From an uncultured Methanobrevibacter sp. (GTDB taxonomy: Archaea > Methanobacteriota > Methanobacteria > Methanobacteriales > Methanobacteriaceae), in assembly GCA_902771225.1 (NCBI GenBank), contig CACXWH010000006.1:1-43901 (forward strand): a DNA stretch of 43,901 bases, written 5' to 3'. Within the stretch, counting starts at the first letter, position 1, and each line of letters starts with the position of its first letter. Positions 1 to 43,901 of the stretch are shown here, piece by piece. The notes beneath the pieces are model-generated. The model was not told the origin of the DNA, searched no databases, and was given only the letters and a program-made list of their open reading frames with translations. Position numbers and translations under genes: made by a program.

Positions 1-99
1 ATCGCTGGGACAACGATGCAGTAAAAAATTCCAAGAAAAAAATACTATAATTTTTTTTGGTTTGCGAATCCCCGTCGTCTACACGGCGGGGAGGTTCAA
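1..99 (+). mobile_element. Probable right end of an IS200/IS605-family (TnpB) element
   Basis: Bases 70-91 form a 9-bp hairpin with a 4-base loop (arms CCCCGTCGT and ACGGCGGGG, with one G-U type pair), followed by GAGGTTCAA at 91-99. A GC-rich hairpin followed by (T)TCAA is the typical right end of IS605/IS1341 elements, where TnpA cuts after TCAA and where the TnpB guide RNA ends. One frame from base 3 is open to a TAA at 48-50 (residues RWDNDAVKNSKKKIL) and could be the tail of the element's protein, but it is too short to assign. The transposase genes would lie to the left of the window. The call rests on the hairpin and terminal motif only. Confidence 0.5.
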
Positions 100-144
100 T
101 TTGATAGTGAAAACTAGTTAAAAAAATAGTAAATTGAAGGATAA

Positions 145-348
145 TTATCCTTCTAATTCTTTTAATCGCTCAGCAATAGCTTCTGCTAAAAATTGTTTTG
201 CTTTTTCAAGTTCTTCATAAGATCCGATTAATACTGGGCCGAATTCTGAGTGTTCAAGTTTCACATCAAACTTTTCGATTGTATGTGCAAGCATTGCTTC
301 TCCAACACCGTTTGGTATTCCCATTTGAAATTCTTCTTTTTCTTCCAT
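145..348 (-). CDS. Small conserved-looking acidic protein, function unknown
   Basis: A 67-residue acidic protein. The start ATG directly abuts the TAA stop of tyrS, and a GAGGAAAATT ribosome site lies in the last codons of tyrS, so the two are translationally coupled. It has an N-terminal stretch rich in Glu/Lys, a central beta-like segment (FGPVLIGSYEE) and a C-terminal helix (LEKAKQFLAEAIAERLKEL). I do not recognise the family. As the last gene of an operon of translation genes it may have a related role, but that is inference only. Confidence 0.75.
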   Translation of the reverse strand: MEEKEEFQMGIPNGVGEAMLAHTIEKFDVKLEHSEFGPVLIGSYEELEKAKQFLAEAIAERLKELEG

Positions 349-1311
349 TTAATTTTCCTCCATGCATTCTCTTACGGGGGCAAAGAATTCAATTAAGAAA
401 TCTTTTATTCCATTTTTTAAATCCATTGGATGTAAATTTCCTTCACTGAAATCTTTAATTAATTCTTCTTTTGTTAATTCAATATCTCCACCGAATTTTT
501 CAGGTCTTTTAATTAATAATGTATCTTGATTTGGATAAACAAAAGTTTCTGCAATTTCAATCATTGGATTTCCTTCAATTTCTCCTTGTGGACAGTAACT
601 TTTATTGATTTTTTTGGTAATTTCCTTAACAGAGTCATCAACTGCAATGTAATTGCCTTTACTTGATGACATTTTAGCATCTCCATCAAGTCCATGCAAT
701 AATGGTGTGTGAATACAAACAGGAACATTTTCACCTATTTTCTCTAGGTTTTCACGTGCTAACATTTGGATTTTTCTCTGTTCCATACCGCCTAATGCTA
801 TGTCTACATCAAGAGCCACCATATCGACGGTTTGCATGATTGGATAAATAACACTAGCTACTTTAGGATTATCGTCTGCACGACTTACCTGATCCATACT
901 TCTTCTGGCTCTTTTTAATGTAGTTAATGTAGCTAATTGATAAACTTTATTGGCATAATCACTTTCTAATTGAAATGATGAGCCTAAAATATATTCTGTT
1001 GTTTCATCAAGGCCTAATGCTTGGAAACATTTTTTATTGTACTCTGCAATTTCTGTTATTTCTTCAACAGTTCCTTTCCCATTTAAAAAAGCATGATAAT
1101 CTGCAAGCAATATTTTAATTTTAAAACCTAACTTCTGTAGAGTTTTGAGCTTCTGTACGGTTACTGCATGTCCTAAATGGATTTTACCGGAAGGTTCATA
1201 CCCGGTATAAGCTATAGGTTCATCTTTTTCAAGTACTTTCTTTAATTCTTCGGTGTCTATAACTTCCAGAGTCCCTTCTTCAATTAACTGAATTTTTTCT
1301 TCAATATTCAT
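349..1311 (-). CDS. tyrS: Tyrosine--tRNA ligase, archaeal type
   Basis: Class I aminoacyl-tRNA synthetase that charges tRNA-Tyr. At 320 residues it matches the short archaeal/eukaryal TyrRS form, which lacks the bacterial S4-like C-terminal domain. Visible features are the tyrosine-pocket segment [10 protein letters not shown] (34-43), the HIGH-type motif HLGHA (45-49), the GGMEQRK segment and the KMSSSKGN signature loop. The C-terminal part carries the archaeal HPMDLKN segment. The gene starts 4 bases after the NMD3 stop and ends flush with the next small gene, so it is the third gene of an aif2b-nmd3-tyrS operon. Confidence 0.97.
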
Positions 1312-1315
1312 TTTA

Positions 1316-2368
1316 TCACTTGATTAAGTAAATATAATTTTCAATTTTGATAAGTTTGATTTCATCACCAATATTATAATCGCTAAATTCCTCTTGCATT
1401 TCCAAATCAACAGCAGAATAATCACTTGGGTCTAAGATTTGAATTATTTTGGGAGATATTGATATTATTGTGGTTGTTTCTATATCATTTGCTTTTTTAA
1501 TAAGTTTGATGTTGTCCATATTCTTTAATGGGATATTTTGCTTTTTATTTGTTTTAATATCAATTCCAACGACTCTATTTTTATCTATATCTGTAACTTT
1601 GATTACCTTATCTTCAAATTCAATAATATCTTCATTTTCAAATTCTGGAATTCTTACAGAAATCCAAATTCTGTAAAGACCTTTGCCCGTTGATTTGTCT
1701 TCGCTGATTAGTCTTGGAGATTCTTTAATAACTCCTCCAAATTCATCTTTTAGGTTTTCAGCTATTTTACGTCCGGTTTTAAATGACCCAATATAGTAAT
1801 CATAACCTTCTTTAAGTTTTGCAATTTGGGGGCAATATGCTAATTTATCCACTTTTGACTGTTTATCCAAAGTTCTTGCTACTATTTCATCAGCTTTTTT
1901 ATATTCTTCAGCTTTTATTTCTCGATTATCTGCTCTAAATTGAACTACTGTTTCATAATAACCTGATTGTATTTTACTGCATGGTGGACAAACAGTTTTC
2001 AAAATTCTTACTTGGGTATCGTGTGTTTCTTCAATTGAAACTCCATATACTTCACCGACCACTTCAACAAAGCATTCAGCTGTTGTTCCTTTAATTTGGT
2101 CAATTTCAAGGTTGATTTCTTCGTTTTCAACTAAATCATTGATTTTTATATTCCGCTCTAATGCACGATATATTATTTCGTCTTCGGGAAGGTAGGATTC
2201 GCTCCATTTTCCTTCTTCTAAGCGACTGTTACAATGGCTGCATATTTCCACATCAATGTTTTTAGGTATTTCAATCATTTTAAAGTTTTTTAAAAAACAA
2301 TCAATGCAGATTTCTCCAATCATCTGTTTATTTTCGCTTCCACATTCGATACAAAACATAAAAATCAT
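1316..2368 (-). CDS. NMD3-family ribosome biogenesis protein
   Basis: Archaeal homologue of eukaryotic NMD3, the adaptor on the large ribosomal subunit that acts in late 60S maturation and export; archaea have no nucleus, so only the maturation role can apply. The N-terminus has paired CxxC motifs: CIECG, a second Cys pair around CIDC, then CSHC, and a further CPPC. This is the zinc-binding region typical of the family. The C-terminal part is beta-rich ([31 protein letters not shown]), as in the SH3/OB-like domains of NMD3. The start could be this ATG or the in-frame ATG three codons later (giving MFCIECG, the more usual N-terminus); neither has a clear Shine-Dalgarno site. It lies 27 bases after aIF2-beta in the same operon. 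Confidence 0.88.
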
Positions 2369-2395
2369 TTAAAATAAGTAAAAAAGATAAAAAAA

Positions 2396-2803
2396 TTATA
2401 ATTGTTTAAGTGGGGCTGTAGCACCACAAGCAGAACATTTTAATAAGAATATTCTGCCTTCTCTTATAATTTTAGTGTCTGGTCTGTTACATTCGTGACA
2501 AATAACGTATTTGTCCACATAATCTTCAATTCTCTCATTGATTAAGTAATGGGTAAATTTACCTTGTAATATGGCTCTAGATCCATCCACATTACCTGCA
2601 GTACCTAATTCCCTCATTAAAAATTTTAATAAATGTTGAGGGTCTCTGTTTAAACCTTCACTTACTTCTTTAAAGTTTTTAATGAATGTTCTATTACCTT
2701 GGATATCTGAATAAGCTTTAGGAATTTTAAATCTTTTATGTTCAAATACTTCAGGAGGTAATTGGTCTATTGCTCTTTCTAATAAATCTTCATATTTATC
2801 CAT
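2396..2803 (-). CDS. Translation initiation factor aIF2 subunit beta
   Basis: Beta subunit of the aIF2 heterotrimer that brings initiator Met-tRNA to the small ribosomal subunit. At 135 residues it has the usual archaeal length. It shows the N-terminal helix, the central alpha/beta domain with the family stretch [20 protein letters not shown], and a C-terminal zinc ribbon with Cys at 102, 105, 123 and 126 (CHEC and CSAC). A ribosome site GGAG lies a few bases before the ATG. It is the first gene of the operon with NMD3, tyrS and the 67-residue protein. Confidence 0.96.
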
Positions 2804-2823
2804 ATTATCGCTCCATAAAATTA

Positions 2824-2842
2824 GTATAAGTATAATATATTA
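2824..2842 (-). promoter_or_regulatory. Probable TATA-box promoter of the aIF2-beta operon
   Basis: Read on the minus strand, the sequence TTAATATATTATACT lies about 25-38 bases before the aIF2-beta start codon and is the only strong TATA-like element there. The spacing implies a short leader that still holds the GGAG ribosome site. Confidence 0.45.
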
Positions 2843-2900
2843 ACTATGATTTTAATCCTTTATTAAGTTATGGTTATTTAAATATGGAATATTCAAAACT

Positions 2901-3650
2901 TCATATCTTGAATAATTTTCTTGCATTATGGGTTGTTATTTCGATGACATTATCTTCTTTCATATCCAACTCTTGAGCTATTTTACTTATTATATATTTC
3001 AAGTTTAGTGGTGTGTTTTTTTCTCCCCTTTTTTCTTCTGGAGTTAAATATGGGGAATCTGTTTCTACAAGCATATGGCTAATATCGACTTTTTTAACCA
3101 TATTTCTTGTTTTCTTATTGTTTTTATGGGTGATTGGTCCACCTATTCCGATATAGAATCCTATTTTAATAAATTCCTGTGCCATTTCAGCAGAACCCTG
3201 ATAACAATGCATGGATCCGACCACATCATGTTTTTTCAATATGTTAAATGTATCCTGAATTGATTTTCTGGAATGCACTATTGCAGGTAAAGCATGTTTT
3301 TGTGCAAGATTTAACATTTTTTCAAATAATTCTTTCTGCTTATCTTTGTTGTCTTTTGTATGGTAATAATCAAGACCTATTTCCCCTACTGCGATTACTT
3401 TATCATTTTCGAGTTGATTATCTAACAGAGAAATATCTTCATCAGTTATTTTGTCTGCAAAGGAATGAAAATATCCAAGAGCAGCATAGACATTTTCATA
3501 TTGGGAGGTTAATTTCAATATTTCTTCATTGCTTAGAGGATCAGTCCCATTAAGTATTAAGCATATGTCCTTTCTTGCCGCTTCCTTTATTATTTCATCA
3601 GCATTTTCCATTTCACTTGTATAAATGTGGCAATGGGTATCTATTATCAT
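2901..3650 (-). CDS. TatD-family metal-dependent hydrolase (deoxyribonuclease)
   Basis: TIM-barrel amidohydrolase of the TatD family, known as Mg-dependent 3'-5' DNases or RNA/DNA exonucleases. At 249 residues it has the usual length. Metal ligands are visible in order: H6 and H8 (DTHCH), E90 (GEIGLDYY), H126 (VHSRKS), H148 (MHCYQGS) and D198 (ETDSPYL). The ribosome site AGGAG lies about 7 bases before the ATG. It is transcribed leftward from a divergent promoter region shared with the ThiF-like gene; 97 bases separate its stop from the aIF2-beta start. Confidence 0.93.
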   Translation of the reverse strand: MIIDTHCHIYTSEMENADEIIKEAARKDICLILNGTDPLSNEEILKLTSQYENVYAALGYFHSFADKITDEDISLLDNQLENDKVIAVGEIGLDYYHTKDNKDKQKELFEKMLNLAQKHALPAIVHSRKSIQDTFNILKKHDVVGSMHCYQGSAEMAQEFIKIGFYIGIGGPITHKNNKKTRNMVKKVDISHMLVETDSPYLTPEEKRGEKNTPLNLKYIISKIAQELDMKEDNVIEITTHNARKLFKI

Positions 3651-3750
3651 GAAATTCTCCTATAATAATTCTTTTGCATAAACTTTTATTGTTTAATTTA
3701 TAATAATTATATAACAAATTAAACTAAATTAAATTTTTTGGTGAGCAGAT

Positions 3751-4461
3751 ATGGATGAGAAATTTTCAAGAACAGAAATGTTGATTGGAAATGAGGGTAT
3801 GGAAAAATTGAAAAATGCCAAAGTTGCTGTTTTTGGTCTTGGAGGTGTAGGTTCCTTTGTTTGTGAAGGACTTGCCAGAAGTGGAGTTGGCAATTTTATT
3901 TTGGTGGACTATGACAAAATAGATGAAAGCAACATCAACAGGCAATTGATTGCAACGGTAAAAACAATTGGCAAATATAAAGTTGATTTAATGAAAGAAA
4001 GGATTTTGGAAATTAATCCTGATGCAAATATTGAAGTCTATAAGGAATTTTATTTGGCGGATTCAGAAATTGATGTTATTACTCAAGACTTGTCATATGC
4101 TGTTGACTGTGTTGATACGATACTGGCAAAGATCGCAATTATATGTAATTGTGACGCTTTAAATATTCCGGTTATCTCTTCAATGGGAACTGGAAACAAG
4201 TTGGATCCTTCAATGTTTGAAATTTCTGATATTTATGAGACTTCTGTGTGTCCCCTTGCCAGAATAATGAAAAAAGATCTTAAAAAGAGAAATATTGATA
4301 AATTGAAAGTGGTCTATTCCAAGGAACATCCAATAAACACAAATGATGCTGCTATAAATCAGGATAGAAAATATAAAGTGAAAGGTAGCGTTTCTTTTGT
4401 ACCCTCCGTTGCAGGATTAATGATTGCCGGTGAAGTGATAAAAGATATTGCCGGTGCCTGA
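3751..4461 (+). CDS. TcdA/YgdL-type ThiF-fold enzyme (E1-like)
   Basis: A 236-residue ThiF/MoeB/HesA-family ATP-dependent enzyme. The Rossmann glycine motif GLGGVGS is at 29-35, the adenylation loop DESNINRQL at 58-66, and a conserved Cys lies in TSVCPLAR (C167). The opening FSRTEMLIG and overall layout match the TcdA (CsdL/YgdL) subgroup, which dehydrates tRNA t6A to its cyclic form, rather than MoeB or ThiF proper, because the zinc-binding CxxC pairs of the latter are absent. A GGTGAG ribosome site lies 8 bases before the ATG. Substrate assignment in archaea is uncertain. A short degenerate copy of codons around 115-129 lies downstream at 4707-4744. Confidence 0.82.
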   Translation: MDEKFSRTEMLIGNEGMEKLKNAKVAVFGLGGVGSFVCEGLARSGVGNFILVDYDKIDESNINRQLIATVKTIGKYKVDLMKERILEINPDANIEVYKEFYLADSEIDVITQDLSYAVDCVDTILAKIAIICNCDALNIPVISSMGTGNKLDPSMFEISDIYETSVCPLARIMKKDLKKRNIDKLKVVYSKEHPINTNDAAINQDRKYKVKGSVSFVPSVAGLMIAGEVIKDIAGA

Positions 4462-4493
4462 TTCAATTTCATTTTTGTTTTGGTGAAATTGAA
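4462..4493 (+). terminator. Hairpin directly after the ThiF-like gene
   Basis: A perfect 10-bp inverted repeat (TTCAATTTCA at 4462-4471 and TGAAATTGAA at 4484-4493) with a 12-base T-rich loop begins at the base after the stop codon. The position suggests a transcription end or mRNA-stabilising hairpin. Confidence 0.5.
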
Positions 4494-4706
4494 CTTCTCA
4501 TCTGCCTACATTTGATTTTGTATTTGCCAGATTAATATTATCTGTTGTATGATTATTTCCTGCACTATTTCAAATTCTATTTATGGTAATGTTCTTATGT
4601 TTGGCAGTTATATTTATATCGATAGCTATACTTTCTATATCAGGTAAATTGAAATGTTAAATCTTTTTAAGAATTGTATAAACAAATTATTGCCTAAAAA
4701 TCTAGC

Positions 4707-4744
4707 CATATGTTATTGCATGAATACGATAATAGCAAAGATCG
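4707..4744 (+). pseudogene. Short remnant resembling the ThiF-like gene
   Basis: This stretch matches 4094-4135 inside the ThiF-like gene: it begins with CATATG, has a 4-base gap, and ends with a near-identical run in which TACGATA and GCAAAGATCG are shared. Translated, it gives CMNTIIAKI against CVDTILAKI in the gene. The rest of 4494-4812 shows no open frame of note, so this looks like a scrap of a lost paralogue or partial duplication. Confidence 0.4.
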
Positions 4745-4759
4745 AGTCCCCTGACTCAT

Positions 4760-4779
4760 GTAAAATATGATGATTTTAC
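4760..4779. repeat. Inverted repeat upstream of the acyltransferase-like gene
   Basis: Perfect 7-bp arms (GTAAAAT and ATTTTAC) with a 6-base loop lie about 35 bases upstream of the TATA box at 4814-4823. It could be an operator or simply part of the decayed region; nothing in the sequence decides. Confidence 0.3.
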
Positions 4780-4813
4780 TGCTAAATTGACTTTCAGATT
4801 TAAAAATATTTTT

Positions 4814-4823
4814 AATTTATATA
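4814..4823 (+). promoter_or_regulatory. TATA box for the acyltransferase-like gene
   Basis: AATTTATATA ends just before a possible TTG start at 4824. Archaeal transcription begins about 25 bases after the TATA box, which falls at the ATG at 4848. This argues for a leaderless transcript and against the upstream TTG as start. Confidence 0.55.
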
Positions 4824-4847
4824 TTGATTTTAATATATACTAATAAT

Positions 4848-5936
4848 ATGAACATTTCTAATTTATTCTCAGATGAAAAAATTAATACAGGTAGACAAGT
4901 TGAATTGGACATTGTCAAAGCGTTATCTATCATATTCATGATTTTTCTCCATACATTTTATGTTGCTAGTCTTTTTAAGTCTTCCTTTAATCAGAATTTT
5001 CATTTTATTTTAATGAATCTTTTAGGAAGGCCTTATGCTGCAGTTATTTTCATGTTTTGTATGGGTGTTGGGATTGTATACTCCAGACATAGTCAATGGG
5101 ATGTTATGATAAAAAGAGGTGTTAAGTTATTCCTTTTGGGTATTTTAGTTAATATATTCGAATTTTTCATTCCCCATTTCGTTGCTGGAGCTCTTTTAGG
5201 TAAAGCTGATCTTTTCCCAATTGCTGGGGGTTTATTACTCTTTTGTGTTGATATATTAATATTTGCTGCTTTAGCATTTATTCTAATGGGGATTTTAAAG
5301 AAATTTGAACTTTTAAACAAAAAGGCGATTATCCTTGCAGTCGTAATGTCTTTAATGGGGACATTTTTATCAGGTACAGATTTTGGTGTTCCTGTTTTGA
5401 ATTTATTTTTCGGTAACTTTATTGGGACTAAAGGAGGATTCACTTCTTTTCCTTTATTTGATTGGTTTATTTTCCCAATTGCAGGATATTTCTGGGGATA
5501 TTACTTTATAAGAGCCAAAGATAAAAATACCTTCTTTAAGTTCTGGCCGATTTTATTAATTGTGGCTTTAATTTACTTTTTGGTATCTTCTGATATTTGG
5601 GGTGGTGTTGCATCAAATGATGTTCATAGGTATTACTTCCTAAACACTTTGGATGCACTGTTCTGTATAATTAATGCTCATGCCATGATTGGTCTGTGCT
5701 ATTGGTTAGCTAAATATCTGCCGGATAAAATCATCAAAGCATTTACAATAATGAGCAGCAACATTAATGTGATTTATATTGTACAGTGGTTTTTTGTGCC
5801 ATTGACAATAATACTTATAGAATATTTCACTAGTGATTTATTGGATGACTTGTTAACTTCGATAATTGCAATATTCATAATAATCTTGTCTACAGCTATT
5901 GCAGTAGGATATAAAAAATTAAAAACTCGGAGCTGA
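4848..5936 (+). CDS. Polytopic membrane acyltransferase-like protein
   Basis: A protein of about 362 residues with roughly ten hydrophobic segments. The N-terminal region RQVELDIVKALSIIFMIFLH, with a His at the end of the first membrane helix, resembles the membrane acyltransferases of the DUF1624 / heparan-alpha-glucosaminide N-acetyltransferase group, which transfer acyl groups to sugars across the membrane. A second short motif, GRPYAAVIFMF, fits that family. The substrate cannot be read from sequence; cell-surface glycan modification is the natural guess. The start is the ATG preceded by the TATA box at 4814-4823. It stands alone in a decayed patch between two conserved genes, so it may be an acquired accessory gene. 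Confidence 0.7.
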   Translation: MNISNLFSDEKINTGRQVELDIVKALSIIFMIFLHTFYVASLFKSSFNQNFHFILMNLLGRPYAAVIFMFCMGVGIVYSRHSQWDVMIKRGVKLFLLGILVNIFEFFIPHFVAGALLGKADLFPIAGGLLLFCVDILIFAALAFILMGILKKFELLNKKAIILAVVMSLMGTFLSGTDFGVPVLNLFFGNFIGTKGGFTSFPLFDWFIFPIAGYFWGYYFIRAKDKNTFFKFWPILLIVALIYFLVSSDIWGGVASNDVHRYYFLNTLDALFCIINAHAMIGLCYWLAKYLPDKIIKAFTIMSSNINVIYIVQWFFVPLTIILIEYFTSDLLDDLLTSIIAIFIIILSTAIAVGYKKLKTRS

Positions 5937-5940
5937 AATA

Positions 5941-6003
5941 ATGAAATCAAAATCAAAGTGTTTTGTAGTACTCATTATACTCTGTATTTTATTTATTTTT
6001 TAA
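5941..6003 (+). CDS. Twenty-codon ORF, probably a truncated signal-peptide remnant
   Basis: The ATG lies 4 bases after the acyltransferase stop and about 10 bases after a GGAG. The predicted peptide is a Lys-rich start followed by a hydrophobic run (CFVVLIILCILFIF), like an isolated signal peptide or membrane anchor, then a stop. It may be the surviving start of a deleted secreted protein. A functional membrane microprotein is possible but unsupported. Confidence 0.3.
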   Translation: MKSKSKCFVVLIILCILFIF

Positions 6004-6262
6004 ATTAATTTTATTAATGTCAATACTCTATTAAAAAAGTTTCTTTAGTTGTTATTTACATTAATACAGGGATATTCATGATTAAAACAAAATACGTTCA
6101 ATAAGTTGTTGGAGCATAATTCATCTTAACATTAACACATACATTGTTTTGATAAATAACTAACAACTTAAATATTAAAACTGTTGTATAAAAATTATAA
6201 AGTTGTGATACTTACCCATTCACCACTAAAACTTTAATAAAAATTGCCACAAATTTAATTAC

Positions 6263-6636
6263 ATGAATGAAAATCTTTATGGAATGTTTGATAAAGTTTT
6301 ACAATCTGAATATTCGATTATAGAAGAGGGCTCAAAAAAGACTTATTTGCTGGTAAAAAACATTTTAATGAATTTAAGGACGATAAACCAACATTAAGTA
6401 ATGTTGTTTTGTCTGATACTTTAAAATACCTGGAAAATCAGGGTCTGATTTTAAAAAAAGTCATCGAAGACGATTCAAAAAGAAACACTGAATATTACCT
6501 TAGCGAAAAAGGTAAAAAAATGAATAAAGTATTATATGAGATGGTAATTTTCGGATTATATGAACTGGAAGGTGATTTAAGAGATGATGAATTTAAAGAA
6601 GAAATAAGAAAAGGATATGAAGAAATACTACTATAA
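6263..6636 (+). pseudogene. HxlR-type winged-helix regulator with a frameshift
   Basis: From the ATG at 6263 the frame reads MNENLYGMFDKVLQSEYSII and hits a stop at about 6395. A frame shifted by -1 continues with LFAGKKHFNEF, LSNVVLSDTLKYLENQGLI and a basic wing (YYLSEKGKK), the typical winged helix of HxlR-family regulators, and ends at 6636. The two halves join at a run of six A followed by G (6334-6340). Adding one A would give a continuous protein of about 124 residues, normal for HxlR. The segment between SEYSI and DLFAGK also looks about six residues short of the usual first helices. It is either a pseudogene, a homopolymer sequencing error, or a frameshifted gene. Confidence 0.65.
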
Positions 6637-6665
6637 ATACTCGTGCTTAAAGAAATATCGAGTAT
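6637..6665. terminator. Inverted repeat after the HxlR-type gene
   Basis: Perfect arms ATACTCG (6637-6643) and CGAGTAT (6659-6665) with a 15-base loop begin directly after the stop codon. The position suggests a transcription end. The following bases to 6815 hold no open frame I would call. Confidence 0.35.
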
Positions 6666-6815
6666 TATGGATTATTTATTTCGAAATCGTGCAATTTCTG
6701 CCTAAAACCTTCAATTAATTTTTCCTTATTGTTTAGATGTCCACTTACACGGGCAACATTTTTCTGATGACAACTAAAGAAATTTTCTTAAATTCTTAAA
6801 TGCTTTTACATTGTT

Positions 6816-8822
6816 CTATACTCTTTTCCAGTATCCGCTATTTGGTTCGTAAAGAATTCCTCTTTGTTGCAGTGTTCTGATTAAACTTTCAACTTTATCT
6901 TCACTAACACCGTGCTTTTCTTCCATGTTGCTTTTTAAAACATTTAATGGGGCTTGACCATTATATTCTTCTTCAAGTAATTTAACTTCATCTACGAGAG
7001 TGCTCAGTTTATCTCTTTCAGATTTTGGTCTTCCTCCACCAACAATATCTGCTTCAATTTCACCAGTTTCAGGATCAACACCTGCATCTTTAAGAGATGC
7101 CATTTGAAGCTTTACTGCTTTTTTAGCATCATCTTTATCCACAACTTCTTTTAATTTTACTTTAGCACAGGCTTCTGCTAAACGAATAATTGCTTCAAGT
7201 TGTCTTGCAGTAATTGGAACAACAGTATTTTCTTCAGCATTGCTGCTGCTGTTTCTTGTATCTACATAAAAATTCTTCAGTACTTCATTTGCTTCATCAC
7301 TTAAAACCGGATTAATATTTTTACGTGCATAGGCAATGTATTTTCTAAGTAAATCTGGTTCGATTTCATAATCTACAGTATTGGACTGATGTATATTAAG
7401 AATGTGTTGTGCAAGCTCTGAATCGCCTTTTCTGCTTGGTTTGTCTTCAACAATCCATATTAAATCAAAACGAGATAAAATTGGTGGTGGCAATTCAATT
7501 TGATCAGCTAAAACTTTAAATCTATCAAACCTTCCAAATTTAGGGTTTGCTGCTGCAAGAACGGAACATCTTGAATTTAAAGTTGCCATAATTCCTGCTT
7601 TTGCAATACTTACGGTTTGCTGTTCTAAAGCTTCGTGAAGTGCTGAACGGTCTTCTGATCTCATTTTATCCAATTCGTCAACACATACATTACCTTGATC
7701 TCCTAAAACTAATGCACCTGCTTCTAATGACCATCCACCTAATTCGTCTCTAACGGCGGCTGCAGTTAAACCGGCACCAGTAGTACCTTTACCACTTGTA
7801 TAAATACTTCTTGGAGCTAATTTAGAAACATATTTAAGGATTTGGGACTTACCTATACCTGGGTCTCCTACAATGAGGATATGGATATCTCCCCTTAAAC
7901 GGGTTTCATCTTCAAGCTGTTTTGCAGATCCTCCAAATAACTGCAGTGCAATGGATTCTTTCACGTCACGATAACCTTTAATTGAAGGTGCGGTTGATTT
8001 GATAATTTTTTCATAAACGTTAGGGTCTCTTGATAACTCTAAAATTTCTTCCTCATCTTCTTCAGATAAGTGCAGCTCTTCAAATTCCTGTTCTAAAGGT
8101 TCGATATGGTTGACATAAATGTAATTTTTGAATTTGCCGCTACGTTCTTCCCTAAACGTTTTTAATGTTCCGGTAATTCTTACTTTATCTCCGGGATTTA
8201 ATTCATCTACCAAATCATCTTCTAAAATCATTAACATCTGTTTAGGTTCGGTTCCTCCAGATAAATTTTCTAAAGGTTCTTGCATTCTGGCTGTCTGTGT
8301 ATCAATGTAATGTGATTCTTCCTGAAGCAATCTAAAAGATCTTCCTCCACATTCCCCACATAATGATGGCTCTAAAATTGTTCTATCGGAAGTCTGCTCA
8401 ACTTCATGTAAACGCATACAACCTCTACATTCAAAGACGGCTGTTTCAATACGTGGTCTTATTTCATCGGTCTTTCTGACAATACCCTCTGCCGCTACAA
8501 ATGATCCGATGTATTTACTTAATAATATTTTTAAAGGAATTATATTAGTAACATTTTTAAAACGAATATTTAAATCAGCATCTTTAGCTAATGGGTCAAT
8601 ATTTTTAACAGCTATTTGGGCAGCTTCAATAACTTCTTCAGGTTTTTCAATTAATAAATCTGCTAAGTCCGGATCAAATACTTCTAAAGTAGTATAATCT
8701 ACAGTCAGTGATCGATTATCTGGGTATGTTTCGAGGATTTCAAACACATCGTCCTTATATGAAGTTGCAAAAAATTCCTCAAATTTCGCAATTGATGTTT
8801 GTGATTTGGTAGTAGATTTCAT
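6816..8822 (-). CDS. mcm: Replicative DNA helicase MCM
   Basis: Homohexameric archaeal MCM helicase, 668 residues, without an intein. The N-terminal domain carries the zinc finger with Cys 132, 135, 155 and 158. The AAA+ core has Walker A GDPGIGKS (319-326), Walker B with D382 and E383 in VCVDELDKM, sensor-1 Asn in AAANP (N426) and the arginine finger in SRFDL (R451). A C-terminal winged-helix region follows (from about 595, ending GYWKRV). No ribosome site precedes the ATG, so the transcript may be leaderless. No origin-binding protein gene (orc1/cdc6) or GINS gene lies beside it. Confidence 0.97.
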
Positions 8823-9165
8823 TATTATTACATTATTTTTTCTTACTTAAAAAATAATTGGGTAGTGCTGGTGACATGTAAAAATTTCATATTGTAAAGT
8901 CTATATTATCTTGCTAATAAATGTGTTTTAATGCCAGTAAATGATTATTTTAATGTAATGGATATTTATTTGCAGAATAATGGATAAATTAAATATTTGG
9001 ATTCTATTATTTTGAAATCTGTGGAAAGTTTGGGGATTGTTGTAATACTATCTTTTGGTATTGATTTTGATTTGGTTTGAGGTTAAAAATAGATTTTTTT
9101 AATTGGTAACAATTATATATTAAAATTAATAAAAGTATAGATAATATATAATAAATGAGGGTATT
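8823..9165. other. Divergent intergenic region between mcm and the 9166 gene
   Basis: About 340 AT-rich bases. A TATA-like element TTATATAT at 9113-9120 suits the rightward gene. I see no repeated origin boxes, no stable hairpin and no convincing ORF. Confidence 0.5.
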
Positions 9166-9585
9166 ATGAGAAAATCTAGATTAAATCTATTTAAATCCAC
9201 TTCCATGTTAATTTCTGTCATTGGAATTATCATGATTATTGCTACAATTATTGTTGTTGCATATGTGGGATTTAGTGTTGTAAATGAATCAATTACTGAT
9301 GAAATATCTTCTGGAAATCAATATGATGATTTGGCTAAGTTAAGGTCACAATACGGTGATTTAGAATCAAAATTCGAATCAGTTAAATCCACTTATGCTT
9401 CTGGTTCTCAGAGTGATATTCAAAAATATAATGATGCTAAATTACAACTTTCACGAGCATCCTCTGCTATTGATAATGTTCAATCTGCACTTGATTCCAA
9501 TAAACCATCAAATGAAGTCGACAGTAGAATCGAGTTTGCAAAAACAAAGTTAGCTGAGGCTCGTCAATCATTTGATAATCTTTAA
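9166..9585 (+). CDS. Membrane-anchored coiled-coil protein, function unknown
   Basis: A 139-residue protein. After a basic start (MRKSRLNLFK) there is one transmembrane helix at about residues 14-36 (MLISVIGIIMIIATIIVVAY). The rest is a hydrophilic, helix-forming region (about 50-139) with heptad-like spacing, rich in Ser, Gln and Asp, likely outside the cell. A GAGGG ribosome site lies 6 bases before the ATG. A run of T follows the stop (9587-9595), a plausible terminator facing rlmE, whose stop is only 9 bases away. I do not recognise the family. Confidence 0.75.
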   Translation: MRKSRLNLFKSTSMLISVIGIIMIIATIIVVAYVGFSVVNESITDEISSGNQYDDLAKLRSQYGDLESKFESVKSTYASGSQSDIQKYNDAKLQLSRASSAIDNVQSALDSNKPSNEVDSRIEFAKTKLAEARQSFDNL

Positions 9586-9594
9586 CTCTTTTTT

Positions 9595-10215
9595 TTATTT
9601 TTTTACTTTATGCTTGTAACCTAACCCAACAACGTACATTTCAGAACTTTTTTTACGTGAAGATGGAGGTTTTGTTGTTTTAACTTGTCTAAATTTCTTT
9701 TTGAGTCCATCTAACATTTCTTTATATTCCGGGCCTTGAAATACTTTCATGACAAGATTGCCTTTATGTTCTAAAATATTGTCTGCTATTCCAATGACTG
9801 CGTTTGTCAAATCAATTGATCTTAATTGGTCTAGGTTTTTAATGCCACATAATTCTGGTGATGCATCACTCATCACTACTTTTGCTTTTCCTCCAATAAC
9901 GCGCATAATTTTACCTTGAACTTCTGGGGTGGTAAAATCTCCTTTAATCCTATAATAATTTTCTTCCGGAAGAGCTCTGATGTGGTTAAGGTCAACACCA
10001 ACTACAATACCCTCTTCACCCACTTTTTCTAAAGCTACTTGTGACCATCCGCCAGGTGCGGCTCCAAGATCAACAACGGTATTTGCTTGTTTGATGATTT
10101 TATATTTTTTATCTAATTGTTTAAGTTTATATGATGCTCTTGAGCGATAAGCGTCTGCCTTTGCTCTTTTATAATATGGATCGTTTTTTCTCTCCATTTG
10201 CCATTTGCTGCCCAT
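9595..10215 (-). CDS. rlmE: RlmE/FtsJ-type rRNA 2'-O-methyltransferase
   Basis: SAM-dependent methyltransferase of the RrmJ/FtsJ family, which methylates the 2'-OH of a uridine in the A-loop of large-subunit rRNA. The SAM motif DLGAAPGGW is at 49-57 and the K-D-K-E catalytic tetrad is complete: K30 (ASYKL), D117 (SDASPE), K157 (MKVFQG) and E192 (SSEMYVV). At 206 residues the length is normal. I chose the ATG at 10215 because GGAGG lies 6 bases upstream; a longer reading frame would run into the phosphoesterase gene. One base separates it from the stop of the upstream gene, so the two are coupled. Confidence 0.93.
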
Positions 10216-10216
10216 G

Positions 10217-10747
10217 TTATTCCTCCGGATATTGTGTAAAATCAAGTGCACTACACACAGGAGCACCAATTTTAATTATTTCCACATCAACATTTTTATC
10301 ATTAACTTCAAGTAACATTACAGTTCTATCTGCAAGTCTAGGCACTATCGGACTTCCCGGATTTAGAAGTAAAATATCTTCAACTTGTTCTATTTTCGGC
10401 TGATGGGAGTGTCCTGTAACTAAAATATTAACGTCTAATTGCTTTGCCAAGTATAATAACTGTTGAGTGTCTGCTCTTGGATAAACTTCACCGTGAGCCA
10501 CTCCAATTCTAACTCCTTCAACATCAATCACTCTTGCTTTTGGCAAGTCAAATCCTGCAACCCTATCCATATTTCCTTGTATTGCCATAACTGGGGCGAT
10601 TTCTTCTAATTCATCAATAACTGATTGTGTTGTTAGGTCTCCAGCATGGATAATTAAATCAACATCTTTAAATGAAGTTAAAACCTTTTGGGGTATTTGT
10701 CTGGCTCTATCGGGGATATGTGTGTCTGAAATTAATCCTATTAGCAT
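10217..10747 (-). CDS. YfcE/MJ0936-type metallophosphoesterase
   Basis: A 176-residue calcineurin-like phosphodiesterase. All metal motifs are present: D8 and H10 (SDTH), D37 (HAGD), N59 (GNMD), H85 (AHGE), H113 and H115 (TGHSH). This small single-domain group (YfcE, MJ0936) hydrolyses phosphodiesters in vitro; its natural substrate is not settled. A GAGG site lies before the ATG. It is first in a two-gene unit with rlmE and is divergent from purP. Confidence 0.9.
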
Positions 10748-10820
10748 AATATTTTCCTCAATTATATTCTGTTTATTATCATTTTTAAATTTTTAAATAA
10801 AAAAAGTTATTAATTCATAA

Positions 10821-10830
10821 TTATATAAAT
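10821..10830 (+). promoter_or_regulatory. TATA box of purP
   Basis: TTATATAAAT lies 29-38 bases before the purP ATG. A GAGG ribosome site follows at about 10846, so the transcript has a short leader. Confidence 0.5.
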
Positions 10831-10858
10831 AATATCATCATATTCGAGGAATGATTTT

Positions 10859-11950
10859 ATGGGTGAAGTTAAAAAAGAAGACATATTGGAGATTTTAAGT
10901 AAATATGATAAGGACAAAATAACTCTTGCTACCCTTGGAAGTCACACTTCTTTGCATATCTTGCAGGGTGCAAAAGAAGAAGGTTTTAGAACAGCTATTG
11001 TCTGTGAAAAAGGAAGAGAAATCCCTTATCAAAGATTCGATGTTGCTGATGAATATATCATTGTCGATGAATTTAAAGACATTGTTAATGAGGATGTTCA
11101 ACAACAATTAAGAGATATGAATGCTATTGTAATTCCGCATGGTTCATTTGTGGCTTATGCGGGTTTAGATAATGTCGAAGATAAATTTAATGTTCCTATG
11201 TTTGGTAATAGGGATGTTTTAAGGTGGGAAGCAGAAAGAGATAAAGAAAGATCATTACTTGTTGAAGGTGATGTTCGTATTCCTTATAAATATGACAGCC
11301 CATCTCAAATCGACAGGCCGGTAATGGTTAAATTCCCTGGAGCAAGAGGAGGAAGAGGTTACTTTGTAGCATCCTCTACAGAAGAATTTGATGCTAAAAT
11401 CGAAGCTATGAAAGCTCGTGGATGGTTAGAAGACTCTGATGTTGAAGCAGCTCACATTGAAGAATATGTTTCTGGTTGTAATTACTGTATACACTATTTC
11501 TACTCAGCTTTAGATGATAAAGTTGAATTGATGGGAATGGATACAAGATATGAATCAAGTATTGACGGTTTTGTAAGAATGCCTGCAAAAGATCAATTAG
11601 ACATTGATTTAAGTCCTTCTTATGTTGTAACCGGTAACCATCCTGCAGTAATAAGAGAATCCTTGCTTCCACAAGTATTTGATATTGCTGATAAATTAGT
11701 GGATAGTGCTAAAAAATTAGTTCAACCGGGATTAAATGGACCATTCTGTATGCAAACATTAGTAAACGATAACTTGGAAGTTATCTGTTTTGAAATTAGT
11801 GCAAGAACTGATGGTGGAACAAATACATTTATGGATGGATCTCCTTACTCATACTTAACTTATGGTAAACCAATGAGTATGGGTAGAAGAATTGCTTTAG
11901 AAATTAAAAATGGTATAGAAAGAGATGAATTAGAAAAAATAATAACATAA
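10859..11950 (+). CDS. purP: FAICAR synthetase, formate-dependent
   Basis: ATP-grasp ligase that joins formate to AICAR to make FAICAR, the archaeal replacement for the folate-dependent PurH step of purine synthesis. At 363 residues it has the usual length. Visible features are the N-terminal substrate motif LGSHTSLH (26-33), the ATP-grasp glycine loop GARGGRGYF (161-169), and the late segment CFEISARTDGGTN with the metal-binding acids. The ribosome site GAGG lies about 10 bases before the ATG. It stands alone and converges, with one base between stops, on the membrane-protein pair. Confidence 0.95.
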   Translation: MGEVKKEDILEILSKYDKDKITLATLGSHTSLHILQGAKEEGFRTAIVCEKGREIPYQRFDVADEYIIVDEFKDIVNEDVQQQLRDMNAIVIPHGSFVAYAGLDNVEDKFNVPMFGNRDVLRWEAERDKERSLLVEGDVRIPYKYDSPSQIDRPVMVKFPGARGGRGYFVASSTEEFDAKIEAMKARGWLEDSDVEAAHIEEYVSGCNYCIHYFYSALDDKVELMGMDTRYESSIDGFVRMPAKDQLDIDLSPSYVVTGNHPAVIRESLLPQVFDIADKLVDSAKKLVQPGLNGPFCMQTLVNDNLEVICFEISARTDGGTNTFMDGSPYSYLTYGKPMSMGRRIALEIKNGIERDELEKIIT

Positions 11951-11951
11951 T

Positions 11952-12362
11952 TTAGTTATTATTTTTCTTTTTATTTTTATTTTTTCCAATCTTTTGCTTT
12001 TTTTCGTAATCTATTTTTGCTTTTTCACGACTTCTTTTCATCAATGCACCAACAAAACCTATAAGTGCACCTATGAGAAGAATAAGTATTACTACACTTA
12101 TTGTACCGACTTGTGTTGAAAAATATCCGCTAAATTCTCCTAATGTTCCAATGAATGTTAAATATACGATTGGTGTTGATGCAATTGCACCGAGTATGGC
12201 CCCATATTTAACATTTTTAGCTTTATATCCAACATAGAGTAATCCTACTGATGACATTAGCATTAACCAGTCGTAGCCTTGTGATGCAATAATAACTATT
12301 CCTGCAGATATTGCAGCACCTATTACTAATGATTTAAAATCAATATCATTTACTAAATCCAT
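11952..12362 (-). CDS. Small multi-pass membrane protein, function unknown
   Basis: A 136-residue protein with four hydrophobic segments (about residues 12-25, 28-44, 50-72 and 82-106) and a very basic Lys/Asn-rich tail (KKQKIGKNKNKKKNNN). It starts 11 bases after the neighbouring membrane protein and is probably co-transcribed and functionally linked with it. I do not recognise a family. Confidence 0.7.
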   Translation of the reverse strand: MDLVNDIDFKSLVIGAAISAGIVIIASQGYDWLMLMSSVGLLYVGYKAKNVKYGAILGAIASTPIVYLTFIGTLGEFSGYFSTQVGTISVVILILLIGALIGFVGALMKRSREKAKIDYEKKQKIGKNKNKKKNNN

Positions 12363-12373
12363 AATTTACCCCT

Positions 12374-12745
12374 CTAATTTCTTTTTGATGAAAGTAGCCC
12401 TCCTAAGGCTCCAGTAATTCCCATGACTATTGCATAGTAAATTAACTCCATTGCAACGTCAATTAGACTTACAGCTCCAGATACTGTAAATCCGGTAAGT
12501 CCTCCTGCAATTCCGGCCATACTCCCCCCTACTGTAGCAGTTATAATAAAAACAACGGCACATAGAATCGTACCGAATGCCCCTGCAACAGCAGCATTCC
12601 ACATTCCTCCGAAAGCTCCGGAATGGGCCATATAACCTACAATGAATCCAACAATTAATAATCCAATAAATTCATAACGTCCAAAGAATGCCTGTACACA
12701 AATAGTTAAAATAAAACCGGTAATAACTGCACTCCATTTAGTCAT
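12374..12745 (-). CDS. Glycine-rich multi-pass membrane protein (DUF5518-like)
   Basis: A 123-residue protein made almost wholly of four hydrophobic helices with many Gly and Ala, ending in SSKRN. The layout resembles small archaeal membrane proteins grouped as DUF5518, but I assign that only from memory of the pattern. AGGTGAAATT precedes the ATG, and a TATA-like TTTTTATAATA lies about 45 bases upstream, so it can be transcribed apart from lhr. Confidence 0.65.
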   Translation of the reverse strand: MTKWSAVITGFILTICVQAFFGRYEFIGLLIVGFIVGYMAHSGAFGGMWNAAVAGAFGTILCAVVFIITATVGGSMAGIAGGLTGFTVSGAVSLIDVAMELIYYAIVMGITGALGGLLSSKRN

Positions 12746-12809
12746 AATTTCACCTTTATTTAATTATTGAATATTAATTATGTCTTTTATTATAAAAATA
12801 TTTATGATT

Positions 12810-15407
12810 TCAATATATGTCAGATAATTTATCCTTGATTTTTTCGAGCACTGCTAAATGCATTCTTTTTGTAAATTCTGCTCTGTCGTTTTGATTTAAA
12901 ACATCAAGATAGCCTTGTGAAACTAAATTAAATGCAAATGGTGTTGGAATAACTGTGTTTATTGTTTTTATTTCCATTTCTTCTGATGCAATCCATTCTA
13001 TTACTTTTTGTGCATTTTCAATATCCATATAATCTTCTAAGGCTTCTCTTTTTGATTCTTTTAATATTGGAAAATTTTCATCCATTTCCTGAACAAATTT
13101 GAGCAGTATTTTTCCACGTACTTGTTGGCGTCCAACAGATTTGGATTCTCCTTTGTATCTTCGAAGTGTCATTAATGAGCGTCCTGCACAGTGTCTGAAT
13201 CTGCTGGCTAGCGTTTCTGTTTTATCAAGTGATTGAGTAAGTATCGGACGGAAATTTTCTGGAGTTAATTCTTTGAATGATTCGAGACCTCCAATTTTAC
13301 TGTCTGAACTTAAGTAAAATCCATTGTCTGATATAGATATCGTGACATTCATATTGTATCTTCTTGCTACCAAGTAAGCTACTGCACGAGAGAGTGCATC
13401 ATTCACCTTTCTTCCAAATAAACTGTGAAATATTACAAAGCGTCTGTCACCAAAACCACGATAATATTCAATCAACATTTTTCTATTGCTTGGGATTTGG
13501 GCATACTTGAACTGTTCAACAAAATATTCATAAATCGAATTTGCAGCAAAGTCATCAACATAAAGATAATCATAAATAAATTCCATAATGTCTTCTTTAC
13601 TTCGCCTATATTGAAACATTGAATCCATATGTGCTCTAAAACGTTGAATATCCATTGCCAAGTCAAAAGATAATGGTAATTGTTGTGAAAACCATGAAGG
13701 GATTGTTGGCGGTCCGCTTGAAGGTGAAACATTAATTGTCATACCTTTACCATAATTGAATCTATAAGTGTTTCCTCCCAAAACAAAAGTATCTCCTTTT
13801 TTGAGTCTTTCCATAAATTCCGCTTCAATTTTACCAACAGTTTCACCATCACATTTAACTAAAACTCCAGAACTGTCGGGAATGGTACCTATATTCGTTG
13901 AATAAAGCATTCTGGCTAATTTTCCACGTTTGCCAAATGTATTTTCCTTATAATCAATCCATATTTTAGCATAAACATATCTATCTTCAAGCTGAGGATA
14001 TTCTCCTGCCATATAACTTAAAACATCTTCATAATCATCTCTTGTGAGGTCTTTATAGCAATAGCTTTTTTTGATTACCTCATATGCATAATCAATATCC
14101 CATTTATTTTCAATACTCATTCCGTAAATGTGCTGGGCTAAAACATCTAAACAATTTTCGGGGATTTGAATTTTATCAATTTTTCCTTCTTTAGCATTTT
14201 TTAAAAGAACAGAACATTCAACCAAATCATCCCTATCGGTTACAATTATTTTTCCTCGGGATTTTTCATGTAATCTATGGCCGCTACGCCCAATTCTTTG
14301 AAGTGCTCTTGAAACAGATTTCGGTGAGTTGATAAGAACCACCAAATCGATATAACCAATATCAATACCCAGTTCTAAAGAGGTGGATGATACTACTGCT
14401 TTAAGTTTTCCTTCCTTTAAACTATTTTCAGTTTCCAATCTGACTTCTTTTGAAAGAGAAGAATGGTGTGCCATGATATTTTTACTATTATAGTTCATTG
14501 GAAACATCTTTTTGAGATTATATACAAATCTTTCAGTTCCACTACGGGTATTGGTAAAGATTAAAGTTGTTTTATTTTCCTGAATCAGATCATCGACTAA
14601 ACTGTACAATCCCAAACGGGTATCTTCTTCATCGGCAATGGTAATGTCGCTAACCGGACACATCACTTCAATATCCAGGTCTTTCAAATAATTGATGTTA
14701 ACGATTTCACAATCTCTTTCAACACCATACTCATAACCTACAAGAAAACGGGCCATTTCATCAAGAGGGCTAACTGTAGCAGAAAGGCCAATTCTTGTAA
14801 AATTTCCCACTAAATGTTGTAATCTCTCAAGTGATAAACTAAGGTGAACTCCACGTTTGTTTTCAGCCAATGAATGGATTTCATCAACAATAACATATTT
14901 GACATGGCTTAACTTTTCTCTAAATTTTGGAGCAACAAGAAGAATTGATAGAGTTTCAGGCGTTGTAATCAGGATATGTGGCGGTACCTTAAGCATTTTT
15001 TGCCTTTGATATTGTGTTGTATCTCCGGTTCTCACGGCTTTTCTAATGCCTAATGATTTTCCTGCGATTTCTTCTATTTCTTGAAGAGGTTCATCCAGAT
15101 TTTTTTCAATATCGTTATCCAGTGCTTTTAGGGGTGAAACATAAATGCAGTAAACTTTATCTTCAAGTTTTCCTTTTTCGGATAGTGTTGTCAACTCACT
15201 AATTATTGATAAAAAAGAGGTCAGCGTTTTACCGGAACCTGTTGGTGAGGAAACTAAAATATTTTTATTTTTATGAATTTCAACTATTGATCTTTTTTGA
15301 GCAGGTGTAAAGTCTTCAAATTTATTGTCAAACCATTGTCTAACCCAGGGATGTAATATTTTATAAATTGCATTTTTCGAGTAATTTTTTGTCTGCTCAT
15401 GAATCAT
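12810..15407 (-). CDS. lhr: Lhr-type superfamily 2 ATP-dependent helicase
   Basis: Large helicase-related protein, 865 residues, the usual size of archaeal Lhr core proteins linked to DNA repair. Walker [10 protein letters not shown] is at 53-61 and the DEIH box at 175-178. Motif III-like LSATVSP, motif V ([12 protein letters not shown]) and motif VI (QRIGRSGHR) follow, then the winged-helix and Lhr-specific C-terminal domain to residue 865. The gene is divergent from the HEAT-repeat gene with about 80 bases between starts. No clear ribosome site precedes the ATG. Confidence 0.94.
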
Positions 15408-15488
15408 ATTATCAATTTTAAGAATGTGTTAAAGATTATATATTTACGAAATCTAATAATTAATATATTGATATTAGAGGTTATAAAA

Positions 15489-16340
15489 ATGTCTAATTTG
15501 ACTGTGGACGAAGCAATAGAAAATCTTAAAAATGAAGATGTAAGTGTTAGAAAAGAAGCTATTGAATCATTAATTGGTGTAACTGATGAAGCAGCTATTG
15601 ATCCATTAATTGAAGCTACAACTGATGAGAATGCACAAGTTAGATTTAAAGCTGCAGAAATTTTAGGAAATATGGGAAATGTTGCATTTGACAGATTAGC
15701 TTCAAAATTTGCATCTGAAAGCGGTAAAAATAAAAGATTTTTAGCTTTTGCTTTAAAAGAAACTAATAATGAAAAAGCCATTCCTCTATTTGCTGAAGCA
15801 GTAAGTGATGATGATTTTGGCGTGAGAAAAGTCTCAATTCGTGCTTTAGGTGAACTTCAAGCTAATGATAAGTTAGATATTATTGCTAAAGGTTTGGATG
15901 ATGAAGATTGGGGAGTAAGATTGGCCACTATTCATGCATGCGCTGATTTGGCTACAGACGAATCTATTGCATTAATTAAAAAAGCAAGAAGGGATGAAAA
16001 AGACGAAGACTTTAAAAAATCTTGTAAAAAAGCTCTTAAAAAAGCAGATAAGGTAAAAAAAGCTAAATCTGAAGGAAAAGTTGTAGTCAGTACAATTCCA
16101 ATGAAAACAATTAAAGAAATGGAAAAAACCAATCCTCAAAAGGCGATTAAAGAATATGAAAAATATGTTCAATCTGGAAGCGATAAGGACGCACCTTATA
16201 AAAGATTAGCTATTTTATATAGAAAATTACGTCAGGATGATAAAGAAATAGCAGTTTTAGAAAAAGCTATTGAAGTATTATCAGAGAAAAAACCTGGAAA
16301 AGAAAAATGGTTTGTTGATAGATTAAATAAAATGAAATAA
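15489..16340 (+). CDS. HEAT-repeat (PBS-lyase type) protein
   Basis: A 283-residue cytosolic protein. Residues about 1-170 hold four to five HEAT-like repeats of about 31 residues (for example VRKEAIESLIGVTDEAAIDP, VRFKAAEILGNMG, VRKVSIRALGEL, VRLATIHACADL). A Lys-rich linker follows, then a C-terminal helical part (KAIKEYEKYVQSGSDKDAPY) that resembles a TPR-like hairpin. Such proteins are usually protein-binding scaffolds. The start is the ATG with GAGGT 7-8 bases upstream; an upstream frame extension overlaps the lhr promoter and is unlikely. The partner is unknown. Confidence 0.85.
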   Translation: MSNLTVDEAIENLKNEDVSVRKEAIESLIGVTDEAAIDPLIEATTDENAQVRFKAAEILGNMGNVAFDRLASKFASESGKNKRFLAFALKETNNEKAIPLFAEAVSDDDFGVRKVSIRALGELQANDKLDIIAKGLDDEDWGVRLATIHACADLATDESIALIKKARRDEKDEDFKKSCKKALKKADKVKKAKSEGKVVVSTIPMKTIKEMEKTNPQKAIKEYEKYVQSGSDKDAPYKRLAILYRKLRQDDKEIAVLEKAIEVLSEKKPGKEKWFVDRLNKMK

Positions 16341-17168
16341 TTATTTTTCAATTATTTCATACAAATCATTTCTTCTGTTTTTTAAAACAGGTATTTCATT
16401 TCTTACTTTTTCTATTTCATTTAAATCAATTTCAACAATTTTCAACTCTTCTCGTGTGTCCAATTGGCAAATCACTTCACCCCAGGGATTAACAACAATG
16501 GAATGACCGTAACTATTATAACTTGCACTTTCATTTAATGCAGGTGCAACACCAACGCAAAATACTTGATTGTCTAAAGCTCTGGATCTAAATAATAATT
16601 CCCAATGTGCAGGTCCTGTTGTCATATTAAATGCTCCGGGGTAAAATAGTATGGATGCTCCTTTTTCAACATTTATATGTGCCAATTGGGGAAATCTCAC
16701 ATCATAGCATATTCCCATACCTACTTTTCCAAATTCGGTTTCACAGACACTAAATTTATCGCCCGGCGTTAACGTATCTGATTCTTTAAAATAAATTCCT
16801 CCTTCAACATCCACATCGAATAGATGCATTTTGCGATGTTTTGCAATAATATTTCCTTTCTTATCAAATAGATAACTGGTATTATATATTTTGGAATCTT
16901 CTTTTTCAGGTATTGATCCTGCTAAAATATATGTTTCATGCTGCCTGGCCAATTTAGAAATAGAATTTAGTGTAGGACTTGTTTTTTCTTCTTCTGCATA
17001 TTCAATAAATTTATCATTTGAATATGGGCAATTAAACATTTCAGGTAAAACTACAAAATTAGAATTATGACTAACAGCTTCATTTATCATTGAAGTTGCT
17101 TTTAAAATATTTTCTTGCTTATTGTCAATTACATTCATTTGACATAAAGCTATTTTTAGTTTACTCAT
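16341..17168 (-). CDS. Nitrilase-superfamily carbon-nitrogen hydrolase (Nit2/omega-amidase-like)
   Basis: A 275-residue amidohydrolase with the complete Glu-Lys-Cys triad: E43 (LPEMF), K113 (HRKMHLFD) and C154 (GICYDVRFP). The motif HLFDVDV and overall length resemble Nit2-type omega-amidases, which hydrolyse alpha-ketoglutaramate and alpha-ketosuccinamate. A different amide substrate is possible. Its stop codon abuts the stop of the convergent HEAT gene with no spacer. Confidence 0.88.
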   Translation of the reverse strand: MSKLKIALCQMNVIDNKQENILKATSMINEAVSHNSNFVVLPEMFNCPYSNDKFIEYAEEEKTSPTLNSISKLARQHETYILAGSIPEKEDSKIYNTSYLFDKKGNIIAKHRKMHLFDVDVEGGIYFKESDTLTPGDKFSVCETEFGKVGMGICYDVRFPQLAHINVEKGASILFYPGAFNMTTGPAHWELLFRSRALDNQVFCVGVAPALNESASYNSYGHSIVVNPWGEVICQLDTREELKIVEIDLNEIEKVRNEIPVLKNRRNDLYEIIEK

Positions 17169-17191
17169 TTTACTTTAAAAATTTAATTGAA

Positions 17192-17211
17192 AGTATGAAT
17201 TAAATCATACT
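17192..17211 (-). terminator. Hairpin after the zinc-ribbon membrane protein gene
   Basis: Perfect arms AGTATGA and TCATACT with a 6-base loop lie 2 bases beyond the stop codon of the 17214-17903 gene. The position suggests a terminator or processing hairpin separating it from the nitrilase gene. Confidence 0.45.
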
Positions 17212-17213
17212 GT

Positions 17214-17903
17214 TCAATATTTCACTGTTTTCAATACAGATTCAATTTCATTGGACGTAACATCATTCATGGTTTTTCCATCTATTTTAAATACGTATAT
17301 TTTACCGTTGTTTAGTAATGATACGTATCTTGTGAAATTACCGTTGCTATTTTCTAAAATAACATTGGATGCATTCTGTCCGTTAATTTGAATTGGTTGA
17401 ATTGTATTTATTTTAGCATTACTTCCTTGAGCGCTAGACGCTCTTTGAGTATTTAATTCAGATATTGATGAAAGATCACTAGTACTATTATAATACTCTA
17501 TTCTAGTATTATTGCTACCTTCAAAGAATATTGCTCCAGAATGTAATTCATCACTTCCATTTATTTCCTTCCAAGCGGATGGGTATGAAAATGTAAAATT
17601 AGCATCTGAATACTTATTTGTTCCATTGACATTTTTTGTCATGTCACTAGAAGGTCCTGTAGCAATAATTATGCCGATTACAATTAAAGTAATAAGTAAA
17701 ATAGTTCCAATTACAATTTTATTTTCTTTGATAATATCAATTGTACTTTCTTCATTTTCATTTTTATTAATTATTGGTCTATCTTCGAAGATATCTTCCT
17801 GTACAGGAACTTTTACTTTAGGTTTTGGGAATTTATATCCACAATTTCCGCAAACCGGAGCACCATCATAACTAGGATTTCCACATTCAGGACATTTTTT
17901 CAC
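17214..17903 (-). CDS. Zinc-ribbon, membrane-anchored PsbP-like protein
   Basis: A 229-residue protein in three parts: an N-terminal zinc ribbon with Cys 4, 7, 18 and 21; one transmembrane helix at about 63-82; and an extracytoplasmic domain (about 95-229) starting with YSDANFTFSYPSAWKEING, a pattern seen in PsbP-like/lipoprotein domains. The ribbon would face the cytosol. The start is GTG, supported by GGAGG about 7 bases upstream. Role unknown; a sensor or surface protein tied to a cytosolic zinc domain is plausible but inferred. Confidence 0.8.
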   Translation of the reverse strand: MKKCPECGNPSYDGAPVCGNCGYKFPKPKVKVPVQEDIFEDRPIINKNENEESTIDIIKENKIVIGTILLITLIVIGIIIATGPSSDMTKNVNGTNKYSDANFTFSYPSAWKEINGSDELHSGAIFFEGSNNTRIEYYNSTSDLSSISELNTQRASSAQGSNAKINTIQPIQINGQNASNVILENSNGNFTRYVSLLNNGKIYVFKIDGKTMNDVTSNEIESVLKTVKY

Positions 17904-17935
17904 AGATTAACCTCCATTAAAATTTAGTTATATTA

Positions 17936-17950
17936 CTTATATTATATAAA
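17936..17950 (-). promoter_or_regulatory. TATA box of the zinc-ribbon membrane protein gene
   Basis: Read on the minus strand, TTTATATAATATAAG lies about 33-47 bases before the GTG start. Confidence 0.45.
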
Positions 17951-18072
17951 TTATCACATATCTTTTTGATAAGTTCATTAAAAATTACTAATAAAATCCT
18001 CTCTGAAAATATATAATAAGGTTAGTATCTTATTACATATTAATATTAACTTATCAGTTTAATGTGATAAAA

Positions 18073-18376
18073 ATGGATAAAGAGCTAATTAACAGAGATA
18101 CATTTGGTAAAAACCATTCTGATGGTACAAAAAAACTTTATCGGATTGTGTTCAGAATATACTGATTTTTTTCAATGTTTATGTCAGAACTAATTGAATG
18201 GGCAGAATTTGGAGAAGACAAATGTATAAGAAGGAAAAAAAATAAAACTCAAAAGAAAATTATTGTGATATGGACAATATTTACTTGAAAATCATTCTTT
18301 AAACATTGTTAGGACATTTTTTTATCATTTAAGTTTTGAATACTTCGATGTGAAAGATTCATTTCCAATTAAATAA
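18073..18376 (+). pseudogene. Degenerate protein gene of about 100 codons, unidentified
   Basis: After a GTGAT site the ATG at 18073 opens a frame beginning MDKELINRDTFGKNH that meets a TGA at 18163-18165. The same frame resumes with FFSMFMSELIEWAEFGED and becomes poor. The next frame then gives YGQYLLENHSLNIVRTFFYH, FEYFDVKDSFPIK and a stop at 18376, 4 bases before the convergent neighbour's stop. One nonsense codon plus one frameshift would restore a protein of about 100 residues. The residue pattern looks protein-like throughout, but I recognise no family. Confidence 0.45.
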
Positions 18377-18380
18377 GTGA

Positions 18381-18911
18381 TTATTTTATTTTTTTAGTTG
18401 CTAAATAATAACTTAATGCCAATGTTCCTTGAATAATTAAGCCTGGAAAAGTATATAGTAATTTTGTACCTAAATTTCCAGTATTTATTGTCATTGCTAG
18501 ATTAACAATACCTATAATTACAACTAAATTAATTGCTGTTTGTGCATGTTTTGAATCGTCTAAATGTAAAATGAAATAAATTAATAAAATTATTTCCATA
18601 ATTGATAATGAAACAACAAGTAATCCATAAGCTGTATATTGCGATGGGACCGCAAAAAGAATATCACATATAAACAGTATAACGCCTATTTTGTAAAATG
18701 TTGTTGCCTTCTCATAATTGGTAGTTGAATATATAATGATTGATAAAAATACAAACATAGACATAATGTATGGAAGCGCAACTATATAGTACTCCCTTAT
18801 AATATTGCTGTATATTAGATACCCTGCAATCAGTATTCCTATTGCCAACAACACATAATGAATGTATAATCCTATGACATCTGCCTTTCTTAAATTTAAT
18901 TCATAATCCAT
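18381..18911 (-). CDS. Six-helix membrane protein, function unknown
   Basis: About 176 residues with six hydrophobic segments, short loops and a Lys-rich C-terminus (YYLATKKIK). The start MDYELNLRK is preferred over an ATG eight codons upstream because GGGTGAT lies 5 bases before it. No motif or family is recognised. It lies in a gene-poor patch next to a degenerate gene. Confidence 0.7.
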   Translation of the reverse strand: MDYELNLRKADVIGLYIHYVLLAIGILIAGYLIYSNIIREYYIVALPYIMSMFVFLSIIIYSTTNYEKATTFYKIGVILFICDILFAVPSQYTAYGLLVVSLSIMEIILLIYFILHLDDSKHAQTAINLVVIIGIVNLAMTINTGNLGTKLLYTFPGLIIQGTLALSYYLATKKIK

Positions 18912-19590
18912 TATATCACCCATATTTAATTTCATTAAATTAAAATTTAATATAATTGAATATACAGTAATATATACTTAAAAAAGTAAAATTGGAAAGA
19001 TAACTTATTATTATATGAAACTGCATACTCATCCAAAATAATATTGGATATTTTAGTTATATGTTAAAATATGCATAAATAGTTTTTTATTAAAAAATTA
19101 TATGTATTGATATATTTTTCAAAAAAATATCTGAACTATTATGAGATTTTACTTATCATATTGAATGAATTAGATTGTAGATATATGTTGTGTTTTAGGT
19201 TATTTTCGTTCATATTACATTTCTGATGATAGTTTCATTAATTATTTGTAAACTTTTAGAATTAAGTATTGTTTTAATTTAATATCCCATTCGAATTTCT
19301 AATTACAAATATTGGTTTATTGATGAAATTCTAGCTAAAATTTAATATTGAAAGTAATAATTAAAATTTAGTGGAGTTAGATTTTAATGATTTTAATTAT
19401 TATTTTTAGTTTCATCGATTAAATAAATGAACACGATGATTATTCTAATTAGTACAGATATTTTTCAATTCATTGGATGAATCGCTTCTTTGATAATTCA
19501 ATAACTAAATTCGGAGTCATTGGAACTGAAAATATGTAATTTTATTCGTAATTTCAATTATATGTGTCATTAATGTCAATATTGTTAATT
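18912..19590. other. Long AT-rich noncoding stretch
   Basis: About 680 bases with no convincing ORF on either strand. It holds AT-rich inverted repeats, for example ATCCAA / TTGGAT around 19033-19052 and a T-rich/A-rich pair around 19108-19131, which may be terminators or decayed gene remains. Confidence 0.4.
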
Positions 19591-19656
19591 GGGCACAAAA
19601 AGGAAAAGTCTGTGGTGGAGGATCATTCCTCCACTAATTCGTGAAAAAATTTTTGG
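19591..19656 (+). ncRNA. Candidate small structured RNA
   Basis: In an otherwise very AT-rich region, about 65 bases beginning GGGCACAAAAAGG are relatively GC-rich. A perfect 8-bp stem with a TCAT loop (GTGGAGGA at 19615-19622 and TCCTCCAC at 19627-19634) extends by further G-U and U-A pairs. A TATA-like TTATATG at 19558-19564 stands about 27 bases before the G at 19591, the spacing expected for an archaeal start site. AAAAAATTTTT follows at about 19645-19655 and could end transcription. No known RNA family is recognised. The stem's TCCTCC could also pair with GGAGG-type ribosome sites. Confidence 0.4.
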
Positions 19657-19932
19657 TCGATTGTTTTAATCTTGTATTATTTAGTGAATTTTTGTTTCAT
19701 TGCATTATTTCTTTTTTTGTTGTTTAATATTTACACTTATTTTTTTTATATAATGTTTAATATTTTGTCCAAAATTCTAATTTTGTGATATTCTAATGCT
19801 TTTGAACGATATCGCAAAAATTATTTGTTTATGTTTTTTAGATTAAGGAGAAAAAGTATATGATAATTTCGACATTATTACTTATATTATATAAAGTAAG
19901 TGATTATAAATATATTATTAAAAGATGTGGTT

Positions 19933-20418
19933 ATGATGTCTGGAGAAAATAAAATTGATGTTAATGATATTAATTATGCTATTTATAAATTAGGAAATTG
20001 GAAAAATAATTATGAAATTAATCAAATTGGATTATCAAAAGAAATTCCACTTACAAAACCCACAATAACTCATATTAAATTTAGTATGGATGAAATAAGA
20101 AAATCTGAATTTGATATTTCTAATAAAACAGTAAATGGTTTTGTAGCTATTGCACTTCAATTAAATCCTAAAGTTCAAAAAATGGATTTGGATGATGTAA
20201 TCCGTTTAGAACAAGAGGAATATGAAAATATAATTGAAGAATTGGATAATTTGGAATTGTTGGATGAAAATTCAACTGTTGATTTGGATAACGAAAATTA
20301 TCTTATTTATAAGTTGGAAAAAGAATGTCATGTAACCATGTCAATTCCTGCAAATGAACATACTAAAAAATATTATGAAGAAGAAATGAAGAGAATTGAT
20401 GATGCGGTTTTAAATTAA
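19933..20418 (+). CDS. Acidic hypothetical protein
   Basis: About 161 residues, acidic, probably soluble, with no membrane segment. Two ATGs in a row (19933, 19936) are the likely start. An upstream in-frame start at 19900 would lie close to the TATA-like element at about 19877-19888 and is less likely. Visible stretches are LTKPTITHIKFSMDE, VAIALQLNPKVQKMDLDDV and CHVTMSIPANEHTKKYYEEE. The C-terminal codons overlap the end of nucS by 4 bases, tail to tail. Family not recognised. Confidence 0.65.
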   Translation: MMSGENKIDVNDINYAIYKLGNWKNNYEINQIGLSKEIPLTKPTITHIKFSMDEIRKSEFDISNKTVNGFVAIALQLNPKVQKMDLDDVIRLEQEEYENIIEELDNLELLDENSTVDLDNENYLIYKLEKECHVTMSIPANEHTKKYYEEEMKRIDDAVLN

Positions 20419-21197
20419 AACGCATCTAAAGTAACTCTTTTATCTCTTTTTAATTCACGAGGAGGTTCAACGCTAACAAATTCAATATTTTCCTCTTCAA
20501 TCATTTCACGAGCATCTTCCATAAGTGATGGTGCAACAAGTATTCCCCTTATTTTCTTTTTTTGAGCTTTACATTCTTTTAAATAATCATTATCTGTATT
20601 TTCCAAGTCTTGCAAGTATCTTCTTATTTGTTTCACTGCACTGACTCCAGCTTTACGTGCCTTCAGCTCTAAAATCATCAGGTTTCCTTCACTATCTTTA
20701 CCTAAAATATCAATAAAACCGTGTTCAACACTATATTCTCTGGTTTTTGGAGTAAAGCCTTCTTCAATAATATGAGGTCTTTTCATAATCATGTCGCTCA
20801 TATCTTTTTCATATCCTGCCTGCTCAAGTTCTTCAAAGTCTTCAACATTGGCATAATTAATAAATTGAACTTGCCTTACTTCAACACTTAACAGTTCTTT
20901 GGGTGTTCTTCTGTGACTTTCAAGGATTAAACGGTCACCTTTTAAGTAACTTCTAGTTTTGGATTTAGGGGGTTGCCAATTAACAGGTTCTACTTTTTTA
21001 TCTTGATGTATTAAAAAAGAACCATCAGGTTTAATTAATATGATTCGTTCACCCCAATTTAGTTGACTTAAAGCACGCCCTTCATATTCGACTTTACAGC
21101 ATGCAAATAGAATTATTGTAGCTCTTTTTCGCATAGCTTCTTCGACCAATTCGTATGCTTTTTCACAATTAGGTTTTTCAAGAATTTTATATTTCAT
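20415..21197 (-). CDS. nucS: Endonuclease NucS (EndoMS)
   Basis: Homodimeric nuclease that cuts mismatched or branched DNA and works with the PCNA clamp; it is the mismatch-repair nuclease of archaea and actinobacteria lacking MutS-MutL. At 260 residues it has normal length: an N-terminal DNA-binding domain (about 1-120) and a RecB-like C-terminal nuclease domain with D163 (GFIDILG), E177 and K179 (LELKARK), Q190 and Y194 (QIRRY). The last residues, TLDAF, resemble a short PCNA-binding tail. No ribosome site is obvious. Confidence 0.95.
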   Translation of the reverse strand: MKYKILEKPNCEKAYELVEEAMRKRATIILFACCKVEYEGRALSQLNWGERIILIKPDGSFLIHQDKKVEPVNWQPPKSKTRSYLKGDRLILESHRRTPKELLSVEVRQVQFINYANVEDFEELEQAGYEKDMSDMIMKRPHIIEEGFTPKTREYSVEHGFIDILGKDSEGNLMILELKARKAGVSAVKQIRRYLQDLENTDNDYLKECKAQKKKIRGILVAPSLMEDAREMIEEENIEFVSVEPPRELKRDKRVTLDAF

Positions 21198-21275
21198 TAC
21201 TTTTTACATTGGTTAGATTAATTTAAATATTTTGTTTTTGAAATGTTATCTTAGAAATTGTATGGTGGAATTAAA

Positions 21276-22277
21276 GTGTGTGAAGATGAATATTTTGATG
21301 AAAAAAGGCAAAGTTTTTCAATGGATTCGTTTGAATTTTCAAATGGTGAAGTTCTTAAAAATGTTAATGTTGAATATATGACCTGTGGAACTCCAAAATA
21401 TGATGGGGATACAATTACCAATGCAATTGTTTATTGCCATGGTTCTTTAGGCAATTTCACTTCTGTAAAGAAAATTTTTCCATTAATGTATGAAAATGCT
21501 CCATTTGATGAAAATAAATTTTTTTTCATTTCTATTTCATCTTTAGGTTCTCCAGGGTCATGCTCTCCTTCTTCAACCAATTTGAAGAATAAATTTCCAT
21601 CATATTCAATCGAGGATATTGCAAATTTTCAAAAGCAATTCTTGGCTGAAAAATTCAATATTAAACATGTCATTGGGATTATAGGAAATTCTATGGGTGG
21701 TTTTGTTGCTTTAACATCAGCTATTCTATTTCCGGACTTTGCAGATTTTATAATGCCTGGTGTAAGTACTTATAAGGTTGCCGGTCATGATTATATTTTA
21801 TCTAAATTTATTAATGAGATAATAACTTCTGATGAAAATTATGAAAAAGGCAGTGTAAATGATTCAATTAAAAGGACAATAAGATTAGCCAGTTTGGCTG
21901 AATTTAATTTTGGTCTTTCAAAAGAAACATTAAGGGAAACTCCGAAAGATGAATTGTCTCTTAATTTTGAAGAATTTGGCGAAGAAAGCAAATTTTTAGA
22001 TATCTATGACATGAAATACTGTAATGAGGCATGTATGAACTATGATATTGAAAAAGACTTGGGTAAAATAACAGCTAAAGTTTTTATTATTGCATGTTAT
22101 CAGGATCCTCATTTTCCTCCGGAACTTGATGGGATTCCAATGTCTGAAATGATTCAAAACTCTCAGTTAGTTATAATGGATTCAAGCTTGGGCCATTTAT
22201 GTTTTAATGAACTTGAAAACATTACTGGTGAGTTGAATAATTTCATGAAAGATTTTGAGGTGAAAAATGATTGTTAA
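21276..22277 (+). CDS. MetX-like alpha/beta-hydrolase, catalytic triad intact
   Basis: A 333-residue alpha/beta-hydrolase of the homoserine O-acetyltransferase (MetX)-like group. The oxyanion segment is CHGSLGN (54-60), the nucleophile S139 sits in GNSMGG, the acid is D277 (YQDPHF) and the base is H307 (LGHLCF). Whether it acylates homoserine or acts as an esterase cannot be read. I chose the GTG at 21276 because GGTGG lies about 7 bases upstream and because this aligns with the start of the downstream paralogue; a TTG six codons earlier is possible. It overlaps the next small gene by 11 bases. Confidence 0.85.
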   Translation: MCEDEYFDEKRQSFSMDSFEFSNGEVLKNVNVEYMTCGTPKYDGDTITNAIVYCHGSLGNFTSVKKIFPLMYENAPFDENKFFFISISSLGSPGSCSPSSTNLKNKFPSYSIEDIANFQKQFLAEKFNIKHVIGIIGNSMGGFVALTSAILFPDFADFIMPGVSTYKVAGHDYILSKFINEIITSDENYEKGSVNDSIKRTIRLASLAEFNFGLSKETLRETPKDELSLNFEEFGEESKFLDIYDMKYCNEACMNYDIEKDLGKITAKVFIIACYQDPHFPPELDGIPMSEMIQNSQLVIMDSSLGHLCFNELENITGELNNFMKDFEVKNDC

Positions 22278-22539
22278 AATAACTGGCTTTGATGAAAATG
22301 CTGAAGTTCCATATATTGATTATGAAGTTTCTTGTTTATCATCAAATCAATTGGATTTTTTGAATGATAATTTGGATGAAAAAACTTCAGTTGATGAGGA
22401 TATTTTAAAAATTAGGCTGTATTTTGATGATTTTTTTCCTTTTCAAAGCGATACGGCTAAAATTAGATTGGAAGATTTCATAGCTCGTGAAGAAATAGAA
22501 ATGAATCTATTTTTATCAAGTTTCTTGGATGATATGTGA
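22267..22539 (+). CDS. Small acidic protein coupled to the hydrolase
   Basis: A 90-residue, strongly acidic soluble protein. The ATG lies inside the last codons of the hydrolase gene and is preceded by GAGGTG, so translation is coupled. It has a beta-like start (MIVKITGFDENAEVPYIDYE) and a C-terminal part rich in Phe/Leu/Asp. Family not recognised. Its placement between two hydrolase paralogues suggests it may serve one of them. Confidence 0.7.
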   Translation: MIVKITGFDENAEVPYIDYEVSCLSSNQLDFLNDNLDEKTSVDEDILKIRLYFDDFFPFQSDTAKIRLEDFIAREEIEMNLFLSSFLDDM

Positions 22540-22622
22540 ATATTTTTCATATTTTTATCACTTATTTCATGCAATTTATGCATTTTTAGGCAATTATAGT
22601 TCAATATAAATATTCTTAACAT

Positions 22623-22630
22623 TTTATATA
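22623..22630 (+). promoter_or_regulatory. TATA box for the second hydrolase-like gene
   Basis: TTTATATA stands about 51 bases before the ATG at 22681. Transcription would begin near 22655, after the upstream in-frame ATG at 22633, which supports 22681 as the real start. Confidence 0.5.
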
Positions 22631-22680
22631 TTATGAAAATTAAAAATCATATTACTCTCTATTTTCTGTGGGTGGCTTTT

Positions 22681-23670
22681 ATGTATAATGAAAGATATTT
22701 TTTGAAACATGAACAACACTTTTTTGATCAATTTGAATTTGAAAATGGATTCATAATGGAAAATGTTAAAGTCGATTATGGTGTTTTCGGTACTCCAAAG
22801 TATGATGATGAAGGCAATATTATTAATGCAATTCTCTTTTGCCATAATTTTGAAGGAAATTATTCAAGAATCTCAGATTTTAATTCCTGGACTGAAAAAA
22901 ACAAAGTTTTTGATAAAGATGAATATTACTTTATTTCAATCACTTCACTTGGCTTTCCCGAGTCCTGCTCACCATCCACTTCCGGTTTAAACCATAATTT
23001 TCCAAATTATCAAATTGAAGATTTAGTAAAATTTCAAAGACGATTAATCAGGGAAAAATTTCCTAATATTAAAAAATTGAAAGGTATAATTGGTTATTCT
23101 GTCGGAGGATATATTGCTTTAGGTTGGTCTATTTACTATCCTGATGATATGGATTTTATAATTCTTTTGAATAGTTCTTTTAAATCTCAAGGACATAGAT
23201 ATGTTTTTGCAAATTTAGCTAATCGTATTATAGAACAATCTTCACAATATTCTTTAGATTTGTATGATGAATCTATTTCAAGATTGTTGATTTCTATTTC
23301 ACAGATTCATTATATACTGAGTTTTTCAAAAGATTATTTAAATAATTTATCTATTTTGGATATTGATTTGTCTATAGAACGTTTTGCAGAAGATATTTTA
23401 TTTATAGATATTTATGATATAAAATTTTGCAATGATTTTATATTGTCATATAATTTAGAAGATGACTTGGATAAAATAAAATGTAATGTATGTATCATTG
23501 CTGGTGATTCTACGAATTATTATGTTGCTAAATATGATTCAATTCCAATACATGAGGCCGTTGAAGGTTCAACGTATCTGCCATTAGACATTGATGATGA
23601 TGATTTAAATATCCTTAATTATATTTATAAAGTTGAACCGAATCTTAAAGAATTCATAGATTCTATTTAA
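22681..23670 (+). CDS. MetX-like alpha/beta-hydrolase paralogue with degenerate triad
   Basis: A 329-residue paralogue of the 21276-22277 product; the two align along their length (for example FEFxNG near residue 20, SLGxPxSCSPS near 90-100, IEDxxxFQ near 112-119). The nucleophile Ser is kept (S140, GYSVGG). The acid position has become Thr (GDSTNYY against CYQDPHF) and the base His has become Asp in a DDDD run, with no other His after residue 291. The oxyanion segment HGSLGN has become HNFEGN. It is therefore likely a non-catalytic or altered enzyme. The start ATG has GGTGG 6 bases upstream, and the gene has its own TATA box. Confidence 0.8.
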   Translation: MYNERYFLKHEQHFFDQFEFENGFIMENVKVDYGVFGTPKYDDEGNIINAILFCHNFEGNYSRISDFNSWTEKNKVFDKDEYYFISITSLGFPESCSPSTSGLNHNFPNYQIEDLVKFQRRLIREKFPNIKKLKGIIGYSVGGYIALGWSIYYPDDMDFIILLNSSFKSQGHRYVFANLANRIIEQSSQYSLDLYDESISRLLISISQIHYILSFSKDYLNNLSILDIDLSIERFAEDILFIDIYDIKFCNDFILSYNLEDDLDKIKCNVCIIAGDSTNYYVAKYDSIPIHEAVEGSTYLPLDIDDDDLNILNYIYKVEPNLKEFIDSI

Positions 23671-23681
23671 AAAAAAGAAAT

Positions 23682-23703
23682 TAGCTAGAATATAATCTAG
23701 CTA
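23682..23703 (-). terminator. Hairpin terminator of nadA, shared with the convergent gene
   Basis: Perfect 8-bp arms TAGCTAGA and TCTAGCTA with loop ATATAA overlap the nadA stop codon. On the minus strand the stem is followed by TTTCTTTTTTTT, a good intrinsic-type terminator. The plus strand has only a short T run. Confidence 0.65.
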
Positions 23704-24615
23704 TTTTGAAGATTCAAGCATATGTTGGACAGCTTTCAGTGACTTTTCCGCAACATCCTTTGGAACTACGATTTCAGGAGCTTCGTTTTTCAAAGCATCT
23801 CTGACTTTTTCAAGTGTGTGAAGTTTCATTGTTTTACAAATTGCTCCTTCAAGCAAAGGATATAATTTTTTACCTGGGACCTCTGAGTTTATTCTAGTAA
23901 TCATGTCAATTTCTGTACCGATTATAAACTCTTCTTTTTCACTTTCAGCTATGAATTTCAACATTCGGCCAGTGGATAATATTTCATCACAAGCTTCTTG
24001 GACTTCAGGACTACATTCAGGATGACAAATTACGACTGCATTCGGATATTGTTCTCTTTTAAGCTCTATGTCTTCGACGTGGAACAGTCTATGTACGTAA
24101 CAGTGTCCGTCTTTTGGTGTCGGTATGATTTCTTTGTCTATGCTTTTTTGAACATGCATTCCTAAATTTTTATCAGGTCCAAATAATATTTTATCATGAG
24201 GCAAGCTTTCAGTAACTTTAACTGCATTTGCAGAGGTACATAATGTATCTGCATGTTGTTTTGCCTCAGCAATACTGTTTACATAAAGAATAACTCCAGC
24301 ATCAGGATGTTCTTCTTTTGCTTTCAATAATTCTTCTTCAGGTAACATATGAGCCATAGGACATTCTGCCTCTAAATCGGGAATAACTATTTTTTTATCT
24401 GGATTTAGGATATATGCAGTTTCTGCCATGAAATCAACACCACAAAATACTACTAAATCTTTATCCTCTATTTGGGATGCTTTTATACATAATTCTAAAG
24501 AATCACCTAAAAAATCAGCGATTTCCTGTATTTCTTTTGGCTGATAATTATGTGCTAGAATTATCGCATTCTTTTCTTCTTTTAACCTATTTATTTCATC
24601 ATGTAGAGCACTCAT
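23701..24615 (-). CDS. nadA: Quinolinate synthase A
   Basis: A 4Fe-4S enzyme that condenses iminoaspartate with dihydroxyacetone phosphate to make quinolinate for NAD synthesis. At 304 residues it has the compact NadA form. Likely cluster ligands are C85 (AECPMAHM), C172 (GHCYVH) and C260 (GAICKTM), with spacing close to that of archaeal and Thermotoga NadA. Also visible are LAHNYQ (20-25), ILYVNS and CHPECSPEV. It lies 8 bases downstream of mscS. nadC, the next enzyme, lies nearby in the opposite direction. Confidence 0.96.
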   Translation of the reverse strand: MSALHDEINRLKEEKNAIILAHNYQPKEIQEIADFLGDSLELCIKASQIEDKDLVVFCGVDFMAETAYILNPDKKIVIPDLEAECPMAHMLPEEELLKAKEEHPDAGVILYVNSIAEAKQHADTLCTSANAVKVTESLPHDKILFGPDKNLGMHVQKSIDKEIIPTPKDGHCYVHRLFHVEDIELKREQYPNAVVICHPECSPEVQEACDEILSTGRMLKFIAESEKEEFIIGTEIDMITRINSEVPGKKLYPLLEGAICKTMKLHTLEKVRDALKNEAPEIVVPKDVAEKSLKAVQHMLESSK

Positions 24616-24623
24616 AGTTTCAC

Positions 24624-25352
24624 CTAATTTGTAAATTTTCTTATTTCATTAGTAATTATTAATTTATAGTCATCCTTCTTATTTAAGTCTTTTATCCAAA
24701 ATGATATTTTGATATTTATTTGCTCAAATGTAATGTCTCTTGCATAAATTTTTGGTTTGGGATTATCCAAAACGCCATCCAATTCATTAATTTTTTCAAA
24801 AATGTATAAATTAAATTCGTCAAGATCAACATTTAATGCCAATCCTGCATTAATATTAATTCTATATTTTTCAGGATTCTTGTACAGTTTATATAAATTA
24901 TTTGTCAGTGTTGAATTGGGTATTGTACTGATAATTCCATCGTCATCTTTAATTGTGGTTGTTCTTAAATGAATGTATTGAACAACACCTTTTGTCTTAT
25001 TTATTTCAATCGTATCTCCTGTTTTGATACTTTTGCCAATTATCAGTATTATTCCTGAGAATAAATTTGAAATTATATCTTTTGCTGCAAGACTCACAGC
25101 AATACCAACAATACCTAAACTTAATAATGTACCATATAGATTAACTCCAAATAAGTTTAAAATATCCATCAATGCTATGAAATAGATAATATAAATTACA
25201 ATATCTCGAATAAGATATATTCCAGTAAGGTTATCATTAAAATGTTTGATTTTATTTAATACGGCTTCAATTACTTTACCAACTATTTTTGTGGTGATAA
25301 TGGTCAGTATTGCAATAAATAATGCTTCAATTAAATTTTGGGGAATATCCAT
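24624..25352 (-). CDS. MscS-family mechanosensitive channel
   Basis: A 242-residue small-conductance mechanosensitive channel. Three transmembrane helices precede the pore helix (LGIVGIAVSLAAKDIISNLFSG), followed by the beta domain (KTGDTIEINKTKGVVQYIHL and IPNSTL), the MscS core signature, and a cytosolic alpha/beta domain. It is shorter than E. coli MscS at both ends. One base separates its ATG from the rnz stop, so it is coupled to rnz and probably co-transcribed with nadA. Confidence 0.9.
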   Translation of the reverse strand: MDIPQNLIEALFIAILTIITTKIVGKVIEAVLNKIKHFNDNLTGIYLIRDIVIYIIYFIALMDILNLFGVNLYGTLLSLGIVGIAVSLAAKDIISNLFSGIILIIGKSIKTGDTIEINKTKGVVQYIHLRTTTIKDDDGIISTIPNSTLTNNLYKLYKNPEKYRININAGLALNVDLDEFNLYIFEKINELDGVLDNPKPKIYARDITFEQINIKISFWIKDLNKKDDYKLIITNEIRKFTN

Positions 25353-25353
25353 A

Positions 25354-26247
25354 TTACAACTCCAATTTCATTAAATCCTTAGCAATTTTTGTATTTTTAA
25401 AAATTTCCTGAGCTTCTTTGAGTAAATCATCAACTTCAGTATATCTTGTACTAATGTGTGTTAATATTAATTCTTTTGAATTTGAATTAAGCGCAATATT
25501 GGCCGCATCTACAGAGGTTGAATGGGCATGTAAATCTGCTTTATCTTTATCTTCTGCTTTATATGTGGATTCATGTATTAAAATAGTGGAATCCTTAGCA
25601 AAGTTAATAATTTCTTCACAGGGCATTGTATCGCCGGAATATGTGATTTTATGGCCTTTTCGTGGAGGTCCTAGAACTTGTTCAGGTTTTATTATTTCTC
25701 CATTTACTTCAACACTTTCGCCACTGTGAAGCTTTCCGAATTTGGGGCCTACTGGAACGCCTAAATCAATTGCTTTTTGACGTAAAAACCTTGGTTTTTT
25801 CAGTTCTTCAACGGAATAGGCTAAAGTTAATGTATTATGTTTAACTCTTTGAGCTTTAATAATATATTCTTCATTTTCGATAACTGTTCCGCTGTCAATT
25901 TCAATCCATTCTAATGGAAAATCAAAATCAGGAAAGCCTAGATTGGATATGGCTTGTCGCAAATTATCCAGTCCTTTTGGCCCATAAATGGTTAATTTAG
26001 TCTCACGTCCTCTGAAATTCATTGATTGTAGGAGTCCGGGCATGCCTAAAATATGGTCTCCATGATAATGTGTAATGAAAATCTTTGAAATTTTCATAGG
26101 GCTTATTTTAGCATAAATTAACTGTCTTTGTGTTCCTTCTCCACAATCAAATAACATGGTCTCTCCAAATGCTTTAATGGCAATTGAAGGATGGCTTCTT
26201 GTATATGAATGAACTGCAGAAGAAGTTCCTAAAAATGTAATTTCCAT
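25354..26247 (-). CDS. rnz: Ribonuclease Z
   Basis: tRNA 3'-processing endonuclease of the metallo-beta-lactamase fold, short form, 297 residues. The zinc motif THYHGDH is at 59-65. Further ligands lie in YSGDTMPCEE (Asp) and HAHSTS/LTHISTRY (His). The N-terminus MEITFLGTSSAVHSYTRS is typical. It is the first gene of a rnz-mscS-nadA unit and is divergent from nadC. Confidence 0.95.
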   Translation of the reverse strand: MEITFLGTSSAVHSYTRSHPSIAIKAFGETMLFDCGEGTQRQLIYAKISPMKISKIFITHYHGDHILGMPGLLQSMNFRGRETKLTIYGPKGLDNLRQAISNLGFPDFDFPLEWIEIDSGTVIENEEYIIKAQRVKHNTLTLAYSVEELKKPRFLRQKAIDLGVPVGPKFGKLHSGESVEVNGEIIKPEQVLGPPRKGHKITYSGDTMPCEEIINFAKDSTILIHESTYKAEDKDKADLHAHSTSVDAANIALNSNSKELILTHISTRYTEVDDLLKEAQEIFKNTKIAKDLMKLEL

Positions 26248-26320
26248 AATTTAATCACTTATTTTATATTGTATTTTAAATATATATTTTATATGATATA
26301 TTAAATTTTTAGGTGATTTT

Positions 26321-27145
26321 GTGGATAAAATACTTGAATATATGCTTGACGAGGATGAAGGTTTTGGAGATATAACATCAAATAGCGTTATTGATAAAAA
26401 TGAAGAGACGTCTGCCCATATTATTTCAAAGGATAGTGGTGTTTTAGCAGGTATTGATGTAGCTAAAGAATTATTTGAATCTAAAATGGTTAATGTTGTA
26501 TTTCATTTGGATGATGGATGTGAGATAAAAAAAGGCGATTTGCTAATGTCTCTTCAGGGTAATGCGAGAGATATTTTATTGGTTGAGAGAACTGCCTTAA
26601 ATTTATTAATGCGTATGAGTGGTGTGGCCAGTGCAGCTAATCAGTATGTAAAACTTGCTGAGGATAAAGTTATTATTGCAGGAACTCGTAAAACCCAACC
26701 TGCTATTGGAAAGTTCGATAAAGAGGCTTTAAAAATTGGAGGTGCAGATACTCACAGATTTAATCTGGATGATATGGTTTTAATTAAGGATAATCATATT
26801 GCTGTTGTTGGATCTCCTTTGGAGGCTCTTAAAAAGGCACAAAAGAATGTTAGCTTTTCTAAAAAGATTGAAATTGAAGTAGAAACATTGGAAGATGCAA
26901 TTTCATGTGTTGAAAACAAAGCTGATATTGTAATGCTGGATAATATGGATTCTTTAAAAGTTAAGGAAGTCTTGGATGAACTTGAAAAAAGAGATATTCG
27001 TCAAAATTCATTAATTGAAATATCCGGTGGAATTAATAAAGATAATATTCTTGATTATGTTGATTTGGGAGTGGATATTATTTCAATTGGAGGGCTAACC
27101 CATTCTTCAAGAAGCCTTGATTTCAGTTTAAAAATCGAGAAATAA
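26321..27145 (+). CDS. nadC: Nicotinate-nucleotide pyrophosphorylase (carboxylating)
   Basis: Type II phosphoribosyltransferase that converts quinolinate and PRPP to nicotinate mononucleotide, the step after NadA. At 274 residues it has normal length. Substrate-binding residues are visible in GTRKTQP (121-127), ADTHRFNLDD (H145, R146) and LIKDNHI (154-160), plus EVETLEDA and the late ISGGI loop. The start is GTG with GGTGAT just upstream and TATA-like TTTATATGAT about 30 bases before it. Confidence 0.96.
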   Translation: MDKILEYMLDEDEGFGDITSNSVIDKNEETSAHIISKDSGVLAGIDVAKELFESKMVNVVFHLDDGCEIKKGDLLMSLQGNARDILLVERTALNLLMRMSGVASAANQYVKLAEDKVIIAGTRKTQPAIGKFDKEALKIGGADTHRFNLDDMVLIKDNHIAVVGSPLEALKKAQKNVSFSKKIEIEVETLEDAISCVENKADIVMLDNMDSLKVKEVLDELEKRDIRQNSLIEISGGINKDNILDYVDLGVDIISIGGLTHSSRSLDFSLKIEK

Positions 27146-27306
27146 TTTATTTATCTATTTAAATCAATTGCTCCTTCTAATTGCAATTAATACAATTTAT
27201 TTCTCTTTTAGAATTATAATAATTTTCAAAAAACAAACTTTTAATAATATTGGAAAAGATATATATTACAGATAGGTAATTTTTTATTTTATATAATGGT
27301 GATTTA

Positions 27307-28389
27307 ATGGTAAAAATGGCTAAATTGGCTTTGGAAGATGGAACTGTTATTAAAGGGGAAAGATTTGGTTATGAGACTACTAAATTAGGAGAACTTGTTT
27401 TTTCAACTGGCATGGGTGGTTACACTGAATCTTTGACTGACCCGTCTTTTAAAGGAGAAATATTAATGTCCACTTATCCTTTAGAGGGAAATCATGGGGT
27501 AAGTGAAGAGTGGTATCAATCTGATAGGATTCAGGTTGAAGGGCTTGTTTGTCGTGAAGTTTGTCGTGAATTATCTAATTTTGGACCTCAAAAGACTTTG
27601 GATGAATTTTTAAAAGAATTTAAAACTCCTGGAATTAGTGGAGTTGACACAAGAGATTTAACTTTAAAAATTCGTGAAAGAGGCTCCCTTAAAGCAGCTA
27701 TTACGACTGAAGATATTGCTGATGATAAATTGATTGAAATGGCAAAATCCCAACCAAGCATTGAAGATAAAGATATTGTTCATTTAGTTTCAACAAAAGA
27801 AATTAAATTATTCAATGAGGACGCAGACAAAAAAGTTGCATTAATTGATTGTGGTGTTAAAAAGAATATTATTAACTCATTTTTAGAAAGAGATATTGGG
27901 GTAGTTTTATTCCCATATGATACTGATTATAAAACTGTTTTAGATTACTCTCCAAGTGGATTGATGATTACTTCAGGACCAGGTAATCCTGATAGGGTAT
28001 ATGAAACAATTGAAACCATGAAAAAATTATCAAATAGATTGCCGATATTTGGTATCTGTATGGGTCAGCAATTAATTGCAAAATCTTTTGGAGCTAAATC
28101 TTATAAAATGAAATTTGGTCACAGGGGAGAAAACCAGCCGGTTAAAGATTTAAGCACAGGAAAAGTAGTTATTACTTCCCAAAACCATGGTTTTACTATA
28201 GATAAGGAATCATTAAAAGAAACTGATTTGGTCCTAACACAAGTTAATTTAAATGATGGAACTCCTGAAGGTATTTCTCACAAGGAATTACCTTTGCGTT
28301 GTATACAATACCATCCTGAAGCAGGACCGGGTCCAAATGATACAAGAAGTATTTTTGATGAATTTAACCAAATGATGGATGATTATTAA
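27307..28389 (+). CDS. carA: Carbamoyl-phosphate synthase small subunit
   Basis: Glutamine amidotransferase subunit that passes ammonia to CarB for pyrimidine and arginine synthesis. At 360 residues, it has an N-terminal CarA domain ([15 protein letters not shown]) and a class I glutaminase domain with nucleophile C251 (GICMGQQ) and the catalytic His-Glu in YHPEAGPG near the end. GGTGAT precedes the ATG. A TATA-like GATATATATT at 27258-27267 is the likely promoter of the carAB operon. carB follows 19 bases after the stop. Confidence 0.97.
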
Positions 28390-28408
28390 AAAATTGAGAG
28401 GATTACAT

Positions 28409-31400
28409 ATGCCAGTAGATAAAGATATTAAAAAAGTTTTAATTATTGGTTCTGGACCTATTCAAATCGGGCAGGCAGCAGAGTTTGATTATTCAGGATC
28501 ACAAGCATGTAAATCACTAAGAGAAGAGGGAATAGAAACAGTACTTGTTAACAGTAATCCTGCTACTATTCAAACAGATATTGACATGGCAGATACTGTT
28601 TATACAGAACCATTAACTCCGGAAATTGTTGCTAAAATCATAAAAGAAGAAGAAATTGATGCTATTTTACCAACTATGGGTGGACAAACCGGATTGAATA
28701 TAGCAACAGGGCTTGGAGATTTAGGATTATTGGAAGGAATTAAAGTTTTAGGCTCTGATGTTCAAACAATTAAAGATGTGGAAGACCGTGACCTGTTTGC
28801 AAATCTTATGGATGATATTGGAGAGGAAATTCCAAAATGTCAGGCTGTCGAAAGTGTTGATGATGCACTTAAAGCAGTAGAAGACATTGGTTATCCGGTT
28901 ATTGTCAGACCAGCATTCACATTAGGTGGAACTGGTGGGGGAATTGCTCACAATGAAGAAGAATTAATTGAAATCGCTACCCATGGTTTGGATATGAGTT
29001 TCATTAATCAAGTTCTTATTGATGAATCTGTTCTTGGATGGAAAGAAATCGAATTTGAGGTAATGAGGGATAAAGAAGATACCTGTATTATTGTTTGTAC
29101 AATGGAAAATATTGATCCTATGGGAATTCACACAGGAGATAGTGTGGTTGTTGCTCCAATTCAAAATTTATGTGATGAAACTGTCCAGAAAATGCGTGAT
29201 GCTTCAATTAAAATTATCCGGGCATTAGGTATTCGTGGAGGATGTAATATTCAATTTGCATTAAATCCGGAAACTGATGAATATAAGGTAATTGAAGTAA
29301 ATCCTCGTGTATCAAGAAGTAGTGCGCTTGCATCAAAAGCTACAGGTTATCCTATTGCTAAAATATCTTCAAAAATAGCTTTAGGAATGACTTTGGATGA
29401 AATTAGAAACGATATCACTAAAGAAACTCCCGCTTCATTTGAACCTGCTATTGATTATGTTGTAATTAAAATCCCGAGATGGCCATTTGATAAATTTAAA
29501 GGAATCACTCGTCAAGTTGGAGTTCAGATGAAAGCTACAGGTGAGGTAATGGCTATCGGAAGAACTTTTGAAGAAGCATTCCAAAAAGCATTAAGATCAC
29601 TTGATATGGGCTTTAACGGATTTGAGTATGTCGAATACAGTGAAGAAGATTTGGCAAATCCAACAGACTTAATTTATTTCCAGATTTATTCAGCTATCAA
29701 GGACGGTATGGATATTGATAAAATAAGAGAACTGACAAATATTGATAATTTCTTCTTATACAAAATCCGAAATATTGTAAACTTTGAAAATGACGTTTCA
29801 GCTGAAAAATTAAATGATGAATATTATTTAAGAAAAGCAAAACAGCTTGGTTTTTCCAATAAAAGATTGGCTGATTTATCTGGCCAAACTGAAGAATACA
29901 TTAGAAATTTACTTTCAAGATATAATATTAAGCAATCATACAAAATGGTAGATACCTGTGCGGCTGAATTTGAAGCTAAAACTCCATATTATTATAGTAG
30001 CTATGACACTGGTAATGAATTAACCTCAACTACCAAGAAAAAAGTAGTTATCTTAGGTGCTGGACCAATTAGAATAGGTCAGGGTATTGAATTTGATTAC
30101 TGTTGTGTACATTCATCACTTGCTTTAAAAGATGATGGAATTGAAACCATTCTTATTAATAACAACCCTGAAACTGTAAGTACTGATTATGATATTTCAG
30201 ATAAATTGTTCTTTGAACCTATTACCTTTGAAGATGTTATGGGAGTAATTGATCAAGAAAAGCCTGATGGTGTAATTGTACAATTTGGTGGTCAAACATC
30301 AATTAACTTGGCAGTACCTCTGGCCAATGCAGGAGTTAAAATTTTAGGAACTCCATACGAAAGTATTGATAGGGTTGAAGACAGAGAATTATTTGCTGAC
30401 TTACTGGAAAAATTACACATTCATCAAGCACCCTATGGAACTGCAAATTCATTTGAAGAAGCTCGTGAAATTGCGGAAAAAATCACATTCCCTGTATTGG
30501 TGCGTCCATCATATGTTATTGGTGGAAGAGCTATGGAAATTGTTTATGATAACAATGAACTTGAAGAATATATGAAAGAAGCTGTAAAAGTATCTCCGGA
30601 ACATCCAATTCTTGTCGATAAATTCCTGGAAGATGCAATTGAGTTAGATGTTGATATTTTATGTGATGGTGAAGATGTATTTATTGCAGGAATTATGGAA
30701 CATATTGAAGAAGCAGGAGTTCATTCAGGAGATTCTGCATGTGTAATTCCTCCACAAACTATTCCAGAACACATATTAGATACTATTCGTGAAAATTCAA
30801 CCAAATTGGCATTGGAATTGGATGTTAAAGGTTTAATGAATATTCAATATGCAGTAAAACTTGATGAGGAAATGGTTTATATTATTGAAGCAAACCCTCG
30901 TGCAAGTAGAACAGTTCCATTTGTAAGTAAAGCTATTGGTGTGCCGTTAGCTAAAGTGGCTACCTGGATTATGAATGGTGCTAAACTCAAAGACTTTGGT
31001 TTAACAAAAGAAATTAAAATTAATCATGTTGCTGTTAAAGAGTCTGTATTCCCATTCTTGAAGTTACCTGAATCTGATACTATTTTAGGTCCTGAAATGA
31101 AATCCACCGGTGAAAGCATTGGTATAGATGAAACATTCGGTATGGCATTTTATAAATCTCAACTTTCAGCAGGAATGGTTTTGCCTAAAGAAGGTAAAAT
31201 ATTCGTTAGTGTAAAAGAAGATGACAAGAAAAAAATCAGAACTATTGCAGAAAAAGCAGTTAATTTAGGATTTAAACTTACTGCAACTCGCGGAACTGGT
31301 GAGGCAACTGGTCTTGATAGTGTTGAGATAATCAAAAAAGTATCACAGGGCTCTCCTAACATTAGGGATGCTATTTTAAATAATGAAATTGATTTGGTTA

Positions 31401-31585
31401 TCAATACTTCTGAAGGTAAGCAATCTGCTAAAGACGGTTATACAATTAGACGTTTGGCTATTGAATTAGGTATTCCTTATGTTACTACTTTGGCAGGTGC
31501 AAGAGCAGCGCTTAATGCTATTGAAGCTGTTCAAAATAATAAAATCAAGGTCAATTCATTAAATAATTATGTTGATGAAGAATAA
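28409..31585 (+). CDS. carB: Carbamoyl-phosphate synthase large subunit
   Basis: The synthetase subunit, 1058 residues, full length and not split as in some methanogens. Two homologous ATP-grasp halves are visible: the first with IGSGPIQIGQAAEFDYSG near the start and GGTGGGIAHN, the second beginning ILGAGPIRIGQGIEFDYC with VLVRPSYVIGGRAME. A C-terminal allosteric MGS-like domain starts at about residue 930 (KIFVSVKEDDKKKI, TRGTGEATG). I chose the ATG at 28409 because GAGAGGA lies about 8 bases upstream; an earlier in-frame ATG at 28379 lies inside carA. Confidence 0.97.
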   Translation: MPVDKDIKKVLIIGSGPIQIGQAAEFDYSGSQACKSLREEGIETVLVNSNPATIQTDIDMADTVYTEPLTPEIVAKIIKEEEIDAILPTMGGQTGLNIATGLGDLGLLEGIKVLGSDVQTIKDVEDRDLFANLMDDIGEEIPKCQAVESVDDALKAVEDIGYPVIVRPAFTLGGTGGGIAHNEEELIEIATHGLDMSFINQVLIDESVLGWKEIEFEVMRDKEDTCIIVCTMENIDPMGIHTGDSVVVAPIQNLCDETVQKMRDASIKIIRALGIRGGCNIQFALNPETDEYKVIEVNPRVSRSSALASKATGYPIAKISSKIALGMTLDEIRNDITKETPASFEPAIDYVVIKIPRWPFDKFKGITRQVGVQMKATGEVMAIGRTFEEAFQKALRSLDMGFNGFEYVEYSEEDLANPTDLIYFQIYSAIKDGMDIDKIRELTNIDNFFLYKIRNIVNFENDVSAEKLNDEYYLRKAKQLGFSNKRLADLSGQTEEYIRNLLSRYNIKQSYKMVDTCAAEFEAKTPYYYSSYDTGNELTSTTKKKVVILGAGPIRIGQGIEFDYCCVHSSLALKDDGIETILINNNPETVSTDYDISDKLFFEPITFEDVMGVIDQEKPDGVIVQFGGQTSINLAVPLANAGVKILGTPYESIDRVEDRELFADLLEKLHIHQAPYGTANSFEEAREIAEKITFPVLVRPSYVIGGRAMEIVYDNNELEEYMKEAVKVSPEHPILVDKFLEDAIELDVDILCDGEDVFIAGIMEHIEEAGVHSGDSACVIPPQTIPEHILDTIRENSTKLALELDVKGLMNIQYAVKLDEEMVYIIEANPRASRTVPFVSKAIGVPLAKVATWIMNGAKLKDFGLTKEIKINHVAVKESVFPFLKLPESDTILGPEMKSTGESIGIDETFGMAFYKSQLSAGMVLPKEGKIFVSVKEDDKKKIRTIAEKAVNLGFKLTATRGTGEATGLDSVEIIKKVSQGSPNIRDAILNNEIDLVINTSEGKQSAKDGYTIRRLAIELGIPYVTTLAGARAALNAIEAVQNNKIKVNSLNNYVDEE

Positions 31586-31612
31586 TTTTTCTTCATTAAT
31601 TTCTTTTTTTTT
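31586..31612 (+). terminator. T-rich end of the carAB operon
   Basis: T runs at 31587-31591 and 31604-31612 directly follow the carB stop, the usual form of archaeal transcription ends, and face the convergent zinc-ribbon gene. Confidence 0.4.
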
Positions 31613-32210
31613 AATTAGAATATAAGTACTCTTTAATATTAATACCGCATGAAGGACATTCTTCTTGGTTAATTTTTAATTTGCTTCTACAATTGGGACA
31701 ATAATTAAGTTTAACTTCATATTCTTTAGTTAAATCTAGTTTTAAATTCATTTCAATTCTTGCTGTAATATTCTTTTTAAGCGCATTTTCATCCCAGTCG
31801 TTTTCCATTAAAATTTTCTTATAATAAAAGGCTTCTGTCATTGAAGCATAATATCCAAAGATTTTTTCTCCTTTTTTAATATAAAATCCTTTTTCCTTGT
31901 GATTAAAAAGAATTTCCCCTTCTCTTTCTTTTTTGTTAACTTTTATTCCTTTGATTCGTCCTTTCGATCTTTTTTCTGGAAATGGTGGTAATACTGTATT
32001 TTCATATTTGTTTTCAAGATCACATTCTACAAGCAGATCATAGTCAAAATTACAGTAAAATAAAGCATCTCTTTCATATAATGCATCAGATAATTTTTTA
32101 AACTCTCCATAGTCTTTATTATTGTATTTGATACGGTATACATTACCGCTTTTAACAATGTTTCTATAAAAATATCTTATTTCCTGGGAGTTAATTTCAA
32201 TCATCCTCAT
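31611..32210 (-). CDS. Duplicated-domain protein with C-terminal zinc ribbon
   Basis: A 199-residue soluble, basic protein. Two similar segments, about residues 13-57 (VYRIKYNNKDYGEFKKLSDA followed by RDALFY) and about 105-150 (GFYIKKGEKIFGYYASMTEA followed by KKILMENDWD), share the pattern Y-x-I, then G-x-F/Y, then an Ala-containing helix ending near Asp. This resembles AP2-like / integrase arm-type DNA-binding repeats (three strands and a helix). The last 35 residues form a zinc ribbon with CPNC and CPSC. A nucleic-acid-binding role is inferred. A TATA-like TTTATAAA lies about 38 bases upstream; there is no ribosome site. Confidence 0.7.
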   Translation of the reverse strand: MRMIEINSQEIRYFYRNIVKSGNVYRIKYNNKDYGEFKKLSDALYERDALFYCNFDYDLLVECDLENKYENTVLPPFPEKRSKGRIKGIKVNKKEREGEILFNHKEKGFYIKKGEKIFGYYASMTEAFYYKKILMENDWDENALKKNITARIEMNLKLDLTKEYEVKLNYCPNCRSKLKINQEECPSCGINIKEYLYSN

Positions 32211-32317
32211 TAATTTGATGGTAAGTATTAGTTATGTCAGTGGGGTTTTATAAATTTATTTTATGAATTCTTTCATTCCATAAGATTTAAATATTTTCAA
32301 TTAAAAATTTTTTTTTA

Positions 32318-33475
32318 ATGTTTACTATAACTAATGGAATTATTTTAAAAGGTTTGCATCTCAATCCGATTAAAGCTAATATAACTATTGATGATGGAAT
32401 TATTACCGATATTTCTAAAGATTCAAAAGAGGGTAAAATAATTGATGTTGATGGTGCTGTTGTAGCTCCAAGTTTTTTAAATGGCCATACTCATATTGGA
32501 GACTCAATTATTAAGGATGAAGGTTATAGTTTATCTTTGGGAGAAATGGTCAAACCGCCTAATGGGGTTAAACATCGTGCTTTAGCATCTGCTGAAGATG
32601 AGGATATTATCGAATCAATGAAATCTTCCATGTGGGATATGCTTGAGTCAGGAACTACGCATTTTATTGATTATAGGGAAGGTGGAATTAAAGGAGTTAA
32701 ACTTCTTAAGAAAGCCTCAAAAGATATTCCAATCACGCCAATAATCCTTGGTCGTGATGATAGTTTTTATGGTGATAATCCGGATTTATCAAAAGTGAAA
32801 TCACAGATTAAAAAACTTTTAAAAGTGGCTGATGGTATTGCTCCCAGCGGTTTTGGTGAAATCACGGATGAAGTTGCTAATTTAATCTCTGAAGAATGTA
32901 AAAAGGAAGGAAAAATTTCATCCATTCATGTTGCAGAATCTGAATCCACACAACTGGAGTCTTTAGAAAAATTTGGCAGGACAGAAATCGAACGGGGAGT
33001 AAATTGTGATTTTAATCAGTTGGTTCATTGTACTAATCCTAAAAATAATGATTTAAATTTAATTAAAAATTCAAATTCAAATATTGTCGTTTGTCCGAGA
33101 GCTAATGCAACATTAAATGTTGGTATTGTTCCATTAAATGAAATGTTAAAATTAGGCATCAAGCCAATTTTAGGAACGGATAATTTAATGCTTAATAATC
33201 CGAACATGTTTAGAGAATTGGAATTTACACTTAAAATAATGTCTGTTAAGTATAAAAGTTATTTAAATCCCTGCAAACTTCTACAAATGGCAACAACAAA
33301 TGGATGTCAGTTTAATTTTAATAAATCTTATATTGAAATCGGACAATTTGCCGAGTTAAATATCATAAAACATTTTTCCAAAAATTATTATTTATCTCTA
33401 ATAAACCGTTCAGAAACAAAAAATATATTATATACTATTAATAGAAAGTATACTAATAGTATATTGAACATATAG
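32318..33475 (+). CDS. Amidohydrolase (Atz/Trz or nucleoside-deaminase-like)
   Basis: A 385-residue metal-dependent amidohydrolase with the full ligand set: H57 and H59 (NGHTH), H204 with E207 (IHVAES), H237 (LVHCTN) and D288 (LGTDN). The HVAE and GTDN patterns are those of the chlorohydrolase / S-adenosylhomocysteine-deaminase group, which act on amino groups of purine or pyrimidine derivatives. The substrate is not determined. TATA-like TTTAAATATT lies about 26-34 bases before the ATG, so the transcript may be leaderless. Confidence 0.82.
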
Positions 33476-33501
33476 AATCATATATTATTGGAGATTTAAA
33501 T

Positions 33502-33924
33502 ATGTACAAGAGGATTTTAGTCCCAACAGACGGGTCTGAATTTGCAAGAAAAGCAGAATTACATGCTTTATTCTTAGCTAAGGTTAGTGGTGCTGAGATT
33601 ATTGCATTAAGCGTATCTGAAAATCAATTTATTACTGGAATTTCAGTAACTGATGAAGTTGAGCAATTAAATCTGATATTAAAAGATCGCTGTGAAGAAG
33701 ATCTTAAAGAATTTGAAGAAATGAATGAAGATGGGGTAAAGATATCCTCTATTATTAGAGAAGGCTCTCCTGCAAATGTTATTTTGGATGTAGCCGTGGA
33801 AGAGGACATAGATTTAATTGTAATTGGAAGTTCAGGTAAATCTGGTTTTGATAGATTTATTCTGGGTAGTGTCAGTGATAAAGTTGTTAACGCTGCTAAA
33901 TGTCCAGTATTAGTTGTACATTAA
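33502..33924 (+). CDS. Universal stress protein (UspA family)
   Basis: A 140-residue single-domain Usp with the N-terminal strand [13 protein letters not shown] and the ATP-binding loop [15 protein letters not shown] (GxxGx9GS) near the C-terminus. This places it among ATP-binding UspA proteins. TTGGAGATT precedes the ATG, a plausible ribosome site. Its exact stress role is unknown. It precedes the CBS-domain gene by about 45 bases, and both are likely energy- or nucleotide-sensing proteins. Confidence 0.92.
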
Positions 33925-33969
33925 ATTATTATAATTTTTTCATGTGAAATAGAACATAAGGTGTTTTTA

Positions 33970-34809
33970 ATGTTAGTAAAAAGAGTAATGTCTAAAAAAG
34001 TTGTTAGTGTTTCTGTTCCTGGTAGCAGAGAAAAGGTTTTAGACTTAATGAGAAAAGAAAATAAAGCAGTACTTCCTGTTATTAAAGAAGATAATAATAA
34101 ATTAGTTGGAGTTGTTACTCGTTCTGATTTAATTAATAATCCTGATGAAGAACAAATAGCAATGTTGATGAGTAGAAATCTTATTGTAGCAAGTCCTGAT
34201 GATGATGTTAAAGATGCTGCTCGTATAATGATTGAAAATGATGTAAGAAGAGTTCCTGTAGTTAATGATGATGGGGAATTAGTTGGAATTATCACTTCAT
34301 TTGATTTAGTATCTCAAGCTTTAACTAAAATTGAAATTGATGATGCTGTTGAAGATTATATGATAACTACAGTCCCTACTACTTGGGAAAAAACTCCTTT
34401 AAATGTTGCTTTTGAATCAATGAAACAATTTGGCCTCAAATCTATTTTAGCATTAGATGATAATGCTCAACTGTCCGGAATTTTAACTGAAACAGATTTC
34501 ATTGCAGAAAGTGAAATTATTTCTGAAAGAAGTGAACACAGCTCAACCGTTGGTACTGAAGGAGATAAATGGTCTTGGGACAGTACTTCTGTTTTATACA
34601 TTGAAAAAAATCATTTAAAATTCACTGATAAGGTTGTAAGTGATGTTGCTATAGGTAATGTTGAAGTAGCTAATTCAAAAACTAAAGTTTCTGATTGTGC
34701 TAAAAAAATGAAAACATTAAATATTGAACAAATCCCAGTTATAGGTGTTGAAGGAGATTTAGTGGGTATTGTTAGAGCAAGTGACTTAATCAAAGCTTTA
34801 GTCGAATAA
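33970..34809 (+). CDS. Protein of four CBS domains
   Basis: About 279 residues made of four consecutive CBS motifs (two Bateman modules), with repeating endings such as LVGVVTRSDLI, LVGIITSFDLV, LSGILTETDFI and LVGIVRASDLIKALVE. CBS pairs bind AMP, ATP or SAM and regulate partner proteins; there is no catalytic domain here. The start is the ATG with AAGGTG upstream; a GTG three codons earlier is possible but would place the site inside the coding region. It is followed 10 bases later by the unknown 154-residue protein, a likely operon partner. Confidence 0.9.
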   Translation: MLVKRVMSKKVVSVSVPGSREKVLDLMRKENKAVLPVIKEDNNKLVGVVTRSDLINNPDEEQIAMLMSRNLIVASPDDDVKDAARIMIENDVRRVPVVNDDGELVGIITSFDLVSQALTKIEIDDAVEDYMITTVPTTWEKTPLNVAFESMKQFGLKSILALDDNAQLSGILTETDFIAESEIISERSEHSSTVGTEGDKWSWDSTSVLYIEKNHLKFTDKVVSDVAIGNVEVANSKTKVSDCAKKMKTLNIEQIPVIGVEGDLVGIVRASDLIKALVE

Positions 34810-34819
34810 TCGTGATAAG

Positions 34820-35284
34820 ATGGTTGTTAGTCCAGTTTTAGTCATAAAGATTGTTGATGACAGTTCTGTGGGGGTTAGGGCTCGTTGGAGAGATGATTTT
34901 GTTGAACATCATATTGTTTTGAATTCTGTTCTTGCATATTGGTGGGCTAATGAATTATCTCCTGGCGTTAAATTCTTAGAACTACTGGAATCTGTTATCA
35001 AAAGAACTATTAATGAACTAACGCCTCATAAAACTCTAAAATTAAAATATGCCGTTAAAGCTGATGATGTTTTGGAAAAAGCATCAGATATGGAGATAAA
35101 TCTAATTGAAGTTGAAGCTGATGATATAGGATTTAAAATTGATGGCAAAACTTTAGCTTTAAACGGCCTTAGAAAATCATCTGATGTTGAAGATGAAAAA
35201 GTTCCATTTAATGAAACTTTTGATAAGGTTATTGAAACTCCAGATATTGTTTTAAAAAAATATAGGCAAATGAAGGATAAATAA
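34820..35284 (+). CDS. Methanogen hypothetical protein next to the CBS gene
   Basis: A 154-residue soluble protein. Visible segments are VLVIKIVDDSSVGVRARWRD (beta-hairpin-like), LNSVLAYWWANELSPGVKFLE (helical) and a C-terminal acidic region. A GTGAT site precedes the ATG, 10 bases after the CBS gene. I do not assign a family with confidence; it may belong to one of the methanogen-only DUFs. It could be the protein regulated by the CBS partner, which is inference from adjacency. Confidence 0.7.
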   Translation: MVVSPVLVIKIVDDSSVGVRARWRDDFVEHHIVLNSVLAYWWANELSPGVKFLELLESVIKRTINELTPHKTLKLKYAVKADDVLEKASDMEINLIEVEADDIGFKIDGKTLALNGLRKSSDVEDEKVPFNETFDKVIETPDIVLKKYRQMKDK

Positions 35285-35285
35285 G

Positions 35286-36296
35286 TTATATATTTCTTCT
35301 TATCTTGTGCAGAATATCCATAAACTCAAATAATGCCTCATCATAATCTTTAAAATTATGTCCTTCAATTAAACCATTTTTGTTTATGGCTATTTTTTCT
35401 AATTCTATTTTTTCCGAATTTTCAATTTGAATTTTTTTTCCCAACTCTTTTTTTGTTTTTTCAAGGTTTATTGTGAATGGCAGTTGGTATTGAAATTGAT
35501 TATTTTTATAGTCTATGGTGATGTCCTCATCGTCATCAAGAGCAGATAAATTTAGGCAAACTTTTTTATATCCTATTGATTTTAATTGATCATTAATTTC
35601 ATTAAATGAATCAATATTAATTATTTTGGAAAATTCATTTACTTCACATACACCAAGTTCATTAAAATCCCTAACTTTGACCAGTTCACATTCGCTTATT
35701 TTTGAAAGAATGTTTTCACTTTTTTTAATCTTTTCAATTTTTTCTTTGGTGATATGTGTATCGGTAGGAATTCTTGTTGCAAGACATGTAGTTGATTTTG
35801 AATATGGGATATTGTTTTTATTCAAATATTCATGAATCTCTTTTGAAGTCAATTTTGCCTCAATTAATGGTGTTTTGAAATTCATTTTATATGTAATTAA
35901 AATGCCCGGTCTGTTGATAACCAAATCACTAATATTGTTGCCGTCACAAATAAAATCAAAATCATTGGCTAGCGCATAATCCTTAATTTTATTATACATT
36001 AAATTTCTGCAGGAATAACATCTGCTTGGCAGGTTTTTTAAAAATTCTTCATCTTCATAAAAATTCAAGTCGATAACATGGTGTTTTATATTAAATTTTC
36101 TAGCCCGGTCTCGAGTATTTTTAATAAAGTTGTCTGGAAACAACTGATTATCAATAGTTATTGCTAAAACATCACTGCTTACCTTTGATGCAAGATAAGC
36201 TATTAAAGTACTGTCAGCACCTCCTGAAAATCCAACAGCAACTTTTTTGTCTTTTAAAATATTCTTAACAATTTCAATTTTGTCTTCCAGATTCAT
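35286..36296 (-). CDS. LarE-like PP-loop ATP-dependent sulfurtransferase
   Basis: A 336-residue N-type ATP pyrophosphatase. The PP-loop SGGADST is at 24-30 and the LarE signature DGNNISD at 118-124 (usually DGTNxDD). Cys are at 93 and 96 (RCYSCR) and at 171 (TTCLATRIP). C171 aligns with the sacrificial sulfur-donor Cys of LarE; the three together match the LarE subgroup that carries a 4Fe-4S cluster and may act catalytically. It is about 60 residues longer than usual at the C-terminus (about 275-336). No larA, larB or larC is in the window. Its ATG overlaps the tfuA stop by 4 bases (ATGA), so it is the last gene of the ycaO-tfuA operon, suggesting a sulfur-supply role in thioamidation. Confidence 0.83.
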   Translation of the reverse strand: MNLEDKIEIVKNILKDKKVAVGFSGGADSTLIAYLASKVSSDVLAITIDNQLFPDNFIKNTRDRARKFNIKHHVIDLNFYEDEEFLKNLPSRCYSCRNLMYNKIKDYALANDFDFICDGNNISDLVINRPGILITYKMNFKTPLIEAKLTSKEIHEYLNKNNIPYSKSTTCLATRIPTDTHITKEKIEKIKKSENILSKISECELVKVRDFNELGVCEVNEFSKIINIDSFNEINDQLKSIGYKKVCLNLSALDDDEDITIDYKNNQFQYQLPFTINLEKTKKELGKKIQIENSEKIELEKIAINKNGLIEGHNFKDYDEALFEFMDILHKIRRNI

Positions 36297-36946
36297 TTTA
36301 CAATACCTGCAATATATTTTATTAATTCCTTCGCATCTTCTTTTTTAATGTCTGGTGAAGTTCGAATAAAGTTAATGAGTTTACTTTTCTTCTCATCATC
36401 CAAATTTGATTCATTTAATGTTTTTGAATAATTCCGTTTAGGATAAAATGTGGATTTTGCAATTTGAATCAGTTCATCCTTTTCATCGGAGGTAATGATA
36501 TTTTCACTAACTGCATTTGTAAAAACATAGTCCATATTAATTAGAGGTTCGGATAAGCTTTCTAAGGTTTCACTATCAAGCATCACTGCTACATCATCAT
36601 CTGATGCAACTTTTCCTGTGGCATACTGTTCATATACATAACCGATGCCATGCATTCCCAATGTGTCAAGTTCTGATGCTCTTAAAGCACCCATGCTTGA
36701 TGAGCCAACAACAGTAACTCCCTTATCAATAACATTCAGAATCTCTTTATGGCCTACAGAAGAATTCTGGTGGAATACTCCGTCAATTATGCCTATAATG
36801 TCGGGATTTTCTTTAATGTCATGTCCCAAATCTCCTCTTTTAATAGGTTTTTTATAGATTACTTCAACATCATCGTGTGAATCAAACAGTTCTCTTGCTT
36901 CATCAAAGGGAAGGGATAATCCTGTATAAATTATAACTTTAACCAT
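36293..36946 (-). CDS. tfuA: TfuA-family partner of YcaO
   Basis: A 217-residue TfuA-like protein, known from trifolitoxin clusters and, in methanogens, required with YcaO for conversion of a conserved glycine of methyl-coenzyme M reductase alpha (McrA) to thioglycine. The family core is clear: IGIIDGVFHQNSSVGHKEIL, VVGSSSMGALRASEL, LGMHGIG and DDDVAVM. The usual GAASMGALRAAEL appears here as GSSSMGALRASEL. It starts 4 bases after the ycaO stop and overlaps the LarE-like gene by 4 bases. Confidence 0.93.
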   Translation of the reverse strand: MVKVIIYTGLSLPFDEARELFDSHDDVEVIYKKPIKRGDLGHDIKENPDIIGIIDGVFHQNSSVGHKEILNVIDKGVTVVGSSSMGALRASELDTLGMHGIGYVYEQYATGKVASDDDVAVMLDSETLESLSEPLINMDYVFTNAVSENIITSDEKDELIQIAKSTFYPKRNYSKTLNESNLDDEKKSKLINFIRTSPDIKKEDAKELIKYIAGIVK

Positions 36947-36950
36947 AAAA

Positions 36951-38156
36951 TCATACTCTTAAAAATCTGTATCCCGCACGGCTTTGATCAATTGAATATA
37001 GTTCCATTGTCGGTATAATGACTCTTACAACATTTACATTAAGCTCAGGACGTGTTAAATCGCAATACAGTACATGTTCAATTTCATTTTTTTTCAATTC
37101 ATCCAAAACAATATTTATGTCTTCGGTTATTGAATCGGTACTTTTATTTTCAATATCGCTTAAAGCTATTTTGTTTTCTTCATCTTCAAAGTAATGATTA
37201 TTGATACGTTTCATACGTTCATAACCTGCAGTTCTTGCAAAATCTGCCCTAACGGTATCTTCACGAGCTCCATGAATTTGTGTCGCTCTACTTTGAGCCA
37301 CTTCGGTTAATGCTCTTAAAACAGCAACTTCAGGATCAAGGTGTGTCCCCATGCCTAATGTTAAAAGCCCAGCATCTTTTAGTAATGTATCATCTGCTGA
37401 TGCGGCTATTGTTGGAACTTTAATGTCTGCAGTCAAATCCATTAGCTTAATATTGATTTCATTATCGCTAAATTTCTTAAGTGCATCATTGACAATGCTA
37501 CTTTCAATGCTTTTCAGGTCAATTTGTGTGGAATTCTTATGGGTTAACTCAAAAATGCTCCATGCATCCCTTTCAATGACTTCAAAAATTCCATGCAGTA
37601 TTGCTTCTTCTAAGCTATTTCCAGAAGCAAGGCCGTTTGTGTTTGATTTAAACAGATTTTGGCATGAATTGTCTTGTAAAACATAAGGGTGATAAATTGC
37701 ATTGGATGGAATGTAATAGTCTTTTTTACTAATTAAATCATGACAGATATTCCATTCAAGATTTATAGTTTCGATATTTTCTTTTTTAAAGTCTTTAGGT
37801 AAGTTCAAGGATTCAATATCGATGATATTGCCTTTACTAGAAATTTCTGAAATAGTTCCAGTAATTGTATTTTCATCCTGTTTTTCAGCAGAATACCTCT
37901 CAAACCCTTCCATCATGGCAGATGCTTTAGCATGTTCGACACTTATTCCCTTACCTCCATAAATACTAATGGCTCCTTCCTGTGACGTTGGTCTTATTGC
38001 AGAAAAAATCGGAAGTCCAATTCTATCCAAATGTGTGATTTCGGTAATGCGCGTAATACCTGCAATTTTACATTTGTCCTCATTATTTTCAATAGTCTGG
38101 CTTGGAGGTATAATTCTGTGGGTTCCCTTAAAATATTTAATCTCTTTTGATGTCAT
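36951..38156 (-). CDS. ycaO: YcaO-family cyclodehydratase/thioamidase
   Basis: A 401-residue YcaO that uses ATP to activate a backbone amide by phosphorylation. With TfuA, methanogen YcaO makes the McrA thioglycine. Nucleotide- and Mg-binding segments are visible: SVEHAKASAMMEGFERYSAE (72-91), SGNSLEEAILHGIFEVIERD (178-197; E192 and E195) and GMGTHLDPEVAVLRALTEVA with QSR (268-290). It lacks a Pro-rich tail, so it is unlike azoline-forming enzymes of antibiotic clusters, and no precursor peptide gene is seen nearby. Its ATG overlaps the upstream protease stop by 4 bases. Confidence 0.94.
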   Translation of the reverse strand: MTSKEIKYFKGTHRIIPPSQTIENNEDKCKIAGITRITEITHLDRIGLPIFSAIRPTSQEGAISIYGGKGISVEHAKASAMMEGFERYSAEKQDENTITGTISEISSKGNIIDIESLNLPKDFKKENIETINLEWNICHDLISKKDYYIPSNAIYHPYVLQDNSCQNLFKSNTNGLASGNSLEEAILHGIFEVIERDAWSIFELTHKNSTQIDLKSIESSIVNDALKKFSDNEINIKLMDLTADIKVPTIAASADDTLLKDAGLLTLGMGTHLDPEVAVLRALTEVAQSRATQIHGAREDTVRADFARTAGYERMKRINNHYFEDEENKIALSDIENKSTDSITEDINIVLDELKKNEIEHVLYCDLTRPELNVNVVRVIIPTMELYSIDQSRAGYRFLRV

Positions 38157-38800
38157 TTTATACCTATAATCATTCTAATTATGTTTTCAGCACCCATCGT
38201 CATGGATAAATAAGTCATGAATCCTGCAATAGCAATAATGACAATCCATACTAAAATGTTCCATCTCAATACTTTAGATCCATCTAAATTCCAAATTGGT
38301 ATTAAATTGAAAACAGCAAGATAACTGTTTGTGGAAAAACCAAGGCAACATACAATAAATATGAACTGCATTGTTGCATCATGATGTGCAGGTCCATAAA
38401 TGGCAGCACCAATGAGTATAAATACTAATGCAAGAACAATATTAACTGCAGGCCCGGCAATTGAGATTATTCCATTTGTTTTATCATCCAAATTACTTCC
38501 GGCATAGGTGTAAACTGCACCGGGAGCCGCAAATACAAAACCGAAAAATGAAGATATTAAAGCAAAAATCAATCCGGCAGGCCATAATTTAAATTCAGCC
38601 CAATAACCATAATGCATTGAAGCAAATTTATGCCCCAATTCGTGTAATATGAAACCTAAGCCTAATCCAATCATTACTACTGGAAAAATGCTTTTAAGCA
38701 TAGCAACATTTCGGCCAGAATATAAGATTGAAAAACTTAATGAGATAAAAATAAATGCAATAATCAAATCTCTTAATTCGCTTGTTGTTATTTTAAACAT
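38153..38800 (-). CDS. M50 (site-2-protease-like) membrane metallopeptidase
   Basis: A 215-residue polytopic membrane protein with five to six helices. The zinc motif HELGH is at 53-57 and the third ligand D173 lies in NLIPIWNLDGSKVL, the M50 signature. No PDZ or CBS domain is present, so it is a minimal intramembrane protease core. It is the first gene of the protease-ycaO-tfuA-larE-like operon and overlaps ycaO by 4 bases. A link between this protease and McrA modification is not known to me. No Shine-Dalgarno site is seen, and the TATA box lies about 18-30 bases upstream, so the transcript is probably leaderless. Confidence 0.9.
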   Translation of the reverse strand: MFKITTSELRDLIIAFIFISLSFSILYSGRNVAMLKSIFPVVMIGLGLGFILHELGHKFASMHYGYWAEFKLWPAGLIFALISSFFGFVFAAPGAVYTYAGSNLDDKTNGIISIAGPAVNIVLALVFILIGAAIYGPAHHDATMQFIFIVCCLGFSTNSYLAVFNLIPIWNLDGSKVLRWNILVWIVIIAIAGFMTYLSMTMGAENIIRMIIGIK

Positions 38801-38810
38801 AATGTTTAAA
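38792..38810. repeat. Perfect 19-base palindrome over the protease start codon
   Basis: Arms TTTAAACAT (38792-38800) and ATGTTTAAA (38802-38810) flank a single A. The left arm contains the start codon of the M50 gene, right at the predicted transcription start. It is a plausible operator for the thioamidation operon, although AT-rich palindromes also arise by chance. Confidence 0.4.
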
Positions 38811-38814
38811 TATC

Positions 38815-38834
38815 TAATTCTATATATAAAAGTT
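38815..38834. promoter_or_regulatory. Shared divergent TATA promoter
   Basis: The sequence CTATATATAAAAG and its complement CTTTTATATATAG give a TATA box on both strands centred near 38825. The M50 ATG lies about 25 bases to the left and the M24 ATG about 28 bases to the right, both at the distance expected for leaderless transcripts. Confidence 0.55.
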
Positions 38835-38852
38835 TTTTCTAAATTATTAATT

Positions 38853-39860
38853 ATGCATATTAAAAATATTATAAATAACTTAAAAAAAGATGATAATCAA
38901 GCTTACTTACTCACACAATTTACCAACATTGATTATATTTCAAATTATAGGCCTACAAGTTTTGCTTTTTGCATTATAAAAGAAAACCCCATAATTTATG
39001 CTTCTGAAATGGATATGGAAATTGCAAAAAGGGATTCTGCAATTGAAGTTAAAAAATATGAAAAATTCGAGACAATGATTGGGGAGCTAAAAAGTGAAGG
39101 CGTTAAAAATCTTGCGATTGAGCCTAGTTTGGTTTACAGTACCTATGAAAAGTTCAAAGATGATTTCAAGATCGAATCCAAAAATTACATAGAAAAAGAA
39201 AGGATGATTAAATCATCATCAGAAATTGAAAACATCGAAAAGGCAACTGAAATCGCACAGACCGCATTTAAACAATTGGATATAACTAATAGAAAAGAAA
39301 CTGAAGACGTTTTGGCTTTTGATTTGGTCAGATTGATGATTGAAAACGGCGCATCAAAGGAATCATTTGACACGATTCTTGTAAGCGGATCCAATACCAG
39401 CCTTCCCCATGCAGTACCTGAACATAAGCAATTGGAAACTCCAATACTTATCGATTGGGGAGCCAAATATAATGGATATTGCTCAGATAATACTAGAACC
39501 ATAGTTTATAAAGAAAAAGAACATGAAATATTTGATATTGTTAAAGAATCACATGATAAAGCCATTAAGGCGATAAAACCCGGACTAAAATGCTGTGAAA
39601 TTGATAAAGTCTCAAGAGACATTATTAAAGAATATGGATATGGGGATAAATTTATTCACTCAACTGGACATAGTTTGGGTCTTGATATTCATGAAACTCC
39701 AGGATTTTCTTTTAAGGATGAGACAATAATTGAAAAGGGTATGGTCATAACAGTTGAACCGGGAATATATCTTGAAGCGGAATTCGGAGTTCGCCTGGAA
39801 GATACTGTAGCTATTGAAAATAAGGGCAGAATAATCGGAGATTTAGCACCAATGTTATAA
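38853..39860 (+). CDS. M24-family Xaa-Pro peptidase
   Basis: A 335-residue aminopeptidase P / prolidase-type enzyme. The N-terminal creatinase-like domain is short (about 1-115). The pita-bread catalytic domain has all five metal ligands: D201 (LIDWGA), D212 (YCSDNTRT), H273 (STGHSLG), E302 (TVEPGIY) and E316 (RLEDTV). The usual substrate is a peptide with proline at position two. I chose the ATG at 38853, 28 bases after the TATA box; the longer frame upstream runs back into the opposite-strand protease gene. Confidence 0.92.
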   Translation: MHIKNIINNLKKDDNQAYLLTQFTNIDYISNYRPTSFAFCIIKENPIIYASEMDMEIAKRDSAIEVKKYEKFETMIGELKSEGVKNLAIEPSLVYSTYEKFKDDFKIESKNYIEKERMIKSSSEIENIEKATEIAQTAFKQLDITNRKETEDVLAFDLVRLMIENGASKESFDTILVSGSNTSLPHAVPEHKQLETPILIDWGAKYNGYCSDNTRTIVYKEKEHEIFDIVKESHDKAIKAIKPGLKCCEIDKVSRDIIKEYGYGDKFIHSTGHSLGLDIHETPGFSFKDETIIEKGMVITVEPGIYLEAEFGVRLEDTVAIENKGRIIGDLAPML

Positions 39861-40012
39861 GCTTTAAAAATATTTTAAAATGTCTTAATCCTAAATCCAT
39901 ATCTTTAAATTCACCCAATTTAAATAAGTGATAGTTCATTTTTATGTCGGATTTTATGTATGTCCTTCATATTAATAGAAAAATAGTAAGATATTTAATG
40001 TTAACTTTGACA

Positions 40013-40027
40013 TAATAATATATATGT
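40013..40027 (+). promoter_or_regulatory. Probable TATA box of the adhesin-like gene
   Basis: AATAATATATATGTG lies about 86-100 bases before the ATG, giving a leader of about 60 bases. GGGGGATT at 40096-40103 is the likely ribosome site. The rest of 39861-40112 holds nothing else I would call. Confidence 0.4.
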
Positions 40028-40112
40028 GCTGTATAAACTATTTTAATAACTATTTAAATTAGTTTTTATTGTTTAGTGCTAAATTCGATAAATAAGGGGG
40101 ATTATTAAATAT

Positions 40113-43100
40113 ATGAAATATAATAAATATTTTATGGTTGTTTTATCAATCTTTTTGATTTTATTTGTATTTATTGGCTCAGCAAGTGCTGCTGATGCTA
40201 ATGGTACAGATATTTTATCTGCAAATGATAATAATGAAATCATAAGTACTACAATTGATAATAATGAAATTTTAACTACGGGAAATGATGTGAGCAATTA
40301 CTCAGAGCTCTCTAGAGAAATTGCTGTTGGAGGACAAATAGAACTGCAACATGATTATTATAAATACGATTCCGGCAATACTATTAATATACCAAATGAC
40401 TGTTTTATTGATGGTAAAGGTGCAGTAATAGATATGGCAGGTTCATCAATTAGAGCTTTTATTATAAATGGTAGTAATGTAATAATTAATAATTTAACTA
40501 TTAAAAATGTATATTCTGAGGATGAGGGCGGTGCATTCTACTCTGAAATTGGAGGCATTGTAACTAATTGTAATTTTATAAATAACTCTGCAGGATTTAC
40601 GGGCGGTGCAATCTCCTTCATAAACGTGACTGGTAGTGTGGCTAATTGTAATTTTATAAATAACTCTGCAGCACAGGGTAGTGCAGTCTGCTTCTGGGAT
40701 GTGGCTGGCAATGTGACCAATTGTACTTTCACTGATAACAATGCAGCTTCAGCTGGTGCACTTTACTTATGTGGCGGTATTGTGTCTGATTGTACTTTCT
40801 CTGGCAACTCTAATGATCTTGGCAGGGGTGGTGCAATCGCATCCTTCACAAAGGTTTCTAATATAGTTAATTGTACTTTCACTGATAACTCTGGAGCTCA
40901 AGGTGGTGCAATTGCTTTCTATGATGCGGATTGTAATGTGACTGGTTGTACTTTTATTGGTAATGCTGCAATAATTGGCACTGACGGTGGTGCTATTTGG
41001 ACAGGTGGCGGCAACGTGACTAATTGTACTTTCATTGATAACTCTGGAGCTCAAGGTGGTGCAATTAGTTTTTATGGTTATTGTATTGTGACTGATTGTA
41101 CTTTTCTTAATAACACTGCACGTGGTCAGGGTAGTCAATTTGCTGACGGTGGTGCAATTCACTTAGCTGACGGTATTGTGACTAATTGTAATTTCATCAA
41201 CAATTCTGGAGAAATTTGGGGTGGTGCTATTAGTTCTGCTCATGTTACTGTGAATAATTGTACTTTCACCGGCAACACTATAACTGGTGATACTAAGAAC
41301 ATGGGTGGTCATGCGATTTACTCAAATACTGGTGGTAGTGTGACTAATTGTGTTTTTGTTGATAACTCTGCAGAATCTATCAAATATACTATTTATTCTG
41401 CTGGGGCTCTATACGACAGTCTGGATAATAATTGGTGGGGTTCAAACGATCCTGATTGGGATGAATTAATCAGTTATGACCAAATCCCATCAATTTATGC
41501 TGTTTTTAAAGCATCTGCTGAGCCTGGTGAAATTGGTGCTGGTGGAAAATCTGATATTATTACCAAATTTATTTGGAATGGTACTAATACTGATGCAACT
41601 AATTCATTACCTAAAAGACATGTTAATTTATCAAGTAAAGGTAATTTAACAGAAACATTTGGTGATGTTGGCTTAATTTCAGCATTTTATGCTAATGATG
41701 AAGATACATATGAAGTAAAAGCTGTTGTTGATAATGAAAAACGTACAGTGGAAGTGAAAGTGAGTGGTTCTGCTAATTCTACTGACATATTTGTTAATGC
41801 TACTTCTTTAAACTTAACTGTTGGTGAAACCGGTTCTATTAATGCTACATTAAATCCGCTGGAAGCAGGTATTCTTATAGTCGATTATGATAAAAAAATT
41901 ATTCGCATTGATTTAGATTCTGATGGAAAATGGATTGTTACTGGTCTAGCTGAAGGAAATACAAATATCACGTTCTCATTCCCGGGCAGTGGACAATTTA
42001 CTCCTGCTGAGAGTAAAACTGTTAATGTTACTGTTAGTTTGAATGATGCTCGTGTCGCTGTTAACAATAACACTTTGGATTTAGAAATTGGTGATACTTT
42101 TGTTATTAACGCTACTACTATGCCTGAAGGATTGAATGTAACTTATGTGGGTGATGATTCTGGTGTTTACAAGGTTGATGAGAATGGTGTTGTTACTGCA
42201 TTAACGAATGGTACTGGTTCAATCCTTGTTAAAGTTGGTGGTGACGGTGTTTATGCTGAAAACTCAACTACTGTTACTGTTACTGTAAGTAAAGTTCCTA
42301 CTGAAATCAATATTACTAATGAAACTGTTGATTTAAAAGCTAATGGCGAAGTTCCAACCGGTGCTACTTTAACCCCTGCTGATGCGGGTAATTTAACCTA
42401 CACTTCAAGCAATTCTGGTGTTGCTATTGTTGAAAACGGTAAGATTAAAGGTATTAGGCAAGGTGAGGCAAATATTACTGTTTCATTTGCGGGAGATGAT
42501 AAGTATATCGCCGCTGAGAATAAGACTATCGCTGTTAGTGTTAGTTTGGCTGATGCCTGTGTCACAGTTAACAATGATACTTTGGATTTAAAAGTTGGTG
42601 ATACTTTTGTTATTAACGCTACTACTTCACCTGAAGGATTGGATGTAACTTATGTGCAGGATGAGTCTGGTGTTTACAGTGTTGATGAGAATGGTGTTGT
42701 TACTGCATTAACGAATGGTACTGGTTCAATTCTTGTTAAAGTTGGTGGTGATGGTGTTTATGCTGAAAATTCAACTACTGTTACTGTTACTGTTAGTTTG
42801 AAGGATGCTAGTGTTGTTGCTGATCGTGACTCTTTGGATTTGTTAGTTGGTGAAACCGGCAAATTCTATGCTAGTACTGATCCTGAAGATTTGGATATTA
42901 CTGTTTCTTCCAGTAATGAATCTGTGGCAACTGTTAAACTGGTCAATCGTGTTCCTACAGTTACTGCTGTTGGTGAAGGTTCTGCAGTAATTACACTCAC
43001 CATTAATGAGAAGGATTATGTGAAAAATTCAACTACTGTAAATGTTAAAGTAGTTAAAATACCTACTGAAATTCTTATTCAAAATGATACTTTGGATATG

Positions 43101-43901
43101 ATTGTTGGTGATATTGTTGATCCGGTTGTCAGTTTGATGCCTTCTGATGCAGGTAATATGTCTTTCATTGTTAGTGATGTTAGTGTTATTCTTGTAAATG
43201 GTCATGGTTTTGTTAAAGCTGTGGGTGAAGGTAATGCTACTGTTACTGTCAGATTTGGCGGTAATGACAAATACTTGCCGTCCAATGCCACTATTACTGT
43301 AACTGTAAGGGATGCATTAATTGTTACGGCTCTTGATGTAGTCAAATATTATGGTGGCCCTGAAAGATTTGTTGTTAATGTAACTGATGGTGAAGGTAAT
43401 CCCTTGTCAAATAAATCCGTAACTATTGTCATTAATAAAGTTACATACAATAGAACTACTGATGAAAATGTTGATAATAAAACTGTTAACTCTGTTGTTA
43501 CTGTTTTAACTACTGTAAACGGTACTGATGTTGTGAAAATGTATAAAAACGACACTCAATATTATGCAACATTTATTGACAGTGAAGGCAAATACTTGGC
43601 TGACGGAACAACTGTAAAATTCAACATCAACGGTGTAATGTATGAGCGTAAAGTCTCCGGCGGTAAAGGTCAGGCAAAATTAAACATTAACTTACCTGCA
43701 GGTAAATATGTAATCACTGCAATGAATCCAAAAACTGGAGAAAAGGAATCAAATAATATTGTGGTTTTAGCAACAATTGTTGAAAACAGAGACATTACCA
43801 AATATTACAAAAACGCCACCCAATACACTGTTAAAGTGTTAGGTGCTGACGGCAATCCTGTTGGTGCGGGTAAAACTGTTACTTTCAACATCAATGGTGT
43901 A
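40113..43901 (+). CDS. Adhesin-like surface protein (beta-helix plus Ig-like repeats), runs off the window
   Basis: The frame is open from the ATG at 40113 to the last base, 1263 codons. A signal peptide is clear (KYNKYFMVVLSIFLILFVF, cleavage after GSASA). Residues about 120-430 form a right-handed beta-helix of about 11 repeats with the pattern N-C-x-F-x-x-N plus GGAI, like polymorphic outer-membrane repeats; most carry a Cys. A spacer with NNWWGS follows. From about residue 555 come bacterial Ig-like (BIG_2-type) domains, then from about 1138 two copies of an 88-residue Ig-like repeat (YYKNATQYTV..., FNINGV). This is the layout of Methanobrevibacter adhesin-like proteins, thought to bind partners or host surfaces. 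The C-terminal anchor is outside the window. Confidence 0.9.
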   Translation, partial: MKYNKYFMVVLSIFLILFVFIGSASAADANGTDILSANDNNEIISTTIDNNEILTTGNDVSNYSELSREIAVGGQIELQHDYYKYDSGNTINIPNDCFIDGKGAVIDMAGSSIRAFIINGSNVIINNLTIKNVYSEDEGGAFYSEIGGIVTNCNFINNSAGFTGGAISFINVTGSVANCNFINNSAAQGSAVCFWDVAGNVTNCTFTDNNAASAGALYLCGGIVSDCTFSGNSNDLGRGGAIASFTKVSNIVNCTFTDNSGAQGGAIAFYDADCNVTGCTFIGNAAIIGTDGGAIWTGGGNVTNCTFIDNSGAQGGAISFYGYCIVTDCTFLNNTARGQGSQFADGGAIHLADGIVTNCNFINNSGEIWGGAISSAHVTVNNCTFTGNTITGDTKNMGGHAIYSNTGGSVTNCVFVDNSAESIKYTIYSAGALYDSLDNNWWGSNDPDWDELISYDQIPSIYAVFKASAEPGEIGAGGKSDIITKFIWNGTNTDATNSLPKRHVNLSSKGNLTETFGDVGLISAFYANDEDTYEVKAVVDNEKRTVEVKVSGSANSTDIFVNATSLNLTVGETGSINATLNPLEAGILIVDYDKKIIRIDLDSDGKWIVTGLAEGNTNITFSFPGSGQFTPAESKTVNVTVSLNDARVAVNNNTLDLEIGDTFVINATTMPEGLNVTYVGDDSGVYKVDENGVVTALTNGTGSILVKVGGDGVYAENSTTVTVTVSKVPTEINITNETVDLKANGEVPTGATLTPADAGNLTYTSSNSGVAIVENGKIKGIRQGEANITVSFAGDDKYIAAENKTIAVSVSLADACVTVNNDTLDLKVGDTFVINATTSPEGLDVTYVQDESGVYSVDENGVVTALTNGTGSILVKVGGDGVYAENSTTVTVTVSLKDASVVADRDSLDLLVGETGKFYASTDPEDLDITVSSSNESVATVKLVNRVPTVTAVGEGSAVITLTINEKDYVKNSTTVNVKVVKIPTEILIQNDTLDMIVGDIVDPVVSLMPSDAGNMSFIVSDVSVILVNGHGFVKAVGEGNATVTVRFGGNDKYLPSNATITVTVRDALIVTALDVVKYYGGPERFVVNVTDGEGNPLSNKSVTIVINKVTYNRTTDENVDNKTVNSVVTVLTTVNGTDVVKMYKNDTQYYATFIDSEGKYLADGTTVKFNINGVMYERKVSGGKGQAKLNINLPAGKYVITAMNPKTGEKESNNIVVLATIVENRDITKYYKNATQYTVKVLGADGNPVGAGKTVTFNINGV
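40540..41380 (+). repeat. Beta-helix coding repeats in the adhesin gene
   Basis: About eleven units encode N/D-C-x-F-x-x-N segments with a following GGAI or similar. At the DNA level phrases such as GTGACTAATTGTACTTTCA and AACTCTGGAGCTCAAGGTGG recur with little change, so the units can recombine. Confidence 0.75.
42033..42797 (+). repeat. 507-base repeat of Ig-like domains in the adhesin gene
   Basis: Bases 42033-42290 and 42540-42797 are nearly identical over about 258 bases, offset by 507 bases (169 codons, in frame). Shared phrases include GATACTTTTGTTATTAACGC and GTTACTGCATTAACGAATGG. The repeat unit holds two Ig-like domains, only one of which is strongly conserved between copies. Confidence 0.75.

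Follow-up and report, generated by a model that had tools for sequence, protein, structure and literature searches.

A LarE-like PP-loop gene recurs beside the McrA thioamidation genes ycaO and tfuA in Methanobacteriales

The window analyzed here, a 43,901-nucleotide stretch of DNA from an uncultured Methanobrevibacter sp., contains a minus-strand cluster encoding an M50 membrane protease, YcaO, TfuA, and a LarE-like PP-loop sulfurtransferase. This cluster is best read as the form that the McrA thioamidation locus takes in Methanobacteriales. Within it, the LarE-like protein is a good, though unproven, candidate for mobilizing the sulfur that YcaO and TfuA would install in McrA, a role towards which we lean. 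The same neighborhood recurs across the sampled order and is thus not a chance arrangement.

Results

Organization of the cluster

The cluster opens with the M50 gene (38800..38153, minus strand, ATG/TGA, 215 aa), which encodes a site-2-type membrane metalloprotease. It is followed on the same strand by ycaO (38156..36951, ATG/TGA, 401 aa), tfuA (36946..36293, ATG/TGA, 217 aa), and the larE-like gene (36296..35286, ATG/TAA, 336 aa). The M50 and ycaO genes overlap by 4 bases, a 4-base gap separates ycaO from tfuA, and tfuA and larE again overlap by 4 bases. Coordinates and family scores confirm this arrangement, which a preliminary description had proposed from the letters of the window. We infer that the four genes are co-transcribed. 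A TATA-like element, TTTATATATA (38830-38821, minus strand), lies upstream of the M50 start; it was read from the sequence against the archaeal promoter consensus and is a candidate promoter of the cluster. Scanning the window for tRNAs and, at gathering scores, for Rfam families gave no match.

YcaO (methanogenesis marker 1) scores 483.7 bits against the NCBIfam equivalog model for McrA thioamidation, TIGR03266 (cut-off 365 bits), and 299 against its Pfam model. TfuA, which has a solved relative in 6xp8, scores 285.5 bits against the corresponding equivalog NF033432 (cut-off 235.2 bits) and 152.3 in Pfam. These curated models support the earlier prediction that ycaO and tfuA are the genes for thioamidation of the McrA glycine. 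Because the models are specific to McrA thioamidation, no peptide precursor is needed. A peptide (RiPP) product is likewise not favored, since both proteins pass the McrA-specific models and the cluster’s ycaO is the single YcaO match in the whole genome. The protease scores 39.2 bits against Peptidase_M50 (cut-off 27.2 bits), and HExxH and NxxP..DG motifs are present in all 96 M50-homologous frames above 200 bits. The M50 gene is part of the ycaO neighborhood, usually beside ycaO.

The LarE-like protein and its additional domain

The LarE-like protein scores 180.6 bits against TIGR00268 (LarE; equivalog cut-off 150) and carries the SGGxDS PP-loop as SGGADS, with S24, G26, D28, and S29 invariant in 109/109 aligned sequences. 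C93, C96, and C171, a CxxC plus a distant cysteine in the [4Fe-4S]-type LarE pattern, are likewise present in 109/109; passages of a study of the [4Fe-4S] LarE from T. maritima (PMC9283937) describe the same CxxC-C cysteines. Frames below 250 bits, including a shortened copy in G070, were dropped before alignment and tree building. The predicted model (residues 1-254) superimposes on mmLarE-[4Fe-4S] (8cnz) with Z 28.7 and rmsd 2.8 over 251 aligned residues, and equivalents of the LarE phosphate-binding site (T174, K/R207, and R209) are kept in the family. From these sequence features, the protein would be expected to bind a [4Fe-4S] cluster. The NcsA-type tRNA thiolase 6scy shares the PP-loop ATPase fold and an iron-sulfur cluster but matches less well (Z 16.0, rmsd 4.1, 191 aligned), whereas the LarE model is over its cut-off here. 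A search of the genome contigs with mmLarE returned no relative. LarE-like matches of 30-38 bits in loci L223, L242, L245, and L224 fall far below the family and were rejected; that in L223 is ATP_bind_3 by Pfam.

Residues 253-336 (35286..35540, minus strand) form a C-terminal extension related to a TBP-like domain. The C-terminal profile of the LarE-like family matches M. jannaschii TBP at E 1.1e-7, and the related domain of L250 has a fold Z of 12.4 to TBP. The window’s own domain matches the domain profile at 1.7e-22, a profile that includes the window’s row. The likeness is one of profile and fold only, as the window’s domain has no match to the TBP family PF00352, and two relatives reach 19.5 and 15.6 bits, short of its gathering score of 22.9. 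For genome G149, the C-terminal profile gave no hit to such a domain in LarE. Speculatively, the extension may act as a docking module.

Recurrence across Methanobacteriales

M50, ycaO, tfuA, and larE lie within 500-nt steps of one another, measured from open frame to open frame rather than between start codons, in 53/141 tfuA loci spanning 12 genera and three families. The four-gene order is thus not unique to this genome; uniqueness would, according to the preliminary description, have refuted its proposal. Of the 141 tfuA-bearing genomes, 90 have larE at the tfuA locus and 43 have it elsewhere; it was not found in the remaining 8, one of which has its locus cut by a contig end; six TfuA-free Methanobacteriales records were left aside. 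In each of the 18 genera that have a tfuA locus, larE is there in at least one genome. In a genome from a different order, where the TfuA domain has no match, M50, ycaO, and larE remain consecutive. In genus g3, ycaO is absent within 5 kb of tfuA in 20/20 genomes, and larE is beside tfuA in 10/20.

Several distributions count against the LarE-like protein as sulfur donor. Four g3 genomes (G038, G052, G123, and G141, with completeness values of 99, 95, 77, and 72% among them) have tfuA, and three of them ycaO, with LarE absent. Both tfuA and larE are missing from the 6 kb around nine Methanococci YcaO loci, and LarE also exceeds its cut-off in the controls Synechococcus, T. maritima, and Haloferax, which are without this YcaO. 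The YcaO loci surveyed were the best 80 of 501, belong partly to the same species as the sampled genomes and are thus not independent of them, and were divided into Methanobacteriales and others partly by YcaO score; one locus (L265) yielded no ycaO frame.

LarB, LarC, and a possible nickel-pincer pathway

The preliminary description had noted no lar genes in view, which holds for the window but not for the genome, where LarB and LarC match over cut-off (C59 and C7) and where LarC and LarE each occur once. LarB is over cut-off in 141/149 genomes and LarC in 148/149. A search for LarA in the window’s own genome found none. Lar_N matches in 8/149 genomes are short (~51 of 204 positions); the four over cut-off, all in genus g3, are DUF362/ferredoxin proteins rather than LarA. 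A role as lactate racemase helper was rejected, as LarA was not found in this genome and none of the Lar_N matches over cut-off among the 149 proved to be LarA.

With LarB and LarC nearly universal in the sample, this LarE may serve a nickel-pincer pathway that does without LarA. The protein would then be an ordinary LarE that, with LarB and LarC, makes a nickel-pincer-type nucleotide for a non-LarA enzyme, and its adjacency to ycaO would reflect co-regulation or a common requirement during the maturation of MCR. The conserved phosphate-site residues fit this explanation, as do a head-to-head pair of larC and relocated larE in G058 and the report, in PMC11796402, that ~15% of genomes analyzed carry larB, larC, and larE without larA; larC also lies 11-12 kb from ycaO in nine g3 genomes. 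Against it, neither the 141 tfuA loci nor 20 relocated-larE loci yielded a relative of LarB or LarC in a single-sequence search (E 1e-10), and the four g3 genomes that have no LarE possess both LarB and LarC. Furthermore, larE keeps with ycaO or tfuA where these two are apart, and its product carries an extra TBP-like domain. We regard this explanation as rather unlikely, though it is the most serious competitor.

Relocated larE genes and ThiF-family neighbors

Where larE lies away from tfuA, a ThiF-family E1 gene follows downstream on the same strand in at least 39/58 copies, a lower bound drawn from the copies that could be checked against listed E1 places. The E1 is ≤270 nt from the larE model match in 38 of these and 971 nt away in one. 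One further case is in G100. Twenty-one of the 58 copies were fetched, and 20 were used for neighborhood, alignment, and tree; the tree requires four label changes for these 20, indicating few relocation events, so the counts of larE beside ThiF are not independent. An FdhD gene follows on the opposite strand in 11/20 fetched loci. Outside Methanobacteriales, a ThiF-family and/or ThiS-family gene lies downstream of tfuA in 10/35 loci.

The placement just upstream of a ThiF/MoeB-family E1 and the nearby FdhD gene could suggest that the LarE-like protein donates sulfur generally to ThiF-activated ThiS/MoaD carriers (for molybdopterin or tungstopterin, thiamine, or tRNA), with thioamidation as one user via TfuA. 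However, a ThiF-family gene occurs in only 1/141 tfuA loci (L115), and three genomes with larE at the tfuA locus (G002, G071, and G078) have no match to the relocated-larE E1 at 1e-60, making so broad a role improbable. That larE and M50 share no pathway with ycaO and tfuA, and persist there only as gene order changes slowly, is very doubtful: unrelated opposite-strand genes are kept too (CBS, 121 frames; universal stress, 90; amidohydrolase, 85), but the window has same-strand overlaps; in g3, with ycaO located elsewhere, larE still sits by tfuA in 10/20 genomes, and in the absence of tfuA it accompanies ycaO.

Discussion

The proposal that the LarE-like protein supplies sulfur for McrA thioamidation, first made in the preliminary description, is strengthened by its linkage to ycaO and tfuA, the invariant [4Fe-4S]-type cysteines, the failure to find LarA, and the relocation of larE next to ThiF; it is weakened by the near universality of larB and larC and by the four g3 tfuA genomes without LarE. 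In addition, PMC7581889 reports in vitro activity of YcaO when sulfide is supplied externally, which also counts against a LarE donor.

In the mechanism we envisage for a LarE donor, YcaO would activate the McrA glycine backbone with ATP, assisted by TfuA, as the literature describes for Methanosarcina. The three LarE-like cysteines would ligate a [4Fe-4S] cluster, with hydrosulfide bound at its open iron, and the PP-loop would adenylate a carboxylate. The resulting thiocarboxylate or hydrosulfide would supply TfuA/YcaO. The LarE-like protein would fill the operon place of ThiF and/or ThiS in some other methanogens, or work with ThiF. In one specific, and in our estimate unlikely, version, LarE, aided by the TBP-like extension, would form a thiocarboxylate, either on a carrier protein or on a LarB-derived nucleotide, for TfuA to hydrolyze and so feed YcaO; some larA-less genomes with larB, larC, and larE would then use LarE for protein thioamidation instead of, or besides, the nickel-pincer cofactor.

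The YcaO-TfuA loci of other methanogens, as described in passages of Nayak 2017 (PMC5589413), have the same adjacent families, with the same target by curated model, and sulfur-metabolism genes nearby (thiF, sufS, moaD, moaE, and moeB). Those passages mention neither LarE nor an M50 protease, whereas here larE follows tfuA and the M50 gene precedes ycaO. The LarE proteins of T. maritima (PMC9283937, in part) and mmLarE (8cnz, 8cp4) share the PP-loop, the CxxC-C cysteines, and the core fold; here, in contrast, LarA was not found, the gene adjoins ycaO/tfuA, and a TBP-like C-terminal domain is added. A partner protein that gives TfuA its sulfur has a precedent in the ThiS-type thiocarboxylate of Liu 2021 (as cited in sections of PMC13063428), where the partner is a ThiS-type carrier, while the linked gene here is LarE-like. 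According to the same paper (PMC13063428, 2026), ThiS-type carriers and TfuA usually deliver the sulfur except where sulfide is high. The whole words ‘LarE’ and ‘YcaO’ did not occur together in any paper of the open-access literature searched, a scope outside which subscription papers mostly fall.

Thioglycine is a widespread modification of methyl-coenzyme M reductase, the enzyme behind biological methane, and archaea of this kind are common in guts and rumens. A LarE-type donor, if true, would represent a second sulfur route for McrA thioamidation, and would offer LarE a function in genomes that lack LarA, a gap to which PMC11796402 draws attention.

Conservation of the four-gene cluster

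On the minus strand of the window, genes for an M50 protease (38800..38153), YcaO (38156..36951), TfuA (36946..36293) and a LarE-like protein (36296..35286) lie in succession: M50 and ycaO share 4 bases, as do tfuA and larE, and 4 bases separate ycaO from tfuA. Gene coordinates and model matches thus bear out the arrangement given in the preliminary description. Both YcaO and TfuA pass the NCBI models for McrA thioamidation, the fourth protein exceeds the LarE model cut-off, and the whole genome (2.36 Mb, 122 contigs) contains one YcaO match. Tail-to-tail with larE is a gene (34820-35284, plus strand) for a 154-aa protein with no match in Pfam or NCBIfam, whose relatives number 106 frames in 141 tfuA loci and also adjoin larE in G149, a genome of another order. 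Next to the cluster, a conserved block (32318-34806, plus strand) encodes an amidohydrolase, a universal stress protein and a four-CBS protein (85, 90 and 121 frames, respectively). A plus-strand frame of 1263 aa (40113-43901), whose start is signal-like, runs past the window end.

Our sample of the Methanobacteriales comprised 149 genomes, with matches to the TfuA model in 141, LarE over cut-off in 136 and an M50 relative in 143. We scanned 141 loci, namely the tfuA neighborhoods of 140 genomes plus the window, counting in loci cut by contig ends. In 115 of these, ycaO precedes tfuA by no more than 500 nt; M50 precedes ycaO by no more than 500 nt in 96; and larE is present in 90 (within 300 nt of tfuA in 83). 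All four genes follow in 500-nt steps at 53 loci from 12 genera and three families; the four-gene order is therefore shared beyond this genome. Genus g1, to which the window belongs, has larE at 27 of its 63 tfuA loci. Of the 51 among all 141 loci that lack larE, 43 belong to genomes carrying LarE elsewhere; ten genomes have larE in both places. LarE was not found in eight genomes with tfuA: four of genus g3 (G038, G052, G123, G141), three of g1 that are 83-84% complete (G092, G116, G117), and G012, whose contig stops inside tfuA. One 98% complete genome, G107, has LarB and LarC and no YcaO, TfuA, LarE or M50 match, reflecting either real loss or a missing contig. The tfuA of G017 and G126 and the ycaO of G120 are split into two frames (loci L174, L173 and L103), through either decay or sequencing error.

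In g3, ycaO is absent from the fetched 5 kb around tfuA at 20 of 20 loci (some cut), and larE flanks tfuA in 10 of the 20. Among the g3 matches listed, M50 and ycaO are adjacent by coordinates in G016, G020, G021, G051, G067, G094 and G129, and apart in G011, G029, G030, G038, G052, G089 and G141; in genus g4 they are neighbors in 0 of 17. In G149, whose single contig gives no match to the TfuA domain, M50, ycaO and larE stand in a row. Genes for ComA, CofE-like, TFE alpha and HD-domain proteins precede tfuA at g3 loci including L047, L058, L064 and L072.

Both zinc-site motifs are kept in all 96 M50 frames over 200 bits. Outside the Methanobacteriales, a different M50-like gene lies directly upstream of ycaO at L236, L248, L255, L258, L260 and L284, another instance of the M50-ycaO pairing; both tested genes of this kind encode a PDZ domain.

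The best 80 of 501 YcaO loci divide into 49 classed outside the Methanobacteriales and 31 inside. LarE accompanies 24 of the 31, and no LarE match above 38 bits occurs in the 49. Among these 49, 35 contain tfuA, and in 10 of them genes for a ThiF-family protein, a ThiS-family carrier or both lie downstream (one carrier identified as ThiS by Pfam, the others via clustering); nine from Methanococci have neither tfuA nor larE within 6 kb of ycaO.

The LarE-like protein and its relocated copies

C93, C96, C171 and the residues of the PP-loop are invariant across 109 LarE-like sequences, of which 89 are encoded next to tfuA and 20 at other places. In T. maritima LarE (PMC9283937), three cysteines hold a [4Fe-4S] cluster, and the enzyme is proposed to pass on a non-core sulfide. 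Residues 1-254 of our structure model (pLDDT 93.5) match mmLarE-[4Fe-4S], where we take "mm" to denote Methanococcus maripaludis, in line with PMC8961635. The mmLarE chain (8cnz) has 271 residues and no C-terminal extension, whereas the LarE-like protein continues into a further domain, whose profile matches 108 of 109 rows. A family profile of this domain matches the M. jannaschii TATA-binding protein (TBP) at 1.1e-7, and the domain model from locus L250 (pLDDT 86.9) aligns with TBP over 90 residues (Z 12.4, rmsd 2.5). Because the domain falls below Pfam's TBP score, we call it TBP-like only.

We count 58 larE copies that are not located at tfuA; at least 39 have a ThiF-type E1 gene downstream on the same strand, and G100 adds another such copy; ThiF is encoded at 1 of 141 tfuA loci. 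In the tree, the 16 fetched relocated g1 copies fall within the g1 clade, consistent with derivation from the operon copy, and that of G011 (g3) is also placed there. Since the location label needs only four changes for 20 relocated copies, relocation reflects few events.

Probable sulfur supply or possible nickel-pincer synthesis

The main rival to sulfur supply, less probable but a live reading, is that the LarE-like protein is an ordinary LarE making a nickel-pincer-type cofactor with LarB and LarC. LarB exceeds its cut-off in 141 and LarC in 148 of the 149 genomes. LarA was not found in the window's own genome or in the 149-genome sample, where the four Lar_N matches exceeding the cut-off belong to DUF362/ferredoxin proteins. 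PMC11796402 reports larB, larC and larE without larA in ~15% of genomes analysed and proposes that nickel-pincer proteins of other kinds exist. Positions of the LarE phosphate site, assigned by alignment and from the residues named in PMC9283937, are kept as Thr, Lys/Arg and Arg. In one genome (G058) larC and a relocated larE are arranged head to head, and in nine genomes of g3 (G016, G020, G021, G029, G030, G038, G052, G079, G102) larC and ycaO are 11-12 kb apart. Against this reading, no LarB or LarC relative occurs in the 141 tfuA loci or the 20 relocated-larE loci, and four genomes carry LarB and LarC with no LarE. A double role in thioamidation and nickel-pincer synthesis is possible. At L288, L293 and L295 (G023, G058 and the window's genome), larC is followed by a same-strand PP-loop gene with an SGGLD motif, which by eye we take to be QueC-like.

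Section 5 of Nayak 2017 (PMC5589413) names thiF, sufS, moaD, moaE and moeB near ycaO-tfuA, not LarE. In the open literature we found no paper with LarE and YcaO together as whole words, and the matches listed for tfuA, Methanobrevibacter and site-2 protease include none on an M50-ycaO-tfuA-larE operon. McrA thioamidation genes are thus recurrently linked to a LarE of the [4Fe-4S] type that carries a TBP-like domain, and the best explanation, which we rate as slightly more probable than not, is that this protein would supply the sulfur for McrA thioamidation.
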